Positions 1 to 62,926 of a stretch of 62,926 bases of DNA are shown here, piece after piece. Positions within the stretch are counted from its first letter, which is position 1. Each line of letters starts with the position of its first letter. The notes below the pieces were generated by a model. It saw only the letters and a list, made by a program, of their open reading frames with translations. It did not search any database and had not been told where the DNA came from. This stretch comes from a virus: the IMG/VR virus record IMGVR_UViG_3300045008_000062, positions 1-62,926 of that record. The stretch is one strand, 5' to 3'. The translations under genes and the position numbers were made by a program.

Positions 1-550
1 GTCCGAAAACGGGTGGCAGATACACGATTACGCCGAGCATCAGGAGACTAAGGCCGATATTGAGGCCCGCCGGGAGCGCAACAGATTGGCAGGTCAGAAG
101 GGTGGTTTAGCGAAGGGTAAGCGAGGTGCTAAGCGAGTTGCTAAGCCATCCGCTAGCGAGTCGCCTAGCGAAAACGTAGCAGAGATAGAGATAGATGCTT
201 TATCTCCTAAAGGAGATAAAGCGGTGGCATCTTCACGTGCAAAACCCCGGAAACGCATCCCCGACGACTACATGCCGCTACGCGGCACCATCGACAAGAT
301 CCGCTCCGAGTTCCCTGCCATCACGGACCCGCAACTGAAGTCGATGCATGAGGACTTCGTCCTGTACTGGAAAGGGCAGGGCAGGCCGATGGCGGACTGG
401 GATGCCACGTGGCTGAGGTGGATGCGAAAAGAGGCCGCGAAGGTCGTCCCCGACCGGAGCACCAAGCCCGCCGCTTCCGATGCTGCTTTCGCCCGAACTC
501 AAGCGTTGAAGCTCGTAGTCCCGGACGACGGGCGGAGGGAACTGGAATGA
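1..550 (+). CDS. Replisome organizer / replication-initiation-like protein, C-terminal part (starts at 62715)
   Basis: The reading frame enters from the right end of the window at base 2 and ends at a TGA overlapping the next ATG. After the junction the protein reads SENGWQIHDYAEHQ and then a basic stretch ADIEARRERNRLAGQKGG, a hallmark of phage replication-initiation/HTH proteins. A Lys/Ser-rich linker follows. A C-terminal helical domain around DYMPLRGTIDKIRSEFP ends in WLRWMRKEAAK, like a helicase-loader-interacting tail. An internal ATG at 86 is not the real start. The few residues around the junction could be short of a typical family member, so a small assembly loss there cannot be excluded. 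Confidence 0.75.
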   Translation, partial: SENGWQIHDYAEHQETKADIEARRERNRLAGQKGGLAKGKRGAKRVAKPSASESPSENVAEIEIDALSPKGDKAVASSRAKPRKRIPDDYMPLRGTIDKIRSEFPAITDPQLKSMHEDFVLYWKGQGRPMADWDATWLRWMRKEAAKVVPDRSTKPAASDAAFARTQALKLVVPDDGRRELE

Positions 551-960
551 CCCGCAACGAACTGATCGACGTGCTGTCCGTGATCGCCGCCGCTACTCGC
601 CGCACAGTCGGTGAAACCGATGTGGAGATTTGGGGCAGCGTCATCGGCCACCTGGACAAGGATCTGGCTTTGGAGGCGGTGGCGATGCACATCCGGGAGA
701 AGCCGGGTGTGTGGTTGGAGCCGGGGCATGTGGTCGCTAATGCGCGGGGGATTCTGCGGGATCGGGCTGCGCGGTCTCCGTTGCAACTTGGCCCGAAGGT
801 TCAGGAGGGTCCGGTGAAGGCGGCGTATGACGCGGTGGGTGCGTTGTCGGTGGATTGCCCGGCGTGTGAAGCGCCAGCTGGTGAGTTTTGTGTTGGCGGG
901 AAGGGCAAGCCGCGGCGGATGCCTTGCCCGAAACGGATTCCCCGACAGGAGGCGTCGTGA
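547..960 (+). CDS. Small early protein with a C-terminal Cys-rich zinc-finger-like motif
   Basis: The 137 aa protein starts at the ATGA overlap with the replication gene; an upstream in-frame ATG at 409 lies inside that gene and is not used. The N-terminal 100 residues are helical (ELIDVLSVIAAATRRTVGET) and resemble the phage family that follows replisome organizers. The C-terminus CPACEAPAGEFC...RRMPCPKR is a CxxC-x5-C motif followed by a basic patch. The same motif recurs in the gene at 5107-5295. It could bind nucleic acid. Function unknown. Confidence 0.7.
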   Translation: MTRNELIDVLSVIAAATRRTVGETDVEIWGSVIGHLDKDLALEAVAMHIREKPGVWLEPGHVVANARGILRDRAARSPLQLGPKVQEGPVKAAYDAVGALSVDCPACEAPAGEFCVGGKGKPRRMPCPKRIPRQEAS

Positions 961-1298
961 CCTACCGGGCTATCGAGGTAACCACAGACCGCACGCACGA
1001 GCGGGGTGGCTGGTGCCGCATCGGCAGCGTCTTCTACGGCGGCCAGGTCGCACTCGGTTGCAAATGTGGATGGCGCAGCAAGTTCACCGAGCACCACTAC
1101 CAAGCCGATAGCGAGTTCCTAGCTCACGCGGGGTTGGAGCGGTGCTGCGGCCACAGCAGCCTGGAACACGACCCCGCAGGCAGGTGTATGGGCCGTATCG
1201 AAACTGTTACGGGGACAGCGGCGCATATGAGGTTCACGGAGCCCTGCTACTGCCGGGGATTCCCTGGCGGTGAATCGCATTGGAGTGCCGCGTCGTGA
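957..1298 (+). CDS. Cys/His-rich protein of unknown function
   Basis: The GTG start overlaps the previous stop by 4 nt, and the product is 113 aa. It holds paired cysteines (CKCGW, ERCCGHSS, EPCYC), suggesting one or two structural metal sites. The middle reads GHSSLEHDPAGRC, a spacing common in small actinophage zinc-binding proteins. It is translationally coupled to its neighbours in the early operon. I do not recognise a family. Confidence 0.65.
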   Translation: MTYRAIEVTTDRTHERGGWCRIGSVFYGGQVALGCKCGWRSKFTEHHYQADSEFLAHAGLERCCGHSSLEHDPAGRCMGRIETVTGTAAHMRFTEPCYCRGFPGGESHWSAAS

Positions 1299-1417
1299 TG
1301 CCGAGTCCGATTGTCATCCGTTGGTACGACGTGCCGTGTCCACATTATGAGAAGCCAGCCAAGGTCATGTGCGTAACTACAGCGGGCAGGAGTTACATGT
1401 TTGAAACGGAGGAATGA
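1298..1417 (+). CDS. 39-aa hypothetical protein
   Basis: An ATG at 1298 shares its A with the preceding TGA, and a stop at 1415-1417 closes a 39-codon frame (MPSPIVIRWYDVPCPHYE...). Its last codons contain GGAGG, which serves as the ribosome binding site for the next gene. It is too short for a functional call; the tight coupling is the only support that it is translated. Confidence 0.45.
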   Translation: MPSPIVIRWYDVPCPHYEKPAKVMCVTTAGRSYMFETEE

Positions 1418-1418
1418 A

Positions 1419-1733
1419 ATGGATTGGACCGTGGACGAACACACCGCTAAGGAACTACTGATGCAGTACAGCGAGTGGCTGGACGGTGAAGAACTTATGG
1501 CTGGCCCTTCCATCACAAACTGGGACACCCATGAACAGCTCGTGCGTAAGTTCATCTCGGTACGTAATCCCGCTGCTCGTCCGAGGGTGTGGTGGTTCCC
1601 CAATGACTGCACTTGCGGACCTGGTGATGGATGCACTGAGTGTCCCACCAACTCGGAGCGCGAACGGCTGCCGCAGAGTGAGTGGGAGTACTTCAAGCAC
1701 CTCAACGAATACCAACAGGAGAAGAACCAGTGA
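1419..1733 (+). CDS. Hypothetical acidic protein with a Cys cluster
   Basis: The start at 1419 is chosen because ACGGAGGAATGAA lies just upstream; a TTG at 1401 would also be in frame. The 104 aa product is helical and acidic at the N-terminus (ELLMQYSEWLDGEELM). It has a compact DCTCGPGDGCTEC cluster in the middle that could hold a metal. Unknown function; early operon. Confidence 0.65.
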   Translation: MDWTVDEHTAKELLMQYSEWLDGEELMAGPSITNWDTHEQLVRKFISVRNPAARPRVWWFPNDCTCGPGDGCTECPTNSERERLPQSEWEYFKHLNEYQQEKNQ

Positions 1734-1885
1734 GCGGCGAGCTTCGAACGCATTGCGGATACCGCTGGGCAGCGAGGGGCCGGGAACACGAAGGGACTCA
1801 CATCTGCGCGTACCCGCCAGATGCCAGACATCCCCAGGATCATCGTTGCCGTTGCGGCGCTAGCACGAAGGACGGGAAAGCCTGA
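1730..1885 (+). CDS. 51-aa Cys/His-rich hypothetical protein
   Basis: The GTG start overlaps the previous TGA. The product contains HCGYRW, HICAYP and HRCRCG, a Cys/His distribution typical of tiny zinc-ribbon proteins that are abundant in actinophage early regions. No family is recognised. Confidence 0.5.
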   Translation: MSGELRTHCGYRWAARGREHEGTHICAYPPDARHPQDHRCRCGASTKDGKA

Positions 1886-2019
1886 TGTCTGAGTTCTCTG
1901 ATGCTTGGAAGACCCAACCTCGTGAGTGGACGGAAGTCCTCGACGCTGACGGGGATGTGATCGCAATGTTCCGTGACGAGCACTTAGCGGAGGAGTACGC
2001 GGAATGGATGAACGGATGA
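1885..2019 (+). CDS. 44-aa hypothetical protein
   Basis: The ATG shares a base with the preceding TGA, and the frame closes at 2017-2019. The product (MSEFSDAWKTQPREWTEVLD...) is acidic. The coupling on both sides supports translation. No function can be given. Confidence 0.45.
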   Translation: MSEFSDAWKTQPREWTEVLDADGDVIAMFRDEHLAEEYAEWMNG

Positions 2020-2372
2020 GCGAGAGCGCAGCAGAAGTGATCGCGGCATCACTCAACACCGAGATCGTCGGACACTCCGGCGACTACAACGGCGGAAGAC
2101 TGACCTACAGCCGTTCGTTGGATCTAGCCATCCAGGGCCTCGACGCTCTCCGGGAAGCAGGCTGGGCCGTCGAGAAGCTGCCCGAACCTGACCATCGCCA
2201 AGATGCCACGGAGGACGAGAACGGGCGCATCGACTACGAATCGGGAGACGTGTCTGTTTTCGATGACGGCGAGATCCACGTGTGGGGTGCTGTCTGGGAG
2301 CCTGCGGCGGTGCGGCACTTCGGGCTGTCACTCCTCGCCGCTGCTGCGGTTTCCCAGGACGGTGAGAGATGA
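2016..2372 (+). CDS. Hypothetical protein, paralog of the gene at 54727
   Basis: The ATG at 2016 overlaps the previous stop; an in-frame ATG at 2004 is possible. The product is 118 aa. The segment LREAGWAVEKLPEPD matches LEEAGYVIVHLPEPD in the protein at 54727-55074, and both continue with an acidic loop and a W-containing strand. The two are therefore duplicated members of one small phage family whose role is unknown. Confidence 0.7.
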   Translation: MSESAAEVIAASLNTEIVGHSGDYNGGRLTYSRSLDLAIQGLDALREAGWAVEKLPEPDHRQDATEDENGRIDYESGDVSVFDDGEIHVWGAVWEPAAVRHFGLSLLAAAAVSQDGER

Positions 2373-2506
2373 GCGCCGACGTGTTCCCGGACTGTCTGTG
2401 GGCTTCTGAACGTCGTTTAGCGTCTCTCGGCGGTGATGTGTCGGGGGAGGGTGTTGTGGACGCTCTGGGGCCTTCTGGGGCGGCGGGAACGGACGGTGTG
2501 GCGTGA
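2369..2506 (+). CDS. 45-aa hypothetical protein
   Basis: A coupled ATG at 2369 opens a 45-codon frame (MSADVFPDCLWASERRLASL...) rich in Gly and Ala at its end. It exactly fills the gap between two better genes with 4-nt overlaps, which is the main support. Confidence 0.45.
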   Translation: MSADVFPDCLWASERRLASLGGDVSGEGVVDALGPSGAAGTDGVA

Positions 2507-2721
2507 TCCTCGACGGCGAAGCCTTGAACGTGATGGCTGGCTGCATCAGCCGCGGCGAGAAACCCACCATTGACACGCAGGTGATCGAGACCGACGTGTG
2601 GTGCGAGGAATGCCGCATGGATTCCGCCGCGCGGGCCGCCGTCACGGTCGTCACCCCCGAAGCGGTGTACGAGGCAGGCACCCTCATCTACTGCGTACTG
2701 CACGACAGGAGAGACGAATGA
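2503..2721 (+). CDS. 72-aa hypothetical protein with CxxC
   Basis: The GTG start overlaps the preceding TGA. The product carries WCEECRMDSAARAAVTVVTP, one CxxC plus a later Cys-Val-Leu-His, a plausible single metal site. It couples to a membrane protein downstream. Unknown function. Confidence 0.55.
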   Translation: MILDGEALNVMAGCISRGEKPTIDTQVIETDVWCEECRMDSAARAAVTVVTPEAVYEAGTLIYCVLHDRRDE

Positions 2722-2939
2722 TCACCCGCATCCGAGATTGGATCGACCGCTACGAACATGGCCCTCTTGTCGCATCCTTGGTGATCATCCTTACGCCCGT
2801 GCTGGTCGCCATGCAGATCGTGTACACGCAGGAGGGCGCCCCGTGGTGGTTAGTTCCGGTGGCGCTGCTGGGTTTCCTGGTTCTCTCGGGGTGGATCTGT
2901 CTTGTCGTTGCTGCTGTCACAAGGTGGTTCGGGCGGTGA
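2718..2939 (+). CDS. Small two-helix membrane protein
   Basis: The 73 aa protein starts at an ATGA overlap. Two hydrophobic segments are evident: LVASLVIILTPVLVAMQIV (about residues 17-35) and WWLVPVALLGFLVLSGWICL (about 43-62). The termini are charged. It is probably a cytoplasmic-membrane protein. No role is visible from context; it is far from the lysis genes. Confidence 0.65.
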   Translation: MITRIRDWIDRYEHGPLVASLVIILTPVLVAMQIVYTQEGAPWWLVPVALLGFLVLSGWICLVVAAVTRWFGR

Positions 2940-3100
2940 CTGCTGTGGAGGAGCCCGACGAGATCTCAGCCCTCGTGGACTGGCAGCTCTCTAAGCGTGG
3001 TGTTTTGGACACGGTGATGTGGACGTGCCACAAGTGCCGGTGTAGGTGGCAGTCGGGTCCGATGTCCTGCCCTGAATGCGGAGAAAGGAAACGCAATTAG
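2936..3100 (+). CDS. Zinc-ribbon-like 54-aa protein
   Basis: The GTG start couples to the membrane protein gene. The C-terminal half reads WTCHKCRCRWQSGPMSCPEC, a CxxC...CxxC zinc ribbon. An 84-nt gap follows before the next gene, so this may be the end of a translational unit. A nucleic-acid-binding role is an inference. Confidence 0.6.
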   Translation: MTAVEEPDEISALVDWQLSKRGVLDTVMWTCHKCRCRWQSGPMSCPECGERKRN

Positions 3101-3184
3101 CCGCGATTTAGTGGCCGTCTATAGCGTGTAATGCGTTGTCTACCACGGTATTATGTATGGAACACCAAATGCAGGGAGCCCGGA

Positions 3185-3499
3185 ATGAGCAGGAACGTAT
3201 GCAAGAACTGCGGCTCCACTGTGGAACAAGGCCCCTACGGTAGATGGCTCCATGCTGGAACTCGTGAACCGCGGTGTCTAGTTTACGCGGAGCCGTTCGC
3301 CCCCTTCGGAACTCCCATCGAGTTCCCTGGTGACGCAGAGGAAGGTTGCGGCTGCCATCACTGCAATCCGCAATATCACGGGATGCGGATGTTCCTGTGT
3401 TCGCAGTGCGGTAATAAGCGTTGCCCAAAAGCGACTTTCCACGGCCTGGAATGCAGCGGCAGTAACGCGCCCGGCCAAGCGGGGAGCCGGTACGCATGA
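3185..3499 (+). CDS. Cys-rich hypothetical protein with multiple CxxC motifs
   Basis: ATG at 3185 is chosen because a GGGAG sequence lies upstream. The 104 aa product has VCKNCGST, EGCGCHHC and LCSQCGNKRC, enough ligands for two zinc sites. It opens a new unit after an 84-nt gap (3101-3184) that holds AT-rich sequence but no convincing -35/-10 pair. Function unknown. Confidence 0.65.
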   Translation: MSRNVCKNCGSTVEQGPYGRWLHAGTREPRCLVYAEPFAPFGTPIEFPGDAEEGCGCHHCNPQYHGMRMFLCSQCGNKRCPKATFHGLECSGSNAPGQAGSRYA

Positions 3500-3687
3500 T
3501 TGGACTTGACGAGTGTGAGTGGTGTGGCTGCGATCTCGATGACTGCCTGAGTGATCCATGCAGGGATCGTGCTGAAGCGCACGCCGAGGAGTACTACACC
3601 CCGTCAGGTTTGGACGAGTTCGCGCCCGAGACAACCCGTAACCATTCTCCTGCTCGTCCGTTGGCTCTATTCGAGGAGGAGCAGTGA
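3496..3687 (+). CDS. 63-aa hypothetical protein
   Basis: The ATGA overlap sets the start. The N-terminus MIGLDECEWCGCDLDDC is acidic and Cys-rich. The C-terminus ends FEEEQ because the GAGGAGGAGCAG that encodes it doubles as the ribosome binding site for the next gene. Confidence 0.5.
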   Translation: MIGLDECEWCGCDLDDCLSDPCRDRAEAHAEEYYTPSGLDEFAPETTRNHSPARPLALFEEEQ

Positions 3688-4034
3688 GCGAGCTGAGCGA
3701 CGAGCAGGTTGATGCTGAACTGTCGACGGCGATCTACGGCTACGACCCCCGCGATAAGTACCCGGAGTGGTCGCACGCGCAGATGCGTGATGCTTACCGG
3801 GCTGGCCGGGAGGATGCGCTGGCTGAACATCGGGAGTTGTTGACTGTTCGGTCGGTGGAAGAACTAGACGCCCTACCCGAGGGTTCGGTGGTGAAAGACA
3901 GTGTAGGGGTGATCTGGGAAAAGGATTGCGGGTGGTGGACTCCGGGCATTGATATGGAGCGTGTTGTTGAGCCGGATTGGGTTCCCGCTCTTGTTCTGTA
4001 CCGGCCCGACTGGCCCCTAGAAGAGAGGGCGTAA
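3684..4034 (+). CDS. Hypothetical 116-aa protein
   Basis: The GTG start overlaps the previous stop. The N-terminal half is helical and acidic. The C-terminal half (TVRSVEELDALPEGSVVKDS, then a WEKDCGWWTPG turn) resembles the short beta-rich domain many actinophage proteins use after a 'LPEGSVV' strand. No enzymatic motif is seen. Confidence 0.6.
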   Translation: MSELSDEQVDAELSTAIYGYDPRDKYPEWSHAQMRDAYRAGREDALAEHRELLTVRSVEELDALPEGSVVKDSVGVIWEKDCGWWTPGIDMERVVEPDWVPALVLYRPDWPLEERA

Positions 4035-4043
4035 GGCGAAAAG

Positions 4044-4583
4044 ATGGCTACTACTCCTCGCCGATTGCGACCACAGGGGATGACTCTTCAGGAAGCGTTT
4101 GATTGGTATCCAAAGACTGAGGTGGAACCCCCTCCGCACCTGTCGACTAAGTGTTTGGCGTGGCAGGCCTCTGTCCGGAGTGAAAGCAACCCGTACGGGA
4201 ACTTTTGGTGGGGAAGCCGGACGGTCTATGCGCACCGAGTCGCCTACGAACTGGCGTACGGCGAGATTCCTGACGGGATGGTTGTCGACCATCGATGCTG
4301 GAATCCCCGATGCGTCAACCCGGACCATCTTCGGCTCGCCACAAGGAAGCAAAACAACGAGAACCTATCCCAGGTTCCGAAAAACTCTACGTCCGGAATT
4401 CGTGGTGTCACTTGGCATAAGGGTGGTCGAAAATGGCGTGCGCACGTGAAGCACAACGGCAAAGAAGTGCACCTAGGCTTCTTCGATAGCATCGAGGATG
4501 CTGATGCTGTGGCTCGCGCCAAACGGGCTGAGTTATTCACTCACGTCACCGAGTTTCCGCAGGCACCCTGGGAGACACCATGA
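4044..4583 (+). CDS. HNH endonuclease with C-terminal AP2 DNA-binding domain
   Basis: The 179 aa protein is a free-standing homing-type nuclease. The HNH core spans about residues 64-98: AHRVAYELAYGEIP, VDHRCWNPRCVNPDHL, with H64, H83, N88/N93 and H96 in the usual places. The AP2 domain follows at about 118-165 (SGIRGVTWHKGGRKWRAHV...HLGFFDS) and should bind the target site. The same HNH-AP2 architecture recurs at 11021-11749. It sits between two unrelated small genes, as expected for an inserted homing gene. Confidence 0.9.
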   Translation: MATTPRRLRPQGMTLQEAFDWYPKTEVEPPPHLSTKCLAWQASVRSESNPYGNFWWGSRTVYAHRVAYELAYGEIPDGMVVDHRCWNPRCVNPDHLRLATRKQNNENLSQVPKNSTSGIRGVTWHKGGRKWRAHVKHNGKEVHLGFFDSIEDADAVARAKRAELFTHVTEFPQAPWETP

Positions 4584-4681
4584 CCGCCTGTGCTCATCTG
4601 ACTGTTCATGGTCCTACTTCTGCTGGTACTTGGGTGTGTAACTCGTGCGGTATGGAACTCATCTTCGGGGAGACACCATGA
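4580..4681 (+). CDS. 33-aa hypothetical protein
   Basis: The coupled ATG and stop give MTACAHLTVHGPTSAGTWVC followed by NSCG and a short tail. The two half-sites C-x2-H and C-x2-C could chelate one zinc. The size makes this uncertain. Confidence 0.4.
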   Translation: MTACAHLTVHGPTSAGTWVCNSCGMELIFGETP

Positions 4682-4935
4682 GTGTCAAGGTCCCGATCTA
4701 TGTCAACGAGAAGCTTGTCGGTGAGATGGCCATAGTTCGTCAGGTGCGGAACCTTCCCCCGGGGAATGCGGATGATGACTGGCGCGCCTTCGAATACCGA
4801 TGGGAGGTAACTCAGACCTACCCGCATCACCGGAGAACGTCAGGAAGGTGTTTCCACACCCCGCGTGATGGGGTTTGGAAGCTGGTTGCAGAGGCCATGA
4901 AATCGGTTCCAGGTTGGGTGATGAACCATGACTGA
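4678..4935 (+). CDS. 85-aa hypothetical protein
   Basis: It starts at an ATGA overlap. The product is basic and beta-rich (MSVKVPIYVNEKLVGEMAIV), with a tryptophan-rich middle (DDDWRAFEYRWEVTQ). No motif is recognised. Confidence 0.6.
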   Translation: MSVKVPIYVNEKLVGEMAIVRQVRNLPPGNADDDWRAFEYRWEVTQTYPHHRRTSGRCFHTPRDGVWKLVAEAMKSVPGWVMNHD

Positions 4936-5107
4936 GCGCATAGAGGAATCCATTCCTGTTTGTAACTGCACGGATGTTCCATTCGCTGCTTTTGGTGGTG
5001 AGCCACACCGCCATTTGGGCTATCTGTCCAGCGATGAGAAGAGGCTGACGCCGACGAACCGGGCTGCACTCCGGAAAGCTCAACGCGAACACCGCAGGCG
5101 GTCCTGA
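4928..5107 (+). CDS. 59-aa basic hypothetical protein
   Basis: The ATG at 4928 overlaps the end of the previous gene by 8 nt. The C-terminal third is strongly basic (ALRKAQREHRRRS), suggesting contact with nucleic acid. No family is recognised. Confidence 0.5.
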   Translation: MTERIEESIPVCNCTDVPFAAFGGEPHRHLGYLSSDEKRLTPTNRAALRKAQREHRRRS

Positions 5108-5295
5108 TGGCTGATTATCGGGACACTGTTGGCAATCTCCCCGGAGGCCCGTACGAGGAGAACGACTGCCTTCAACGGGATTGCGGCACGTGCGGGGCTC
5201 CTGCCGGTAAGAGGTGCGTCGTGGAGACACTGCGCGGTCCGAGGCCGCGTCACATGCCATGCCTATCGAGGCTGCTGAAGCGGGAGGACCAGTGA
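5107..5295 (+). CDS. Zinc-finger-like 62-aa protein sharing a motif with the gene at 547
   Basis: The ATG shares a base with the previous TGA. The core CGTCGAPAGKRC...PRHMPC matches CPACEAPAGEFC...PRRMPC at 547-960, so the two belong to one small zinc-finger family (CxxCxAPAGxxC then a basic loop). Such domains are common in actinobacterial phages, but their role is unknown. Confidence 0.6.
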   Translation: MADYRDTVGNLPGGPYEENDCLQRDCGTCGAPAGKRCVVETLRGPRPRHMPCLSRLLKREDQ

Positions 5296-6197
5296 GCGAC
5301 ATCGTTGACCGCATCGACGAGCTGGTCGATGCCTCTCTGTCGGTTGGCCCGGTGGATGACTACAACGCCGACCGCTATGACCGCTGCCCGCATTGCTCCA
5401 GGCATTGGCATGGGCTGCCGGTCACGGAACGCATCGCGGGAATGTACTACTCGGGCAGGTTCGATGAGGACTACCGGGTTGACGAGGACGACTCTCGAAT
5501 CCTCTGCCGGGGTTCGGACTTCATCGGCCCAATGCCGGCTGAACGCCCGGTGTGGGGGGACACGCGTAGGCGTGTCACCGCGGAGATTGGCCCTGGCTCT
5601 CCGCGCTGGCTGCAGGGCCTCATCGTGGATACCGAGAACTATGTGGCATCGATGATGGAAGCCATGGGGTTACCGGCTGGGTACTGGTATCTGGGTTCTC
5701 GGAGGAACCGCTGGTGGAAACTCACCCTTCCAAATGATGCTGAGATTGTTCAGCAGATCACAGATTCCGAACCACCAACCACCACACTAGTGGTCGGCGA
5801 TCAGTCTGAGACGTGGCCCACGGAGAACGTCCACATCAACCACCTCGACGTTCCCGACGAGATCCGCCCGCAGTCCATCATCCGTGTTGCTCCAAGACGC
5901 GTTGAGTTGCATGTCCTAGTTGATGTGGCCCCCCATGTTGGCGGTACGTGGGAGCCGATGACCGCCCCCGGAGTCACGACCCATCCCAGCCGGGGCCTCA
6001 CGAGGGTTGGGCCTTATCCGTGGGATTTCGAGTACACACCCGTTGAGGGGCAGACGGTTTCGTTCGCCGCTAACGGCCGGGTTCTGACTGGCCGCATATC
6101 ACGGGTGGAGCATCCCAGCGACTGCGAAACTGTGATGACTGTTCGGCAGGATTCCGACGGGCCAGGGTGGCTCGCACTCAACGAGGAGAACCCCTGA
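5292..6197 (+). CDS. 301-aa hypothetical protein with an N-terminal CxxC/HxxH site
   Basis: The GTG at 5292 is chosen for the 4-nt overlap; an upstream in-frame ATG lies inside the previous gene. Near the N-terminus is RCPHCSRHWHGLPVTERIAG, a CxxC-x3-H pattern found in many actinophage proteins that begin with a helical 'VDRIDELVD' stretch. The rest is a beta-rich domain with no enzymatic signature. It is the largest protein in this part of the early region. Function unknown. Confidence 0.7.
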   Translation: MSDIVDRIDELVDASLSVGPVDDYNADRYDRCPHCSRHWHGLPVTERIAGMYYSGRFDEDYRVDEDDSRILCRGSDFIGPMPAERPVWGDTRRRVTAEIGPGSPRWLQGLIVDTENYVASMMEAMGLPAGYWYLGSRRNRWWKLTLPNDAEIVQQITDSEPPTTTLVVGDQSETWPTENVHINHLDVPDEIRPQSIIRVAPRRVELHVLVDVAPHVGGTWEPMTAPGVTTHPSRGLTRVGPYPWDFEYTPVEGQTVSFAANGRVLTGRISRVEHPSDCETVMTVRQDSDGPGWLALNEENP

Positions 6198-6352
6198 TGC
6201 CGCTCGCCCAATTGCGTATCTGCGACCCCTGCAACAAGATCAGGTGGGCTCCATGTTCTATTGCTTGCAGGGTTCCTGATGGGGGACAACGGGATTCATG
6301 GCTTCCTAATTTGCAGGATGGTGCTGGTGAGATCCCCAAGGAGGCAGCGTGA
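6197..6352 (+). CDS. 51-aa Cys-containing hypothetical protein
   Basis: It starts at a coupled ATG. CDPCNKIRWAPCSIAC gives four cysteines in sixteen residues, probably one zinc site. It precedes the GIY-YIG nuclease and overlaps it by 4 nt. Confidence 0.5.
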   Translation: MPLAQLRICDPCNKIRWAPCSIACRVPDGGQRDSWLPNLQDGAGEIPKEAA

Positions 6353-6912
6353 CCGAGGCCCACATTCTCTACCGATTCTTCGCGGCCGATGACACGCTCC
6401 TATACGTCGGCATCACTAACGACCCGCTGTCGAGATTCAATGGCCACTACCGAGATAAGTCTTGGTTTCGGCAAATCTCCAGGTCGACGATGGAGCACTT
6501 CGAAACCCGCCAGAAGCTTGCGGCCGCCGAAATTCACGCCATCAAGACCGAGAAGCCCAAGTACAACATCACCCACTCCGTTGCGCCGCTCCCCAATCGC
6601 ATTGGGGTCAAAGGTCGCGCATATGCCGCCAGGGGGGATGCAAGCAACTTCCCTCGACCCGACGCCATTGCCTGCGATGATCCGACCCCAGAAGAGCGTG
6701 AGCTACGACTCGATGCACTGGAGGAGCAGATCCGCAGAGCGCACGGATATCTCATTCCGGGTCGCCCCTGCCCGTCGTGCAACTCTCTACTTCTGACGCG
6801 TGAATACGACGGGTTGATCAAGTGTGTGTACTGCCTGGATATGTTCACCGATGAGGACCTTGACCAATCAGATTTGGAAGTGTTGAAGAGTCGACTGGAG
6901 GACGCGTCGTGA
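6349..6912 (+). CDS. GIY-YIG endonuclease with C-terminal zinc ribbon
   Basis: The 187 aa protein begins with ILYRFFAADDTLLYVGIT, the two strands of the GIY-YIG fold with Y8 and Y19. A following arginine/histidine helix and NITHS close the ~90-residue nuclease domain. A linker leads to a C-terminal CPSC...CVYC zinc ribbon, a common DNA-binding add-on in free-standing homing nucleases. It most likely cuts intronless alleles at its insertion site. Confidence 0.85.
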   Translation: MTEAHILYRFFAADDTLLYVGITNDPLSRFNGHYRDKSWFRQISRSTMEHFETRQKLAAAEIHAIKTEKPKYNITHSVAPLPNRIGVKGRAYAARGDASNFPRPDAIACDDPTPEERELRLDALEEQIRRAHGYLIPGRPCPSCNSLLLTREYDGLIKCVYCLDMFTDEDLDQSDLEVLKSRLEDAS

Positions 6913-7577
6913 GCATGGATTTCTTCCTGGATCGCAAACTCCAGGCGGCACTTCAAGAGAGGCTGGCCACTGTGCCGGCGCTGGTTGAGGACCTGGTAGT
7001 CACCATCACCCGTCAGGCGAAAATCCAACGTTCGGGATTGGGCAGTCCCCGAAGGCAGAAGCCGGGATCTCGCCTGCCGTTCCACATCGCCGCGGCCGAC
7101 GCCGCTGACGAGCTGCACAACTCCCTCGTGACGTGGGTGCGGTTCGTCTGCGAGGAGCGCCAGGTCCACTACACCGACAGCGACGACGACATCACCCTGT
7201 CCCGGTGGCTGCGGCGGCACATGATCTCCCTCGCTCTCACCGAGGGGTCGGAGGAGGCGTACGACGACATCACGGCTCGGATTGACGAATGTCGGCGCCA
7301 GATCGACCTCCCGCCCGATGATGAGATCATCATCGACCGCGCGAGGGTTCATGAAGCCAATCGCCAGGTATTGACCGCGGGGCAGGTGGAGCGAATCGCC
7401 CCAAAATTAGGGGCGATGGGAAATGGCCTGAATAAGCGCCGGGTGGAAACTCTGGAATCAAGTGGGCGACTCAAATACTGCGCAAGAGACGGCGAGGTGA
7501 AGTTCTATCAATTGGGCGATGTTCTCGATGCCCACCACCGCCATGCGACACGCAAGCCGAGAAAGAAGGCGGCATAA
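6909..7577 (+). CDS. Predicted DNA-binding protein with C-terminal helix-turn-helix
   Basis: The 222 aa product starts at a GTG overlap; ATG 6915 is an alternative. The N-terminal 150 residues are helical (DRKLQAALQERLATVPALVE). The C-terminal segment LTAGQVERIAPKLGAMGNGL...RVETLESSGRLKYC then EVKFYQLGDVLDA reads like a winged helix-turn-helix, ending in a basic tail. It closes this early transcription unit and is followed by a leader with hairpins, so it may be a regulator. That is an inference. Confidence 0.6.
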   Translation: MSMDFFLDRKLQAALQERLATVPALVEDLVVTITRQAKIQRSGLGSPRRQKPGSRLPFHIAAADAADELHNSLVTWVRFVCEERQVHYTDSDDDITLSRWLRRHMISLALTEGSEEAYDDITARIDECRRQIDLPPDDEIIIDRARVHEANRQVLTAGQVERIAPKLGAMGNGLNKRRVETLESSGRLKYCARDGEVKFYQLGDVLDAHHRHATRKPRKKAA

Positions 7578-7729
7578 GCGACACGCCATAGCAAATGCTT
7601 GACAACAAAGCGCTTAGGTGCGGTCTGGGTGATAGGCTGACGCCGTCGGCGCAGGTACGTCCATTAAGCCACTCGTGTAAATGTCCGCGGGTGGCTTTCG
7701 TCGTATCAGGAACCCCTCGGAGGCCGCCA
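7578..7729 (+). promoter_or_regulatory. Intergenic leader with possible extended -10 and hairpin
   Basis: This 152-nt gap has a TG-a-TAGGCT extended -10 at 7630-7638. Downstream is a hairpin with 7-bp stem arms AAGCCAC (7666-7672) and GTGGCTT (7691-7697). A TTGACA at 7599-7604 is too far (28 nt) to pair with that -10. The layout suggests a start point followed by an attenuator before the gene at 7730. Confidence 0.4.
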
Positions 7730-7930
7730 GTGACCACATTCGCGCAACCCATGTCTCTTGAACGGCGGATCAGTTTGGCTCTGGCGCACCTCCGGGCAGC
7801 CCGCTACGACTCGAATCCTCGGGATATCACGGTGGCGTCGCGGCAGATGGATGACCTGTTGGAGCGGATCGCCTGCAGACCGTTACGGGTGATCGACCCG
7901 CAGCTTGACGAGCACCTGACTGTTAGCTGA
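7730..7930 (+). CDS. 66-aa hypothetical protein
   Basis: GTG 7730 is favoured by CTCGGAGG upstream; a longer in-frame ORF start at 7595 lies in the leader. The product (MSLERRISLALAHLRAARYD region) is helical and basic, like small actinophage proteins in front of the structural module. It is flanked by hairpins on both sides. Function unknown. Confidence 0.55.
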   Translation: MTTFAQPMSLERRISLALAHLRAARYDSNPRDITVASRQMDDLLERIACRPLRVIDPQLDEHLTVS

Positions 7931-7978
7931 CGAGGCTATCAACCTCGTCGTGACCGCTATTCCACCGCTTCGAGCGGT
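7929..7978 (+). terminator. Two consecutive hairpins
   Basis: Stem 1: GACGAGG (7929-7935) with CCTCGTC (7943-7949), loop CTATCAA. Stem 2: ACCGCT (7964-7969) with AGCGGT (7973-7978), loop TCG, followed by only TT. The first overlaps the stop codon of the gene before. They could end or attenuate transcription; the lack of a long U-run leaves this open. Confidence 0.45.
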
Positions 7979-8014
7979 TTGCTATCCCTCTCCGATCAGC
8001 CCTAGGAGAACACC

Positions 8015-8335
8015 ATGGATGATGAGATCCGTAACCGTTTGAAAGCCCTTCGGGACAAGCTGGCGCCTGTCCCTGGGTTTCCTCATGTTTTGGCGTCTGG
8101 TGCGGATATCGCTGAGTTGATCGACTGTTTGGTGGCGATGAACCCGAAGCCGAAGATCACGATCACGAACAACATCGCCTCCGAGGATCGTGCCGCGAAG
8201 TACGGCAGTGAGTGTGCGGCGAAGTTCGCGGATGGGCTTACAGGTCTGCCGCCGCGCCTGGTCGCACCTTTGACTGATGTGGTGAACAATCTGACGGTTG
8301 TTCGCCGCCCGTGGTGGAAGTTCTGGGGCAAGTGA
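8015..8335 (+). CDS. 106-aa hypothetical protein
   Basis: A CTAGGAGAA ribosome site precedes the ATG. The product starts with an amphipathic helix (IRNRLKALRDKLAPVPGFPH) and ends RRPWWKFWGK, a basic-aromatic tail. The next gene also ends FWGK, from a short repeated TTCTGGGGCAAGTGATG at the two gene junctions. No domain recognised. Confidence 0.6.
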   Translation: MDDEIRNRLKALRDKLAPVPGFPHVLASGADIAELIDCLVAMNPKPKITITNNIASEDRAAKYGSECAAKFADGLTGLPPRLVAPLTDVVNNLTVVRRPWWKFWGK

Positions 8336-8466
8336 TGAAGGGCAACCTTTGGCGTATCACCGGCCGCGGCAAGATTCACGGCCGAGACTGCTACATGTTC
8401 ACAACGACTGTGGCGGATGTGTACCGAACTTGGTTTATCCCCGTCGATGCGTTCTGGGGCAAGTGA
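8335..8466 (+). CDS. 43-aa hypothetical protein
   Basis: The coupled ATG gives MKGNLWRITGRGKIHGRDCY... and a C-terminus AFWGK. The end of the gene repeats the TTCTGGGGCAAGTGATG junction found at the end of the gene before it, so the frame could be the product of a local duplication. Confidence 0.45.
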   Translation: MKGNLWRITGRGKIHGRDCYMFTTTVADVYRTWFIPVDAFWGK

Positions 8467-8693
8467 TGCCCGAGGTGCCGCGGGTCTCGGTGACTCACGC
8501 CTTATCGGGGATGGACCCGGAGCAACGCAAGTGGTTTGTGGCGGGCTTGAGTCTCGCCTACGGTGCCGTGTTCGATGAGTTCGCCCGCGAGGCCGACAGT
8601 CCGAAGATGAGCCTGAGCGCGGTGTTCGAGCGCCTACAAGAGCAGTTTGAGGCCGCGATGACCGAGGTTGCGATCAGTGAGTTCCAGCCGTGA
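8466..8693 (+). CDS. 75-aa helical hypothetical protein
   Basis: It starts at a coupled ATG. The sequence is mostly helix-forming (FVAGLSLAYGAVFDEFAREA). It overlaps the next GTG by 4 nt. No family recognised. Confidence 0.55.
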   Translation: MPEVPRVSVTHALSGMDPEQRKWFVAGLSLAYGAVFDEFAREADSPKMSLSAVFERLQEQFEAAMTEVAISEFQP

Positions 8694-9118
8694 CTTCTCT
8701 GGCTGAGCGTCTTGCTCCTCACCTGTCTGGTGTGTTGGTTCACCCCGGAGACCCTGAGAAGGGCATGAAACCGTCGAACCTGGCCCCCCTGCCGACTTTC
8801 GCGAGTCAGGTGCAAATGCCGAAGGGCATGGCGGAGGATCTGGCGGAGCAGGCCGGCCTACCACACTCGGATTTCGCCCTGCTGTACACGGAGGCGTGGC
8901 TGCACCTCCTCACCACTGTGGGTGGCGTGGAGCTGGTGGATCAAAACGAACTCGCCGATCTTCGTAGGGCGGCGCAGAAGCAGGAGCATCGCCGCAACCA
9001 GATACTCGAGTTCCACACCCCGTGTGGGGCGACGATTCGGGCGATGGTGAAGGACTTCAACACCGACAATCCTGTGGTGCCTTGTGAACTGGTCAAACAC
9101 AACTGCGGGGCACGATGA
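8690..9118 (+). CDS. 142-aa hypothetical protein
   Basis: The GTG overlap sets the start. The N-terminus is hydrophobic-basic and the middle helical. The C-terminal part FHTPCGATIRAMVKDFNTD with a later VVPCELVKHNC could bind a metal. Unknown function. Confidence 0.6.
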   Translation: MTSLAERLAPHLSGVLVHPGDPEKGMKPSNLAPLPTFASQVQMPKGMAEDLAEQAGLPHSDFALLYTEAWLHLLTTVGGVELVDQNELADLRRAAQKQEHRRNQILEFHTPCGATIRAMVKDFNTDNPVVPCELVKHNCGAR

Positions 9119-9245
9119 TGCTGCTAAAGTTGTCGGTGCGCACGGGCCTATCCCGACATGGAATGTCGAATATGATGGGGTCGCCGTTAACAGGTCACTG
9201 GGGTCACTGCCCAAGGCCCGTGCGCCAAAGCTCCCGGTTGGCACG

Positions 9246-9431
9246 ATGACTGAAGCCCGCCGCGCCGTGGTTATGGCTTTTATCGTCACCACCGCATCCG
9301 TGGCTGCACTGTGCGCAGCGTTCGGTGGATGGCTCGGATTCTGGTCATTCGCGATCGGGTTCGTCGCATCCGCTACACCGAGGCTCATCGGGATGGCTAT
9401 CGAACGCCGCTACACCAAACGGCCAGTCTGA
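9246..9431 (+). CDS. Small membrane protein
   Basis: ATG 9246 is the first methionine codon after the previous gene; a farther start at 9084 would overlap it by 35 nt. The 61 aa product has two hydrophobic stretches, VVMAFIVTTASVAALCAAF and GFWSFAIGFVASA, and a basic tail. The 127-nt gap 9119-9245 before it holds a TGC-TAAAGT sequence (9122-9130) that could be an extended -10, without a clear -35. Confidence 0.5.
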   Translation: MTEARRAVVMAFIVTTASVAALCAAFGGWLGFWSFAIGFVASATPRLIGMAIERRYTKRPV

Positions 9432-9556
9432 TGTCTGAGAAGCCTGACATGTCTTCCATGTCTGATGGTGAGCACACCAAACTGGTGGACGGCATCCTCG
9501 CAGCCCTGGAGAAGAATTTGGGTATCCGGGTCACCGCTTGGGAGCGGGTGAAGTGA
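9431..9556 (+). CDS. 41-aa hypothetical protein
   Basis: The ATG shares a base with the previous TGA. The product starts MSEKPDMSSMSDGEHTKLVD and ends in a basic tail. It overlaps the methyltransferase start. No function visible. Confidence 0.45.
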   Translation: MSEKPDMSSMSDGEHTKLVDGILAALEKNLGIRVTAWERVK

Positions 9557-10095
9557 CGTTCGACCTCGGACCATTCATCACGGGGGATCATCATTACGCC
9601 CTGCTGGAGCATGTACTCACTGAGTACCGGCCCGAGGGTGTGGCTTTGGAGTTCGGGGTCGGACCTGGGCAGAGCACACGCCTGATCGCCACACACATGC
9701 CGGTGATCGGGTTCGATTCGTTCGCCGGCCTTCCCGAGGATTGGCGACCTGAGTTCCCCCGGGGCAGCTTCGCTTTCGCCCCGCCGACAATCCCGAACGT
9801 TCGGCTGGTGGTCGGATGGTTCGACGCCACCCTCCCAACGTTCAACTTCCCCGACAACGTTGGTTTGATCCACATTGATTGCGACCTGTACTCATCCACG
9901 GCGACCGCCCTGCAGTTCTCCGACCCGAAACCGGGCACCATCCTGGTGTTCGATGAGTTCTTCGGCTACCTCAACGCTGAGGATCATGAGCAGCGCGCCT
10001 TCCAAGAGTGGGCCGACAAAACGGGGATGTCGTGGGATGTGATCGGCCACGGCCACCACGAACAGTGGGCCATCAAGTTGAAGGACACCCGATGA
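9553..10095 (+). CDS. TylF/macrocin-O-methyltransferase-like SAM-dependent methyltransferase
   Basis: The 180 aa protein has the class I methyltransferase core: VALEFGVGPGQSTRLIA (motif I), VIGFDSFAGLPEDW (the acidic strand and TylF-type loop), LIHIDCDLYSSTATAL (motif IV with metal-binding Asp) and VFDEFFGY. This is the TylF family, which O-methylates sugars. It lies directly upstream of two glycosyltransferases, so a glycan-modifying role is likely: either decorating phage structural proteins or altering a host surface glycan. The substrate is not deducible. Confidence 0.8.
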   Translation: MTFDLGPFITGDHHYALLEHVLTEYRPEGVALEFGVGPGQSTRLIATHMPVIGFDSFAGLPEDWRPEFPRGSFAFAPPTIPNVRLVVGWFDATLPTFNFPDNVGLIHIDCDLYSSTATALQFSDPKPGTILVFDEFFGYLNAEDHEQRAFQEWADKTGMSWDVIGHGHHEQWAIKLKDTR

Positions 10096-10949
10096 GAACC
10101 ATCATGTTCGTGTTCGGTGGCCGGAAACCGAACATCGAGTTGGCGTTGCCGTTCTACAAGCGCATCCTCGACGAAAACCCGGACGTGGAGATCCATTTGT
10201 GGGATCTGGCCCGCGACATCCACGACTCCCGCTATATGCGCACCCTCACCGGTATCGACCGGCTCACGGTGCGCACCGAGTTCTATCAGGGCAACGGCAG
10301 AGCCATGTCGGGGCAGAACCGGGTGTGGAACCACTACACCAACCCTGAATACCAGGATTGCGTGTTCGTCAAAGCAGATGACGATGTCGTCTTCTACGAC
10401 ACCGATAGGTTCAGAGCGTTCCGCGACTCCATCACCGCCGATGATGTCACTTCCGCCCTGACGATCAACAACGGCGCCTCCACCCGCCACATCCCCCCAA
10501 TATGGGAGCTGTACGAGCAGTTGAACATCCCCCTGCTGGATGTGCATTTGTCCGCCGAGTACGCGGAGCTGTCGCACCGCTGGTTCTTCGACAACTGGCA
10601 AACCCTCACTGCAGGCGGCAGCCCTGTCCGCACCGAGGAGTGGGTGTCGATCAACTGCATCGGATACACCCACAACACCGGTAAACGTATCGCCGGCCTG
10701 TTGGGCACCCGCCCCCCCAGGGAGATCGCCGGCCGGTTCTTCACCCCCCGCAACCGGGTCGGAGACGAAGGCGCAGTGAACATGCTGCCACGCCTCATCC
10801 ACACGGGGTTCACGGTCGCTCACTTGAACTTCGGCCCACAGATCCGTCAGATGGATGACGCCTTGTACGCGGATCTGCGTAAGCAGTACGCCGACGTTGG
10901 ACGCCAATACCTCTGCGACAACACTACTCAGGTAGGATTGAACACCTAA
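10092..10949 (+). CDS. Glycosyltransferase (GT-A type)
   Basis: The 285 aa protein starts at an ATG overlap with the methyltransferase. A nucleotide-sugar-binding start (TIMFVFGGRKPNIELALPFY) is followed by VFVKADDDVVFYD, a DDD motif fitting the metal site of GT-A enzymes. The later RVGDEGAVNM could supply the catalytic acid. It is one of two glycosyltransferases in this block. Acceptors may be phage tail/capsid proteins or a host glycan; the sequence does not say. Confidence 0.8.
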   Translation: MRTIMFVFGGRKPNIELALPFYKRILDENPDVEIHLWDLARDIHDSRYMRTLTGIDRLTVRTEFYQGNGRAMSGQNRVWNHYTNPEYQDCVFVKADDDVVFYDTDRFRAFRDSITADDVTSALTINNGASTRHIPPIWELYEQLNIPLLDVHLSAEYAELSHRWFFDNWQTLTAGGSPVRTEEWVSINCIGYTHNTGKRIAGLLGTRPPREIAGRFFTPRNRVGDEGAVNMLPRLIHTGFTVAHLNFGPQIRQMDDALYADLRKQYADVGRQYLCDNTTQVGLNT

Positions 10950-10955
10950 TCGAAA

Positions 10956-11000
10956 GCGGCCCGGACGGTGCTACCAACACCGCTACCCGGGCCTAACCGC
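10956..11000 (+). ncRNA. Structured leader hairpin upstream of the HNH gene
   Basis: The arms GGCCCGG (10958-10964) and CCGGGCC (10987-10993) enclose an inner GGTG/CACC stem with a CTACCAA loop. A GCGG/CCGC pair may extend it. The element sits 28 nt before the GTG of the HNH-AP2 gene and after the glycosyltransferase stop. Similar GC-rich stems with a CUACCAAC loop occur ahead of small nuclease genes in actinophages, from memory. It may be a terminator, a translational control element, or part of the mobile unit. Confidence 0.5.
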
Positions 11001-11020
11001 TCTACAGAAGGCAAGCGGCT

Positions 11021-11749
11021 GTGAACGACGATACGTGTTCAATCGAACAGTGTGAACGCCCCCGCAAGTGTCGGGGTTATTGCGATACGCATTACAAGCG
11101 CTGGCTGCAAGGGCGGCCACTAGAGGCACCCTTCAAGCGCACGCGATGTTCTGAACGTCAATGCACAGTGGATGGCTGTGAGCGGAAGCAATTCGCCCTG
11201 AAGATGTGTCAGTGCCACTACAGCCGCAATCGAAAGTACGGCGACCCCTTACTAGGGCCGCCGCCAGCACAGAAGTTCTCGTCTATCGAGGAACGGTTCT
11301 GGGCGAAGGTGGATAAGACCGGAGACTGCTGGGTGTGGACTGCGCATCTGTTCCATGATGGATACGGCCAGTTCGCCACCAAGACCAAAGGCGTCACGCG
11401 GACATGGAGAGCCCACCGCATCGCCTACGAATGGGCGTACGGCCCCATCCCCGATGGGATGTTGGTCGACCATCGCTGCCACAACCGCCGATGTGTAAAC
11501 CCCGATCACCTACGGTTAGCCACTCGAAACCAGAACAACCAAAACCGTCAGGGCGCGCAAAGCAACAGCAGATCCGGTATCCGCGGGGTGCAGCAACTCC
11601 CAAGCGGGCGATGGCAAGCCCGCGTCCGACATCGCCGACAAGATATCCATGTCGGGATCTTCGATACCGCTGAGCAAGCCGAAGCGGCAGCTATCGCGAA
11701 GCGCAATGAACTGTTCACTCACAACGACAGGGATCGCCTCAGAGTATGA
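11021..11749 (+). CDS. HNH endonuclease with N-terminal zinc fingers and C-terminal AP2
   Basis: The 242 aa protein has three parts. Residues ~6-75 hold two Cys/His repeats (CSIEQCERPRKCRGYCDTHY and CTVDGCERKQF...CQCHY). Residues ~125-170 are the HNH core (AHRIAYEWAYGPIPDGMLVD, HRCHNRRCVNPDHL). Residues ~185-235 are an AP2 domain (RSGIRGVQQLPSGRWQARV). It is a longer relative of the protein at 4044. It splits the glycosyltransferase block, with its end overlapping the second glycosyltransferase by 4 nt, as expected of a homing insertion. Confidence 0.9.
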   Translation: MNDDTCSIEQCERPRKCRGYCDTHYKRWLQGRPLEAPFKRTRCSERQCTVDGCERKQFALKMCQCHYSRNRKYGDPLLGPPPAQKFSSIEERFWAKVDKTGDCWVWTAHLFHDGYGQFATKTKGVTRTWRAHRIAYEWAYGPIPDGMLVDHRCHNRRCVNPDHLRLATRNQNNQNRQGAQSNSRSGIRGVQQLPSGRWQARVRHRRQDIHVGIFDTAEQAEAAAIAKRNELFTHNDRDRLRV

Positions 11750-12453
11750 GCAACGCGTTCGTTGTGGCATTCAGAGATCGCGGTGTCGACGAGTACCGCA
11801 AGAAGAACTTCGACTTCGTCACCGAGTATGTCCGTAAACTCGACCTTGGCCCCGTCTACATCGTTGACGACGGCCGCACGGGTTCCGAGTCGTTTTGCCG
11901 GCATGCGGCATACAACGCCGGCAGCCGCCGCGCCTTCGACGCAGGCGCCACCACCATCACCTACTACGAGGCGGACATGATCGTTCCCCGCCAACAGTTG
12001 GTGGACGGCATCGCCGCGGCCCTGGAAACGCCACGCCTGGTCATCCCCTTCGATGCCAGGCACGAGTACGACGCCGACCAGTCCGATCAGATCATCAACG
12101 GCGCCGACCCGAACACCTTCACAGCCCCAGTCATCAAGCGGGCACCTCGAAGGATCGGCGCAGTCAACATCATCAGCGCCGAAACCTACCGGGCCATCGG
12201 ATGCTGGGATGAGCAGTACGCCGGCAGCCACTGGGATGACCGCTCAATGGGTATCGCCTTCCGTGTTTGCACTGGCAATGACGAGAGGTGGATACCGGGA
12301 CCCTCGCACCATCTTCACCATCTGCCCGGGTATCAGGGCGGGCATCTGACGTTCGAGGATCGTGCAGCCACCGCACGCAACCGCAGACGCTTCATGAAGT
12401 ACGAGCGAGCACGAACCCCCGAACAGATCCGCCGCCTCACCACAGGCAACTAA
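11746..12453 (+). CDS. Glycosyltransferase, galactosyltransferase-like C-terminal domain
   Basis: The 235 aa product begins FVVAFRDRGVDEYRKKNFDF, the usual start of a GT2/GT7-type fold. TITYYEADMIVPRQQL carries the acidic metal motif, and GAVNIISAETYRAIGCWDEQ then WDDRSMGIAF is the signature of the Glyco_transf_7C acceptor domain. It works in the same block as the methyltransferase and the first glycosyltransferase. The acceptor is unknown. Confidence 0.8.
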   Translation: MSNAFVVAFRDRGVDEYRKKNFDFVTEYVRKLDLGPVYIVDDGRTGSESFCRHAAYNAGSRRAFDAGATTITYYEADMIVPRQQLVDGIAAALETPRLVIPFDARHEYDADQSDQIINGADPNTFTAPVIKRAPRRIGAVNIISAETYRAIGCWDEQYAGSHWDDRSMGIAFRVCTGNDERWIPGPSHHLHHLPGYQGGHLTFEDRAATARNRRRFMKYERARTPEQIRRLTTGN

Positions 12454-12455
12454 AG

Positions 12456-12797
12456 ATGCCACGCCAACGCCTGAGGGTGTGCAACCAGCCAGGCTGCCCC
12501 CACCTCCAACGAGGCCCACGATGCCCGGATCATGAGCGGGAACACGAACGGTATCGCTGGGAAACAACACCCACGAAGGTCACCAGGGAAGCCGACAAGG
12601 CCAGACGCAAAGCCGCAGTCGACCAACACCGCGCCCGCTTCGGCGACTGGTGCCCCGGCTACAACAGAGACCCACACCCCACCGAAGACCTCACCGCCGA
12701 CCACATCGAAGAGATCGCCCACGGCGGCGACCCACACGGCCCACTCCAAGTCCTCTGCCGATCATGCAACGGACGCAAAGCCAGAACTACTCGATGA
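12456..12797 (+). CDS. HNH endonuclease next to the terminase
   Basis: The 113 aa protein has N-terminal CNQPGCPHLQRGPRCPDH (a zinc knuckle) and a C-terminal HNH core LTADHIEEIAHGGDPHGPLQ plus VLCRSCNGRKA. Small HNH proteins encoded beside terminase genes are often part of the packaging machinery and help cleave the genome ends. Here a leftward lipoprotein gene and 185 nt separate it from the small terminase. Its 3' end overlaps that leftward gene by 11 nt. Confidence 0.85.
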   Translation: MPRQRLRVCNQPGCPHLQRGPRCPDHEREHERYRWETTPTKVTREADKARRKAAVDQHRARFGDWCPGYNRDPHPTEDLTADHIEEIAHGGDPHGPLQVLCRSCNGRKARTTR

Positions 12798-13221
12798 ACT
12801 CATTACCCGAGTTGCTACACATCAGCCGCGCCGCAGCCACACTCTCCGCCGCGCCGTCACTGTAGATCGACACAATCGCCCGCTTCTGCGCGATCTGCTC
12901 ATCCCGATCCAGGATGCATCGCCGCTTCAACCCAGGAATCGCCCCGAACTCCTCCTGCGTATAGGACACGACCGCCCCGGCACACATACCGTCACCGGGA
13001 ACCTGCGGATTGAAAACCTGCACATAGTAGGGGCCACCTTCAAAGGTTTCGAACCGGCAGAACCGAGCATTCATCCGCCCACCAGGCGGCGTCGTCGTCA
13101 CCACAGACGACACCGACGACGACACAGACAACCGCCCTTCAGGCTCTGCCGTGCCAGCCGTCTGAGCGCCACACCCGCCCACCATCAACACCACACCCAG
13201 CGCCGCCAAAGTTCGCCCCAT
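12787..13221 (-). CDS. Lipoprotein, leftward, probably expressed in the lysogen
   Basis: The 144 aa product starts MGRTLAALGVVLMVGGCGAQ, a clean lipoprotein signal with lipobox VGGC, followed by a Ser/Thr-rich linker. The exported domain has four cysteines and reads FCRFETFEGGPYYVQVFNPQ. The ATG has no ribosome site, but TACCAT lies 6 nt upstream on the minus strand (13228-13233), which would give a leaderless mRNA. The opposite orientation to the late genes and the surface location suggest lysogenic conversion or superinfection exclusion (inference). Confidence 0.75.
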   Translation of the reverse strand: MGRTLAALGVVLMVGGCGAQTAGTAEPEGRLSVSSSVSSVVTTTPPGGRMNARFCRFETFEGGPYYVQVFNPQVPGDGMCAGAVVSYTQEEFGAIPGLKRRCILDRDEQIAQKRAIVSIYSDGAAESVAAARLMCSNSGNEFIE

Positions 13222-13248
13222 CCCGCGATGGTAACGCACACACGCAAC

Positions 13249-13293
13249 GCCGCTGACCTGCACAAACACACCACGCACGCCACTGACCTGCAC
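13249..13293. repeat. Two direct repeats, 30 bp apart, containing TGACCTGC
   Basis: GCCGCTGACCTGCAC (13249-13263) and GCCACTGACCTGCAC (13279-13293) differ at one base and are exactly 30 bp apart. They lie upstream of the leftward lipoprotein and of the small terminase gene. The core TGACCTGC recurs at attP and in the immunity region. Candidate roles are repressor or integrase/terminase binding. Confidence 0.6.
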
Positions 13294-13312
13294 GTTTGCG
13301 AACCACCCCCTG

Positions 13313-13340
13313 CCGGGTGACCCCAAGTAAGGCCACCCGG
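13313..13340. promoter_or_regulatory. Inverted repeat upstream of the small terminase
   Basis: CCGGGTG (13313-13319) and CACCCGG (13334-13340) form a 7-bp stem with a 14-nt loop. The element is in the 185-nt gap that separates the HNH gene block from the terminase genes, where packaging-initiation sites are often found. No T-run follows. Confidence 0.4.
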
Positions 13341-13406
13341 ACACACCCTGGCCAAGGGGACTCGCAGTCCAGACCCCTGAAATGTTTGTAGAAAGGCATA
13401 GCTGCC

Positions 13407-13826
13407 ATGACCCCACGCCCGCTACCTGCAGGTTTGGCTGAGGGTGGTGCTGCGCTGTGGGAGTCGGTGACTGAGGCGCACTCCTTGGATGAGGTGCAGG
13501 CGGTGCAGTTGTTGGAGGCGTGCCGGGCGAAGGACCGCCTGGACAAGTTGGACATGTTGTTGCGGGGCGATGTCGATACGTGGGCGAAGCTAGTTCACAA
13601 GACGCGCACCGAGGATTACGAGCTGCACATCGATGATGCGTTGGCGAAGGCGAATGCGACGGCGAATCAGATGAAGCAGTTGTTGGCATCGCTTCGGCTG
13701 CCTGATGATGCGGGGAAGCGTCCGCAGGCACGTGGTGGGGCGCGGGGTTCGTATGCGGCGTCCGCGGCGAAGGCGGGGAAGGTGTCGTCGTTGGATCGGG
13801 CGCGGGCCGCGAAGACGGGTGCCTGA
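13407..13826 (+). CDS. Terminase small subunit
   Basis: The 139 aa protein follows GAAAGGC and starts TPRPLPAGLAEGGAALWES. It then has a helical DNA-binding/oligomerisation region (SLDEVQAVQLLEACRAKDRL), typical of actinophage small terminases. A basic, Gly/Ala-rich C-terminus (RGGARGSYAASAAKAGK) fits contact with the large subunit or DNA. It overlaps the large terminase by 8 nt, and its role is recognition of viral DNA to start packaging. Confidence 0.8.
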   Translation: MTPRPLPAGLAEGGAALWESVTEAHSLDEVQAVQLLEACRAKDRLDKLDMLLRGDVDTWAKLVHKTRTEDYELHIDDALAKANATANQMKQLLASLRLPDDAGKRPQARGGARGSYAASAAKAGKVSSLDRARAAKTGA

Positions 13827-15423
13827 TCGTTGGGCTGGGCCGTTGTTCGACGGCCATATCTGCTCTGTCGGCTATGAGGTCCTGGATTGGATTCACGAGT
13901 ACGCCTGCCATGGGGTGGGTGATATTCAGGGCCAGCCGTTGGATCTTGATGATGAGATGCGTGACCACATTGTGGAGGCGTACCGGATAGATCCGGATTC
14001 GGGTCGCCGGGTTTATAACGAGGCGGTGTTGTCTCGGCCGAAGGGTCGGGCGAAGTCTGAGATCGCTGCTTTGGTGGTGTGCGCTGAGGCTTTCGGGCCG
14101 GTGCGTTTCGATGGGTGGAATACTGAGGGGCAGCCTGTTGCGCGGCCGGTGAACTCGCCGTTGATCAAGTGCCTTGCCACGGAAGAGGGTCAGGCGGGAA
14201 ATACGTTCTCCACGGTGGCGTTCATCGCTGGGGAGTGGGGAAAGGATGTTCACCCCGACATTTATGGGGCGGCGTCGGGGGTTCGTCAGTATCAGTCTGC
14301 GACGGCGATCTATCTGCCTCATAACGGGGAGATCCGGGCGTGTACTTCGGGGGCGGCGTCGAAGGACGGCGGTTTGGAAACTCATGTGGTGGCTGATGAG
14401 ACACACTTGTATGTGTTGCCGGAGTTGCGGAACATGTATGCGACGACGGCGAGGAACATGGGTAAGCGTTTCGACGCCGATCCGTGGCTGCATCAGACTT
14501 CTACGGCGTACCGGCCGGGTGAGAACTCGGTGTTCGAGGAAACGTTGACGTTGTGGCGGATGAAGAAGCTTCCTCCGTCGGTGTTTGTGAATCATCGTGA
14601 GGCGTCGGGGAAGATCGACATCACCGACCGGGAGCGCACCATCCGCCAACTGCGGGAGGTGTACGGCGAAGCCGCCGAGTGGATTGACCTGGATCGCAAG
14701 TTCCGCGACATGAACGATCCGCGGATCTGCCCTGACGAGGAGACCGCGGCGCGGTACTTCCTGAACCGGCCGTTGTCGTCGAAGGATGCGTTCATCCCTG
14801 ATGATGTGGTGAAACGCCAAGCCAGGGCTGAGGCGGTGGCGCCAGGGGAGCGGATCGCTCTGGGGTTCGACGGTTCGTTGAGTGATGACGCAACAGTGCT
14901 GATCGGGTCCCGGCTGTCGGATGGGTTCCTGTTCCCGGTGGGAATCTGGGCCAAGCCCGCCGGCAATGAGGGTTTGTGGTGGGAAGTTCCGAGATCGGAT
15001 GTGCTGGCGAAGATCCGGGAGGCGTTCGCCCGCTACGACGTGACCAGGATGTACGCAGACCCGCACGAGTGGCGCTCTGACCTGGACGATTTGGCGGAGG
15101 AGTTCTCCGAGGAGCGGGTTGTGCAGTGGTCCACCACCCGGGATATGCCGATGCACTCTGCTCTGGACCGTTTGAGAACTGACCTGATGAACGGGCAGCT
15201 GTGGCATTCGGGTGACCCGTTGATGATGGAACACTTCTCCAACGCCTATGTGCGCATGAAGGGCCGCTATCGGCTGGTGCGCAAAGAGCATTCGAAGTCT
15301 GACCGCAAGATCGACTCCGTGGTGGGCGCCACCCTCGCCTACGAAGCGAGGGCTGATTCCCTCACCGCAGTTCCTAAAGGTGGTTTGACACGGGTCGGGC
15401 GGGGTTCTGTCCGCGGATACTAG
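13819..15423 (+). CDS. Terminase large subunit
   Basis: GTG 13819 gives 534 aa. The ATPase half has a Walker A variant RPKGRAKS (73-80) and Walker B VADE (D193, E194). The nuclease half has its acidic residues in GFDGSLSDD (D351), MYADPHEW (D414) and KIDSVVGAT (D499). This is the motor that cuts and pumps DNA into the prohead at the portal. A longer upstream ORF is ignored because it would lie entirely over the small subunit gene. Confidence 0.95.
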   Translation: MPDRWAGPLFDGHICSVGYEVLDWIHEYACHGVGDIQGQPLDLDDEMRDHIVEAYRIDPDSGRRVYNEAVLSRPKGRAKSEIAALVVCAEAFGPVRFDGWNTEGQPVARPVNSPLIKCLATEEGQAGNTFSTVAFIAGEWGKDVHPDIYGAASGVRQYQSATAIYLPHNGEIRACTSGAASKDGGLETHVVADETHLYVLPELRNMYATTARNMGKRFDADPWLHQTSTAYRPGENSVFEETLTLWRMKKLPPSVFVNHREASGKIDITDRERTIRQLREVYGEAAEWIDLDRKFRDMNDPRICPDEETAARYFLNRPLSSKDAFIPDDVVKRQARAEAVAPGERIALGFDGSLSDDATVLIGSRLSDGFLFPVGIWAKPAGNEGLWWEVPRSDVLAKIREAFARYDVTRMYADPHEWRSDLDDLAEEFSEERVVQWSTTRDMPMHSALDRLRTDLMNGQLWHSGDPLMMEHFSNAYVRMKGRYRLVRKEHSKSDRKIDSVVGATLAYEARADSLTAVPKGGLTRVGRGSVRGY

Positions 15424-15435
15424 AAGGAGGTCACG

Positions 15436-16878
15436 GTGACTTCACCCTACGAAGCCACGATGGCCGCCTGGGCAGCCACCGAGGGTTTATCTCAATTGAA
15501 GCCCCGAGCCACGGTGATGCTGCCCGTGATGCCCGCTGAGGGGCTTCCGGAGTGGTGGCGGGACCGCCTCTACAAGAAGATCACGGAGCGGCGCCCGTAC
15601 ATCGAGTTCATGGAGGACTATTACTCCGGTAACCATCCGCTGCCGTGGCTTCCCGCGCAGGCGAGGGCTGAGTTCCGCCGCATCTTGGCGATGACCCGCT
15701 CGAACTACATGGGTTTGGTGTGTGACGCCCAGGTGGAACGGATGACCGTTCAGGGGTTCCGCATCGGGGACAGTGTGGACGCCGACAAGGAAACTTGGCG
15801 GATCTTTCAAGCCAACAACATGGACTCCGACCTGGATCAGGGATTCCTGGAGGCCGCGAAGTGTGGCTACGCCTACCTGATGGTGGGGCCGAACCCGCGG
15901 GATGAGAAAACACCTCGAATGTCGGTGGAGCATCCGCTGCAGACGATTGTGGAGACCGAGCCCGGGGATCGCAGGTCCCGCGCTGCGGGATTGAAAACAT
16001 GGCTGGATGACTGGACGGGCGAGGTTGTGTCCCGCCTGTACCTGCCGGACTGGGTGTTCGGGTGGCGCGGGAAGGTGTCGGCGACGAGCGGTGTGCCGCA
16101 GTGGAAGCCCGACGGGGAGCCCTACCGCAATCCCGTGGGCGAGGTGCCCATCACGGAGCTGCTGAACAACCCCCAATTGTTGGGTGGGGGACGGTCGGAG
16201 CTTCACGACCTGACCGATATTCAGGACCGGGCCAACAAGACGATTGCCGACCGGTTGATTACCCAGGACTATGGGGCTTTCCCGCAGAAGTGGGCCACCG
16301 GGTACCCGGAGGAAACCGCCGACGGGAAACCCAACACCATCGACATCGGGCGGGACCGCATGGTCACCTCAGATGTGAAAGAAACCCAGTTCGGGCAGTG
16401 GTCCGCCGCCCCCCTGGACCCGTATTCTGCGGCGAAACGCGAAGACGTGAAGGACATTGCGTCCCGCTCCCGTACCCCCGCGCAGTATTTGTTGGGGGAG
16501 ATGTCGAACGTCAACGGCGAGACGTTGAAGGCGTCCGAATCGGGGTTGGTGTCGAAAGTGCGGCAGCGCTTCCGTGGCCACGAAGACGGCATCGAGGATG
16601 CCGCCCGGATGGCGCGCCGCCTGGCCGGCATCTCCACCGACGCCGATGGGTCCATGGAAACGATCTGGCGCGACCCCCAGTATCGGACTATCGCCGAGGT
16701 GACGGATGCGGCGATCAAACGCCTCCAGTCCGGCGGAATCACGTTGCGGCAGTTCCGGGAAGACTGCGGATACTCCGCTGCGGAGATTGAACGCATGGAA
16801 GCTGAGGATGCGGTGGGCGACCCGCAGTTGGAGCGTCTGTCACGACAGTTCGTAGACGTGACAGGTGACACTGCCTGA
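15436..16878 (+). CDS. Portal protein
   Basis: The 480 aa product follows AGAAGGAGG. It has the SPP1-type portal features: RPYIEFMEDYYSGNH near the N-terminus, a beta-rich clip/wing, and a C-terminal helical RTPAQYLLGEMSNVNGETLK region (residues ~350-375) that precedes the crown. Its place directly after the large terminase and the length agree. It forms the dodecameric vertex channel for DNA entry and exit. Confidence 0.93.
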   Translation: MTSPYEATMAAWAATEGLSQLKPRATVMLPVMPAEGLPEWWRDRLYKKITERRPYIEFMEDYYSGNHPLPWLPAQARAEFRRILAMTRSNYMGLVCDAQVERMTVQGFRIGDSVDADKETWRIFQANNMDSDLDQGFLEAAKCGYAYLMVGPNPRDEKTPRMSVEHPLQTIVETEPGDRRSRAAGLKTWLDDWTGEVVSRLYLPDWVFGWRGKVSATSGVPQWKPDGEPYRNPVGEVPITELLNNPQLLGGGRSELHDLTDIQDRANKTIADRLITQDYGAFPQKWATGYPEETADGKPNTIDIGRDRMVTSDVKETQFGQWSAAPLDPYSAAKREDVKDIASRSRTPAQYLLGEMSNVNGETLKASESGLVSKVRQRFRGHEDGIEDAARMARRLAGISTDADGSMETIWRDPQYRTIAEVTDAAIKRLQSGGITLRQFREDCGYSAAEIERMEAEDAVGDPQLERLSRQFVDVTGDTA

Positions 16879-17857
16879 CGCTGCAGCCACCTACTGGCGG
16901 CGGCAGCAGAACATCAACGCCTCCACAGTGGCTTTAGCGGGCCGCATGTGGCAGGTGAGCAACGGCAACCCCGACCGCTGGGAAACGGCTGCTCAACACT
17001 TAGCGGCGGCGGTGTCGAGAGCCCAGGCCACAGCCGCGATGCTCGCCGAAGAGTACATCGAAAACACTCTCACCGAACTCGATATTGATGTCGAACCACT
17101 CGCCCGCATCACCGCAGCGCCGCTGATCGGGCGCACCGGCTCCGGATTCCCTCTCGGGGAGTTGTATTCGGGGCTTCCACAGCAGTTGGCGCTCCACAAG
17201 CAGCGCCTCGGCGAAGACCTCGCGGCGCTGACAGCGACCAGGCGCCAACTTGAAGCCAGCGTTCAAACCACCATCTCTGACACCGGCAGAGCCGCGGAAT
17301 CGCTACACATCGCCATCCGGCCCCGGGTGGGATATGTGCGGATGCTCAACCCGCCCTCCTGTAAGCGGTGTGTAGTTCAGGCGGGGAAGTACTTCAAATG
17401 GAACACCGGATTCAAGCGGCACGAACGCTGCGACTGCCGCCACATCCCCTCCTCGGAGTCAGCGTCCGGGGATTTGAGGATCAACCCGAAGAATTACTTC
17501 AGAGGGTTACCGAAAGAACAGCAGGACAGAGTGTTCGGAACTCGCGGCGCGCAAGCCATCCGGGACGGCGCGAACCTTACCCAAGTGGTCAACGCCGACC
17601 AAGGTATGAGGGTGGCGCAGGTATACGGACGGAATCTGGCGATCACCGACCAGGGCGTCACCCGGTTCGGCTTCGCCGGCCAAATCAACCGCGCCAGAGG
17701 GCGAAGGGCGTCCACCACACCGCGGTTGATGCCGGAAAGCATCTACCAGATCGCCGAGGACCGCAAAGACGCGGTACGGCTGCTGCGGTTGAACGGCTAC
17801 ATCCGTCCCGAAGACGCCGGAGTCCCAGACATTGAGTCTCTACTTCGCCTTGAGTGA
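16865..17857 (+). CDS. MuF-like minor capsid protein
   Basis: The 330 aa product starts at a GTG 14 nt before the portal stop. The C-terminal part carries the MuF/F-type signature: GYVRMLNPPSCKRCVVQAGK, then WNTGFKRHERCDCRHIPS, with paired cysteines. MuF proteins sit inside or on the prohead near the portal and help assembly. The N-terminal 200 residues are helical. A short CCCC...GGGG hairpin follows the stop. Confidence 0.85.
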   Translation: MTLPDAAATYWRRQQNINASTVALAGRMWQVSNGNPDRWETAAQHLAAAVSRAQATAAMLAEEYIENTLTELDIDVEPLARITAAPLIGRTGSGFPLGELYSGLPQQLALHKQRLGEDLAALTATRRQLEASVQTTISDTGRAAESLHIAIRPRVGYVRMLNPPSCKRCVVQAGKYFKWNTGFKRHERCDCRHIPSSESASGDLRINPKNYFRGLPKEQQDRVFGTRGAQAIRDGANLTQVVNADQGMRVAQVYGRNLAITDQGVTRFGFAGQINRARGRRASTTPRLMPESIYQIAEDRKDAVRLLRLNGYIRPEDAGVPDIESLLRLE

Positions 17858-17941
17858 TTGAAACTTCCCCCATTTAGGGGTTGTCGCCCACATCCAGCGA
17901 TCAATGGATGGGTAGTGCCGACGGGCTTACGGGAGAAAAAC

Positions 17942-18460
17942 ATGACTGCGGAAGCAGGGAACGACACCGAATCAGGCCAGGAATCCCCCGAGGGCGCCCC
18001 CTCGAAGGAGTTCGAGCCGATCACCTCGCAAGAGCAACTGGACCAGTTGTTCAACCGTAGGTGGGCGCGTGAGCAGGCCAAGATTCACGAGCAGTACAAG
18101 GGATTCGACGAGATCAAAGCCAAGGCTGAACGCTTCGATGAACTCGAAGCCGCCAACCAAACTGAGTCTCAACGAATCCAGGCGGAGCGCGAGTCAGCGT
18201 TGCAGAAGGCAGCCGAAGCTGAAGCCCGTGCAGCAGCAGCAGAGCAGGCCGCTTTGCGGCAGCGCATCGCCATCGAAGAAGGTCTCCCCCCGAAGTTCGC
18301 GTCCCGTCTCACTGGTGAAACCGAAGACGAGTTGCGGGCCGACGCGAAGGAAACCTTCGGCGATTTCATCGCCACACCGTCGTTCGACCACGGACCGCGG
18401 AGCAAATCCGCGCCGAAGTCGATGAACGACCTCATCTTCGGCGCAGCACAGAAGCGCTGA
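17942..18460 (+). CDS. Scaffolding protein
   Basis: The 172 aa product has an acidic disordered start, a long charged Ala/Glu-rich coiled coil (QKAAEAEARAAAAEQAALRQ region) and a short C-terminal segment, the classic layout of siphovirus scaffolds. It is just upstream of the major capsid gene. The ribosome site is ACGGGAGAA. It directs capsid assembly and is then lost. Confidence 0.88.
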   Translation: MTAEAGNDTESGQESPEGAPSKEFEPITSQEQLDQLFNRRWAREQAKIHEQYKGFDEIKAKAERFDELEAANQTESQRIQAERESALQKAAEAEARAAAAEQAALRQRIAIEEGLPPKFASRLTGETEDELRADAKETFGDFIATPSFDHGPRSKSAPKSMNDLIFGAAQKR

Positions 18461-18518
18461 AAACCGCAGGACACCGGCACGGCCCGGTAACTGCCAACAC
18501 TAGAAGGAGATACCAACC

Positions 18519-19472
18519 GTGCCGTACAACAATCTGACCTCTCGGAGCGATGCTGAGGCGTTGATCCCGCAGGAAGTGTCGAACGAATTCCTCGGCTATG
18601 CCGCCAAGGAGTCCGCCGCTCTGACGCAGTTCCGCCGTGTCCCGGTCGCCGGTAAGCAGGTCCGTTTCCCGGTCCTGTCGGCGCTGCCGCTGGCGTACTT
18701 CGTCAACGGTGACACCGGGCTGAAGCAGACCACCGAGGTGGGCTGGGCGAACAAGTACCTCAACATCGAGGAGATCGCCACCATCGTGCCGATCCCGGAG
18801 AACGTCGTGGACGACATCCGCGACGCCGGGAATATCGACATCTGGTCGGAGATCCAGCCGGCCGTGGTGGAGGCCATCGGTCGCACCATCGACGCCGCGG
18901 TGTTCCTGGGCACGAACTCGCCTGGTACGTGGCCGACGCCGATCCTGACCGCCGCCACTGCCGCGGACAACGATGTGCCGGAGGGGTCCACCGCCGCTGA
19001 GGGTGGGTTCTACAACGACATCGACAACGTCCTCGCCGTGGTGGAGGAGGACGGCTTCGACGTGACCGGTTTTGTCGCGGCCCGCACTGCGAAGGGCAAG
19101 CTGCGCGCCGCCCGCAACGCGCAGGGTGACCGGCTCGACGCGACCCGCACCGACGCCGCTCTGTCCACCATCGACGGGCTGCCGGTGTCGTACCCGATGC
19201 GGGGCTTGTTCCCGAGCAATGTTCGGCTGTTCGCCGGGGACTGGTCGCAGTTCGTGATCGGTGTCCGCCAGGACGTGACGTTCAAACTCCTGACTGAGGC
19301 TGTCATTCAGGACAACACGGGCGCCATCGTCTACAACCTGGCCCAGCAGGACATGGTGGCGATGCGAATCAAGATCCGTGTCGGCTGGCAGGTCGCCAAC
19401 CTCATCAACAACGACCAGCCCGTCGAGGATGACCGCTACCCGGTCGGTGTTCTGACGGTCGACGGCAGCTAA
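18519..19472 (+). CDS. Major capsid protein (HK97 fold)
   Basis: The 317 aa product follows AGAAGGAGAT. The N-arm and E-loop region (SAALTQFRRVPVAGKQVRFP) and the A-domain segments (SEIQPAVVEAIGRTIDAAVF, DWSQFVIGVRQDVTFKLLTE) are typical of phage capsid families in actinophages. Scaffold before and connectors after confirm it. Confidence 0.95.
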   Translation: MPYNNLTSRSDAEALIPQEVSNEFLGYAAKESAALTQFRRVPVAGKQVRFPVLSALPLAYFVNGDTGLKQTTEVGWANKYLNIEEIATIVPIPENVVDDIRDAGNIDIWSEIQPAVVEAIGRTIDAAVFLGTNSPGTWPTPILTAATAADNDVPEGSTAAEGGFYNDIDNVLAVVEEDGFDVTGFVAARTAKGKLRAARNAQGDRLDATRTDAALSTIDGLPVSYPMRGLFPSNVRLFAGDWSQFVIGVRQDVTFKLLTEAVIQDNTGAIVYNLAQQDMVAMRIKIRVGWQVANLINNDQPVEDDRYPVGVLTVDGS

Positions 19473-19489
19473 GGGAAAGGAACACGGCC

Positions 19490-19630
19490 ATGGCTGAATC
19501 GAAGAAGGCGCCGGAGTCCGAGGAGGACAAGGGATACCGCGGCGTTCAGGTCGACGAGACCCCGAACGAGAACTACACCGTCGCGGGTGTTCTCGCCGGT
19601 AAGCCCACCCCGGAGACGGACTCCAAGTAG
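19490..19630 (+). CDS. 46-aa hypothetical protein in the head operon
   Basis: It follows GGGAAAGGAA and ends at the GTG of the next gene. The product is acidic and Lys-rich (MAESKKAPESEEDKGYRGVQ) and probably disordered. Small acidic ORFs between capsid and connector genes are frequent in this phage type. Role unknown. Confidence 0.6.
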   Translation: MAESKKAPESEEDKGYRGVQVDETPNENYTVAGVLAGKPTPETDSK

Positions 19631-20058
19631 TGAAGTTCGCCGACCAGGCTGACGTGACCAGCCGGTTCGAGGGAACGTTTCCTTCGGACCGGCTGGCATG
19701 GGTGGGCGTCCGCATCGGCGATGTGGAGAACGCACTCATGGGCGTCATCCCTGAACTGCGGAAGCCTCTCGCTGAGATTCAGGAGCGGGCTGAAGCGCGC
19801 GGGGACGCTGGGTATGTGGACCGTGTCATCACGTTGGTGTGTGACAAGGTTCTTCAGTTGTACCGCAACCCGTCTGGTGCGGTGCAGCGCTCTCAAACAG
19901 TGGACGACGTGTCTGAGTCGTGGTCTTTGCAGCGACCTATTTCTCAGGCCACGATTTCGTTCAGCCTTGATGAGTTGGCTTCTGTGCAGTTCACGGAATG
20001 CTCCCCGCGTTCGGTGCGGTTGGTGGCGTGGACTGACGACAAGTGGTCGACGTGCTGA
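19630..20058 (+). CDS. Head-to-tail adaptor
   Basis: The 142 aa product starts MKFADQADVTSRFEG, the usual start of actinophage adaptor proteins, continues with a four-helix core (DVENALMGVIPELRKPLAEI) and ends with a beta-hairpin. Position right after the capsid gene supports it as the ring below the portal (gp6/gp15 type). Confidence 0.82.
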   Translation: MKFADQADVTSRFEGTFPSDRLAWVGVRIGDVENALMGVIPELRKPLAEIQERAEARGDAGYVDRVITLVCDKVLQLYRNPSGAVQRSQTVDDVSESWSLQRPISQATISFSLDELASVQFTECSPRSVRLVAWTDDKWSTC

Positions 20059-20462
20059 ACATTCCGGGAGAGTTCGGTCGGCAGACTGTCGGGTTCGTCA
20101 CTGTCACCGATTCGGGTACGCCGGGCTATCTGGGTGTTGTGGAGCAGGCCCGCGCCGTGACGACGATGTCCGGGGTTCGGTTCCGCCCGTTGAACACTGA
20201 AGAAGCCGCTGGTTTGACCAGTGAGCTCAAAGGGTTGACCACCATTGCGGATGAGGTGTGGAAGTTGACTGCCCCCGCGGCGGCGGCTTCGCTGGCGGCG
20301 CAGTCCACGGGGGAGATCGTCTACGACGGCACCGCCAACCCTATGTGGGATGACGACGACAACTCCAACGTCTTCCAGGTTGAAGGGTTCAATCAGCCCA
20401 AGCCCGGAATGTATGGCGGGGTTCATCACGTCACCATTCTGTGTTCGCGGCAGAGGTCGTGA
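20043..20462 (+). CDS. Head-to-tail stopper
   Basis: The 139 aa protein starts at a GTG 16 nt inside the previous gene. It is beta-rich (GEFGRQTVGFVTVTDSGTPG) and has a loop with DGTANPMWDDDDNSNVFQVE. By position it is the stopper that closes the head after packaging. The call rests mainly on gene order. Confidence 0.72.
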   Translation: MVDVLNIPGEFGRQTVGFVTVTDSGTPGYLGVVEQARAVTTMSGVRFRPLNTEEAAGLTSELKGLTTIADEVWKLTAPAAAASLAAQSTGEIVYDGTANPMWDDDDNSNVFQVEGFNQPKPGMYGGVHHVTILCSRQRS

Positions 20463-20827
20463 TGGCGAACCCTCTGTTCCGGTTCGGCGTTTCGGATGCG
20501 GAGTTAGCGCAAGCTATCGCCACCTCCAGCGAGGTTGACGCCGGGCTGAAGGAAGAGGCCCAGAAAGTCGCCGACTACTGGGTTGATCAGTCCCCTGTCG
20601 ATGAAGGGGACTACGCGGCGTCGGTGAAGGTGTTGAGTGTCCGTCACGGTAAAGCGGTGGTGGGGACGAAGCATTGGAAAGCCCACATGATCGAGTTCGG
20701 CACAAAAGCCGACCCGCAGGACTCCGAATCCCCATTCGGCCCTGATACTCCCACTCCGGCGTTTGCGGTGGGGCAGAGGGTTGCTGAGCATTTCGGCGGG
20801 GATCTGACCGGGGATGGCCTTGAATGA
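20462..20827 (+). CDS. HK97 gp10-like tail-completion protein
   Basis: The 121 aa product has LKEEAQKVADYWVDQSPVDE...GDYAASVKVLSVRHGKAVVG, then HWKAHMIEFGT. The last segment is the diagnostic of the gp10-like neck family. It sits between stopper and tail terminator. The ATG overlaps the preceding stop. Confidence 0.85.
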   Translation: MANPLFRFGVSDAELAQAIATSSEVDAGLKEEAQKVADYWVDQSPVDEGDYAASVKVLSVRHGKAVVGTKHWKAHMIEFGTKADPQDSESPFGPDTPTPAFAVGQRVAEHFGGDLTGDGLE

Positions 20828-21261
20828 GCGCACCCCTCTTCGGTGAGGACGCCCCCGACGCTGAGGATTTCGTGGTGTCGTGGCTGCAACCTCTGCTGCG
20901 GTCGGGTGTGGAGAGGCGTCAAAGCGACCCGTGGCCGTTCGCTCTGGTGCAGCGCATCTCAGGTCTGGACAACCCGGAAGCCGGGCTGGATGACCCGGTG
21001 ATACAGATCGACATTCTCCACAAGGTGAAATCCGGTACTGTTCCTGTCTCGGTTGCGGGTAAGCAGTGGGCCAACGACGTTCACCGACGAATGACACTGC
21101 TGGGGTTGACATACCCTGACGTGACTTTGTCTGACGGCAGTGTCGCCGGGATTGATTACCTTACGGTGTTGATTCGCCCGCGCCGCGAACCATTCGGCGA
21201 CGAAACCGTCGCCCGCTATGTGGCCCGCTACAAGCTGGGCCTCTCTTACGTCGCAGCCTAA
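20824..21261 (+). CDS. Tail terminator
   Basis: The 145 aa product has the features of actinophage terminators: FVVSWLQPLLRSGVERRQSD, DDPVIQIDILHKVKSG and a helical middle. It caps the tail tube. Its stop lies 4 nt inside the convergent HNH gene, so an inserted leftward cassette now sits between it and the major tail gene. Confidence 0.82.
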   Translation: MSAPLFGEDAPDAEDFVVSWLQPLLRSGVERRQSDPWPFALVQRISGLDNPEAGLDDPVIQIDILHKVKSGTVPVSVAGKQWANDVHRRMTLLGLTYPDVTLSDGSVAGIDYLTVLIRPRREPFGDETVARYVARYKLGLSYVAA

Positions 21262-22010
21262 GACGCCAGTGGTGTGGTGGGGCTGAATGGCCAGGTAGCG
21301 CATTTGCTGGTGTTGCAGCGCGCGCAGGCTGGACGAAGATTCGAAAGGCAGTCCATGCCCCCCTTCGCCAGGGGTTTGACGTGGTCCATATGAACAGTGC
21401 CCTCAATGGGGCGCCTGCAAATCCAGCACTGGCCGCCCCAGTACGCGATCTTTTCTTTCACCTGCGAAGGGGTGTAAGGAATGCGCTGTGCGCCACGCTT
21501 GCGTGCGCGCCAACGCGCGACGTACGCGCTGTTATGGGTCGGGTTCTCAGCACGAAACTTGCGCCGACTCTCCCGCCTCTTCTCACGCCACAAGTCTGGG
21601 TTGAGGCTCCGGCGCTTGGCATCTCGAAGGCGACGCCTCTCGCGATCTGCATCTGTTTGAACCCTGTTTGGGTACCTGTATTTGGGGCGGTTGCGCTCGT
21701 ACCAGTCGCTTTCGGAGTAATAGACCTTGGCCTTGGAGTTTCGGCAGGGCTTGCAATAGCAGTTGTATCCATCCGTCCGAGTTCTGGAACGCCCGAAGTC
21801 GTTGAGCGGCTTCGCCATCTTGCAGCAACTGCAGATCTTCAGCCCATCTAAAGTCGGCTCGAAGTTACGAGCAGCGCGCGCCTTCGCTTGGGATCGAGTT
21901 CGTGCGTTCTTGCAGGGCTTGCAGTAGTAGCAGAGTCCATCCTTCTTCTTCCCGTCCCGATGAAAGTCGGTGTACGGCTTCAGTTCACCGCAGTCGCGAC
22001 AGGTCTTCAT
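21258..22010 (-). CDS. HNH endonuclease with two N-terminal zinc ribbons, leftward
   Basis: The 250 aa protein has two CxxC...CxxC repeats (CRDCGELKPYTDFHRDGKKK..., CSCCKMAKPLNDFGRSR...), each followed by CKPC. A long basic middle follows, then a C-terminal HNH: QCWICRRPIEGTVHMDHVKP, LAKGGMDCLSNLRPACARC. Its ATG overlaps the stop of the RHH gene upstream. It runs against the structural operon, which fits a mobile insertion. Confidence 0.9.
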   Translation of the reverse strand: MKTCRDCGELKPYTDFHRDGKKKDGLCYYCKPCKNARTRSQAKARAARNFEPTLDGLKICSCCKMAKPLNDFGRSRTRTDGYNCYCKPCRNSKAKVYYSESDWYERNRPKYRYPNRVQTDADRERRRLRDAKRRSLNPDLWREKRRESRRKFRAENPTHNSAYVARWRARKRGAQRIPYTPSQVKEKIAYWGGQCWICRRPIEGTVHMDHVKPLAKGGMDCLSNLRPACARCNTSKCATWPFSPTTPLAS

Positions 22011-22162
22011 TGGCCTGCGTAGGCCTGCCTGATCGCCTCAATGACGAGGTCACGCTTACTCCGCCCGGTCTCATAGGCCAAGCGGTGTAGGAGTTCGGCG
22101 ACATCCAGCGGCAACTTGATCGCAAAATTCGTCGGCGGCCGACGGCCAGAAAAAGACGACAT
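22007..22162 (-). CDS. Ribbon-helix-helix (CopG/Arc-type) DNA-binding protein, leftward
   Basis: The 51 aa product starts MSSFSGRRPPTNFAIKLPLD. The strand NFAIKLPLD and two helices (VAELLHRLAYETG, SKRDLVIEAIRQAY) are a textbook RHH fold, as in CopG/Arc or antitoxins. Its gene is followed at once by the HNH gene and preceded by a perfect 8-bp inverted repeat that overlaps its ATG. This suggests the pair is autoregulated. A -10-like TAAACT lies 7 nt before the ATG on this strand. Confidence 0.8.
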   Translation of the reverse strand: MSSFSGRRPPTNFAIKLPLDVAELLHRLAYETGRSKRDLVIEAIRQAYAGQ

Positions 22163-22180
22163 GTAACCAAGTTTACATGT
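22159..22180 (-). promoter_or_regulatory. Inverted repeat, probable operator of the RHH-HNH pair
   Basis: ACATGTAA (22159-22166) and TTACATGT (22173-22180) are perfectly inverted around 6 bp. On the minus strand it contains TAAACT (22170-22175), a -10-like box 7 nt from the RHH ATG. A further half site AACATGT is at 22192-22198. An RHH dimer bound here would block the promoter. Confidence 0.7.
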
Positions 22181-22228
22181 CGAAACCGCCAAACATGTGG
22201 ATTGCTAACCCAATACAAGGAGAACTAA

Positions 22229-23050
22229 ATGACGCAGCCCGCAGTCGGCACGACAATGTCAGCCGGCGGATTCCTCGACATTCATCGCCCCTTCATTGAG
22301 CGCGGCGGCGCGCAGGCGGTGTTCATCCGCGATAACCGTGGTTCTGCCACGGACATGTCGCCGTTCACCGCGTTGGGTGCGGTGAACTGGTCGCCGTTCG
22401 CGCAGGACGGTCAGCCCCGCGACGACCTGCTGATCCGTAAGCGGGTCAGCGGCAAGTTCGAGTATGTGGCCGCCGCTAACGACGGGTGGTTCCGTGTCGG
22501 CGCCCAGACCGATGATGGTGGCGCTGAGCGTGAACCCGACACCACCTCCGACGACATGATGGTGTTGCAGTCGAAGTTCCCGGTCGACTCGGAGACCACG
22601 GAGAAGGCGTACACGGTTCGGTTTGTGGCGGCGGAGACGGCGGACCCGCTGATCCACCGCCTCGAAGATGAACTCCCCCTGTGCGACAGCGCGGGAACAC
22701 CTTTGGTGCCGTTGCCGGGTGAGCCGGACTACTTCTCCGGCCCCACCGTCGATTTGGAGGCCACCGCCGAATACCAGATCGGCCTGCTGTACGCGCGCCG
22801 CACGTCGGGCGGGTTCATCTACCGTTTCGAGGGTTACCCGGCGTGCAAGCTGGACTCGCAGGCGTCGAAGCAGCGGTCCAAGACCGACCCGGACACCGCG
22901 GACCTCACCTACAAGGTGCTGCCGAACGAGTACTTCATGCGCCCCGATCCGCTGTGGGACGGGGTCGGTAACCCGCCTCTGGTTCCCGGCTATTTCGGTG
23001 TGTGGTTCGGCGGACCCGGCTGGGACGCCCAGTACTCCGAAGGTTCGTAA
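22229..23050 (+). CDS. Major tail protein
   Basis: The 273 aa product follows AAGGAGAA. It begins AVGTTMSAGGFLDIHRPFIE and has the beta-rich fold of mycobacteriophage tail-tube proteins, with an insertion around residues 80-100. A strong hairpin (23058-23117) after the stop would raise its transcript relative to the downstream genes. Place and length (273 aa) fit the tail tube subunit. Confidence 0.88.
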   Translation: MTQPAVGTTMSAGGFLDIHRPFIERGGAQAVFIRDNRGSATDMSPFTALGAVNWSPFAQDGQPRDDLLIRKRVSGKFEYVAAANDGWFRVGAQTDDGGAEREPDTTSDDMMVLQSKFPVDSETTEKAYTVRFVAAETADPLIHRLEDELPLCDSAGTPLVPLPGEPDYFSGPTVDLEATAEYQIGLLYARRTSGGFIYRFEGYPACKLDSQASKQRSKTDPDTADLTYKVLPNEYFMRPDPLWDGVGNPPLVPGYFGVWFGGPGWDAQYSEGS

Positions 23051-23057
23051 CTAAGAC

Positions 23058-23117
23058 CTCACCGGGTGGGCGTGGGGCGGTTTGGCGGCCGCCCTGGGCT
23101 AGCGCCCGCCCGGTGAG
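23058..23117 (+). terminator. Hairpin after the major tail gene
   Basis: CTCACCGGG (23058-23066) pairs with CCCGGTGAG (23109-23117), extended by GGGCG/CGCCC-type pairs inside. No T-run follows, so it may slow or partly stop transcription, or protect the 3' end of the abundant tail mRNA. The loop is about 42 nt. Confidence 0.6.
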
Positions 23118-23155
23118 CCGCCATTTCTGTCGCCAAGCCCGAAAGGAAGCCCAAA

Positions 23156-23665
23156 GTGTCCGACAACGAAATCTCCGAGGACGTCAAGAAGCGGCACGTC
23201 ATCAACGCCGCCGATGCGCGCGCGCAAGCCTCCGAGGGAACGTACGGGTTCCTCAAGAGCGAGTTCCGCCGCGCGAAACCCACTTCTGAGTATCCCGACG
23301 GGGAAGTGTTCGAGATCCCCCACAAAGACCTGTTCGACTTGGATCAGCAGGAACGCTGGGATGATTTGCAGGACGAGATGCGCACCTGCTACGAGCACGA
23401 CCCGGACGTGTTGGCGCCGAACGGTTCTCTGATCGCGAAGGGTCAACTCGTGTATCCGCACCGCTGGGCGAAGACCACAGAGAAGGGCAAGAAGGGGGAG
23501 CGGGTCAAACCGTCCTGGCCTGAACGGTTGGCGATTGTGTTGTGGGGTGAGGATGGGGCGGCGCGGGCGAAGGCCGGCGGAGTCCTGTTCAACGAAATCG
23601 AATTGGTGTGGGCTAAGCAGCGTCTCGCGCTTGAGGAGCGTCAGAAGTCCGACCCCAAAAGTTGA
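23156..23665 (+). CDS. Tail assembly chaperone, upstream product
   Basis: The 169 aa product starts after AAAGGAAG with GTG. It has an acidic helical C-terminal part (KPSWPERLAIVLWGEDGAAR) typical of lambda gpG-like proteins. It ends CCC AAA AGT TGA. The downstream ORF lies in the +1 frame, and the two are expected to be made as a fusion by programmed frameshifting at CCCAAAAG (23654-23661). The chaperones bind the tape measure during tail assembly. Confidence 0.85.
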   Translation: MSDNEISEDVKKRHVINAADARAQASEGTYGFLKSEFRRAKPTSEYPDGEVFEIPHKDLFDLDQQERWDDLQDEMRTCYEHDPDVLAPNGSLIAKGQLVYPHRWAKTTEKGKKGERVKPSWPERLAIVLWGEDGAARAKAGGVLFNEIELVWAKQRLALEERQKSDPKS

Positions 23666-24050
23666 GCTCGCCATCGCGGTGTGGCGTCAGGAACCCACCG
23701 CGATAGAAGCCGAGCTGATCGACCGCGGCCTAGACATCCTCGACTGGCACACAGGACGCATGTCGTCTCGCCGCCTACTGGTTCTGCTTGAGCATCCCAA
23801 ATCGGCGGATTCTCCGTATGCGCGTGCGATGCGTGACGGGGAGTGGCCGGAGTGGATGGAAATGCTCAAGGAACTCCACAAAGAACTAGCCCTATATCGG
23901 GCGTCTTGGTATGTGGGGAAGAAGGGCGAGTACAAGCCGAAGGTGTTCCTGAATTGGAAGGAACGCCAACAGCGTTACGACGAGATGCAGGACCTTGAGG
24001 CACGTCAGGCCGAGGTCGATGAAGAACTCGAATCCATTGGTTGGGGCTAG
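23655..24050 (+). CDS. Tail assembly chaperone, downstream frame (expressed by frameshift)
   Basis: This open frame has no good start with a ribosome site and overlaps the previous ORF. It encodes about 130 residues after the shift: PKVELAIAVWRQEPTAIEAE..., TGRMSSRRLLVLLEHPK, YRASWYVGKKGEYKPKV, as in gpGT extensions. A +1 slip of tRNA-Pro from CCC to CCA (23654-23657) gives a 297-aa fusion with the upstream ORF; -2 is formally equal in frame. A -1 shift does not reach this frame. Confidence 0.82.
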   Translation, partial: PKVELAIAVWRQEPTAIEAELIDRGLDILDWHTGRMSSRRLLVLLEHPKSADSPYARAMRDGEWPEWMEMLKELHKELALYRASWYVGKKGEYKPKVFLNWKERQQRYDEMQDLEARQAEVDEELESIGWG

Positions 24051-24059
24051 AAGGGTGGT

Positions 24060-27000
24060 GTGTCTGTGCCGATTACTTTGAAAGTTGCGGCGCAGGCCGA
24101 CAACCGCTCGTTCAAGCAGGCCGCCGACCAGGCGGAGCGGGTTTTCGCCGATGCGGGTAAGGCGGCTTCTGGGTCGTTCGCGAAGTCGTTCGGTCAGGGT
24201 TCGAAAGAGGTCAAGCAGGCTGTCTCCCAGTACGCGAAAGCGTATGACGCTGTGGCGGATGCTACGGGCAAGGCCACGGTGGCGGAGAAGCAACGCCAGC
24301 AGGCGGTGCAGAAGTCTGAGCAGTTGGCGAAGCAGGCCGCCGCCGCGGAGAAGAAACTAAACGCGGCCCGCGACGCCGGGGACACCAAAGCTGTCACGTC
24401 CGCGGAGAAGGAGTTGGAGAGGGTGCGGGATCAGCAGGCCCGCACCACCACTCAAGTTGTCCGCTCCGCTGAGGCTGCTAGTAGGGCTCGACGTCAGGAG
24501 CAGCGGGAAACCCGCGAAGCCGTCCAGGCGTATCGGGAGTTGCAGAACGCCCAAGTGAGGGCTTCCCAGGGTGGTTCCACCCGGATGGCGGGCGGGATCT
24601 TCTCCGGCATCACCAGCCAATCCTCCGGTGTGGTGGGGCAGTTCACCTCTATCGGCGGGTCGGCGGGTAAAGCGTTCGTCGGTGGCGCGGTCGCGGCGAT
24701 TGTGGCGGGCGGCCTGGTCTCTGCGGGGGCTAAGGCCGCGGGGATGGTGCTGGACGGCTTCAAATCCGTCATGGACACCGGGATCGATTTCTCGAAGACG
24801 GTCAACAACTTCCAAGGCGTCACGGAGTCCTCCCCGGCGCAGACGGAGAAGATGGCCGCCGCCGCTCGGGCGTTGGGTGCGGACACCACCATGGCCGGGG
24901 TTTCGGCCTCGGACGCGGCGAAAGCCATGACGGAGCTCGCTAAGGCCGGGTTCACGGTGGATGAGGCGATCACCGCGGCCCGCGGGACGATGGCGTTGGC
25001 GACTGCCGGGCAGATCGACGCCGCGCAAGCCGCCGAGATTCAAGCTTCCGCGATCAACGCGTTCAACCTTGACCCGCTCAACGATGCGGCGAGGGTGGCG
25101 GATGTGTTGGCGAACGCCGCGGTGGGTTCCGCTGCTGATATCCCAGATTTGGCTCAGGCGTTGCAGCAGGTCGGCGGTGTCGCGCAGGGATTCGGCGCGG
25201 ACATTGAAAGCACTGTCGCGGCGTTGGGGATGTTGGCGAACGCCGGCATCAAGGGCTCCGACGCCGGCACGCTGTTGAAAACCACGCTGCAGTCGATCAC
25301 CGACCAGGGCAATCCAGCGCAGGAGGCGATCAGGAACCTCGGTTTGAGTCTGTATGACTTTGACACGGGGGAGTTCGTCGGGTTCCGGGAGTTGTTCCGC
25401 CAGTTGGACGAAGCCCGTAGCCGTTTGCGGCCGCAGGACTTCCAGGCGCAGACGAACATTCTGTTCGGATCGGACGCGATGCGCTCCGCCATGTTGGGGA
25501 CCGTCGCGGACTTCGACCAGATGGAAGCCGTCATCGGCCGTGTCGGCACGGCCGGGAATATGGCGAAAGCGCAGATGCAGGGCTGGCCCGGAATCATGGA
25601 GGGCGTTTCGAACTCCACCGAGGCGTTGAAGCTGTCCCTGTACGACATTTTCAACACCCCCGCCGGGCAGGAGTTCGGCAACAAGATCGTGGAATCCCTT
25701 GACGGTCTGGTGGATTGGGTGAACACCCACAAGCCAGAGATCATCGGGTTCGTCTCTGCTATCGGGTCGGCGGGCGCTTCCATCGCTGACACGTTCCTGA
25801 TGTTCGGCGCCCGCATCATGGACACCGGAGCCACCATGGTCGATTTCGTGAACATGGTGTTCACGTCGATGCTTGAAGGCGGATCGAAGACCGCGCAGTT
25901 GTTCGGCGGGATCATCAAGCATATCCCCGGCTTTCAAAGTGTCGGTGAGGGCATCGAGGACATGGGGGCGAAGTTCGACAACGCCGCCGACAAACTTCAA
26001 GCCCTCCCAGGGCAGATGCGGACCGCCGCGAACGGACTCGACTCGTTCCGCGAAGGCATCCGGGGGATGCGCGACGACTTCGTCGGCTCCATGGGGGAGA
26101 TGGCGTTAGCGGAGCAGAAGAACCGCTTCTACGCGCAGTCGTTCAAGCAGATCCAATCCGCGGTGGAGCTGATCCCCGAAACCAAGCAGATTGTGGTTCA
26201 GGACAACTCGCCGGAGGTTCGGCAGAAACTCATCCAGTTGGGGTTCGCCGTTCAGGAGTTGCCGAACGGGAAACTGGTCATCAACGTCGAGTACCGCGAT
26301 CCCAGTGGGAAGCTGGTCGACCCGTCCCAGTTGGGGGTTTCTCAAAGGCAGTTGGATGACCGGGATTCCCGCCAGCACGACTGGGGTATCGACCCGCCCG
26401 CCGGGCCGGCACCCTTGGGAACGCAGTCCATCCCCGCAGGTGGGGGTTCCTCATCTTTGCCTGACGCCCCGGTGTTGCCGATCAACTACACCAACACTGC
26501 GGGGATGACCGCCGAGTTGGCGTCGGCGCAGAACCGGGTAGATGAAACCCGCCACACGTTGGCGGAGAAGCAAGCGAGGCTGAATCAGCTTCTCGAGTCC
26601 GGCGTCGCGGATGAGGCTGAGATTCAGAAGGCCCGCAACGACGTCGCGAAGGCAGGGCAGGACGCCAACGAGGCGCAGATGCGGTTCGTGGACGCGCAGA
26701 GGAAGGTCAGCGAGAAGCAGTCCAACCAGCTCAAGGGTGCCACCACGGATTTGAATGAGTTCGGTGCCCAACTGGATTCCGACTTCGGGATTTCGAAGGG
26801 TTTGGCTGGCATCGCGGACAACCTGGTGAGGTTCCTCGGCGCGCTGGCTCTGGCGGGTCCGGTGGCGAAGCTGCAGCAGATCTCCGACGCTGCCGGGGAT
26901 GAGGGCTCCGGCCTGATGGGGATACTCGCCTCCAATGGGGCGTTCGGGGAACAATTCCTACCCAACCGCGGCGCGGCGGCGCCGACTGGGTCTGCGACAC

Positions 27001-28205
27001 CTGGTGTTGGTGCACCATTGTCAGGCATTCCGCAGTCAAGTTTCAGCGACGCCAACTTGCAGCCTAACGCGGCGCGGCTGAACGACGTGATCGCAGCGAT
27101 GTTCCCGGCAATCACTGACATCGGTGGGTATCGGGCCAGTGACCCCTACCCGGATCATCCGTCGGGGCGCGCCCTGGACATCATGATCCCCGGCTACGAC
27201 ACGCCGCAGGGCAAGGCGTATGGCGATGCCATAAACCAGTTCCTCCACGCGAATGCCGCTGCACTGGGAATTGATTCGACGATCTGGCGGCAGCAGTACC
27301 AGCCTGCGGGCGGGGCGCCGTCAACGATGGAAGATCGCGGATCACCCACGCAGAACCATATGGATCACATCCATGCTCTGACAACCGCAGGACAGTCAGG
27401 GTCGGGGGTAGTGTCCATGCCAGTCGGAGGTCCTGCGCCCGTCACCGCCCCGTCAGCCGCGGGGAGTTTCGGCGGCATCCCCGTCCCCCTCCCTGTGATC
27501 ATCGTTGGCGGATTTCCGGCGACTGCCACCGCTGGCGGCGGGCTCGTCACCCCCCCGGGAACTCCCGGATTCACCCCCACCCCCGGCGCTGCCCCTGGTG
27601 GCCCCGGTGTAGCACCGTCGTCCACTCCTCTTCCTCCGCTGCCCACGTCGATCCCCGGTGGGGCTGCTGGGGGGCCGTTGGGTACTGGTTTCCCGCAAGG
27701 GCTCCCAGGTTTGGGCGGTCAGGCGTACCCCGCCCAAGGTGGCGAAGGCGGCGTCGGGATGGGTGGTATGGCGATGGATGCCGCGATGCTCGGAACCAGC
27801 GCCCTGGACATGATGGCCCCCGGCGCTGGCGCCGCCGCGAAGGTCGGCATCCAGTTGGCGAACCGAACGATCAAATACGCCGGGCAGGTCGCCGGCATCG
27901 GTGTTTCCGGTTTGTTGGAGACGTTCTCCCCCGCAGGGGACAACCCGAAGGCGTCTATCGGTAATTCTTGGCTGGGGAAGATCATGGGCGGCCTCGCCGG
28001 GGCGGCTCCTTCGCTGCCGAACATGGCGGGCGGGAAGAAACCCGACGCCATCGGCGGGGGTGACGCCCAGGCCGGGGCTAAGGCGGGCGGCAACACAATC
28101 AACAACACGCTGAACCTGACGAACAATCGGGCCACTGAGGACATGGCTGGTAATCAGGCCGTTCGGGAGATGGGCGCCATGTATGCACCCTCGGGTACGC
28201 AGTGA
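24060..28205 (+). CDS. Tape measure protein with embedded M15-like peptidase domain
   Basis: The 1381 aa product sets tail length (at about 0.15 nm per residue, near 200 nm). It has an N-terminal coiled coil, a TP901-type core (QTEKMAAAARALGADTTMAG...AAKAMTELAKAGFTVDEAIT region, ~260-420), hydrophobic segments and a Gly/Pro-rich region. Residues ~1020-1110 carry H1033-x6-D1040 (HPSGRALD) and HMDHIH (1100-1105), the zinc-ligand pattern of D-Ala-D-Ala carboxypeptidase-type domains. Such a domain could cut peptidoglycan at infection. An ATGA/GTGA overlap leads to the next gene. Confidence 0.93.
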   Translation: MSVPITLKVAAQADNRSFKQAADQAERVFADAGKAASGSFAKSFGQGSKEVKQAVSQYAKAYDAVADATGKATVAEKQRQQAVQKSEQLAKQAAAAEKKLNAARDAGDTKAVTSAEKELERVRDQQARTTTQVVRSAEAASRARRQEQRETREAVQAYRELQNAQVRASQGGSTRMAGGIFSGITSQSSGVVGQFTSIGGSAGKAFVGGAVAAIVAGGLVSAGAKAAGMVLDGFKSVMDTGIDFSKTVNNFQGVTESSPAQTEKMAAAARALGADTTMAGVSASDAAKAMTELAKAGFTVDEAITAARGTMALATAGQIDAAQAAEIQASAINAFNLDPLNDAARVADVLANAAVGSAADIPDLAQALQQVGGVAQGFGADIESTVAALGMLANAGIKGSDAGTLLKTTLQSITDQGNPAQEAIRNLGLSLYDFDTGEFVGFRELFRQLDEARSRLRPQDFQAQTNILFGSDAMRSAMLGTVADFDQMEAVIGRVGTAGNMAKAQMQGWPGIMEGVSNSTEALKLSLYDIFNTPAGQEFGNKIVESLDGLVDWVNTHKPEIIGFVSAIGSAGASIADTFLMFGARIMDTGATMVDFVNMVFTSMLEGGSKTAQLFGGIIKHIPGFQSVGEGIEDMGAKFDNAADKLQALPGQMRTAANGLDSFREGIRGMRDDFVGSMGEMALAEQKNRFYAQSFKQIQSAVELIPETKQIVVQDNSPEVRQKLIQLGFAVQELPNGKLVINVEYRDPSGKLVDPSQLGVSQRQLDDRDSRQHDWGIDPPAGPAPLGTQSIPAGGGSSSLPDAPVLPINYTNTAGMTAELASAQNRVDETRHTLAEKQARLNQLLESGVADEAEIQKARNDVAKAGQDANEAQMRFVDAQRKVSEKQSNQLKGATTDLNEFGAQLDSDFGISKGLAGIADNLVRFLGALALAGPVAKLQQISDAAGDEGSGLMGILASNGAFGEQFLPNRGAAAPTGSATPGVGAPLSGIPQSSFSDANLQPNAARLNDVIAAMFPAITDIGGYRASDPYPDHPSGRALDIMIPGYDTPQGKAYGDAINQFLHANAAALGIDSTIWRQQYQPAGGAPSTMEDRGSPTQNHMDHIHALTTAGQSGSGVVSMPVGGPAPVTAPSAAGSFGGIPVPLPVIIVGGFPATATAGGGLVTPPGTPGFTPTPGAAPGGPGVAPSSTPLPPLPTSIPGGAAGGPLGTGFPQGLPGLGGQAYPAQGGEGGVGMGGMAMDAAMLGTSALDMMAPGAGAAAKVGIQLANRTIKYAGQVAGIGVSGLLETFSPAGDNPKASIGNSWLGKIMGGLAGAAPSLPNMAGGKKPDAIGGGDAQAGAKAGGNTINNTLNLTNNRATEDMAGNQAVREMGAMYAPSGTQ

Positions 28206-29914
28206 CCGCCTCAGTCCGTTACCCGTCCGGGAAGGCCACCCCGCACGCGGCGTTCCATTTCCTCGCCGGAACCCATCCGCGGGTGAAGTTGAAATCCCCT
28301 GACGGGTCGGTGGAGATCGAACTGATGGGTGGGGGTGCGATCCCGGACAGGATCTCCGCACCGGAGTGCGTGCGTATCAACGGACCCATCAAGGGTTTGA
28401 TCGCGCCGTGGAAGTTCATCGACCAGCAGGGCGCTAACGAGGACGGGGCCACGTACATCGATTCGGTGTATGAGCCTGCCACGGTGGAGATACCGGTCAG
28501 GATCACTGCTAGGGATGGGAAGCATCTTCGGCAGGTGGTGGATCATCTGTTCGGGTGTCTGTCGAAAGAACGCACCTCCCAACTGTCGTGGTTCACGTTC
28601 GAGCGCGGGTTCTGGTGGGCTGACGTGCGGTGGGCCGACAAGCCTCCCGGCGGGTTGAATCTGGGCGGGCAGCGCCGAACCCTCGAAACCACCCTTGTTC
28701 TTCGGTCGGATCGTGGGGCGTGGAGAACCTACGACGACGTCGCCGAGTTCGCGTTCGCCCACGAATCTTTGGTTGACACGTTCGACACCGACTATGTGGA
28801 AGAAGGACATATCGGCCCGGACTGGTCCGTGTACCTCCCCAACCCCGGTCGGGGGTACCCGTACACCAGTGGCGGTTCGGTGCGGTGGCGCGACGACCCG
28901 GACAAGTTCCTGTTCACCGAGGGTTCTTCGTATGTGGCGACGCATAAAACGTTCACCACGGAGACGAACAACCAGGTCAACGAAATCGTGTTGGACACGA
29001 TGCTGGAGCTTGGTGGGCGGACCCTGATTTTGGGCAGGTATGGGCGCCGCACGGATGGGTCGTGGAACGGTTACGGGGTTGGGGCGTGGCTGCGCGGCTC
29101 CTCGGTGCAGTTGGTGGCGTTCAACAACTTCCACGAAACCGAGATCCGCACGTGGTTCAACATTGTGCCCCCGATCTTCGGTGAGAAGTGGCGTTTGGAG
29201 TGCGGCGGACTCGACGGCAACGGCGTGTTCGATGAGCGGGTGTTCCGCGTGAAGCGCGGCGACGGCTCAGGGTTGACGTCTTTATACGCGAAGGACGAAG
29301 CGGGGGTTTCCCCGCTCGGTGCTGCGTTCCGGGGCGCTGGTGGGTTCGGCGGGTATGCGGCCGGGGCTCTTGTCACTCAGGGTTCCCCGGCGGACATCCG
29401 GAAAGTATCTGCCGGTGATTCGAGTGAGACGACGCAGTCAGGGTTTCTGCGGCGCATCAACATCGGCGACATCGATCGGTGGGATGAGTACACCCTTGTG
29501 GGGCCGGGAACGTTTCAGATCGCCGCCGCCCCCGGATCAACGGACATTGTGGAGTTCGGGCCACTGTTGCCGAACCAGGTGGTTCAGTTGCGGACAAGCA
29601 ACCTCCGGCAGGCCGTCGTTGATTTGACCCGCGTCCCCGCTACCGCAGACGAGTTGGCGGAGTACAAGGACGTGCTTAAGCAGCTCGAATCGTTCGGCCC
29701 GGTCGCGTTGGAGGCCAACGCCAGTGCTTACGGGGTGATCCCACCGCAGTCGAACATGCACCGGCTGAAGAGTGGTTCATTCACCCGACCAGTCCCGGCG
29801 AAGTCCCCTGGCAGGCAGGCGGAGCCGGTCAAGGTTGCGGTGTCCATCACCGGAGGTAATGCCGACTCCCTGATCAGGGCAAGCGGAACGTCCTTAAGGC
29901 GTTATCCAAATTGA
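28202..29914 (+). CDS. Minor tail protein, distal-tail-like
   Basis: The 570 aa product follows the tape measure by a 4-nt overlap. Its N-terminal half (KLKSPDGSVEIELMGGGAIP...DQQGANEDGATYIDSVYEPA) has the pattern of Dit-like minor tail proteins of actinophages that ring the tail tip. The C-terminal half is beta-rich and probably a galectin-like carbohydrate module (inference). Confidence 0.75.
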   Translation: MTASVRYPSGKATPHAAFHFLAGTHPRVKLKSPDGSVEIELMGGGAIPDRISAPECVRINGPIKGLIAPWKFIDQQGANEDGATYIDSVYEPATVEIPVRITARDGKHLRQVVDHLFGCLSKERTSQLSWFTFERGFWWADVRWADKPPGGLNLGGQRRTLETTLVLRSDRGAWRTYDDVAEFAFAHESLVDTFDTDYVEEGHIGPDWSVYLPNPGRGYPYTSGGSVRWRDDPDKFLFTEGSSYVATHKTFTTETNNQVNEIVLDTMLELGGRTLILGRYGRRTDGSWNGYGVGAWLRGSSVQLVAFNNFHETEIRTWFNIVPPIFGEKWRLECGGLDGNGVFDERVFRVKRGDGSGLTSLYAKDEAGVSPLGAAFRGAGGFGGYAAGALVTQGSPADIRKVSAGDSSETTQSGFLRRINIGDIDRWDEYTLVGPGTFQIAAAPGSTDIVEFGPLLPNQVVQLRTSNLRQAVVDLTRVPATADELAEYKDVLKQLESFGPVALEANASAYGVIPPQSNMHRLKSGSFTRPVPAKSPGRQAEPVKVAVSITGGNADSLIRASGTSLRRYPN

Positions 29915-32076
29915 CTGCGACGTTTGACCACCCGAATCTCCAGTTCTGGACTAAGGAACTCGATTCGGGGGTTCCCTGGCGCGCAGCGGAGGCCGCGAAG
30001 AACATCGCGGACGCGTTCTCCTCATCGAACACTGACGTCAAAGTGACGGTGTGTGACGCGTTCTGGAATGAGATCGGCCCGGCCGGGAACTACATCGAAG
30101 TCTCCGGCACCATCCCGAGAAACGCAGCCCCGCAGGCGACGTTGAAGCTTCCGGAAAACCATTGGCTGGACCCGTACCTGTCGCAGTGTGAGAACACGAT
30201 GGTCGGCGTCATCATCGAGACCGACGGTATCTCCGAAGCGTTCTATGTGAAGCGGCATCGGGAGAAGCTGGACGAGGACGGAAAGGTCACTCTCACAAGC
30301 GAACTCGTCGGCATCTGGGATATTTTGAATTACCTCCCGATCTGGCCGTCGTGGTATTTACCCATCGCCACCCAGCCATTTAGCCACGCCATCTACTTTT
30401 CGCCCCTGTGCTCGGTGATCGAGGCGATGGCCGCGCAACAGTCGTTCCGCATCCAATCCGGCCTGAATGAGTTCCTGAACAACATCACGGGGCTCAACCC
30501 TGATGTGCGGGCGTGGGTCGGCACGATGTTGCAGGCCATCAAGAACGACGCGCAAACCGGGTCAGTCCTGAAGACCCCTTTGTATGTGGTTCGCACTGGG
30601 GTGTTCGGTGATTCGTCGCCGTTGTTCTGCCGCACCGTGAGGATGGAGACGGTCGGTCAGGTCATCGCCGACATCACCAAAGCGTACGGCGTGGACGTCC
30701 GGGTGTATCTGTGGCGGCCGGGGATGGAGCAGCCGGACAAGTACTCCAACCTCACCCATCCCACATATGTGATGACGGTGAAAGACCGCTCACAGATTGA
30801 GGGTCCCACGAAAACCGCTTTGGACTCTGCTCTCAGGTTCCTGGTTGACACCCAAGGATCATTGTTGGGGAAGACCCTTGATCCGTTGTTGAACCCGAAC
30901 GGCGAGTACGCCCCTGAGGGGGTGTACATCGCGCCCGCGTTGGGTTTGGTGTTCGTCCCGCCGTATGCGCAGTTAGAAACCCCGGACACGATTGTTGCTG
31001 ACGGTGAAGTGATCCGATCCAAGTCGGCGTTGATGACGTACGAGATCGTCCGCTCAACACCGTTGGGGTGGCAGCACATCATCGGCGGGAAGTGCGTCTC
31101 CGGTGAGACATTGGTGCACACCAAAGATGGGCTAGTTGAGGCACGGTCACTCGTCGGCCGGGAAGTGATGACCCTGTCCGCTGGCGGGGTGTACCGACCG
31201 GCAGTGTGGAAGACCTACGGCGAACAACAACTCTTCAAGGTGACGTTCGACAACGGCGATCACATCTTCGCTACCGATACGCACGAGTGGGTTGCGGTCG
31301 GGCACGAAAACCGGGTGATCACCCTCGACTTGGTGGGGAAGCGCATCCCACGTGTCGCCCACGCCGACCATTACGGCGAAGCCGACTACCTGGCCTCAGC
31401 GGATGAATCCTCCGAGGTTGTCAGCGTGGAGGTCACTGACCGCTTTGAGACGGTGTACTGCTGCGAGGAGCCAGTCACCAACACCTGGGTAGCGGGCGAC
31501 GGGTACCTGACTTCTAACTCACCGAAGTGGCTTAACGATTTGTTGAACGCTTTCTATTCGTTCGTCATTGATGCGGCGCAGATTATTTTGGGGTTTACGG
31601 GGGTTCCCTCCAATTTGTTGGATGGGTTCCTGAATGATGCCTTCTTCGCATTCCAGCTAATCCAGCATTATTCACGCCGCGATGATGTTGGCCCGTATCA
31701 CCCTGCTATAGAGGTCTTTACACCCACGAACTCGAGCCCATACAACATCGAGGCCCTGTTCCAGCTAATCCAGGTTTTGTGGGACTCCAGAGGTTATACG
31801 ACGGCTGTGGCAACGTTCCGCGGCCAAAACGGACCGTTCAAATTGGGGCGGGATATCTTCCCCGGAGCATTGATGAGTTTGGTGTATGCGTCCCGGACAA
31901 AGGTTTTCACCGACCACATCGAGTTGGTCAGTTTCAAGTCCAACCGTACGTCTCGGGAGTTGACGGTGCAGATCGGTGATGGAAAGCCGATTCAGCATCC
32001 GATTGTCGAACTGAAACGAAACGTCAGCGAGGTCATCGCAGCGGTGAATATCGCAACCTTGGCTCCGAGCTCCTAG
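29911..32076 (+). CDS. Minor tail protein (tail-tip, Gp37-like) interrupted by an intein
   Basis: TTG 29911 is the start because it overlaps the previous stop. The 721 aa precursor has an N-extein of 394 aa beginning TATFDHPNLQFWTKELDSGV, as in ReqiPepy6 Gp37-like tail proteins, an intein at residues 395-536, and a C-extein of 185 aa. After splicing the tail protein is 579 aa, a normal size. It is expected at the baseplate, next to the Dit-like protein. Confidence 0.85.
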   Translation: MTATFDHPNLQFWTKELDSGVPWRAAEAAKNIADAFSSSNTDVKVTVCDAFWNEIGPAGNYIEVSGTIPRNAAPQATLKLPENHWLDPYLSQCENTMVGVIIETDGISEAFYVKRHREKLDEDGKVTLTSELVGIWDILNYLPIWPSWYLPIATQPFSHAIYFSPLCSVIEAMAAQQSFRIQSGLNEFLNNITGLNPDVRAWVGTMLQAIKNDAQTGSVLKTPLYVVRTGVFGDSSPLFCRTVRMETVGQVIADITKAYGVDVRVYLWRPGMEQPDKYSNLTHPTYVMTVKDRSQIEGPTKTALDSALRFLVDTQGSLLGKTLDPLLNPNGEYAPEGVYIAPALGLVFVPPYAQLETPDTIVADGEVIRSKSALMTYEIVRSTPLGWQHIIGGKCVSGETLVHTKDGLVEARSLVGREVMTLSAGGVYRPAVWKTYGEQQLFKVTFDNGDHIFATDTHEWVAVGHENRVITLDLVGKRIPRVAHADHYGEADYLASADESSEVVSVEVTDRFETVYCCEEPVTNTWVAGDGYLTSNSPKWLNDLLNAFYSFVIDAAQIILGFTGVPSNLLDGFLNDAFFAFQLIQHYSRRDDVGPYHPAIEVFTPTNSSPYNIEALFQLIQVLWDSRGYTTAVATFRGQNGPFKLGRDIFPGALMSLVYASRTKVFTDHIELVSFKSNRTSRELTVQIGDGKPIQHPIVELKRNVSEVIAAVNIATLAPSS
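31093..31518 (+). other. Mini-intein (142 aa, no endonuclease domain)
   Basis: The intein starts at C395 with VSGETLVHTKDGLVEARSLV (block A), has TDTHEWVAV (block B with T..H), VVSVEVTDRFETVYCCEEP (block F) and ends in block G GDGYLTSN followed by S537 (+1). The usual penultimate His is Ser here, which occurs in some active inteins. The length (142 aa) leaves no room for a homing endonuclease. The site follows GGK in a strongly conserved-looking tail segment. Confidence 0.92.
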
Positions 32077-32084
32077 GAGAATCC

Positions 32085-32960
32085 GTGTCTTTCAACACTG
32101 AGTGGCGCATGGTCGACAACTACAACGGCTACGGCGGCACGTGGTGCGTTTTGGGCATGTCGGAGATCGCTTTCCGGGTGGAGGATGACGGCACGATCTC
32201 CAACCTGTTCCTGGCTGCCGCGGCGCCGCAGGGCGGACTGCCGCGCGGGGTCAGTAACTATCCCGCGCTTCTTCGGGGGCCGAGGGGTTATGCGCCGTCG
32301 TTCGTCAAGGGCTCCAATATTGAGATCGCGCACGACGATCCGACGGAGACCGGGTTCGACATCAACCTGATCGCCGAAGAGACCGAAGTGTCGGGTCCGG
32401 TTTGGGAGTTGAACCTGATTCAGCGGGCGGGCGCTCCCGGTGGTGATGGTGAGGCGATCCTCGACCCCACCGATTACGGGACTCCGGCTTTTGGGCAGAA
32501 CCTCACCGTCGCCGCTGGTGCAACGACTTTCGAGCTGACCTACCCGAAGGTGGGTGGGTTGCATCTGCCGACGTCGATCTCCTCGGCCCCGGACGGTTCG
32601 ACTGCTGAGGTGACGATGGCCGTGGTTGATATCGCGGCTGGTGTGTACAACTTCGACTGGACACCATCGTTGCGGGGGAACGCGGTGTGCATCGGGTCGA
32701 CGTCGGATGTGCAGGTCGATCTGATCGTCCGCCGCGATGATGAGACAGGCGGCAACATCATCGGTAGGGGTGCGGGGATTTCGGGGCAGAAGTATCAGCA
32801 GCCCAACCTGGTCTCGAAGGTGGAGTCCGGCACGAACGTGGTGAATGCCGGCGAGGCGTGCACCTTGTATTTCCGGACGAAGAAGATGGGCGGCTCGGCG
32901 ACGTACGGGGCGGCGGCCTCCACTGCAGCGTTTGAGATGTTGGTGGTCCCCGTACCGTGA
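32085..32960 (+). CDS. Minor tail protein
   Basis: The 291 aa product starts MSFNTEWRMVDNYNGYGGTW and has a beta-rich fold with repeated short strands. The Gly-rich segment NIIGRGAGISGQKYQQPNL occurs near the C-terminus. Such proteins follow the Gp37-like gene in actinophages and are tail-tip or fibre-base components. Function inferred from position. Confidence 0.7.
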   Translation: MSFNTEWRMVDNYNGYGGTWCVLGMSEIAFRVEDDGTISNLFLAAAAPQGGLPRGVSNYPALLRGPRGYAPSFVKGSNIEIAHDDPTETGFDINLIAEETEVSGPVWELNLIQRAGAPGGDGEAILDPTDYGTPAFGQNLTVAAGATTFELTYPKVGGLHLPTSISSAPDGSTAEVTMAVVDIAAGVYNFDWTPSLRGNAVCIGSTSDVQVDLIVRRDDETGGNIIGRGAGISGQKYQQPNLVSKVESGTNVVNAGEACTLYFRTKKMGGSATYGAAASTAAFEMLVVPVP

Positions 32961-33949
32961 CCTCGCCTGAGCCGTGGGAAGTTCTGTTCGAGGCTGTCCA
33001 GGGTCGCGTTCCCGGCAGCACGAAGCAGCAGCCGACCAAAGAAGACTTCGACGAACTCGGCCGCAAAACAAAATTCGCGCAGCGCCGGTACGCGGCCGAT
33101 GTTGCAATGACCTCAGGGTTCGTTGACACGGGAGACAACGACCCACTCGACTGGCTGACCAACTTGTTCACCGGTATCGAGAACTCGATCACCGCGAACA
33201 CCGAAGCTATCGCGAACCTGGAAACCATAGCCGCCGCAACAAATGTGACCGCGGCGTGGGTGTCCGACCTTGAAGACATGGCCACTATCCCGAGGGCGCT
33301 GGTGAAAACCGATGCTCTGACGGGAAACAGTTCGGCCCCGAAGTTCCGCGACGTCCTCGACTACGACTCCGTGTCCTCCAGCGGCACGTCTGAATACCGG
33401 CTGCATCGAGGGGTGTGCCCAACGATCCGCCCCGAGAAGGTGACCGGGGCTTCCGAGGGGCACATCTACTACACCCCGATCATCGTTGACCGTCACGGCA
33501 CAGTGGACCGGATGCGCTGGATTGTCGGCGCTGACACGTCGCTGTTCTCGATCAACTACTACGAGATGGCGTTGTGCGTCTACAACCCTGCCAACGGGAA
33601 CGTGGAGAAGGTGTGGGGGTCCGGCGACATCAAGGACGGCGCCTCGGACACCACCACTCTCGATGAGGTGTATGTGTCGATGGGCATCTACCAGGAATGC
33701 ACTCCGGGCCAGATTTTGTTTGTGGCGCATCAGCAGACCGCGCCGAGCGCGTTGCAGGTGACCCGTAGGTTCGCCGCTGTCGACCAGTTGAACAGGGCCA
33801 GGAATGTGCCGCTGCTGGACGCGGCCTGCTATGTCGCCGAGGACTATTCGCAGGGCATCCCGTCGAGTATCAGTTTCGCGTCGTTGACCCGGGAGAACCG
33901 GTTCCTGCCGTTCGGTGCGATATCGGTGAACGCTCTGGAGGGGTCGTGA
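32957..33949 (+). CDS. Minor tail protein
   Basis: The 330 aa product has an N-terminal helical part with a trimeric coiled-coil-like stretch (IENSITANTEAIANLETIAA, residues ~74-95) and a C-terminal beta domain with IDHRHG-like strands. The coiled coil suggests a trimeric fibre with a C-terminal receptor-binding head. By context it is a tail fibre. Confidence 0.7.
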   Translation: MTSPEPWEVLFEAVQGRVPGSTKQQPTKEDFDELGRKTKFAQRRYAADVAMTSGFVDTGDNDPLDWLTNLFTGIENSITANTEAIANLETIAAATNVTAAWVSDLEDMATIPRALVKTDALTGNSSAPKFRDVLDYDSVSSSGTSEYRLHRGVCPTIRPEKVTGASEGHIYYTPIIVDRHGTVDRMRWIVGADTSLFSINYYEMALCVYNPANGNVEKVWGSGDIKDGASDTTTLDEVYVSMGIYQECTPGQILFVAHQQTAPSALQVTRRFAAVDQLNRARNVPLLDAACYVAEDYSQGIPSSISFASLTRENRFLPFGAISVNALEGS

Positions 33950-34155
33950 TGACTCCGGAGGAGATCGGCTTGCTCGCTGACACTCCTGGCTATTGGTGGC
34001 GCGACTCTAACGGTGATTGTTACGCCACCGCAGAGTTCGATGAGCAGTCCCCTGACACCTACCTGATGTATGCGTCGCCTGCTTGGTGTGCGCAGTGGGG
34101 TGGGGATTGGGAAGCCGCCGCCGCTGCTTTGGCTGAGATCGCCGCTCAAACCTAA
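33949..34155 (+). CDS. 68-aa hypothetical protein in the tail operon
   Basis: ATG 33949 shares its A with the previous TGA; GTG 33946 is an alternative. The product is acidic with several Trp (YWWRDSNGD, CAQWGGDWEAAAAAL). Its place suggests a small tail or assembly protein. Confidence 0.6.
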   Translation: MTPEEIGLLADTPGYWWRDSNGDCYATAEFDEQSPDTYLMYASPAWCAQWGGDWEAAAAALAEIAAQT

Positions 34156-34169
34156 ACGAGAGGACCGTC

Positions 34170-34547
34170 ATGGGTATTGGACCTGCCCCGGCAACTGTGA
34201 ACGAGTGGGTGGATTTGACGTTCGTGAACCGGCCGGTGTGGCTGCAACTCCACACCGGTGATCCGGGGACGAATGGGGCGTCGAACCTCGCGGATGTGGA
34301 TGGCCGGCAGTTGGTGATGTTCACCCGGACCTCTACGGGCGTTGTGCAGCCTACGGGTGATCCGGCCGTGTTCGTGGTCGACGTCGCTGCTTCTGACACG
34401 AACATCACTCACGGGTCTTTGCACACCGAGGCTGAGGGTGGGACGTGGGTGTGGAATCTGGTGGCGGTGTCGCCGACTGCGGTGGTGGGGGGCGATGAGG
34501 TGAAGGCCGGGTCGATGGAGTTCCGCATTCCGGGGTGGACTGCCTGA
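34170..34547 (+). CDS. Minor tail protein / fibre component
   Basis: The 125 aa product contains WLQLHTGDPGTNGASNLADV, a motif that recurs at the start of many phage fibre-associated domains, and a beta-rich remainder. It follows AGAGGA. It is probably a structural part of the tail tip (inference). Confidence 0.65.
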   Translation: MGIGPAPATVNEWVDLTFVNRPVWLQLHTGDPGTNGASNLADVDGRQLVMFTRTSTGVVQPTGDPAVFVVDVAASDTNITHGSLHTEAEGGTWVWNLVAVSPTAVVGGDEVKAGSMEFRIPGWTA

Positions 34548-35683
34548 TGGCTGTCGGTAGGGCGGGGGTCGGGTACACCTCCAAATATATTCTGGGTGGC
34601 TCCACTTCGGGGTCGGTGGAGTGCCCGGTGAATGTTTCTTCGGCGTCGGACACGTACGGTTTGGCGTTCTTCGGTTTGACCGGTGACACGGATATTTCCA
34701 CGTCGGGTGCTTTCACTGCGACGTGGGATTCGGTGGCGATGACCCCTGCGGGGGATCCGTTGTTCTTCGATGAACACACGGGTCATTACCATTCGGTGTT
34801 GGCGCCGTTCATCATTTCCGGCCCGACTTCGGGTGATGTGGCGGTGGCGTATTCGGGTATTGAGGGCGGCCTCATCACCAAGAACGTATTCCTCGCTGCG
34901 GTGGCGTTCTCCAGTGTCGAAGCCCTAGACCTCGATAGCATTGAGGATGCGGTGGTGACAGCCACCGGTTCCACTTCTGTGGCGACCAGCAGTGTGACTG
35001 TCCCGTCTGGGGTTCCGGCGGACCGGGTGATCTCGGCTCATCTGATCGGGCAGTTCCGGGCGTTCTCCGGTTTCAGCGGAACAAAACTCGCCGCACCCCT
35101 ACGTGCGGGTGGCGGGCAACTGTTGGTGGGGGAGTCGCGGGGGGCTACGTCTGTGGTTCCCACGGTGACGCATAATGCGTCGTCGGCGAATTGGGCGGCG
35201 TGGGGGTTGAACCTCGACGCCCTGCCTATCGAGTCGTTGGGGTTCGCCACCTCCACCCTCGTGATCCCTGCGGGGAGTTTCGGGGTGGACTTGTACCGGT
35301 GGGCTGAACCCCACCCCGACCGGGACTACATGGTCCCCAAGTCCGGTAGTGCGGATGCGACGGTGATCGCCGGCGCCACAGTCCGTTCCGCTAATGGTGT
35401 GTTGATGCCGGTGTGGGTGAAAGACCCCGACGACACCCTCGACTACACACTCCGGTGGAATAACCATCTCGCCCCCGATGATGAGATCGTCGCGGTGGAG
35501 CACACCCCCACAGGGTCGGTGCGGGTCATCTCTGAAGGCATCAACCCGGATAACACGGCGATGACGCAGGTGTGGATCAAGGGCGCTACGAGGGGTGTGA
35601 CGCACCCGATGCGCATCCGCTACTGGACTAAGAGGGGTCGGCAGCACGATTTCACGGTGTTCTTCGCCGGGGAAAACAATTGA
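34547..35683 (+). CDS. Minor tail protein, beta-sandwich
   Basis: The 378 aa product is almost wholly beta-rich, Gly/Ser/Thr-rich, with internal stretches such as LAFFGLTGDTDISTSG and PRADRVI-like strands, as in tail fibre or Ig-like adhesion domains. Position before the esterase and the large fibre gene suggests a surface-exposed tail component. Confidence 0.65.
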   Translation: MAVGRAGVGYTSKYILGGSTSGSVECPVNVSSASDTYGLAFFGLTGDTDISTSGAFTATWDSVAMTPAGDPLFFDEHTGHYHSVLAPFIISGPTSGDVAVAYSGIEGGLITKNVFLAAVAFSSVEALDLDSIEDAVVTATGSTSVATSSVTVPSGVPADRVISAHLIGQFRAFSGFSGTKLAAPLRAGGGQLLVGESRGATSVVPTVTHNASSANWAAWGLNLDALPIESLGFATSTLVIPAGSFGVDLYRWAEPHPDRDYMVPKSGSADATVIAGATVRSANGVLMPVWVKDPDDTLDYTLRWNNHLAPDDEIVAVEHTPTGSVRVISEGINPDNTAMTQVWIKGATRGVTHPMRIRYWTKRGRQHDFTVFFAGENN

Positions 35684-36486
35684 CCACCACCTTCTGCCTG
35701 GCAGGGTTTTCGGGGAAGCTGCTCGACAAGAACCACCTGGGTGGGGAACTGTTCAAAGGCCGGTTCACCCGTAGGGATATCCCGTATGACAATAGGTTTT
35801 TCGGGAACCTGAACTTCAACGACGGCCGCACGAAAGCCAAAGCCGCCCTGCTGGAGTCTAAGGGGAATGTGGTCGTGTTGGGGCAGTCGATGGGCGCCCG
35901 TATCGCCTGCTCACTCATGAACGACCCCGACGTGTTAGAGAAGTGCCCACCGTCGCGGTGTGTGTTCGTGCTGACGGGGAACCCGGATCGGCATTACGGG
36001 GGGGCGTCGAACGTCCCATATTCCGGGATCACTGAGGCGTACAGCGTCACCGGCATCCCCGACGCTGTGCAGTACCGGGTGTGGGATTGCGCTAACCAGT
36101 ACGGGATCGCGGAGGACTATCCCACGAATCGGAGCGTGAAAGCTGCGGTGGACAACGTGTCCTCCAAAGTGCACTCGGACTATACGGCGACGTTTATGGG
36201 TGACCCGAGGAACACGGTGTGGGTCGACCCCACAAACCCCAACGCAACCTACATTCTCTCCCCGACCTACCCGCTGCCCACCATTGAGGCGAAGTGGTAT
36301 TCGCTCCAACGCAAAGCGGACGAGGACGCGAAACTGCGCCCCCAAGTCGAAGCCGCCTACTCCCGCCCGTTCCCCGCCCCGGTGACAACGATCAACCGCA
36401 TGTGGTCCACCAACACCGGATACGACGCCACCCTACGACGGTTTGTCACCATGCCGAAACCCGCGCCGTGGGACCCATTCTCTTGA
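35680..36486 (+). CDS. PE-PPE-like serine esterase in the tail operon
   Basis: The 268 aa product starts at TTG with a 4-nt overlap. VVVLGQSMGARIACSLM is the nucleophile elbow GxSxG with S70, and TGNPDRHYGGASNVPY follows, as in the PE-PPE alpha/beta-hydrolase family of mycobacteria. The likely Asp/His partners lie in the later two thirds. No signal peptide is seen. In this operon it may be a virion component that degrades host surface lipids or glycans. Confidence 0.72.
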   Translation: MTTTFCLAGFSGKLLDKNHLGGELFKGRFTRRDIPYDNRFFGNLNFNDGRTKAKAALLESKGNVVVLGQSMGARIACSLMNDPDVLEKCPPSRCVFVLTGNPDRHYGGASNVPYSGITEAYSVTGIPDAVQYRVWDCANQYGIAEDYPTNRSVKAAVDNVSSKVHSDYTATFMGDPRNTVWVDPTNPNATYILSPTYPLPTIEAKWYSLQRKADEDAKLRPQVEAAYSRPFPAPVTTINRMWSTNTGYDATLRRFVTMPKPAPWDPFS

Positions 36487-36496
36487 GGAGGACCGA

Positions 36497-39439
36497 GTGA
36501 CCGCCATTACTGGAAGCGTCAAGGACGTCACCGGGGTTGAAGACAACGACACCCCGTGGTCGTTCGCGTCGGTGATCCGGTTCGCCGAGGACGGGTCGGT
36601 GATCACCGAGAAGCCGCGGGAGGTTCGGGCGGTCAGCGGCAACCTGAAAGTGAACCTGGTCCCCGGGTATGCGATTGTCACGTACGGCAAGCATGTGTGG
36701 CAGGTCAACGTCCCTGAAACCCCAACGTCGTTGAAGGCGTTGATTGAGGCGGGGGTGGCGTACCCGCCTGATACTCCGCAGGCTCTCCTGGATGCTGCTG
36801 TGGGCCAGTATGTGGAGACTCACCGGGAGCAGTTCCGCACTCGTGCTGTTCCTGTTGTGGGTGACCCCACAATGGCCCAATGGGTAGACGAATACAACAA
36901 CCCTGTCGGTGATCCTGTCCCATGGTCTGAAGTGGTCTCAGATGAAGTCGCATACGCGGCAGCGGAAGCGCAAACCCCCGCAGCAGCGGAAGCTTTCTGG
37001 GCTCTCCAGGCTCCGCAGGTGGTTGCGGGTACTGAGCCGGATACGGTGCGGCAGAAGTTCGGCGACACGTACGGGCCGAACTTCCCGGCGGTGATGGGGC
37101 TGGTCGACGGTTTGGGTGACGCGGGGACCGTCGGCAAGGATGTGGTGAAATCCGAAACGGACGCCGATGCGAGGGCCGCGATCAAGGCCCTCCCTTCACA
37201 GCCCACACTCCGCACACCTTCAGCCCTGGCGTGTTTCACATTCGATCCTGGCTATACCGAAGACCTCACAGTGATTAAGCCGATCTTCGACGCTAAGGGC
37301 GTGAAGATGGGCATCGCGATTGTGTCTGACTTCATCGGGTCTGCGGGGCGGTTGACGTGGGCGCAGGTGAAGCAGCTCCATGATGAGGGCCACGAGATCC
37401 TGTCGATGGGCAAAACACACCCTGATTTGACCGCGCTCGACGAGGCCGCGGCGCGCGCCGAGATCAACGACCTGGCCGCCTACACTGCAGAGGGGATCAC
37501 GGTCAACGGGTATGCCTACCCGTTCGGTGACACCACGCCTTTGTTGCGCAGTATCGTGCGGGACTACTACGACTACGGCATGTCCACATCGGGCAGCACG
37601 CACCCGGAAGCGTCTGGATCTCAGGAGCCGTTGTCCACGTACGCTATTCGCCGGATCTCATTGAAGGATGATTCGGTCACTGCGGACCATTACGCGCAGA
37701 TCGACGCCGCCATCGCCAACGGTGAAATCATCGCGTTCATCTCACATTCGGCCACCGAGTTGACCGGGGCAGGGTTGACCAGGTTGGCGGATGTGATCCA
37801 GTACTGCCTGGACAACGACGTACCTGTGGTCACGCCGGGTGAGGCGGTCGCGGCGGCGAGGAACATCTTCGATGTTGGTGACTATCCCGGCGGTGTGCGG
37901 TACGGGGTGATATCCAAGTCGGGTGCGATGTATTCGGCAGGTGGCCTTCCGATACTGCCCGGTGGCAGCGGAATCTTGACGACTGTGCCTTCGGGCTATC
38001 CCGAGGGTGTGACGATTCAACGCGCTCAGGGCGCGACCGGGACGGTAACCGATTCGCCTCGCGCCGACTTGGGTGCGGGTACGGTGCGGACCACGATCAC
38101 CGGCAAGGGAATCAGTTCAGGAGCAGCGCCCTCCGGTGGAACCCTGAACTATCAGGAGTTCTTCGGCACTGATCAAAGTGTGTGGATTCGTCACGCCAAC
38201 GCGGATAACTCGGCGTGGGGCTCGTGGTTTCGCATCGACTCTGCTCATGTGCGGGCTAAAGCGTCGACCGAGTTGGCTGTCCCCCCGAGCAGCTACGCCC
38301 AAGGTGTCACCGTCAGCGCAGTCACCGGGGCAGGTATATCGGGTTCGCCGCGCGCCGATCAGGGTCCGGGTTCGGTTCGGACCGTCATTGTCGATGCCGG
38401 TTCGGGTATCACGTCTGGCACCCTGAATTATCAGGAGTTCTTCGGCACCAACGGCGGGGTGTGGCTGCGCCGCGCCAGCGCCGACAACACCAGTTGGGGT
38501 GACTGGTACAAAGTTTCGGTAGCTGAAGGGCCTAGGACGTGGGCACCGTCCGCCAACTACCACCGCGGCGAGCGGGTCATCCTGCCAACCGGAGGATTGG
38601 GCTATGTGGGTTCGTCGCGCACCAGCGGCGCGACATGGGATTCGACTGAACGGAACTTCTGGAATTTCCTTCCGGGCGGGCATATAGAAACACTGACTCC
38701 CGGCACTACGTCGTGGCGGGCACCGTTCGGCATTTCCCAGATCATCACTGCTGACCTTGAAGGGGCGGGCGCTGGCGGGAACGGTGGCGGATCAGCTACG
38801 GGCTCAGTCAATCAGGTCGGAGGGCCGGGCGGCGCGGTAGGCGAGCGCACCATCAAGCACGCTATCGCGGTCACTCCCGGCGACACCTATACGTGCGCGG
38901 TCGGTGCTGTGGGCACCGGAGGGGTCGGCGGCGCAGCAGGCGGCGACAACCCCGGCACCGTAGGAATCAAAGGCGGCGACACCACCCTCACGATTGGCTC
39001 CACCACCTACCAGGCGAAGGGCGGCAATGTCGGGGCGCAAAGCCTCGGAAACTCCACTACCACCGTGAACGCGGGCGGCGGCGGTGGCGGCCCCACGAGC
39101 ACAGTGTTCGCCACCACTGGAATTCCTGGTATCGGCGGGCACTGCACCAGTAGCGTCGGGCAAGCCACCTTCCCGCTATCCGGTCATCTGGGCGGCGGCG
39201 GCGGCGGTCCCGCTAACAGCGGCACGAACAGGGGCGGACTTGGTGGCGGCGCGAAGACCACACCGGCCACAGTCCTGGCCACCACGACAGCGGGCGGCTC
39301 CGCTGACAGCAACGGCGGGAACGGCACCACGGCGACCGAGGTCGGCTGCGGTGGCGGTGGCGGTGGCGGCGCGAACAACGGCGGTAAGGGCGGCGACGGC
39401 GGCGACGGCGGCCCCGGCCGAATCACGCTTGAGTTCTGA
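36497..39439 (+). CDS. Large tail fibre with degraded polysaccharide-deacetylase domain and pyocin-knob repeats
   Basis: GTG 36497 follows TTGAGGAGG and gives 980 aa. Residues ~240-460 are a NodB-type domain, but metal ligands are altered: TFDPG at 248-252 (second Asp is Pro) and MGKTH at 304-308 (first His is Met), while YPFG (341-344) and FISH (H417) remain. Two ~75-aa repeats ending ...FGTxxxVW[IL]R and W(Y/F)[KR] are pyocin-knob modules. The last 200 residues are a Gly-rich tail. It is probably the receptor-binding fibre. Confidence 0.8.
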   Translation: MTAITGSVKDVTGVEDNDTPWSFASVIRFAEDGSVITEKPREVRAVSGNLKVNLVPGYAIVTYGKHVWQVNVPETPTSLKALIEAGVAYPPDTPQALLDAAVGQYVETHREQFRTRAVPVVGDPTMAQWVDEYNNPVGDPVPWSEVVSDEVAYAAAEAQTPAAAEAFWALQAPQVVAGTEPDTVRQKFGDTYGPNFPAVMGLVDGLGDAGTVGKDVVKSETDADARAAIKALPSQPTLRTPSALACFTFDPGYTEDLTVIKPIFDAKGVKMGIAIVSDFIGSAGRLTWAQVKQLHDEGHEILSMGKTHPDLTALDEAAARAEINDLAAYTAEGITVNGYAYPFGDTTPLLRSIVRDYYDYGMSTSGSTHPEASGSQEPLSTYAIRRISLKDDSVTADHYAQIDAAIANGEIIAFISHSATELTGAGLTRLADVIQYCLDNDVPVVTPGEAVAAARNIFDVGDYPGGVRYGVISKSGAMYSAGGLPILPGGSGILTTVPSGYPEGVTIQRAQGATGTVTDSPRADLGAGTVRTTITGKGISSGAAPSGGTLNYQEFFGTDQSVWIRHANADNSAWGSWFRIDSAHVRAKASTELAVPPSSYAQGVTVSAVTGAGISGSPRADQGPGSVRTVIVDAGSGITSGTLNYQEFFGTNGGVWLRRASADNTSWGDWYKVSVAEGPRTWAPSANYHRGERVILPTGGLGYVGSSRTSGATWDSTERNFWNFLPGGHIETLTPGTTSWRAPFGISQIITADLEGAGAGGNGGGSATGSVNQVGGPGGAVGERTIKHAIAVTPGDTYTCAVGAVGTGGVGGAAGGDNPGTVGIKGGDTTLTIGSTTYQAKGGNVGAQSLGNSTTTVNAGGGGGGPTSTVFATTGIPGIGGHCTSSVGQATFPLSGHLGGGGGGPANSGTNRGGLGGGAKTTPATVLATTTAGGSADSNGGNGTTATEVGCGGGGGGGANNGGKGGDGGDGGPGRITLEF

Positions 39440-39680
39440 CCGACTCGTATCGCCAGTGCCAGTCGTTTTGGCATTTACACAGGTCCGATGACCAGCCGTT
39501 GTGGTCGTCTTGGCCGGCGCAGTGGCGGCGGCGCTCATCGAGTCCGATCTCATGGCCGCACGCAGGGCAGGCGTCCAGATCGTCCGGCTGCGGATGGAAT
39601 ATCCGCTGGTAGACAGCCCACAGGAGCGGTGCCCACATGATCGCGCCACCGATGGCCAGCACCCACGCCATTTCCCCCAT
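39423..39680 (-). CDS. Membrane-anchored zinc-finger protein, leftward
   Basis: The 85 aa product has a transmembrane segment (WVLAIGGAIMWAPLLWAVYQ) and a cytoplasmic CPACGHEIG...RRRHCAGQ...LCKC domain with paired Cys. It overlaps the end of the fibre gene by 17 nt and faces the lysis cassette. The ATG has no strong ribosome site. The composition is protein-like, so it is kept. Role unknown; a lysogen product is possible. Confidence 0.55.
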   Translation of the reverse strand: MGEMAWVLAIGGAIMWAPLLWAVYQRIFHPQPDDLDACPACGHEIGLDERRRHCAGQDDHNGWSSDLCKCQNDWHWRYESVRTQA

Positions 39681-39707
39681 CGGGTCATCGTAGCGAGGAG
39701 GTCCGCT

Positions 39708-39848
39708 GTGTTGAAGAGTCTTCGTGAGCGTTGGCGTTACCTGGCGTGGTTTGACGTGAAGATCGCCCGTTTGTGGCAGTCGGTGGTGTGTGTGGGTGTG
39801 GTGGCCGTGATGGCCCTAATCCTCGGACTCCTGATGTGGTCGCTGTGA
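39708..39848 (+). CDS. 46-aa single-pass membrane protein before lysin A
   Basis: GCGAGGAGG lies 6 nt upstream of the GTG, a strong ribosome site. The product has a basic N-terminus (LKSLRERWRYLAWF) and one hydrophobic helix (VVCVGVVAVMALILGLLMW). It overlaps lysin A by 4 nt. A pinholin or antiholin role is possible but unproved. Confidence 0.6.
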   Translation: MLKSLRERWRYLAWFDVKIARLWQSVVCVGVVAVMALILGLLMWSL

Positions 39849-41092
39849 CGTACGGCCTCCCGACCGGCACCCGAATCACGTACGGCTCCCCAGGGTTCCC
39901 TTCGTGGGTGTACCAGCTGGCCGACCACTTCGGGCTCAAGGCCAGCACCTACCCCGGCCATCAAGAGTCGCATCGGAACGAGGCGGGATTCGCCGCCAAC
40001 CCGAACAAACTCAACCGCGGCATCGACTGGTCCGGCCATGTCGCCAACATGCAGCGGTTCGCCGACTACCTCATGACCGTCAAAAGTGCTCTTGAGCAGG
40101 TGATCTGGCAGAACCCCAACACTGGGCAGAAAGCCGGTGTCGCTGGGGGCAAAGACGTCACTGTCACCGGCTACTACGCCGCCGACTATGCGGGGCATCG
40201 GGATCACGTCCACACCCGCCAATCATCACCCATCCCACTCCCTGGAGGTTCCGTGGGACTCGCCGACCCCTTCACCGGAGCCGTGTGGTCACCCAACCGA
40301 CGCAAACGCAGCCTCGGCATCCCCCGCTGGATAGCCCTGCATACGCAGGAAGGTGGCCGCACCGCCCGCGGTCTCGCCGGATACCTCGCCAACCCCTCCT
40401 CCCAGGTGTCCTACCACGTTGTCGTTGACGACCACGAGATCCTGAAAGTCGTTTCCGAAGATGACTACCCGTGGGCCGCAGCGAACGCCAACCAATACGC
40501 CTTCCACCTCTGCGGCGCAGGCACCTACGCGGGCTGGTCGCGGGGGAAGTGGCTGGAAACCGACGCCTCGGACGGGAAGAACGAAGACGCCGAACTAACC
40601 AACATGGCAAAAGTCGTCGCCTGGTGGTGCCAGAAATACAACATCCCCCCCGCGTGGATCGGTGGCAGGGGTGTGCCGTGGGGATCGGACGGCATCTGCG
40701 GACATGCTGACTTCGGCGCGTGGGGCGGCGGGCATCATGACCCCGGCCCGAACTTTCCCGTCGATGAACTCATAAGACGGGTGAAAGCGTTCCTCGGCGG
40801 CACCACACCCCCACCACTACCCGCACCACCACCGGTGCAGGCACCGAACACGAACCCCGGCAAGTACGCCGGGGTTCTGTTGTATCGGGGCAGAGCCAAC
40901 AACGTCGAGCAGGTGCGGCTGGTACAGCGCCGACTCAAGGCCGCGTACCGCTCTTACGCGGGCCACTTGGCGGTGGATGGGGATTACGGCCCACAAACCG
41001 AAGCGGCGGTGCGCGAATTCCAGCGCCGCTCAGGACTGATCGCTGACGGAATCGTCGGACCGATGACCGCAGCAGCATTGAAAGCATGGTGA
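39845..41092 (+). CDS. lysA: Lysin A: peptidase, amidase and peptidoglycan-binding domains
   Basis: The 415 aa endolysin has three domains. Residues 1-130: M15-like peptidase (HQESHR at 39-44, D61, HRDHVH 118-123). Residues ~160-310: amidase_2 (H166, H191, GHADF 286-290 and HHD 297-299), which cleaves MurNAc-L-Ala. Residues 340-415: PG_binding_1 (QVRLVQRRLK, GDYGPQTEAAVREFQ). A Pro-rich linker separates the last. It degrades host peptidoglycan at lysis. Confidence 0.95.
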   Translation: MTYGLPTGTRITYGSPGFPSWVYQLADHFGLKASTYPGHQESHRNEAGFAANPNKLNRGIDWSGHVANMQRFADYLMTVKSALEQVIWQNPNTGQKAGVAGGKDVTVTGYYAADYAGHRDHVHTRQSSPIPLPGGSVGLADPFTGAVWSPNRRKRSLGIPRWIALHTQEGGRTARGLAGYLANPSSQVSYHVVVDDHEILKVVSEDDYPWAAANANQYAFHLCGAGTYAGWSRGKWLETDASDGKNEDAELTNMAKVVAWWCQKYNIPPAWIGGRGVPWGSDGICGHADFGAWGGGHHDPGPNFPVDELIRRVKAFLGGTTPPPLPAPPPVQAPNTNPGKYAGVLLYRGRANNVEQVRLVQRRLKAAYRSYAGHLAVDGDYGPQTEAAVREFQRRSGLIADGIVGPMTAAALKAW

Positions 41093-41098
41093 CCTGAC

Positions 41099-42100
41099 AT
41101 GGCATGGGCTCCCGCATCCAAACCCGGTGACACCGCCCCCCTCATCTCCGACGCGAAACGGAAACTAGGCGCCTACTCCTACGGGAAAGGGTTGGGCGAA
41201 TCCGACACCTACACCGTGGAGTTCGGTGTCGCCCTGGTGCAGTTCCAGATCAACCGCAACGCCCAAATCCTCAAAGGCCAGGTCCGGGACATGCCCGGCA
41301 TGAACGTCACCGGAATCTTCGACTGGGCGGTGAAGAAGAACCTCGGAATCCTGCCCGAACAAACCCGACCGAAGTTGCCGGTCATCTTCACCATCAACGG
41401 TCATCTGGGCGGATTGTTCGATGGCCCCGCCTACTTCACCGCCCGCGAATTGGAGAAGCGGGGCCGGGTGCGGGTGCAGCCCGTCGGGTATGACAACACC
41501 CGAAAACCGTTCAACAACCTCTCCGGCATTGTGGAGTTGGAACGCCTCCTCAACGATCCGGTCGTCCTCCCGCCGGGGACGCCGTGGGCGAAACTGTCGC
41601 ACTCTCAGGGCTCGATTGTGGACTGCGACCACCACGAACAGTTCGTGGCGCCGAACCTGAACCGGTGGCCCTACAGCGGATTCAAGGGTGGTGTGCGTTT
41701 CGGCAACCCCCGCCGCCCCATGGACACTGTCGCCCCGTGGATCGCAGACCCGCCCCCTAAGGGCACGGAGGGTTTAGACCCCGACTGCCTCGATGAGCCC
41801 ACCCTCGGTGTGGCGGAGTGCAGCAGGGACGGCGACCTCTACGCGAACAAGAAACGCGGCGCGGCAGGCGATTACAAGGAAGCCGTCTACATGGCGATAG
41901 CGCGGGGGAAACTCACCGGCCCGGACAGCCTCGCGAAGGAGATGGGGAACATCGCGGCGATCTTCGCCAACCCTATCGGGGTGTTCGCCCTGTTCCAGGC
42001 CATCATTTCGGGGGTTTCCGGGCTCATCACTTTACGTGAGCATGGCGAGTTCGATTTGCGCCCTTGCATTGATCACACCGCACGAATCCTCGGAATCTAG
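41099..42100 (+). CDS. lysB: Lysin B: mycolylarabinogalactan esterase
   Basis: The 333 aa product has a short N-terminal PG-binding-like region and an alpha/beta-hydrolase of the cutinase type. The elbow reads LSHSQGS with S169 as nucleophile. The first Gly of GxSxG is Ser. PVIFTINGHLGGLFDGP supplies the start of the fold. It cuts the ester bond joining mycolic acids to arabinogalactan, which frees the outer membrane. Its presence marks a mycolic-acid host. Confidence 0.93.
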   Translation: MAWAPASKPGDTAPLISDAKRKLGAYSYGKGLGESDTYTVEFGVALVQFQINRNAQILKGQVRDMPGMNVTGIFDWAVKKNLGILPEQTRPKLPVIFTINGHLGGLFDGPAYFTARELEKRGRVRVQPVGYDNTRKPFNNLSGIVELERLLNDPVVLPPGTPWAKLSHSQGSIVDCDHHEQFVAPNLNRWPYSGFKGGVRFGNPRRPMDTVAPWIADPPPKGTEGLDPDCLDEPTLGVAECSRDGDLYANKKRGAAGDYKEAVYMAIARGKLTGPDSLAKEMGNIAAIFANPIGVFALFQAIISGVSGLITLREHGEFDLRPCIDHTARILGI

Positions 42101-42109
42101 GAGAACATC

Positions 42110-42307
42110 GTGAATTGGCAGCATTATTGGAAAGCGATCCTGACGTTCATCGGGGCGGTAGCGACGAACGCTTTCGCCGACCTGCTGCAGTCCGGGCAGC
42201 CGTGGCCCTCCACGGGCGGCGAGTGGGTCCGCTGGAGCGTCTCCATCATCGGCACCACCTACCTGGTGTACCGGGTCCCGAACAAGCCCATTGAGCCGGC
42301 GACGTGA
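42110..42307 (+). CDS. Holin candidate
   Basis: The 65 aa product follows TAGGAGAA and starts WQHYWKAILTFIGAVATNAF, a sequence typical of actinophage holin candidates. There are two hydrophobic segments (16-30 and 48-58). Directly after lysin B and before a second membrane protein, it probably triggers lysis. Confidence 0.7.
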   Translation: MNWQHYWKAILTFIGAVATNAFADLLQSGQPWPSTGGEWVRWSVSIIGTTYLVYRVPNKPIEPAT

Positions 42308-42594
42308 TGCCGGCGTGGGGTCCTGAAACGTGGGGTGACTTCAGTGTTGTCGGGTTCGCGGTGTTCATCACCATCCTCATGTTCGTCGCCCAGGTAAGAG
42401 GGTGGATTGTGTTCGGCCCCCACCACCGCGAAGTCGTCGGGCAGAAAGACCAAACCATCCAGCAGCTATACATCCGGGCCGATAAATCCGATGAGTCCAT
42501 CGCGAAACTGTCTGAGGCGTTGTCGAAGAAGAACGGCACCGAGGATTTGGCGGCGGCGTTGTTAGCGGAGACACGGAAAGCGGTCGGCCAGTGA
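42307..42594 (+). CDS. Membrane protein with C-terminal coiled coil
   Basis: The 95 aa product has one transmembrane helix (DFSVVGFAVFITILMFVAQV) and then a charged, helical C-terminus (KDQTIQQLYIRADKSDESIA). It is a common actinophage lysis-cassette protein, often listed as holin or holin accessory. ATG 42307 overlaps the previous stop. Confidence 0.65.
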   Translation: MPAWGPETWGDFSVVGFAVFITILMFVAQVRGWIVFGPHHREVVGQKDQTIQQLYIRADKSDESIAKLSEALSKKNGTEDLAAALLAETRKAVGQ

Positions 42595-42803
42595 TGTGGC
42601 CGTGGAACCGGCAGCGCGCCGAAGCCGAGAAGGCCCGCCAGGAGTTCATTGAGGCGCAGCGGAAAGCGAAAGCCGCTGAGGAGCGGCGTAAGGCAGTTGA
42701 CCGGCTGATCGGGAGGTCGATGGCGACATCAGCGCGCCTGCGCCGGGAGGTTGAACGGAACGGGTTCTCGGATCTACTACAGCAGGCTTGGGGGGCACGT
42801 TGA
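42594..42803 (+). CDS. Basic helical 69-aa protein of the lysis cassette
   Basis: The product is highly charged (WNRQRAEAEKARQEFIEAQR) and predicted to be one long helix, starting with a WPW motif. It follows the two membrane proteins with an ATGA overlap. It has no transmembrane segment. Similar small proteins recur next to actinophage holins. Role unknown. Confidence 0.65.
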   Translation: MWPWNRQRAEAEKARQEFIEAQRKAKAAEERRKAVDRLIGRSMATSARLRREVERNGFSDLLQQAWGAR

Positions 42804-43186
42804 TGGTGTGGCTGTACGCGGCCGGGGTCGCGGGGATTGTCGGCACCATGCTCAGCGACATCTGGTTCGACATCGACTACCGGGTTGCGGCGAACGTCTC
42901 CCTGATTTATGTGGCGTCGTTGACGACGATCTTCCACTTGTTGTATGCGTTGCGGTCGAATTGGCGGGCGAACCGGGTGGGGAAGATCTTCTTCGTGAAG
43001 ACGGTGTTCCTGCCGGTGATGTTGTGGCAGATCGTGTTGTCGACGTGGTGGAACGAGGATTACCCGTTCCGGCAGCAGATCCGGTTCGCTATCTACAGTT
43101 TGATGGTGGTGGCGTATTTGGCGATGGTGATCACGTTGTGGAGTGAGCAGCGGGCGGACCGTCGAGACCCGGACCGGGAGCTGTGA
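42803..43186 (+). CDS. Four-helix membrane protein
   Basis: The 127 aa product has four hydrophobic segments: ~2-18 (VWLYAAGVAGIVGTML), ~30-48, ~66-82 and ~95-115 (FAIYSLMVVAYLAMVITLW). It couples to the lysis genes. A holin or antiholin, or a membrane-bound lysis regulator, would fit; no specific family recognised. Confidence 0.65.
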   Translation: MVWLYAAGVAGIVGTMLSDIWFDIDYRVAANVSLIYVASLTTIFHLLYALRSNWRANRVGKIFFVKTVFLPVMLWQIVLSTWWNEDYPFRQQIRFAIYSLMVVAYLAMVITLWSEQRADRRDPDREL

Positions 43187-43290
43187 GCGCGATCAAGGGT
43201 GACCCGAGTATTGAGCGGGGTTTCGCGCTGCTGGTGATTTTCATAGCGGTGTCTGCGGCGATCATCGCTGTTGTCCTGCTCTACAAGTAG
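43183..43290 (+). CDS. 35-aa single-pass membrane peptide
   Basis: GTG 43183 gives a 35 aa product with one hydrophobic helix (FALLVIFIAVSAAIIAVVLL). It overlaps the previous gene by 4 nt and is the last frame before a strong terminator. Tiny, so the call depends on overlap and composition. Confidence 0.55.
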   Translation: MSAIKGDPSIERGFALLVIFIAVSAAIIAVVLLYK

Positions 43291-43341
43291 AATGGATGTT
43301 TAGGAGCTGAACCGGACCCACTGTCCGTGTAGGCGCCTTCA

Positions 43342-43385
43342 GCCGCCCCGCATGAGCTTCGGGCTCAGAGCGGGGCGGCCTTTTC
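43342..43385 (+). terminator. Strong rho-independent terminator of the late operon
   Basis: GCCGCCCCGC (43342-43351) pairs perfectly with GCGGGGCGGC (43370-43379); an inner TGAGC/GCTCA pair tightens the loop. CCTTTTCTGTT follows. It ends the lysis cassette and the long rightward late transcript. Confidence 0.9.
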
Positions 43386-43423
43386 TGTTCGGAAAGTTCA
43401 CCCTTTTCGGCAGAGCGTGCCAT

Positions 43424-43735
43424 ATGCGGGAACGGTGTCCCGTGCGCGACAATATTGGGGTGCGGATCACGGTCAGGACTGGGGATGTGGCGATCCTGTT
43501 CGGTGCCGCCGCGATAGCCGTGTACGAGGCCCGGGTCTCTGATGATGAGGATTTGATCTCGCGTCGGATCGCGGCGTATCGCAGGCATCCCGTGGGGAGG
43601 ATCATCGCGGACACGGTGATCATCGCTACCGCGATCCACCTCTGCGAATATGCAAGCCCTGAGTGGGATGCCTATCACTGGCTGATGCGCTGGTTTAGGC
43701 CCTCAGCGTCGTCTCCAGATGAGCCAACCAGCTAG
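43424..43735 (+). CDS. Small membrane protein conserved in mycobacteriophages
   Basis: ATG 43424 gives 103 aa; GTG 43442 is equally possible. The core VRITVRTGDVAILFGAAAIA...RRHPVGRIIADTVIIATAIH has two hydrophobic segments, a family seen (from memory) after the lysis region in many mycobacteriophages. It follows the terminator, so it needs its own promoter; none was identified in 43386-43423. Confidence 0.6.
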   Translation: MRERCPVRDNIGVRITVRTGDVAILFGAAAIAVYEARVSDDEDLISRRIAAYRRHPVGRIIADTVIIATAIHLCEYASPEWDAYHWLMRWFRPSASSPDEPTS

Positions 43736-43795
43736 TACGGCCAGCACTACAGCCCCCAAAGGCACAACAAGTTCACGGTCTCGTTTCTCACCCAT
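43703..43795 (-). CDS. 30-aa leftward membrane peptide
   Basis: On the minus strand ATG 43795 opens MGEKRDRELVVPLGAVVLAV..., ending GWLIWRRR, one hydrophobic helix with basic ends. It overlaps the gene at 43424 by 33 nt. There is no clear ribosome site. The pattern is convincing as a membrane peptide, but chance is possible. Confidence 0.35.
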   Translation of the reverse strand: MGEKRDRELVVPLGAVVLAVLAGWLIWRRR

Positions 43796-43877
43796 GAGAG
43801 GTGTCTACCCCGTTGACGCGGATGCTGATTGCGTAATGCACTACTCGGTTTCTGAACCGAGACCTACCTGAAATACC

Positions 43878-43906
43878 TGCGCCCCCTCTACGGAGGGGGC
43901 GCATTT
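43878..43906 (+). terminator. Perfect 11-bp stem terminator upstream of the tRNA genes
   Basis: TGCGCCCCCTC (43878-43888), loop TACG, then GAGGGGGCGCA (43893-43903) and TTT. It ends transcription before the tRNA promoter. The 43796-43877 stretch upstream has a CTCGG/CCGAG hairpin. Confidence 0.85.
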
Positions 43907-43918
43907 GTCGTTGGCGGA

Positions 43919-43927
43919 TGTTAGGAT
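43919..43927 (+). promoter_or_regulatory. Extended -10 promoter for the tRNA cluster
   Basis: TGTTAGGAT is TG-n-TAGGAT, an extended -10 of mycobacterial type. No -35 is needed for this class; TTGTCG at 43905 is too close. It is 74 nt before the first tRNA, right after the terminator. A short hairpin GAGGGC...GCCCTC at 43982-43997 lies in between. Confidence 0.5.
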
Positions 43928-44000
43928 TCGACACATGTTCGCTCACCGATCGAGTTCCTCCCTGCGACTCTCGTCGTAGCGGAGGGCGCTTGCCCTCACA

Positions 44001-44083
44001 GGAGGGTGAGCATCAGGTGATGCAGTCCGGTTGCTAACCGGATACGGATTCTCCCCCGTCTGGTTCAAGTCCAGCACCCTCCG
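44001..44083 (+). tRNA. tRNA-Ser (anticodon GCU)
   Basis: Class II tRNA: acceptor GGAGGGT with ACCCTCC (44076-44082), anticodon stem TCCGG / CCGGA with loop TTGCTAA, so anticodon GCT, reading AGC/AGU. A long variable arm and T-loop TTCAAGT follow. Discriminator G 44083. CCA is not encoded. Confidence 0.9.
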
Positions 44084-44093
44084 CGCAACACAT

Positions 44094-44178
44094 GGAAGGT
44101 GCCGCCGGATGGTCGGCAAGCGGTCTTGAAAACCGTGGTACGCATTGTGTCGTAGGGGTTCGACTCCTCCACCTTCCG
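44094..44178 (+). tRNA. tRNA-Ser (anticodon UGA)
   Basis: Acceptor GGAAGGT with ACCTTCC (44171-44177); anticodon stem GCGGT / ACCGT with loop CTTGAAA gives anticodon TGA, reading UCA. The long variable arm is class II, and T-loop TTCGACT follows. It lies 10 nt after the first tRNA-Ser. Confidence 0.88.
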
Positions 44179-44179
44179 C

Positions 44180-44253
44180 GCTCCTGTAGCCCAATTGGTA
44201 GAGGCACCAGATTTAGGTTCTGGTCAGTGCGAGTTCGAATCCCGCCAGGAGCA
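44180..44253 (+). tRNA. tRNA with anticodon UAG (nominal Leu), short variable loop
   Basis: Acceptor GCTCCTG with CAGGAGC (44246-44252); anticodon stem CCAGA / TCTGG, loop TTTAGGT gives anticodon TAG, reading CUA (Leu). The variable loop is only about 5 nt, unlike normal class II tRNA-Leu. A74-type discriminator A 44253. It lies 1 nt after the previous tRNA. Confidence 0.85.
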
Positions 44254-44359
44254 CGTCGGGTCGACCTTGCGGTGACGACCAGGGCTAGCGCCGTAGGCGA
44301 GGATCGGCGGCGGACACATCCAAATGGCCCTGGCGACCCGGTTCGTCGTGTTTGGGGGA

Positions 44360-44403
44360 TAGGATTGAGCGGGGCCGTAAGCGCTGACACGCTCCACGGC
44401 CCC
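44360..44403 (+). promoter_or_regulatory. -10-like TAGGAT and hairpin upstream of the small-gene block
   Basis: In the 193-nt gap 44254-44446 a TAGGAT (44360-44365) could be a -10. It is followed by a hairpin: GGGGCCGT (44371-44378) with ACGGCCCC (44396-44403), inner AGCG/CGCT. The hairpin could terminate or attenuate. No convincing -35 was found. Confidence 0.4.
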
Positions 44404-44446
44404 TGACCCCAACCAGAATGCTGAGGAATCCCAGAAGGGGCTAACC

Positions 44447-44671
44447 ATGAAGACTAAAGGACGTTGGTCCTGCGAGCGATGCTCACACGACTATGACGAA
44501 CATGGACGGAACGGCGCGGCCTGTCAGCACGTCCACTTTTCCGAGAGCCGCATCGTTCATGGCAACCCTGATGATGGCGTCACCGTGAATCGGGATTGGA
44601 CGGCTTGTGAGTGCCTGTATTTCGTTGGCGCAGTCGTTCCGGGGTCGGTGCGGGAGATGGAGCAGCGATGA
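44447..44671 (+). CDS. Zinc-finger-like 74-aa protein
   Basis: It follows AGAAGGGG. The N-terminus WSCERCSHDYDEHGRNGAAC has CxxC, His and Cys. The C-terminus VREMEQ is encoded by a 24-nt repeat that also ends the next gene. Function unknown. Confidence 0.6.
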   Translation: MKTKGRWSCERCSHDYDEHGRNGAACQHVHFSESRIVHGNPDDGVTVNRDWTACECLYFVGAVVPGSVREMEQR

Positions 44672-44965
44672 GCGAGCTGACAGCGAAGTGCGAAGCTCCC
44701 TGGTGGCTGCCTAGTCGTTCGTCGAAGCCTGAGCATCACGTCATGGTGTGGTGCGGCGGAGCGCACGCCCACGTAGACCTGAGCCCGATGTTCTGGACGA
44801 ATAGTCCTCGTCGGGACTTCCCGCACATTGTGCTCGGCTATGAGGATGAGGAGCCGTTGCAGCCAGAGATTCACGGCGCTAGTGAGCTTGCTGATTGGGC
44901 GAAACTGCTGGTGTGGCTGAATGCGCAGCCGTGGCCGGATTGGTCGGTGCGGGAGATGGAGCAGC
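44643..44965 (+). repeat. 24-bp direct repeat at two gene junctions
   Basis: Identical 24-mers at 44643-44666 and 44942-44965 contain GGAGATGGAGCAG, the ribosome site for the following gene. A shorter copy GAGATGGAGCAG is at 45096-45107. The same sequence encodes VREMEQ at each C-terminus. Confidence 0.8.
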
Positions 44966-44970
44966 AGTGA
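44668..44970 (+). CDS. 100-aa hypothetical protein
   Basis: ATG 44668 overlaps the previous stop. The product (VMVWCGGAHAHVDLSPMFWT) ends WSVREMEQQ, like the preceding gene, because a 24-nt repeat lies at both ends. No domain recognised. Confidence 0.6.
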   Translation: MSELTAKCEAPWWLPSRSSKPEHHVMVWCGGAHAHVDLSPMFWTNSPRRDFPHIVLGYEDEEPLQPEIHGASELADWAKLLVWLNAQPWPDWSVREMEQQ

Positions 44971-45110
44971 GCGGGCCGAGGCCGGTCATTCTTTACGCCC
45001 CGAGCACTCGGGCACCCCAAACTTGGGTCAAAATTCTTCGAGAACCGCACTCTGTCGACATCACCCCGGATGAAGTGAAGTTCATCTTCACGGGCGAGAT
45101 GGAGCAGTGA
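44967..45110 (+). CDS. 47-aa hypothetical protein
   Basis: GTG 44967 overlaps the previous TGA. The product reads SGPRPVILYAPSTRAPQTWV and ends EMEQ. Its stop overlaps the next ATG. No function visible. Confidence 0.5.
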   Translation: MSGPRPVILYAPSTRAPQTWVKILREPHSVDITPDEVKFIFTGEMEQ

Positions 45111-45340
45111 TGAGCGGCTGTCTTCCCTTCTTCCCGGGCATGACTCCACGGTTCACGATCCGCGTGTGGGACAGGCCCCGGCAGGACGACCTCGCCAGAC
45201 TCCTGGGGGAACCGGCACCGCCCGCTGAGCCCGTTGCGGACATCGAGGTTGATTCCAACGCTGACACGGAGCTGCACTTCAATCACTGGGGGTATGAACT
45301 GATCCCACAGAAGCAGTTGACCGCAGGGGAGCAGCGATGA
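45110..45340 (+). CDS. 76-aa hypothetical protein
   Basis: ATG 45110 shares a base with the previous TGA. The product (MSGCLPFFPGMTPRFTIRVW) is acidic in the middle. It is coupled to the next gene by 4 nt. No family recognised. Confidence 0.55.
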   Translation: MSGCLPFFPGMTPRFTIRVWDRPRQDDLARLLGEPAPPAEPVADIEVDSNADTELHFNHWGYELIPQKQLTAGEQR

Positions 45341-45774
45341 GCGACGCCGATTGGGAGTGCAGCGAGGCGGAGTTTCGCATCCGGTGCGCCGCAGCATCCG
45401 TACGGAAGGAACGAGCGACCGCGCCGCAGTGGCTCACCGACCTACAGCAAGCCACCGACGATTACGTCACCCAGATCCTCAGCGGAAACCCGCCCACCCC
45501 GCCGTGCACCCACCGCTACTGCCGAGACCAGGGCTACGGGCTGTGTATGGGTGTAGCGGGTGCACAGATTGACATGATGGAAGACAACGGACTATCCCGG
45601 CGGGAAAGCGTTCCTGAAGGTGGTCAGTCAGTGGTGAGCGATCCTGCCGACGAGTGCCGCCATGAGCACATCACCACCATGGACTGTCTACCGCCGATCC
45701 ACTGGTGCGTCGACTGCCACCAACAACTCCCGCTTTCTGATCGCGAGAAGCAGCTCTACCGCGACTACACCTGA
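45337..45774 (+). CDS. 145-aa Cys/His-rich hypothetical protein
   Basis: The N-terminal half is helical, then CTHRYCRDQGYGLCMGV and a C-terminal CRHEH...WCVDCHQQ give several Cys/His pairs, likely one or two zinc sites. It is the last rightward gene before the leftward DUF732 gene, with its stop 1 nt from that gene's end. Confidence 0.6.
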   Translation: MSDADWECSEAEFRIRCAAASVRKERATAPQWLTDLQQATDDYVTQILSGNPPTPPCTHRYCRDQGYGLCMGVAGAQIDMMEDNGLSRRESVPEGGQSVVSDPADECRHEHITTMDCLPPIHWCVDCHQQLPLSDREKQLYRDYT

Positions 45775-45775
45775 T

Positions 45776-46114
45776 CTACGGGCATAGGTGTTTCACTGCC
45801 GTGTCCACGATGATCGGGGCCGAGTAGGCGGACGGCATCAACCCTTCCCCGTGACTGAGCCAGTCCACGACCATGGTCTTGGGTTTCCCGCCGGCCAGCT
45901 GGTCGCACACCCACCGCCCGGTTTGCAGGGCTGCGGTGTAGTCCTCGAACTGCCCCCAGCACACGTTCTGCCGGCATTCCCGTGGCCGCTGGTCGTGGTC
46001 GATCATCCCAGCCTGATCCATAGCGGTGATGTACGACGTCTCATCAGCCCGTGCTGGAGCCGCCAGCGCGACTGCTGCGATGCTGATCCCGACTATCCAA
46101 CGCCCTGCCCCCAT
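45776..46114 (-). CDS. DUF732-type secreted protein, leftward
   Basis: The 112 aa product begins MGAGRWIVGISIAAVALAAP with an AxA site (PARA/DETS), so it is exported. The mature part SYITAMDQAGMIDHDQRPRE, then AGGKPK and the terminal Cys resemble mycobacterial DUF732. AGGGTA (46121-46126), i.e. TACCCT on this strand, lies 6 nt before the ATG, so the message may be leaderless. It is oriented against the lytic genes beside attP. This suggests expression from the prophage. Confidence 0.75.
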   Translation of the reverse strand: MGAGRWIVGISIAAVALAAPARADETSYITAMDQAGMIDHDQRPRECRQNVCWGQFEDYTAALQTGRWVCDQLAGGKPKTMVVDWLSHGEGLMPSAYSAPIIVDTAVKHLCP

Positions 46115-46161
46115 GCGTAGAGGGTAGCTGGAATCGGGCCGGTTCTGTCCGGTGTTGTCCC

Positions 46162-46174
46162 TTGACGCCGTCAA
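46162..46174. promoter_or_regulatory. Palindrome TTGACG-C-CGTCAA
   Basis: A perfect 13-bp palindrome, 48 bp upstream of the leftward DUF732 start and about 70 bp from the first attP flank. It could be an operator or an integrase arm site. No second copy was noted. Confidence 0.5.
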
Positions 46175-46242
46175 AGCCTCCCACCGTTTCCCCAGTTCGT
46201 CCGAGTTCTTTTCAGTCCTGTCAAGATCGGAGAAATCGTGTC

Positions 46243-46314
46243 TGACCTGCTAGAACACCGTATCAGCAAGGGGTTCGAATCCCCTTAGCTCCACTTTTGA
46301 CCTGCGGAAACACC
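46243..46314. other. attP: attP region: tRNA 3'-end core flanked by direct repeats
   Basis: Bases 46268-46293 are the T-arm and 3' acceptor strand of a host tRNA gene: AAGGGGTTCGAATCCCC (46268-46284) then TTAGCTCCA. They form the likely core, regenerating the tRNA after integration. Two 17-bp direct repeats TGACCTGCnnnAACACC (46243-46259 and 46298-46314) flank it and could be integrase arm sites. The host tRNA has a 5' end pairing with TAGCTCC; its identity is not settled. Confidence 0.75.
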
Positions 46315-46330
46315 CCCCCATTTTGTTAGT

Positions 46331-46371
46331 CAAACGGTTTGTCAATACGGTGGTCGGGTAAAATTGTCGGC
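46331..46371 (+). promoter_or_regulatory. Promoter and operator-like repeat for the integrase unit
   Basis: CAAAC-G-GTTTG (46331-46341) is an inverted repeat. TTGTCA (46339-46344) and TAAAAT (46359-46364) are 14 bp apart, short for a -35/-10 pair. TAAAAT ends 7 nt before the HNH ATG, so the message would be leaderless. Confidence 0.55.
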
Positions 46372-46773
46372 ATGAGCCGCCCTGTGCCACTTGAAGCTTT
46401 GCTTGACGAGTCCTTTCGGCGATCGTTTGACGCCCGAACCCGCCCCGGTCTGTGGGGGTGTAGGGAGTGGGCTGGGTCAGTTCAGCGGGGCTACGGGCAA
46501 GTCCAGTGTCAAGGCCGCACCCTGCTGGTGCACCGGGTGGCGTGGATGACACACCACAATCGGCACCTGCCTAGCCGAACGGCCGTTGATCACCTCTGTT
46601 GCAACAAGCTCTGCGTTAACCCGTACCATCTTGAGGCAGTCACTCATCAGGTAAATGGGTGGCGGATCACTGAGCCGCCACCAGGTTGGGTTCCAGTCGC
46701 GAGAGGTAGACGTGTACGCGTCGAAGCCCGCCACCTGTACACGCGCACCGGGAAACCGCGAAGGGTAGCCTGA
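46372..46773 (+). CDS. HNH endonuclease between attP and integrase
   Basis: The 133 aa protein has WGCREWAGSVQRGYGQVQCQ, then HRVAWMTHHNRHLPS, VDHLCCNKLCVNPYHLEAV, a complete HNH core (H, N, H). ATG 46372 follows a TAAAAT by 7 nt. Its stop overlaps the integrase ATG, so the two genes are co-transcribed. A mobile insertion at the integration locus is most likely. Confidence 0.85.
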   Translation: MSRPVPLEALLDESFRRSFDARTRPGLWGCREWAGSVQRGYGQVQCQGRTLLVHRVAWMTHHNRHLPSRTAVDHLCCNKLCVNPYHLEAVTHQVNGWRITEPPPGWVPVARGRRVRVEARHLYTRTGKPRRVA

Positions 46774-47855
46774 TGGCGTCTATCAGGAAGCGCCCTCGGG
46801 GCGACGGAACTGTTAACTACTCCGTGCTGTATGCACTCAACGGCAGGCAGTCATCATTGCCGTTCGACTCGGAGAAAGCCGCCGCGGCATTCAAAGCCGC
46901 AGTCGACGTGCATGGCGCGCAGAAAGCTTTGGAGATGTACGGGCTTTCTATCGGTCCCCGCCGCCGGACCGGGCTGACGGTGGAGCAGTGGGTGAGGCAC
47001 CACATCGACCACCTGACCGGGGTGGAGCAGTACACCAAAGACAAGTATGAGGCGTACCTACGTCGGGACATCGGACCGCACATAGGGGGAAAGGTCCTCA
47101 CGGAATTGTCACGTGACGATATTTCTCGGTGGGTGCAGATGCTTGAGAAAACCCCGCACCGGGGGAGGTTGCCCGCCCCTAAGACGGTGAAGAACAAAGT
47201 GCAGTTCCTCGCTGGGGCTTTGAACGCTGCCGTGAAGGCGGGAAAGATCCCCTCTAACCCAGCCGCTGACGCCCGCATCACCCGCACCGGAGACATCCAC
47301 GAGCACAGATACCTGACCCGCCTGGAGTTCGACCTCCTCCTAGAGTCCACGACGGAGTACTGGCGGCCCATGGTGGAGTTCCTGGTTCGCACGGGTTTCC
47401 GGTGGGGTGAAGCGTCAGCGCTGAAACCGTCCGACGTCAACATGGACGAGGGGACGGTGAAGGTTGCGCGGGCATGGAAGAAGGACTCCACCGGCTACCG
47501 GATCGGCCCCCCGAAAACCCGTAAGTCGAACCGCACGATCAAAGTGTCGAAGAAGGTTCTTGAAAAGCTCGACTACTCGAATGAGTGGCTGTTCGTGAAC
47601 CGAGACGGCGGACCGGTGAGGTACCACGGGTTCAAGGGCAGGGTGTGGGACAAGGCGGTGAAGAAAGCCAAGCTGGAGCCCAAACCCACCCCGCACGATT
47701 TAAGACATACCCATGCGTCGTGGCTGCTGAACGACAACGTTCCGATGGCGGTGGTGTCCCGCCGGTTGGGCCACGAAACCATCGGCATCACCGTCGACCT
47801 GTACGGGCATATCGACAAGTCCAGCGACGAAGCTGCGGCCGAGGTAGCCGGCTGA
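46773..47855 (+). CDS. int: Tyrosine integrase
   Basis: The 360 aa protein has an N-terminal arm domain, a core-binding domain (~70-170: QWVRHHIDHLTGVEQYTKDK) and a catalytic domain with R210 (TGFRWGEASA), H308 and R311 (HDLRH), H334 (LGHE) and nucleophile Y344 (DLYGH). It integrates the phage at a tRNA gene via the adjacent attP. All catalytic residues are intact. Confidence 0.96.
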   Translation: MASIRKRPRGDGTVNYSVLYALNGRQSSLPFDSEKAAAAFKAAVDVHGAQKALEMYGLSIGPRRRTGLTVEQWVRHHIDHLTGVEQYTKDKYEAYLRRDIGPHIGGKVLTELSRDDISRWVQMLEKTPHRGRLPAPKTVKNKVQFLAGALNAAVKAGKIPSNPAADARITRTGDIHEHRYLTRLEFDLLLESTTEYWRPMVEFLVRTGFRWGEASALKPSDVNMDEGTVKVARAWKKDSTGYRIGPPKTRKSNRTIKVSKKVLEKLDYSNEWLFVNRDGGPVRYHGFKGRVWDKAVKKAKLEPKPTPHDLRHTHASWLLNDNVPMAVVSRRLGHETIGITVDLYGHIDKSSDEAAAEVAG

Positions 47856-47856
47856 A

Positions 47857-48183
47857 TCATGGCCCCCATATCTCGCTGACGATCGCCCGACCGCTGGTTA
47901 TGTGGCAGCCGTAGGTCACTCTGACGGGGGCGTTGAACCCGTTCACGGTGCGGACCTGGCCGCGTACCTCCGCTGGTTGGCCGCCTTCGGCTGGACGGTA
48001 GGTGCGGTGGTCGAACTCGGCTACGTCGGGATGTTTTAGCCGCGAAAGCACCGCTGTTTCGCAGGCTGATTGCGCGTCCACTTTCGCGCTGGCGCGGTCC
48101 CAATCTTCACCGCACCCGCAGAGGAGCGCGAGCACAGTCAGTGTCAGCGCCACTGTACGTAATTGCGAAAACAACGATTTCAC
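47857..48183 (-). CDS. Lipoprotein, leftward
   Basis: From GTG 48183 the product is 108 aa. VKSLFSQLRTVALTLTVLAL with LLCGCGED is a lipoprotein signal and lipobox (LCGC). The exported part has three more cysteines and reads FDHRTYRPAEGGQPAEVRGQ. It converges on the integrase, 1 nt apart. A longer ORF start at 48270 is also open. A lysogen surface protein is likely (inference). Confidence 0.65.
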   Translation of the reverse strand: MKSLFSQLRTVALTLTVLALLCGCGEDWDRASAKVDAQSACETAVLSRLKHPDVAEFDHRTYRPAEGGQPAEVRGQVRTVNGFNAPVRVTYGCHITSGRAIVSEIWGP

Positions 48184-48318
48184 CCCTAGTTGGCGAACGG
48201 ATCGGACACCGAAACCGCGGCAGGAAACTGTTTCCGTAGGAAAATGGCATTCCGTGGCATCGACTGACAACCGGTGGGCACCCTCGTAACCGCACGTTCA
48301 CTTTCACGGTAATCAATT

Positions 48319-48337
48319 GGCTGCCGGGGAGGCAGCC
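48319..48337. terminator. Hairpin between lipoprotein and repressor genes
   Basis: GGCTGCC (48319-48325) and GGCAGCC (48331-48337) form a perfect 7-bp stem with loop GGGGA. No T-run follows on either strand. It may separate the leftward repressor transcript from the lipoprotein. Confidence 0.5.
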
Positions 48338-48354
48338 CCAACGAGGGGGCCACA

Positions 48355-48564
48355 GTGGACACACATCCCATGCCGCACATACAGAGGGAACCCACCGGCT
48401 CGCTGTCACTACGACGCCGTATCCGATCCCTCATCATCGACATCCCCCCCTCCACCTGGACTCCCGCCGAGGCCGCCCGTGTCCTCGGAGTGCTCTCCGA
48501 GATCAGGAGTGATCGACTTCGTAACGGTAACGTCGTCTATCTCAGGCGGCGACAGGGCCGCTAG
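48355..48564 (+). CDS. Possible 69-aa protein antisense to the repressor C-terminus
   Basis: GTG 48355 follows ACGAGGGGG. The frame (IQREPTGSLSLRRRIRSLII...TPAEAARVLGVLSEIRSDRL) has a good protein-like composition. It overlaps the leftward repressor by 156 nt over that protein's low-complexity tail. Either both are coded, or the repressor tail is the shadow. Confidence 0.4.
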   Translation: MDTHPMPHIQREPTGSLSLRRRIRSLIIDIPPSTWTPAEAARVLGVLSEIRSDRLRNGNVVYLRRRQGR

Positions 48565-48978
48565 ATCCTCCTTCTCTTTACTCGCTTTGCTCGATGCTCC
48601 CGCCGACGCGTTAGCTTCCAGGACATTGCGTTCTCCTCTCATCCGGCGCCGAATCTCGGCAATTAGTTCATCGTCTGTGGCCCGCTGAAGCGGGCCGGGT
48701 GGAGGTTGATGGTTGTACTCATCGGTGCCGAAGCCTGCGATCCGCAGGGCTTCGGACACGTCCCAGTCGACGGCCTTGGCCGCGGCGATGACGGTCGCGG
48801 CAGTGGTGCCGATGGGGATGTCCTGGCCGCGCATGCGTTGGTAGCCCGACTCGAGTTGGTACCAGCGCCCTGAGCTGATCGCGCCGTGCGTGCGTCGTGC
48901 GGCTGCGCGGACGGCGAGCCCGGCTTTTAGGCGGGCAGCTTTCAAGGCTGGTCCCAGTGGCCAGTCAGGTCTGCTCAT
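48409..48978 (-). CDS. Immunity repressor (HTH), leftward
   Basis: The 189 aa product starts SRPDWPLGPALKAARLKAGL. A helix-turn-helix of XRE type follows (VRAAARRTHGAISSGRWYQL, residues 22-41). A central domain (AATVIAAAKAVDWDVSEALR) and a Gly/Asp-rich tail complete it. Divergence from a rightward Cro-like gene, with TTCGCA boxes between, marks the immunity region. It should silence the lytic promoter in a lysogen. attP lies outside this gene. Confidence 0.8.
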   Translation of the reverse strand: MSRPDWPLGPALKAARLKAGLAVRAAARRTHGAISSGRWYQLESGYQRMRGQDIPIGTTAATVIAAAKAVDWDVSEALRIAGFGTDEYNHQPPPGPLQRATDDELIAEIRRRMRGERNVLEANASAGASSKASKEKEDLAALSPPEIDDVTVTKSITPDLGEHSEDTGGLGGSPGGGGDVDDEGSDTAS

Positions 48979-49145
48979 GATTCATATCGTGGCCCGCGAA
49001 CAGGTGCGAAGTCTACTTTTCGCAAGGCGGACCACCTTCGCAATTACACCAAGGTAACTTTCGAACATTGCAGGTCAGCGCCGTGCAACACGCAAACAAG
49101 GGCGAACCCTTGCCATTCGCACGTGTTCGCAGTACAGTTCGCAGC
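48979..49145. promoter_or_regulatory. Immunity intergenic region with TTCGCA operator array
   Basis: Divergent region of 167 nt. The rightward promoter is TTGCCA (49110-49115), a 17-nt spacer, TACAGT (49133-49138), then 7 nt to the Cro ATG. TTCGCA occurs at 49116-49121, 49126-49131 and 49138-49143 (10 and 12 bp apart) and at 49019-49024, 49037-49042; TGCGAA is at 49005-49010. GCAGGTCA (49070-49077) is an inverted copy of the attP-flank box. Confidence 0.75.
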
Positions 49146-49409
49146 ATGACGAAAACCCGATTCGGGGTCTGGCACTCACTCCGAGTGGTCCGGGAACGGT
49201 CCGGTTGGGCATCAGCCGACCTCGCCCGCAAGACGGTCCTCAACGAGAAGCCCATGAGCCCCGGCTACCTGTCCGATCTGGAAAACGGCAAGCGGTGGCC
49301 CAACGCCAAAGTCATCAAGGCCCTGGCCCTCGCGCTCAACGTTCCGTACACGGTGCTGGAGCGGCACGACCACCCCGACGACCACCCCGACGAGAACGCC
49401 GCCGCATAA
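49146..49409 (+). CDS. Cro-like HTH protein
   Basis: The 87 aa product has an XRE helix-turn-helix: SLRVVRERSGWASADLARKT, then MSPGYLSDLENGKRWPNAKV. The ATG lies 7 nt from the -10, so the mRNA is probably leaderless. It is the first rightward gene opposite the repressor, as Cro is. It may repress the repressor promoter through the same TTCGCA sites. Confidence 0.8.
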   Translation: MTKTRFGVWHSLRVVRERSGWASADLARKTVLNEKPMSPGYLSDLENGKRWPNAKVIKALALALNVPYTVLERHDHPDDHPDENAAA

Positions 49410-49413
49410 GAAA

Positions 49414-49442
49414 GGCCCCCCGCAGGACAAGTGCGGAGGGCC
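49414..49442 (+). terminator. Hairpin between Cro and antirepressor genes
   Basis: GGCCC (49414-49418) and CCGCA (49420-49424) pair with TGCGG (49432-49436) and GGGCC (49438-49442), one C/A mismatch in the middle, loop GGACAAG. An attenuator within the early lytic operon is likely. Confidence 0.6.
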
Positions 49443-49465
49443 GCCGACAGAGAGGAAACATCTCA

Positions 49466-50344
49466 GTGTCAGAACTACAGCTTACCGGTGATGGGTCACC
49501 GTTCGATGCCATCAGGCGGGTGACACCGGAGGGCCGCGAATATTGGTCGGCCCGCGAACTGATGCCGCTGCTGGGGTACGAGAAGTGGGAACGGTTCGCC
49601 GACGCCATCGACCGAGCCAAGATCGCCGCCCACAACTCCGGCTATGTAGTCGCCGAGCAATTTCCCGCCTCCGGGAAAAAGGTCGAACTGGGCAGCGGAG
49701 CGCAGCGCACGCTCCACGACTATCACCTGTCCCGGTACGCCTGCTACCTCGTCGCAATGTCCAGTGATGCCCGCAAGCCCGAGGTCGCCGCCGCGCTGAC
49801 GTACTTCGCCATCAAGACCCGCGAAGCCGAGACGCGCCCAGCCCTCCCAGACATCACCACCCCGGACGGCCTGCTGGCTCTCACTCAGATGTTCAGCGAC
49901 ACCGCTAAGCAGCTCGTCGCCGAGCAATCCAAGTCGAAGGTGCTCGAAGCGGCAATTGAAAAGTCGGCCCCCCTCGTCGCGAAGGCGGAAGCCCACACCG
50001 GTTCCGATTCCGATGTTCACCGGCAGGAGTTCGCCCGGGAAGTGATGGCGTGGGGGCAGAAGCAGAACGTCGACATCAAGCAAGCCGACGTGATGCGGTT
50101 CCTCGGACATATCGGGTTGTTCATCCGCGGGGAGCGTTCCGATACGGGTCACGCCACCGCCGATGCGCAGCGCCGTGGGCTGGCATTCACCCACAAGGAC
50201 GTGGCGCGTAACGGATACGCCTACGCCACAGGGAAGCTCACCCCGGCCGGGCAGGACTACGCGTGGAAGCGCATCACCAAATACGTCGGCGATCACGGGA
50301 CGTTGGAACTGCCGCGCGAACTGCGAGGTGGTGATCCGGCATGA
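49466..50344 (+). CDS. Antirepressor (BRO-N/DinD-like with KilAC domain)
   Basis: GTG 49466 follows AGAGGAAA. The 292 aa product has an N-terminal BRO/DinD-like domain (YWSARELMPLLGYEKWERFA, DYHLSRYACYLVAMSSDARK) and a C-terminal KilAC domain (NGYAYATGKLTPAGQDYAWK). Antirepressors inactivate the repressor during induction. Its place just after Cro fits. A longer upstream ORF from 49205 is an alternative-frame overlap with Cro. Confidence 0.88.
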   Translation: MSELQLTGDGSPFDAIRRVTPEGREYWSARELMPLLGYEKWERFADAIDRAKIAAHNSGYVVAEQFPASGKKVELGSGAQRTLHDYHLSRYACYLVAMSSDARKPEVAAALTYFAIKTREAETRPALPDITTPDGLLALTQMFSDTAKQLVAEQSKSKVLEAAIEKSAPLVAKAEAHTGSDSDVHRQEFAREVMAWGQKQNVDIKQADVMRFLGHIGLFIRGERSDTGHATADAQRRGLAFTHKDVARNGYAYATGKLTPAGQDYAWKRITKYVGDHGTLELPRELRGGDPA

Positions 50345-50655
50345 GCGCGCCCAACGAGACCCTCCGCAACTATGTCACGAGCGTCGGATTCTCTCTGACG
50401 CTAAGCAAGGCGCAGATCGAACTGCTCGTCCTGCTGGACCACTTCGGTAGCCATGCCGCGCTACATCGGGCTGGCCGAAGCCCTTCCATGTACGTGCCAA
50501 CCATTCGGGCACTTGATCATCGTGGCCTGACCGACATCCGATCCACGGACGGCATTCTCACAAAGGCTGGCCGGTTGGCGTGCGAATTATTACGTGAGGC
50601 GGGCATGTACGCAGAGGTACTTGAACGCAAAGGGATTGAGCCGGTGGCCGCATGA
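50341..50655 (+). CDS. 104-aa winged-helix-like protein
   Basis: The ATGA overlap sets the start. The segment LTLSKAQIELLVLLDHFGSH, then PTIRALDHRGLTDI and ILTKAGRLACELL has the order helix-helix-wing of winged-helix/MarR-type DNA-binding proteins. It is translated with the antirepressor. Regulatory role inferred. Confidence 0.6.
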   Translation: MSAPNETLRNYVTSVGFSLTLSKAQIELLVLLDHFGSHAALHRAGRSPSMYVPTIRALDHRGLTDIRSTDGILTKAGRLACELLREAGMYAEVLERKGIEPVAA

Positions 50656-50990
50656 AGTTCTCTGGCGACTACCTCTACCGAGTCCGGATCACGAGATACC
50701 CGGACGGCGCATGGCAGCCCATCACCGCCATTGACCCGGACCACCCCGAGGACGCTATTTGGATACCAACGCCCGGTTGGCGCCCTCCCGGTTGGCGGCC
50801 TCAGGGTGACTACGTCCGCCTCCACGGAACCGACGAGTTTGTGTGGCCCACCACCACTCACGTGTGGGGTAGCTACTCGACGGCGAAACGTCGCGCTGAT
50901 CTCATCGAATCATTCGGAGCGACAGCCGTTGTTGAACGATCCAGCCGAATCGTCTGGCCCGATCCGGATGGGGAGGTGTTGGCGGCATGA
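50652..50990 (+). CDS. 112-aa hypothetical protein
   Basis: It overlaps the previous gene by 4 nt. The product is beta-rich and Trp-rich (WIPTPGWRPPGWRPQGDYVR), with no known domain. Coupled to the HTH gene downstream. Confidence 0.6.
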   Translation: MKFSGDYLYRVRITRYPDGAWQPITAIDPDHPEDAIWIPTPGWRPPGWRPQGDYVRLHGTDEFVWPTTTHVWGSYSTAKRRADLIESFGATAVVERSSRIVWPDPDGEVLAA

Positions 50991-51583
50991 GCGTCGACAA
51001 GGCCTCGCCTAGCCGTGGCGCATGGCGTCCAATAATGCCGCGTAAGGCTAAAGCCATTCTCCTGGATGCCCGCGAACTGTCCTCCGAGTATGGCTGGACG
51101 GACGAAGCCCTCGCGTCAGTTCACGCAGCCCGCGATGCTGGGTGGACTTTGCAGGAGATTGGGGATGTTCTCGGTTGCACACGCGAATACGTGAGGCAAC
51201 TGTACGAGAAGGATGTAGACCCCGCCGTCGAGGTAGTTGGCTTTCCACAGAAACCGAAACGGCCGAAAGCTCCGAAGGCGATCCCAGGTCACGTATTACG
51301 CCGAGGGCTTGTATCCCCCGAAGAGATCGTCGAGTTAGCGGAGTTGCAGAAGGTGGCGAGCCGCCGCCGAAGTAATGGCAACCCGGCGGCTGTGCTTGCC
51401 GCAGAAGAACTATGGCGGCGCGTGAATGACCTGGTCGATATCGGCGTTCCGCACACTTGGCTGTCCAGGCAGATGGGAATGTCCGCTGGAGCTGTGAGAT
51501 TCGGCCTAGCGCGCTATGGGTACCGACCAGGCCCCCCATCCCAGACGCGGCGGCGCACCGGAAGTGTCGGTGATCCCGCATGA
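50987..51583 (+). CDS. 198-aa protein with sigma-like helix-turn-helix
   Basis: The product has WTLQEIGDVLGCTREYVRQL at about residues 45-64, a region-4-like helix-turn-helix. The C-terminal half has a second, similar element (VPHTWLSRQMGMSAGAVRFG). It is likely a DNA-binding regulator in the early operon. ATG 50987 overlaps the previous stop. Confidence 0.65.
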   Translation: MSVDKASPSRGAWRPIMPRKAKAILLDARELSSEYGWTDEALASVHAARDAGWTLQEIGDVLGCTREYVRQLYEKDVDPAVEVVGFPQKPKRPKAPKAIPGHVLRRGLVSPEEIVELAELQKVASRRRSNGNPAAVLAAEELWRRVNDLVDIGVPHTWLSRQMGMSAGAVRFGLARYGYRPGPPSQTRRRTGSVGDPA

Positions 51584-51840
51584 CTCGCACGTATTCCCTT
51601 TCTGAGGTAGCGGCGATGGTGTTGCCGCCAGAGTGGAAGCAGCCAGAACTGTGGTTGATGCGCCGGCTGCGGCGCGGGGAGATCTGCGGCTACAAGGTGG
51701 GGCATTCGTGGCGGATGCGGCAAGCCGATGTGGACGCCCTGATTGAGACGTATCTGAACACCCACACCGTAGAGGTTGTGGAGCCGGTGTCGGTGCTGGA
51801 GGGGCTTTCGGCAAGGGCGAAAAGGAGATTGGCGTCGTGA
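51580..51840 (+). CDS. Excisionase-like winged helix protein
   Basis: The 86 aa product (YSLSEVAAMVLPPEWKQPEL, RRLRRGEICGYKVGHSWRMR, QADVDALIETYL) has the HTH_17/MerR-like layout of phage excisionases. It would help the integrase excise the prophage; a transcriptional role is possible. It is close to the lysogeny module, in the rightward early operon. Confidence 0.72.
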   Translation: MTRTYSLSEVAAMVLPPEWKQPELWLMRRLRRGEICGYKVGHSWRMRQADVDALIETYLNTHTVEVVEPVSVLEGLSARAKRRLAS

Positions 51841-51923
51841 CTTATCTGCCGTGGATCTTTGTGTCGTGGTTGTTGTGGTCTGCGCTCCTGCTTGGGGGCT
51901 GGGCGTTGAGGAGGGGTTTGTGA
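51837..51923 (+). CDS. 28-aa membrane peptide
   Basis: GTG 51837 overlaps the previous stop and opens TYLPWIFVSWLLWSALLLGG plus a basic tail (WALRRGL). It is a single hydrophobic helix. Its stop overlaps the next ATG, which supports translation. Confidence 0.45.
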   Translation: MTYLPWIFVSWLLWSALLLGGWALRRGL

Positions 51924-52123
51924 TGGGGGAAGCACTGTTTTGGTTGGGCGGTGCCAGTCTGTTGGCGTTGTTTGTGTTGCGTGGCGCGTTCAGTGCTGGC
52001 CAGGTTTCGGTGCGGCACAACGTGATCCTGGAGCGCACGGACAGGGATGTGGCTGTGGCTGACGCTGCGGAGCATCTGTCGGGGGTGTGGGCTGATGAGG
52101 ATTACCGGGAGGTGACACCGTGA
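51923..52123 (+). CDS. 66-aa membrane protein
   Basis: ATG 51923 overlaps the preceding stop. The N-terminus EALFWLGGASLLALFVLRGA is a membrane helix. A soluble acidic C-terminus (RDVAVADAAEHLSGVWADED) follows. Function unknown. Confidence 0.55.
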   Translation: MGEALFWLGGASLLALFVLRGAFSAGQVSVRHNVILERTDRDVAVADAAEHLSGVWADEDYREVTP

Positions 52124-52557
52124 TCGACATCGTGGAGCGGGCGAAAGCAGCCCTAGAAGGTGTGACTGAAGGTCCGTGGGACGCGAATGAGGCGTTTGGT
52201 GCGTCGTTCGTTTGTGCTGGCGACAGGACGGCTTCCATCTCCCGGTCCTCGGTTGTTCGAATGGATAACCGGCCCGGACGTCGGCAGGATCACATAGACG
52301 CCGAGTTCATCGCTGCTGCCCGCGATTTGGTTCCTGAGTTGGTGGCCGAGGTAGAGAGACTGCGGTCGTACCGCTCGATTCCTCCGGGCATGGTTTGGCA
52401 GGACTATTACTCGCCAGACGAGGTGATCAAGGTTCGGAAGCCGCTGGACGATGAGATCGAGCGGCTACGCACCGAGAATAAGCGGCTACGCAGCGTGGTC
52501 ATGGATGCCGCCATCTCCCAGCATCGGGAAGCGTTGAAAGGCATGCCCGATGACTAA
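52120..52557 (+). CDS. Ead/Ea22-like protein
   Basis: The 145 aa product starts MIDIVERAKAALEGVTEGPW and has DHIDAEFIAAARDLVPELVA, the Ead/Ea22 pattern known from lambda-like phages. A C-terminal coiled coil (DEIERLRTENKRLR) follows. The family is common, but its role is not known. Confidence 0.72.
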   Translation: MIDIVERAKAALEGVTEGPWDANEAFGASFVCAGDRTASISRSSVVRMDNRPGRRQDHIDAEFIAAARDLVPELVAEVERLRSYRSIPPGMVWQDYYSPDEVIKVRKPLDDEIERLRTENKRLRSVVMDAAISQHREALKGMPDD

Positions 52558-52717
52558 CTCCGCTGCCGCCTCCGTGCTCAACGCCCTAGCTGTTTTGGAT
52601 GCGGAGGTGATGTGTCGTGAGGCCGAGCATCAACGCGTACTAGATGAGAACCGGGAGTTACAGGTGCGGGTGGCGGAGTTGACCGAGCAGATACGAGAAC
52701 TCGAGGGGGAAAAGTGA
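52550..52717 (+). CDS. 55-aa coiled-coil protein
   Basis: ATG 52550 overlaps the end of the previous gene. The product is a helical, charged heptad sequence (DENRELQVRVAELTEQIREL). It could be a small dimer. No function visible. Confidence 0.5.
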   Translation: MTNSAAASVLNALAVLDAEVMCREAEHQRVLDENRELQVRVAELTEQIRELEGEK

Positions 52718-53376
52718 TCACGTCGCCCCTGCGGTCTGTGCGGTATCTGGCCGAGGCCATGATGTCTTTGGCGAAGTGGGCTGTAGGGGAGGCTGTCGCC
52801 GAGATCGATTACCGGCTGGTGCAGTTGGATTACCGGCTGCAACCCTCGCATGTTCGGCAGGGGTGGGCGGCGGAGCTGGCTGACATCGAGGCTGGCATTG
52901 ATGTCCACGAGCCGAATGCCCCGTATCTGCAGTGGGGTGGACCCGAAACCTGGCCGCAAACCGTAGATGACGGTCGATGCCACGGCTGTGGACGGTGGTT
53001 CATGCACACCGACGACTGCCCTGGAGATCCCCCGTATTGCAATAGGTGTGGGTATCCGCACCCGACCACGCAGACCTGTTTGCGTGACCAGTCGTCTCCG
53101 GTAGTGCCCCCCACTGCTACCGGTGACCGTCCTGCTGGGGTTGTAGCTGATCCCCCCTCAGCTCCCCCAGCAGGACACCCCTACTACGAAGTGTTTGTGC
53201 CCGAAGAAGATCGAGTACCGACGAGTGAGCTGCTGCGCTGGGGAGCGGTTTGCGCAGATGTGCTAGCAGATATGACCGCTGAACAGCATCGTGGCGGGCG
53301 GAACCCCTATCGACTGGACGCTGCCGCCATGCGGAACCGAGCAGACGCATTTCAGGCCATCGAGAACACCACGTAA
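52714..53376 (+). CDS. 220-aa protein with central zinc finger
   Basis: The product has an N-terminal helical part, then CHGCGRWFMHTDDC...PYCNRCGYPH (about residues 89-114), a zinc ribbon, and a C-terminal helical part with LLRWGAVCADVLADMTAEQH. A perfect 11-bp hairpin follows its stop. Function unknown. Confidence 0.65.
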   Translation: MITSPLRSVRYLAEAMMSLAKWAVGEAVAEIDYRLVQLDYRLQPSHVRQGWAAELADIEAGIDVHEPNAPYLQWGGPETWPQTVDDGRCHGCGRWFMHTDDCPGDPPYCNRCGYPHPTTQTCLRDQSSPVVPPTATGDRPAGVVADPPSAPPAGHPYYEVFVPEEDRVPTSELLRWGAVCADVLADMTAEQHRGGRNPYRLDAAAMRNRADAFQAIENTT

Positions 53377-53379
53377 GGC

Positions 53380-53412
53380 GGTGGCTCACCCGCCTATAAC
53401 AGGTGAGCCACC
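53380..53412 (+). terminator. Perfect 11-bp hairpin after the zinc-finger gene
   Basis: GGTGGCTCACC (53380-53390), 11-nt loop, GGTGAGCCACC (53402-53412). No T-run follows. It could be an intrinsic terminator or a processing site. The gene at 53451 follows after 38 nt. Confidence 0.65.
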
Positions 53413-53450
53413 TAACTCAGCAGGAACACCAACAACAGAAAGAGGTTCCA

Positions 53451-53591
53451 GTGAGCACATCAAGACTATCCGACGACCCGAGTGGGTGGAGTGACGACCG
53501 CCTCGAAGCCCACAGCTACGACCTGTGCGAGATCCCCAGAAACCTGAACGGCTACCTGGCCCAAGAGGGCTTCGAACCGGAGGTGATCTGA
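53451..53591 (+). CDS. 46-aa hypothetical protein
   Basis: GTG 53451 follows AGAGGTT. The product reads TSRLSDDPSGWSDDRLEAHS, acidic. The next gene starts directly after its stop. No family recognised. Confidence 0.5.
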   Translation: MSTSRLSDDPSGWSDDRLEAHSYDLCEIPRNLNGYLAQEGFEPEVI

Positions 53592-54401
53592 ATGGGTCGC
53601 CAAGTGCGTCGTGTGCCGCTCGACTTCGATTGGCCCACAGACAAGGTCTGGCAAGGCTTCCTGATGCCCGACAAGTACGACGAGGAGCCATGCCCCGACT
53701 GTTACAGCACCGACTACACCGGGAAACGCGTCTCGGGTTCCGGTGAGACAGCGGCGTCGAAGTGGCTGCACGCAGCCTTGTACCTAGTCGGGATGATGGC
53801 AGACGATATTCGGGCGCAGTCGTTCGAGGGCACCGAATACGAGTTCACCCCGCACGGCGACAGTAGGTCCAAGCTGCATCCGTATCTGGCGACGTTGCAT
53901 TCCATCAACGTGTATGAGAAGCGCAGACCCTCCGCCGACATCGTGGATCTCGTCAACGGGATCACTGGACGCGACAACTTAAGCTTGGGGACTGGATCGG
54001 ATTTCGCGTACGCGGCGCGGAAAGTCCTCGTGGAAGCTGCTGGCCTGCCCGAGAAGTGGGGGTGGTGCCCAACCTGTGATGGGCACGGCTCTATCGAGAT
54101 GTACCCCGGACAGAGGACAGAAGGGGAGAAGTGGTCCGAGGAGGACCACGAACCGCCGACCGGTGAGGGTTGGCAGTTGTGGGAGACCGTCTCGGAGGGA
54201 TCTCCTATCTCTCCGGTGTTCGACAGCCCGGAGGGGTTGGCGCGGTGGATGTCGTCTGACAGCTACCGGTGGGGGATTTCCACTCCGATGGAGTATGAGG
54301 CTGCGTTGCGGTTCGTGACCGGCGACGGCTGGGCACCAAGCATGGTTCTCGGATCGACGGGTCTTGTCTCGGGTGAGCAGTGGATCGCGGAGGAGTCCTG
54401 A
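53592..54401 (+). CDS. 269-aa protein with DnaJ-like zinc motifs
   Basis: The product has CPDCYSTDYTGKRV near residues 34-47 and WCPTCDGHGSIEMYPG at about 158-173, two CxxCxGxG-type half sites. The rest is mixed and includes a short helix-rich region around ASKWLHAALYLVGMMADDIR. It is a conserved-looking actinophage protein without a known role. Confidence 0.65.
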   Translation: MGRQVRRVPLDFDWPTDKVWQGFLMPDKYDEEPCPDCYSTDYTGKRVSGSGETAASKWLHAALYLVGMMADDIRAQSFEGTEYEFTPHGDSRSKLHPYLATLHSINVYEKRRPSADIVDLVNGITGRDNLSLGTGSDFAYAARKVLVEAAGLPEKWGWCPTCDGHGSIEMYPGQRTEGEKWSEEDHEPPTGEGWQLWETVSEGSPISPVFDSPEGLARWMSSDSYRWGISTPMEYEAALRFVTGDGWAPSMVLGSTGLVSGEQWIAEES

Positions 54402-54730
54402 TGAGGCCGCGCAGGGTGCGGCACGTGCACCGTCTCCTCGCCTCAATGGCCGTCGGAGCCTTAGGTGCTGCTGCGGTGTTGTTCTCCGCTGAGGCCCGAG
54501 CTGATGTGTTGTCGAATTACGTCGCCGACAACGCCCACCTGGTGTGCATGTTCTTGGATGACTTCCCGTCGGTGGAGGGGTTCAACACGGTCGCCGCTGC
54601 AATCGTGGACGACGGCCTGTCGGAGGACGCTGCCGCGGCGGTTGTTGCCCGGTCGGTGATCGCGTTGTGCCCGGAGCATTTGCGGGAGTTGAACCTGTTC
54701 GTTGCGCGCTGGCAGGCGGTGCAGGCATGA
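54401..54730 (+). CDS. DUF732-like secreted protein, rightward
   Basis: The 109 aa product starts MRPRRVRHVHRLLASMAVGA, followed by a hydrophobic stretch and AEARA/DVLSN, an AxA signal peptidase site. The mature part (HLVCMFLDDFPSVEGFNTVA, then CPEHLREL) has the two cysteines of DUF732-like proteins. Unlike the gene at 45776, it is in the early operon. Confidence 0.7.
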   Translation: MRPRRVRHVHRLLASMAVGALGAAAVLFSAEARADVLSNYVADNAHLVCMFLDDFPSVEGFNTVAAAIVDDGLSEDAAAAVVARSVIALCPEHLRELNLFVARWQAVQA

Positions 54731-55074
54731 GCGCCGAAGAGGTTGTCGCCTTCGCGCTACAGGCTGCCGAGAGTCGCATACTCCGGCAATCCGGTGGTGA
54801 CGAAATACCTGGATGGTCAGTACTGGCTGCGGCTGCTATTGGCACTCTTGAAGAAGCCGGGTATGTGATCGTGCACTTGCCGGAGCCGGATCAGGGCGAC
54901 GAAGACGGCATCGGCTGGTGTTCAGGTCCGTTGACCGACTGGGGTGTCTACGTGCCCCGAGATATTCCTGACGGGAAGGTGTATGACCAGAACGGTGGGG
55001 TGACTCCGGAGCAGGCCCGCCGGATCGCGTCGTGGTGGCTAGCAGCCGCGAACGCCGCGGAGGCCCAGTCATGA
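54727..55074 (+). CDS. Paralog of the protein at 2016
   Basis: ATG 54727 gives 115 aa. AAAAIGTLEEAGYVIVHLPE and GWCSGPLTDWGVYV share the LxEAGYxxxxLPEPD core with the product of 2016-2372. Function unknown; presence of two copies is notable. Confidence 0.65.
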   Translation: MSAEEVVAFALQAAESRILRQSGGDEIPGWSVLAAAAIGTLEEAGYVIVHLPEPDQGDEDGIGWCSGPLTDWGVYVPRDIPDGKVYDQNGGVTPEQARRIASWWLAAANAAEAQS

Positions 55075-55388
55075 CCATTGTGGGGGAACTGCACTTCAAC
55101 ATCCCGAACGACGACTGGGTTCGAGACGCCATCTGCACAACCACCGACCCTGAGATCTTCCACCCGGAGAAGGGCAACCAAAACCACGAAGCCCGCAAGA
55201 TTTGTCTCGCATGCCCGGTGAGGATGCCCTGCCTGGAATGGGCGATGACCCACAACGAGCGGGGGATTTGGGGCGGATTCAGCGAACGGGATCGCGACCG
55301 GCTGAAGCGGTTCGAGAACCCGATGCAGGGAAAGACGTTGGGTCATAGCGGGGGATGCCGCTGCTGCGTGTGCAGGAGGGCGTCGTGA
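55071..55388 (+). CDS. WhiB-family transcription factor
   Basis: The 105 aa product has the four iron-sulfur cysteines C22, C45, C48 and C54 (ICTTTDPEIFHP, KICLACPVRMPCLEWA) and the GIWGG turn (65-69). A C-terminal CRCCVCRR patch is extra. WhiB proteins bind a [4Fe-4S] cluster and partner sigma-A. In phages they regulate host genes or superinfection. Confidence 0.93.
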   Translation: MTIVGELHFNIPNDDWVRDAICTTTDPEIFHPEKGNQNHEARKICLACPVRMPCLEWAMTHNERGIWGGFSERDRDRLKRFENPMQGKTLGHSGGCRCCVCRRAS

Positions 55389-55741
55389 GGTGCCCGTATT
55401 GCGGTCGGGAGATCGTGGTGTCTCAGTCGCGGTTCGTGGTGCATAACGTGGAGAACGTTCCCCGTAACGGCACGATCTGCCCGACCTCAAACCAGCGCAT
55501 CCCCATTACCGGGGTGTCGAATTCGGATCACGCGAACCGTGCTGATGTGTTGATGGATTTGGCGTGTCAGGTGCAGGACCAGGACCCGCACATTGTGTGG
55601 CAGTACTTGACGTGCCTGCCTTCCGATGAGTTGCAGCGGTTGTTGATGTTCGCTTTGGCGGCTCTGCCGGTGGACCGCACTCTGGATGAGATGTGGGGTT
55701 GGGTCAAAGCCCTACCGACTTCGAGATTGGCGGCGGTCTGA
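55385..55741 (+). CDS. 118-aa protein with N-terminal zinc motif
   Basis: GTG 55385 opens RCPYCGREIVVSQSRFVVHN. A second Cys follows in TICPTSNQR. The C-terminal half is helical (DMWGWVKALP). Coupled to WhiB by 4 nt. Unknown function. Confidence 0.6.
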   Translation: MRCPYCGREIVVSQSRFVVHNVENVPRNGTICPTSNQRIPITGVSNSDHANRADVLMDLACQVQDQDPHIVWQYLTCLPSDELQRLLMFALAALPVDRTLDEMWGWVKALPTSRLAAV

Positions 55742-56397
55742 TGGAAGAGCGTTGGTTGCCCATACCTGGATACGAGGGCTCCTACGAGGTGTCAGACCTC
55801 GGGCGGGTGCGCTCCATTGACAGGACTATCTGGAATCGCGGGAGTCGATTCGTCCGAGGACGGCTGCTAGCTGCGCACCCAAGTACTTTCGGTCACCCGC
55901 GTCTATATCTATCGCGAGACGGTCGGCGGAAGTATTTCGGCGTTCATCAGCTAGTGATGCTGGCCTTTGTCGGACCCCGTCCAGATGGCATGGAAGTGCG
56001 TCACCTGAATGGGGACGAATCCGACCCGCGCCTCTGCAACCTGGCATACGGAACGCATCGGGAAAACATGGCAGACATGGTCGCCCATGGTCGAAGTGTC
56101 TTGAAAGACCGCTGCATCAATGGTCATGAGATGTCGGGCGAGAATCTGTGGTGGTATCGCGGGTACCGCAGATGCCGCTCCTGTAAGCGCGAGCACAACC
56201 GACTGTCGGAAGAACGTAAGCGGAGAGCCAAAGGTGTTACCGGTAAACCAAAGACGCATTGCGCCCAGGGGCACTTGTTAGCTGGTGACAACCTATATGA
56301 GACATCGTCCGGCCATCGTGGGTGTAAGGCCTGTCGCAGGGAGTTTCAGCGGCGCTATCGGGCGAAGCTTAAAGCCAGGCTGAGGGAGGCGTCGTGA
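55741..56397 (+). CDS. HNH endonuclease with NUMOD4 start and zinc-finger tail
   Basis: The 218 aa protein begins WLPIPGYEGSYEVSDLGRVR, the NUMOD4 motif. The HNH core is VHQLVMLAFVGPRPDGMEVR, then HLNGDESDPRLCNLAYGTH. Two C-terminal HxCxxGH-type motifs (CINGHEMSGEN, CAQGHLLAGDN), each followed by CxxC, form a DNA-binding tail. It is a free-standing homing nuclease. Confidence 0.92.
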   Translation: MEERWLPIPGYEGSYEVSDLGRVRSIDRTIWNRGSRFVRGRLLAAHPSTFGHPRLYLSRDGRRKYFGVHQLVMLAFVGPRPDGMEVRHLNGDESDPRLCNLAYGTHRENMADMVAHGRSVLKDRCINGHEMSGENLWWYRGYRRCRSCKREHNRLSEERKRRAKGVTGKPKTHCAQGHLLAGDNLYETSSGHRGCKACRREFQRRYRAKLKARLREAS

Positions 56398-56528
56398 CGT
56401 GTGTGTTGTGCGCGTTGGGGTTCGGCCTCTTAGTGGGGTTTGTGTTGGTGTTTCTGTCTCCTCTGTGGCTGATCGCCCCGTGTGTAGCGGTCATGGCCTG
56501 GGGGATTCTCACGGAGGAGAGCAGGTGA
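56394..56528 (+). CDS. 44-aa two-helix membrane peptide
   Basis: GTG 56394 overlaps the HNH stop. The product is almost fully hydrophobic (GFGLLVGFVLVFLSPLWLIA, then CVAVMAWGIL). The last codons hold GGAGG for the next gene. No function visible. Confidence 0.5.
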   Translation: MTCVLCALGFGLLVGFVLVFLSPLWLIAPCVAVMAWGILTEESR

Positions 56529-56752
56529 ACGATTCCAGGTATCTCAGGCTTCTCGCCTGCCTAGATGACGCTAGGGGCTGTTACGAGGCTGCCGAGCCAG
56601 CCCAGGCCCGCGTGTTGGCCGACGAGCTGCCCGATTCTGATCCGCGCGTGTTCTTGCTGCGGATGGCCGCCCGGATGGCTGAGCAGCACCGCGCCGGTAT
56701 CCGCGAATTGTTGTTGAAGTTCAACGCCTTAGAAGAGAAGGGTGGCGCGTGA
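56525..56752 (+). CDS. 75-aa helical hypothetical protein
   Basis: GTG 56525 follows GGAGGAG. The product is helical and charged (RYLRLLACLDDARGCYEAAE). Coupled to the next gene. No family recognised. Confidence 0.55.
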   Translation: MNDSRYLRLLACLDDARGCYEAAEPAQARVLADELPDSDPRVFLLRMAARMAEQHRAGIRELLLKFNALEEKGGA

Positions 56753-56910
56753 TGTGTCTGGTGTGTAACGGGTTGGGGTGGGTTAAAGCCGCCCCGGTAG
56801 TGCGTCGGGTGACCGGCGAGGGTGAGAAGGACTTCGTGTCTTGGGATCACATGACGTTGACGCCGTGCTGGGGTTGCGGGACTACACGATTGGCGGTGCT
56901 GGCGCGATGA
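56752..56910 (+). CDS. 52-aa zinc-motif protein
   Basis: ATG 56752 shares a base with the previous TGA. MCLVCNGLGWVKAAP and CWGCGTTRLAVL give two CxxC half-sites like a single DnaJ-type zinc centre. Function unknown. Confidence 0.5.
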   Translation: MCLVCNGLGWVKAAPVVRRVTGEGEKDFVSWDHMTLTPCWGCGTTRLAVLAR

Positions 56911-57059
56911 CGGGTGAGGAGTTGCTAGCGCAGATTCCGGAGGAGTTGCGGGATCAGAAGGTGTTGGGGGATGGCGAAACCCCGAGGGATTGTGCACGTC
57001 ATTTCGATGAGACGGGTTGCAGGGCTTGTTGGGACATTCTGAGGAGGCTGGCCGCGTGA
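56907..57059 (+). CDS. 50-aa hypothetical protein
   Basis: It starts at an ATGA overlap (MTGEELLAQIPEELRDQKVL) and has GCRACWDILRRL at the end. No family recognised. It precedes the recombination genes. Confidence 0.5.
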   Translation: MTGEELLAQIPEELRDQKVLGDGETPRDCARHFDETGCRACWDILRRLAA

Positions 57060-57565
57060 ACCCGACAGCCACATTGGCGCTTTGTAAATGGTTGAAGGAC
57101 CGCATCAAGGATTGGGAGACGGAAGCTAAACGCGACCTCGGACTGTTGCCGGGGGAACGTAAAGCCGCTGTGGTCGACGGAACCGTCCTGGGGCACGTGA
57201 CTATGGCGAAGGGCCGCAAAACCGCCCGTGTAGCCAACGAGGCCGCTGTGTTGGCGTGGGTGAAAGCCCACCACCCCACCGAGGTAGAAGTCTCCGAGCA
57301 GGTTCGGCCCGCGTTCCTGAAGGCACTGCTGGATGACGCCGCGAAGAAGGGCGCGTTCATCGACTCCGATGGGGTGGTGATCGACGGCCTGATCGAAGTC
57401 GTTGAGGGCGACCCGTACCCGATATCAAAGCTGGCTGATGATGCGGACCTCGCTATCGCCGGGTTGTTGGGGCGTGGCGCGTTAGGCGTGAACGGTCTGA
57501 AAGCGTTGCCGGAGCCGGAAGACCGGTTTACTCAGGATCGCCGCGCCGCAGGGGTGGAGGACTGA
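57056..57565 (+). CDS. 169-aa hypothetical protein before the RecA-like ATPase
   Basis: The product has a helical N-terminus (TLALCKWLKDRIKDWETEAK) and a mixed remainder. It couples by a 1-nt overlap to the ATPase gene. A partner of the recombinase, such as a nuclease accessory, would fit by position only. Confidence 0.55.
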   Translation: MNPTATLALCKWLKDRIKDWETEAKRDLGLLPGERKAAVVDGTVLGHVTMAKGRKTARVANEAAVLAWVKAHHPTEVEVSEQVRPAFLKALLDDAAKKGAFIDSDGVVIDGLIEVVEGDPYPISKLADDADLAIAGLLGRGALGVNGLKALPEPEDRFTQDRRAAGVED

Positions 57566-58554
57566 TGACACCGAGGACGAGACAGCCCAGCGGTGTGGCG
57601 AACTGGCCCATGATCCTGCTGGAAGGCCCGGACTCCGTGGGAAAGTCCTACCAGGCCGCGCAGTTCACCGGCTGCCCGAAAACCGGGCAAGCGTACTGGC
57701 TGGACATCGGCGAAGGGCAAGCCGACGAATACATCAATGTCCCCGGAGCCGACTACCTGATCTTGGATCATGACGGGTCGTGGGCGGACATCCTCAACCA
57801 GATCCGGGAAGCATCTAAGGATGAGCAGGAATCAGAGTTGCCGGCGGTGTTGGTGGTGGATTCCGCGTCGAACGTGTGGGACATGCTGAAGGCGTGGACT
57901 GACACTCGGGCGCGGAAGTCGAAGAACGGGAAACGGATTCTGGCTGCCGACCCGGACGCTGAGGTGTCCGCGGCCCCGAACTTGTGGAATGACGCCAACG
58001 CCCGCCATCACCAGTTTGTGAAGGCTTTGCACGAGTTCCCGGGCATCGTCGTGTTGACCGCTCGCGGCAAGGAGACGGTGGCGATGGACAAGGATGGCCG
58101 ACCGATCCCGAACGCGAAGGACTATTCGGTGGAGGTCAACAAGTACCTGCCGTACCGGGTTTCTGCTCATGTTCGGTTGTCGCGGGATAACCCGCCTGTG
58201 GTGGTGTCGTTCCGGTCCGCGACTAACGGTTTGAGGCCGGGTGTGGATGAGCCGAAGAAGTATCCCGAGTTCACGTTGGACCATCTGGTGTTCGACGTGA
58301 TGGGGCTTCAGGCGGCGCAATCTCGTGAGGTGACTGAATTGGTCACCGATGAGGGCGTGCTGGCCGATGAGGCCCGCAGGGAGTTGGGGGCGTTCATTCG
58401 GGAGAAGAAGCTGTCCTACAAGAGGATTGTGGAGCGTTTCTACGGTGAGCGTGAGGAGCAGTTGGAGGCGACTAGGGACGCTCAGGCGGTGCGGGATCTG
58501 TTGCAGTCGTTGCGGGATGAGGTCGCGGTGGACGAAGCGCAGGCCGCGTCATGA
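57565..58554 (+). CDS. Sak4-like RecA/AAA ATPase
   Basis: The 329 aa product has Walker A LEGPDSVGKS (19-28) and Walker B AVLVVDSAS (D99). An IVVLTARGKE strand follows, as in the AAA_24/Sak4 family of phage single-strand annealing ATPases. The C-terminal 80 residues are charged helices. It likely supports phage recombination and replication with ssDNA. Confidence 0.8.
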   Translation: MTPRTRQPSGVANWPMILLEGPDSVGKSYQAAQFTGCPKTGQAYWLDIGEGQADEYINVPGADYLILDHDGSWADILNQIREASKDEQESELPAVLVVDSASNVWDMLKAWTDTRARKSKNGKRILAADPDAEVSAAPNLWNDANARHHQFVKALHEFPGIVVLTARGKETVAMDKDGRPIPNAKDYSVEVNKYLPYRVSAHVRLSRDNPPVVVSFRSATNGLRPGVDEPKKYPEFTLDHLVFDVMGLQAAQSREVTELVTDEGVLADEARRELGAFIREKKLSYKRIVERFYGEREEQLEATRDAQAVRDLLQSLRDEVAVDEAQAAS

Positions 58555-58796
58555 AGATCGATCTGCCCAGACCCGCGATCCGTGTAGAGCGGATAACCCA
58601 CAAGGGTGGTGGTGTCACCTCCCCGTACGCGAGACCGCCCATGGCGCCCGTGTTCGTGATCGGCATGCGGGACGGGGGAACGATCACCCTATCCGAGGAG
58701 GAAGCCCTTGAACTGCATGTGGCGCTGAGCGAATGGGTGGACGGCCTCCCGGGTCGGAAAGACCGCATTGCGGACTCTCTGAAGGAGCCGTCGTGA
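58551..58796 (+). CDS. 81-aa hypothetical protein
   Basis: ATGA overlap with the ATPase. The product reads KIDLPRPAIRVERITHKGGG and has an acidic C-terminal helix. Small partner proteins follow Sak4-like genes in some phages; role unknown. Confidence 0.55.
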   Translation: MKIDLPRPAIRVERITHKGGGVTSPYARPPMAPVFVIGMRDGGTITLSEEEALELHVALSEWVDGLPGRKDRIADSLKEPS

Positions 58797-58966
58797 AGTA
58801 CTCCGTTCGGTGTTTCCAGTGTGATCCTGCGGGTCAGTTTATCGCTGACTGCCCGAACGCGGTTGATGCGCAGGTGATCGCGGATCGCCATGAGCACATC
58901 CGTACAGGCCGCCATAGGTGTGTGGTGTCCCCGATGTTTGAGACACCGTTGGAGGGGCTGCTATGA
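58793..58966 (+). CDS. 57-aa hypothetical protein
   Basis: GTG 58793 overlaps the preceding TGA. The product (KYSVRCFQCDPAGQFIADCP) has CxxC and two later Cys/His. One zinc site is plausible. Confidence 0.5.
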   Translation: MKYSVRCFQCDPAGQFIADCPNAVDAQVIADRHEHIRTGRHRCVVSPMFETPLEGLL

Positions 58967-59109
58967 GCACGCATCGTTTGATCTGTCCTTGCGGGTTCGA
59001 TCAGCGGGTTGATGGATGGCTTGATGCCCGCGCCATCCAAGCCCTCCACAACCGAACCGAGGGTTGTGACGCAGTCATAGACCTCAACTACACACGGGAG
59101 ACAGCATGA
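58963..59109 (+). CDS. 48-aa hypothetical protein
   Basis: ATG 58963 overlaps the stop of the gene before. THRLICPCGFDQRVDGWLDA has CxC, and a later Cys sits in EGCDAV. Its stop overlaps the next ATG. Small but coupled at both ends. Confidence 0.5.
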   Translation: MSTHRLICPCGFDQRVDGWLDARAIQALHNRTEGCDAVIDLNYTRETA

Positions 59110-59441
59110 GCTACGACGTGTACGTCCACTGCCACACCTGCGGCGGAGATCTTATGGACGGTCACACCAACATGACATCGAACGTGTCGGGTGTCTGGGA
59201 CAAGGCAGGTGCTCGTATCCGCGACTGGGATGGAAAGACTGGCGTGTCTGTTCTCCCGGAGTTGCAGGCGGCGATCAACGAGCTGTCCCGAGACATGCTG
59301 CCTTACGAGCGCGAGGAATACGAGGCGCTCGTTCGTGGCGGAGGTACTTGGGGGACGGTCGAGTCCGCCCTTGAGTTCCTAACTCGCATCAGGGATGCCA
59401 TCTGCCGGGACCCCTACGGCACGTTGGGGGTGAGTAACTGA
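59106..59441 (+). CDS. 111-aa hypothetical protein
   Basis: The product starts SYDVYVHCHTCGGDLMDGHT, a common start of phage proteins with a Cys/His zinc site, followed by helical segments. No enzymatic motif is recognised. Confidence 0.6.
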   Translation: MSYDVYVHCHTCGGDLMDGHTNMTSNVSGVWDKAGARIRDWDGKTGVSVLPELQAAINELSRDMLPYEREEYEALVRGGGTWGTVESALEFLTRIRDAICRDPYGTLGVSN

Positions 59442-59557
59442 TGCGTTGGTGGCATGTGCTGCGGGGTCACCGAATCAGGACCGTGGGGGCTCGTATCCCG
59501 AACGTTGTTCCATCGACGTGGGAGAAATGCACGTGCGGGAAGGTCTGGTACCTATGA
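59441..59557 (+). CDS. 38-aa basic peptide
   Basis: ATG 59441 shares a base with the previous TGA. RWWHVLRGHRIRTVGARIPN is basic; EKCTCGKVWYL follows. Coupled to the HNH-like gene. Low information. Confidence 0.4.
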   Translation: MRWWHVLRGHRIRTVGARIPNVVPSTWEKCTCGKVWYL

Positions 59558-59928
59558 GCCGCCCCACTGGTTTCCCGCCGAAGGTGCGGCGGCTGATTAT
59601 GGAACGCGCCGGTATCGAGGGTGACTGGGTGCGCGACGAGGTGTCGGGGATGTGGGTTCATGTTGAGGACGCCCAACTGCACCACCGAATTCCACGGGGT
59701 TCCGGCGGGTCGAAGCGCCCGGAGGTGAACCAGTCGGCGAACGGACTGGTGCTGTCACCGACCACGCATTACCGGGTCGAGGTGAATCGAAGAGATGCCC
59801 TGAAGAAGGGCTGGTTGATTTCTAAGTTGTCCGTGGAGTTGCCGTTTTCTGTTCCTGTGTTGCTGCATCACGGATGGGTGGTGCTCGATAACCAGGGTGG
59901 ATGGGAACGAACCGAGGAGGCGGCATGA
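59554..59928 (+). CDS. HNH-like protein
   Basis: The 124 aa product has QLHHRIPRGSGGSKRPEVNQ, then SANGLVLSPTTHYRV, the HHR...N...H pattern of phage HNH proteins in the early region. The start MSRPTGFPPKVRRLIMERAG is a short basic helix. It is coupled to the DNA methyltransferase gene, with which such nucleases are often found. Confidence 0.75.
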   Translation: MSRPTGFPPKVRRLIMERAGIEGDWVRDEVSGMWVHVEDAQLHHRIPRGSGGSKRPEVNQSANGLVLSPTTHYRVEVNRRDALKKGWLISKLSVELPFSVPVLLHHGWVVLDNQGGWERTEEAA

Positions 59929-61043
59929 GGATCGGATCTCTCTGCTCTGGCGCTGGTGCACTTGACCTCGCAGTGGAGCAGGTCTTTGGCGCGAAGACAG
60001 CCTGGCATTGCGAAATCGACCCGGCCGCATCGAAAGTTCTCGCACACCGCTGGCCCGGCGTGCCGAACTTCGGCGATCTGACTGAGGTCAACTGGAACGC
60101 ATTGCGGTTCCACATCAACGACATAGACGGGGTAAGTCTCAAACCCGACGTCCTCACCGGAGGCTACCCCTGTCAGCCGTTCAGTCATGCAGGCAAGCGA
60201 AAAGGAACTGACGATGAGCGACACATCTGGCCCTACATCCGTGAGGCAATTCGCCGAATACGACCCCGATACACGTTCCTGGAGAATGTATCCGGCCACC
60301 GGTCTCTGGGGTTCGATCGAGTTCTCGGAGACTTGGCCGAGGACGGGATGCATGTCCGATGGACGAGCCTACGAGCTTCCGACATCGGAGCACCCCATCA
60401 GCGCGAACGGCTGTTCATCCTCGTTACCGACCCCGAGCGCCAGCGATACCAGCAAGCACTCGGGTCAACCACCCGAGAAGCGTCAGGGGCACCATTTGCG
60501 ACTGACGGACATTACCGAGCATCTGGCTGCGTACCGCTAGACCTGTTGCCGGGAATCGCTCGCGCCTGCGGCAACGGCGAACTTCTACCGACGCCGACGA
60601 GTAGAGATCACAAGGGGCACAACCAACGGCGGGATAAGACCTGCCTTACTGGCGCGCTGCTGCCTACGCCCGCCGCTGCAGACGGTTCACGCGGCCAGGA
60701 TCTCGCCCGCGCCAACCGCGACGGCTCCGGCGGCGACGACCTCGTCACTCTTGTTGTGAAGGCCGACCGGGCGCAGCAGTGGGGAAAGTATGTCGATGCG
60801 ATCACCCGCTGGGAGTCCATCGTGGGCCGAGCGCCATCACCCACCGAGCCGAACCGCAACGGCAATCCCCGCCTGAATCCCGCGTTTTCTGAGTGGATGA
60901 TGGGCTGGCCCGCCGGCTGGGTCACTGAGGTGCCTGGGATTTCGCGTAATGACCAGCTCCGCATCATCGGCAACGGTGTCGTGCCGCAGCAGGCTGTGGC
61001 CGCTCTGTCGTGGCTTCTTTCAGTGAGTGAGGTGGCGGCGTGA
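59925..61043 (+). CDS. Cytosine-C5 DNA methyltransferase
   Basis: The 372 aa enzyme carries motif I SLCSGAGALDLA (5-16), catalytic motif IV GGYPCQPFS with C83, motif VI ENV (120-122), motif VIII RERLFIL and motif X GNGVVPQQAV near the C-terminus. A repeated LPTPTSRDHKG / LPTPAAADGS stretch lies in the variable part. It methylates phage DNA to escape restriction. A second ORF overlaps it in another frame. Confidence 0.93.
   Translation: MRIGSLCSGAGALDLAVEQVFGAKTAWHCEIDPAASKVLAHRWPGVPNFGDLTEVNWNALRFHINDIDGVSLKPDVLTGGYPCQPFSHAGKRKGTDDERHIWPYIREAIRRIRPRYTFLENVSGHRSLGFDRVLGDLAEDGMHVRWTSLRASDIGAPHQRERLFILVTDPERQRYQQALGSTTREASGAPFATDGHYRASGCVPLDLLPGIARACGNGELLPTPTSRDHKGHNQRRDKTCLTGALLPTPAAADGSRGQDLARANRDGSGGDDLVTLVVKADRAQQWGKYVDAITRWESIVGRAPSPTEPNRNGNPRLNPAFSEWMMGWPAGWVTEVPGISRNDQLRIIGNGVVPQQAVAALSWLLSVSEVAA
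60214..60540 (+). CDS. Overlapping +1-frame protein within the methyltransferase gene
   Basis: ATG 60214 follows AAAAGGAACTGACG, a fitting ribosome site. The 108 aa product reads RQFAEYDPDTRSWRMYPATG...FSETWPRTGCMSDGRAY...SSSLPTPSASDT...HHLRLTDITEHL. From memory, FSETWPRxG and LPTPxAxD belong to a segment often found with or in phage C5 methyltransferases. So both frames of this DNA appear to be used. Confidence 0.6.
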   Translation: MSDTSGPTSVRQFAEYDPDTRSWRMYPATGLWGSIEFSETWPRTGCMSDGRAYELPTSEHPISANGCSSSLPTPSASDTSKHSGQPPEKRQGHHLRLTDITEHLAAYR

Positions 61044-61192
61044 TTCAGGTTGTTGATATTTCCACAGGCCAGGTCGTACGGGAGTTCCCCACGTATGGGG
61101 AGGCTGTGGTGTTTCGGCGGGATGTGTTGGGGTCTTCACCGGCACGGTTTGAGATTCGGGGAGTGGCTGGGAGTGGACATGTCCGGGTTTGA
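61040..61192 (+). CDS. 50-aa hypothetical protein
   Basis: GTG 61040 overlaps the methyltransferase stop. The product reads IQVVDISTGQVVREFPTYGE and ends with a basic strand. No family recognised. Confidence 0.5.
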   Translation: MIQVVDISTGQVVREFPTYGEAVVFRRDVLGSSPARFEIRGVAGSGHVRV

Positions 61193-61310
61193 AGCGACGT
61201 TCATCGAGTCCGAGATCCGTGCTGCGATCAAACGCGTAGGGGCCAGCTTGTCCTGCTGGACGATATCGGCGGGTTTCACCTCCTGGAGGCAGCATGAGTC
61301 ACGACCCTGA
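61179..61310 (+). CDS. 43-aa hypothetical protein
   Basis: ATG 61179 overlaps the previous gene by 14 nt. The product is MSGFEATFIESEIRAAIKRV... It ends within the next gene's start. Low information. Confidence 0.4.
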   Translation: MSGFEATFIESEIRAAIKRVGASLSCWTISAGFTSWRQHESRP

Positions 61311-61539
61311 GTGTGAGTCCCGGACACGGTTCGACCTCAATGCTGGGGTGTTGTACTGCGCATCCTGCGGCGGGAATTACGAGCCTGCCGCCCCGATGCT
61401 CTATGCCCGTATGCGGGAAGCAGCCCAGGTGTTGGTTGAGGTTTCGGAGCTGTATGAGGCGTTTGACCCCCACAAGACCCCGTGGTGTGCGGAGGAACTG
61501 TTGAACGAGGCCACCCATGTTGAAGCGGAGGAAGTATGA
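61294..61539 (+). CDS. 81-aa protein with CxxC
   Basis: The product (ECESRTRFDLNAGVLYCASC) has a zinc-ribbon-like start and a helical acidic C-terminus (EVSELYEAFDPHKTPW). The ribosome site lies in CTGGAGGCAGC upstream. Unknown function. Confidence 0.55.
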   Translation: MSHDPECESRTRFDLNAGVLYCASCGGNYEPAAPMLYARMREAAQVLVEVSELYEAFDPHKTPWCAEELLNEATHVEAEEV

Positions 61540-61667
61540 CCGGAGCTAGATCCGAGTGGGTCGCATTCCTGTGCGATAGGTATTCGCGCCCATACAAGAC
61601 CACGATTTTCTCTCCTGTGTGTGGTTGGTGTCTCCCCACACACCCAATCCTGGAGAAGAAACAATGA
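61536..61667 (+). CDS. 43-aa hypothetical protein
   Basis: ATG 61536 overlaps the previous stop. The product has FLCDRYSRPY and VCGWCLPTH with three Cys and a His. Its end contains CCCAATCCTGGAGAAG, repeated at 61860-61875, which acts as ribosome site for the next gene. Confidence 0.45.
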   Translation: MTGARSEWVAFLCDRYSRPYKTTIFSPVCGWCLPTHPILEKKQ

Positions 61668-61875
61668 GCGCAAAGCGGCCGGATGGGCATTCATGGTTCA
61701 ACCTCTGGTTCGACGCCTATCACCAAGCCTTGTTCCGGGCTGACCTCACGGGCCGACGATACCGAGTGTGGTTTGAGCCGAATAACCGTTGGTGGAACAT
61801 CACCGAACTGACCGAATGGCATCGCGGAGAGGGTGCGTGATGGATGTTGAGTTGATGTGCCCAATCCTGGAGAAG
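61643..61875 (+). repeat. 16-bp direct repeat at two ribosome binding sites
   Basis: CCCAATCCTGGAGAAG occurs at 61643-61658 and 61860-61875. Each is 5-10 nt before an ATG (61664 and 61886). It looks like a copied translation-start unit. Confidence 0.75.
61664..61840 (+). CDS. 58-aa aromatic-rich protein
   Basis: ATG 61664 follows TGGAGAAGAAACA. The product is SAKRPDGHSWFNLWFDAYHQ and then many Trp/Arg. No family recognised. The stretch 61841-61885 that follows carries a second copy of the CCCAATCC ribosome-site repeat. Confidence 0.5.
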   Translation: MSAKRPDGHSWFNLWFDAYHQALFRADLTGRRYRVWFEPNNRWWNITELTEWHRGEGA

Positions 61876-61885
61876 GGCAAATCTG

Positions 61886-62098
61886 ATGGGTGACGTGTAC
61901 TTCGCTCCGAGCAAGCACCGCTGCAGAACCCCTGAGCGGTGGTCTCGGCGGCTCGGTTCCGTGTGGCTCTGCGATGACTGCGGCACTTACTGGACGCTCC
62001 GGCACACGAAAGACTTATGGGGGCGGATGTGGACCCCCGTGCGGTGGTGGCACTTCGAGGCCCGGAGGCGAATCAAGGGGTCCCGTCATGGATGCTGA
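61886..62098 (+). CDS. 70-aa hypothetical protein
   Basis: The product has HRCRTPERWSRRLGSVWLCD, then DCGTYWTLRHTKDLWG, a CxxC with nearby His. Basic C-terminus. Unknown. Confidence 0.5.
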   Translation: MGDVYFAPSKHRCRTPERWSRRLGSVWLCDDCGTYWTLRHTKDLWGRMWTPVRWWHFEARRRIKGSRHGC

Positions 62099-62276
62099 TG
62101 ATCTTTACGCTTGGCGTCGGAGGTGGGTGTATCACAGGTCTGCGTGGGGGAGGGGACATCCGCGTGAAAAGCCTGGTGTAGACGGGGATTCGGGTGCTGA
62201 CTGCGATAGAATTACAAGGTTGAAAGACCCGGCGCCAGCGGTCAACTGGCCCGGGCTATGGCAGGGAAGAAGCTAA
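62088..62276 (+). CDS. 62-aa hypothetical protein
   Basis: ATG 62088 lies 11 nt before the end of the previous gene. The product starts DADDLYAWRRRWVYHRSAWG and is basic. Unknown. Confidence 0.45.
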   Translation: MDADDLYAWRRRWVYHRSAWGRGHPREKPGVDGDSGADCDRITRLKDPAPAVNWPGLWQGRS

Positions 62277-62288
62277 GGAGTTCCCCAC

Positions 62289-62378
62289 ATGACAGATGAT
62301 AGCGCGAACAAGGATCGTTACCGCGAAGAGGTTGTCGGACTCTACGTCGAGTCGATCGAGGTCTGCGGGACATGCTGA
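62289..62378 (+). CDS. 29-aa hypothetical peptide
   Basis: The ATG follows TAAGGAG. The frame reads TDDSANKDRYREEVVGLYVE and ends CGTC. A ribosome site supports it, but it is very short. Confidence 0.35.
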   Translation: MTDDSANKDRYREEVVGLYVESIEVCGTC

Positions 62379-62403
62379 CCAGGGTTCTGGACGGTGATGC
62401 GTG

Positions 62404-62715
62404 ATGCCTCAACGTATTCAGCGGCGCAGAACCAAGGGCTGGCGCATGCCAGATGGAGCCGTTTACGTCGGAAGGCCGACCAAGTGGGGTAACCCGTTCA
62501 GAGTCGGCCGCGATCCTGACCTTGGCGAAGTTCCCACCGTATGGCTGTCAGTGAAGAACTACCGGTCCTGGATGACGGACCCTCTTCGTTGGTGTCTTCC
62601 GCCGCCCCCTGATGTATCAGAAATCCGCGGCAAGGATTTGGTTTGCTGGTGCCGACTCGACGCAATGTGTCATGCCGATGTGCTTCTGGAGTTGGCGAAC
62701 CGGGGTGATGCCTGA
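62404..62715 (+). CDS. DUF4326 protein
   Basis: The 103 aa product has VYVGRPTKWGNPFRVGR at the N-terminus and GKDLVCWCRLDAMCHADVLL at the C-terminus, with CWC...CH ligands. That pattern defines DUF4326, common in phages. The biochemical role is unknown. It precedes the replication gene at 62715. Confidence 0.85.
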   Translation: MPQRIQRRRTKGWRMPDGAVYVGRPTKWGNPFRVGRDPDLGEVPTVWLSVKNYRSWMTDPLRWCLPPPPDVSEIRGKDLVCWCRLDAMCHADVLLELANRGDA

Positions 62716-62926
62716 TGGCGGGCAAGGACCCCAGGCTGTTCATCAAAGTGATGCTGGACTTCGCGGAAAACGAGAAGATCCTGCCGCTGTCGGATGCCGC
62801 TTTCCGGGCGCTGATCGAGATGACTCTTTGGTCGCGCGCGAGGGAGTCTGACGGGTGGCTAGCGAGTCGCTTAGCTCTCGCTAAGTGGTCGCCAGAAATT
62901 TTGCATGAACTGAGCACGAACCACCC
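62715..62926 (+). CDS. Replisome organizer / replication-initiation-like protein, N-terminal part (continues at 1..550)
   Basis: This ATG overlaps the stop of the preceding gene and the ORF runs 212 nt to the window end with no stop. The last two bases plus base 1 make a Pro codon, and the frame continues to the stop at 550, giving about 253 aa in all. The N-terminal part (FIKVMLDFAENEKILPLSDA, then RALIEMTLWS) looks like the winged-helix start of actinophage replisome-organizer proteins that bind the origin and recruit the helicase. It ends a long run of early genes, which suits a replication role. The function is inferred from family resemblance; the junction itself is seen directly. Confidence 0.75.
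   Translation, partial: MAGKDPRLFIKVMLDFAENEKILPLSDAAFRALIEMTLWSRARESDGWLASRLALAKWSPEILHELSTNH

Follow-up and report, generated by a model that had tools for sequence, protein, structure and literature searches.

Organization of the locus and comparison with relatives

The 62,926-nucleotide DNA analyzed here in its entirety, referred to as the window, has the gene set of a temperate siphovirus, which includes capsid, tape measure, terminase, endolysin, and integrase genes as well as a gene for a methyltransferase. The presence of the integrase gene makes it likely that this phage has a lysogenic state, in which repression matters. The tail genes are related to those of Cheoctovirus mycobacteriophages, and the major tail gene matches 390 phage records at roughly 75%. 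Two overlapping leftward genes, encoding a ribbon-helix-helix (RHH) protein and an HNH nuclease, are located between the rightward tail terminator and major tail protein genes (Table 1); this arrangement had been described in an earlier note on this DNA, and the open reading frames, their coordinates and their overlap were confirmed. The RHH stop codon, TGA, overlaps the HNH start codon as ATGA, and the HNH stop codon in turn overlaps the stop codon of the tail terminator gene. An alternative RHH start, TTG at 22192, would extend the protein to 61 amino acids.

Table 1. Features of the RHH-HNH locus and flanking tail genes (positions in the window).
Feature	Coordinates	Strand	Basis or remarks
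Tail terminator / head-tail adaptor gene	20824..21261	+	phrog_813, E 3.5e-40; phrog_123 (connector/tail terminator)
Endonuclease-VII-like HNH nuclease, 250 aa	21258..22010	-	phrog_1035, E 8e-38; Pfam HNH, 38.1 bits vs 21.4 cut-off
Insertion extent relative to L004	21262..22228		967 bp vs about 100 bp; one blastn block stops at 21261, the next starts at 22229
RHH (CopG/Arc-type) protein, 51 aa, ATG at 22162	22007..22162	-	Pfam RHH_1, 21.1 bits vs 20.5 cut-off
Inverted repeat CGACATGTAA-N6-TTACATGTCG, proposed RHH operator over -10 and start codon	22157..22182		sequence
TAAACT, predicted leaderless-promoter -10 box	22170..22175	-	sole TANNNT in leftward leader
Third ACATGT box, -35 position, 17 bp before -10 box	22193..22198		spacings of 16 and 18 between boxes
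Major tail protein gene	22229..23050	+	phrog_476, E 1e-62

The RHH-HNH pair is an insertion into the tail operon. Eighty viral contigs were kept for their major tail protein. In 79 of them the gap between the two tail genes measures about 98-133 bp and the pair is missing, which refutes the possibility, raised in the earlier note, that it is a fixed part of the tail operon in all relatives; an insertion that is absent from matching genomes is what characterizes free-standing homing endonucleases. The remaining contig, of 8.3 kb, is 100% identical to the window and carries the cassette. In the relative L004, whose major tail protein is 88% identical, the tail site is empty, and the nucleotide similarity to the window ends at the tail terminator stop codon and restarts at the major tail start. 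The junctions of the insertion are found at the ends of the flanking genes. The gap in relatives includes a rightward terminator-like hairpin, with a 13-bp stem in L011 (L011:3912-3941) and a shorter one in L004 (L004:3916-3930). This ancestral hairpin was sought in the window and is absent; therefore the cassette replaced the gap and did not split it. The loss of flanking bases on acquisition of an HNH gene has been described for Omega gp51 (PMC3706429). Base composition was uninformative as to a recent foreign origin (G+C content of 58% versus 61%). An apparent 2.4-kb gap in L046 was rejected as an artefact of a late locus start, with the tail terminator match running to 1547 and the major tail gene beginning at 1659.

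Properties and relatives of the two proteins

Two zinc ribbons form the N-terminal part of the nuclease; a basic linker joins them to the HNH domain, which is C-terminal (residues 195-236). Residues C195, C198, D209, H210, N224, C229, C232, and N233 are invariant in comparison with four aligned relatives. The metal and catalytic residues of the HNH domain are therefore intact and, together with the N-terminal zinc ribbon, correspond to the features of Endonuclease-VII-like, zinc-ribbon HNH proteins. The protein matches only HNH/EndoVII families, which settle its class as far as sequence families can; a comparison with known toxin-antitoxin toxin and nuclease families gave no match, and PADLOC returned weak HNH-domain matches only and no defence system beyond this generic domain. 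It is the stronger of the two Pfam HNH matches in the window, the other one (12675-12782, plus strand, 21.4 bits) being located near the terminase gene and probably representing a packaging-associated HNH.

Relatives of the nuclease are dispersed among phages, prophages and plasmids, of which many are actinobacterial, and in all this diversity the zinc modules vary while the HNH domain behind them is constant. It belongs to an established family of free-standing HNH genes with a wide, scattered distribution in phages. Among named phages, Baka and Optimus have the closest relative, an HNH located upstream of lysin A (36% over 74% of the query) that has been treated as a free-standing HNH insertion (PMC3706429). 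In L110, L114, L124, L129 and L170 a family member is located immediately 5' of a different type of major tail gene (phrog_2491), at about 2200-3500 of each locus, and in L153 one is found directly 3' of a major tail gene; L156 looks like L153 by its upstream ORF. The tail-gene neighbourhood thus appears to recur for this family, with the gene in antisense orientation in the window phage. The relative present in the Rhodococcus plasmid NZ_CP027560.1 (L089) is also antisense to its neighbours and is not accompanied by an RHH gene. Its leader (L089:2330-2534) has inverted repeats of the GGGGTC...GACCCC and CGACGG...CCGTC types, perhaps an RNA-based control in place of the RHH protein. Rhodococcus phage Reynauld gp5 (L091:2001-2390) matches both zinc ribbons and has no HNH domain, which makes it a separate form of the portion of the nuclease presumed to bind DNA.

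The RHH protein is the sole Pfam RHH_1 match in the window, and both this match and its layout place it among the RHH (CopG/Arc) DNA-binding proteins, with DNA binding as a prediction. In the AlphaFold model two helices of 14 residues each (residues 19-32 and 36-49) are formed, and the strand of the ribbon-helix-helix is not formed in the monomer. Foldseek gave CopG bound to DNA (1b01), CopG (2cpg) and Arc (1par) as best matches, with probabilities up to 0.98 but, the chain being so short, E > 0.1; of the solved folds CopG is the closest. A search of the PDB by sequence gave no meaningful match. The 51-amino acid chain ends two residues after helix 2, and as a consequence the half of an antitoxin that binds the toxin is absent. 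A RelB-like antitoxin model matched at positions 1-31 of 70, with 24.9 bits versus a cut-off of 50 bits. The comparison to an antitoxin made in the earlier note thus holds for transcription only and fails for toxin binding, as the chain stops at helix 2. According to the structural model, the protein is most likely built like CopG or Arc, as a pure repressor.

The inverted repeat and the predicted leftward promoter

A repeat with the structure ACATGTAA-N6-TTACATGT had been noted at 22159-22180. It is exact and covers the RHH start codon and the -10 box, and its perfect arms are in fact 10 bp long, two bases more per arm than first described (CGACATGTAA-CCAAGT-TTACATGTCG). Even with up to 3 mismatches allowed, the shorter version has no other copy in the window, and the exact repeat was found in one other viral contig, the identical one. 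Each half of the 10-bp-arm repeat contains the palindromic hexamer ACATGT, of which a third copy is located upstream (Table 1).

The TAAACT sequence is located 7 nucleotides before the RHH ATG and is centred about 10 bp before its A. In mapped mycobacterial promoters a TANNNT is centred 7-12 bp upstream of the start and a -35 consensus is lacking; leaderless promoters are a class enriched in operons for small regulators or toxins (PMC3898074). Since the sole TANNNT of the leader is placed as in mycobacterial leaderless promoters, the leftward promoter is, most simply, leaderless. A scan of the region for sigma-70 -35/-10 pairs gave no match, in line with the lack of a -35 in mycobacterial promoters. 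The ACATGT boxes would then be positioned at about -35, at the edge of the -10, and over the +1 of the predicted promoter, a geometry that fits autorepression by the RHH protein.

In simulated 88-bp leaders a perfect repeat with 10-bp arms and a spacer of at most 10 occurred in 0.035%, and three copies of ACATGT occurred in none of 20,000. Repeats of equal quality were found in the window as 7 matches at 4 places including 22157-22182. As like repeats exist at three other places, the case for an operator rests on the position of this one.

Control of the nuclease and alternative readings

The RHH profile was run on about 120 loci around HNH relatives, the adjacent upstream ORFs were read, and Pfam RHH_1 was used to search 80 viral records that contain HNH relatives. 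An RHH gene directly upstream of a family HNH gene was found, among about 80 nuclease loci, in the identical contig and in L169 only. The latter includes a tandem (L169:1611-2800) of a 62-amino acid RHH-like protein (15.1 bits, below the cut-off), a 122-amino acid protein with an HNH-like N-terminus and an RHH C-terminus (30.1 bits), and then the family HNH; the RHH of this locus is possibly a targeting domain. Searches with the RHH protein identified one relative in viral contigs, L086, which is about 50% identical, lacks an adjacent HNH gene and has no inverted repeat around its start. The same searches gave nothing significant in phages and plasmids, and 53 pattern matches in genome contigs of which none was confirmed. 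No repressor-HNH or RHH-homing pair was found in the open-access literature, subscription papers being outside the search. Conservation could not be used as evidence for the operator or the pairing because both are represented by a single lineage, i.e., two identical contigs. The earlier note had proposed a self-regulated homing unit: the insertion, the mobile kind of the HNH gene, and the operator geometry are in agreement with this proposal. On present data the RHH-HNH pair does not appear to be a recurring unit and would be either rare or young.

Several known systems resemble parts of this arrangement. In plasmid pMV158, CopG represses the promoter common to copG and the endonuclease gene repB, and when CopG is missing in a new host a burst takes place that establishes the plasmid (PMC5717011). 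As in the window pair, a tiny RHH repressor comes first, a DNA-cleaving enzyme comes second, and the operator is located on the single promoter; in the window pair the gene order and overlap are seen in the sequence, and an operator-like sequence lies on the predicted promoter. The two systems differ in that RepB initiates replication and does not belong to the mobile HNH nucleases, CopG acts jointly with an antisense RNA, and the window pair is found in a phage tail cluster, with repression as a prediction. In phage T4 most free-standing homing nucleases are promoter-less passengers; I-TevI is autorepressed by binding to its own promoter, the proven case, in which the nuclease itself is the repressor, and I-TevII and I-TevIII have been proposed to behave likewise (PMC2988022). 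The circuit proposed here would also keep a homing nuclease low through an operator overlapping its own promoter, but I-TevI is its own repressor and is intron-borne, whereas a separate RHH repressor is proposed for the free-standing HNH of the window. The T4 segD gene codes for a free-standing endonuclease antisense between structural genes 23 and 24 (PMC2988022), as does the window cassette between tail genes, but it has no recognised promoter or repressor and belongs to a different nuclease class. The cluster J genes Baka gp50 and Optimus gp51, the closest named relatives, are also insertions next to structural or lysis genes; unlike the window HNH they are co-directional with their neighbours and have no annotated RHH partner.

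We consider it probable that the cassette is a mobile HNH gene inserted in antisense orientation, with a leaderless promoter and a dedicated RHH autorepressor acting with a logic like that of CopG-RepB, a model built from the sequence of one phage lineage. A free-standing HNH gene would have entered the tail operon of a temperate phage, bringing its own promoter, the RHH and HNH genes would be co-transcribed leftward, and translation of the nuclease would be coupled to that of the RHH protein via the ATGA overlap. RHH dimers may occupy the three ACATGT boxes (+1, -10 and -35), blocking RNA polymerase and repressing both their own gene and that of the nuclease. Where the phage is already in the cell, nuclease levels would be held down by the RHH protein, and the DNA of phage and host would be spared. 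Some HNH genes of an F1 phage inhibit host growth if overexpressed (PMC11075535), which is a reason to keep an HNH gene repressed. Upon entry of the genome into an RHH-free cell, a short burst of nuclease would take place until RHH shut-off, and this burst could cut the empty tail locus of a co-infecting relative and lead to the cassette being copied across.

A gene order with a small RHH gene first, an overlap and a palindromic operator is also typical of type II toxin-antitoxin systems such as RelBE, VapBC and ParDE. The HNH protein could then be a DNA-damaging toxin that the RHH protein neutralizes by contact while repressing the operon. Leaderless mRNAs are over-represented among toxin-antitoxin pairs in Mycobacterium tuberculosis (PMC3898074), the RHH protein matches the first 31 of the 70 positions of a RelB-like model, and the toxicity of some overexpressed phage HNH genes (PMC11075535) would be in agreement. 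However, the chain ends two residues past helix 2, without the toxin-binding, neutralizing half and short of the 50-bit cut-off, the HNH protein matches no toxin-antitoxin nuclease family and gives only weak HNH-domain matches in PADLOC, and nucleases homologous to it are maintained elsewhere with no antitoxin gene beside them. Neutralization through contact between the two proteins is therefore unlikely, as judged from the model and the families. It is rather unlikely as well that the RHH gene is incidental, that is, that it regulates some other target such as tail transcription or a host gene and is by chance the neighbour of an ordinary mobile HNH gene. The relative in L086 does exist without an HNH gene, the distance from the operator to the start of the major tail gene is only 46 bp, and the insertion removed the rightward terminator-like hairpin of the relatives, so that rightward expression may differ; but the two genes share orientation and the ATGA overlap, and the operator covers the -10 box and start codon of the RHH gene itself, with no second copy in the window even when up to 3 mismatches are allowed.

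A role of the repeat as RNA is very unlikely. On the minus strand the 10-bp stem followed by TCTTTTTCTG has the appearance of a leftward terminator-like hairpin, a feature absent from the earlier note, and includes the RHH start codon, so that it could be a terminator or attenuator hiding this start; on the plus strand a stem forms in the major tail leader, where relatives have stem-loops that it could replace. Against these possibilities, terminator-like sites are expected 1.7 times in the region by chance, the folds are unremarkable (z of -1.4 and -1.9), a leaderless transcript would not include the hairpin, and the third ACATGT is outside the stem. The cassette could also be a moron, with a promoter active in lysogens, an HNH protein that cuts related phages as a prophage defence or superinfection nuclease, and the RHH protein setting the dose. 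We find this highly improbable: the antisense cassette with its own promoter in the late operon of a temperate phage, the presence of genes for an integrase and a methyltransferase, and the exclusion of insert-free relatives that cutting would produce as a by-product of homing are all compatible with it, but there is no defence-system match beyond the generic HNH domain, and autorepression predicts low expression in lysogens.

Returning to the autorepressed homing cassette, free-standing mobile HNH genes were already known, and what looks new is the apparent dedicated RHH autorepressor. It is conceivable, although we put this forward tentatively and with more doubt than the model itself, that the repressor acts as a sensor of the presence of the element, such that cutting would occur only in cells without the element, the lysogen would be spared, and homing would be limited to new entry. 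Control of free-standing homing nucleases is poorly understood, and the RHH-HNH pair offers a simple two-gene system for studying the timing of homing. If the model is correct, free-standing nuclease genes can carry a plasmid-style dose control by means of a separate repressor that travels with them, which would make it easier to understand the tolerance of an antisense cassette within an essential late operon of a temperate phage.
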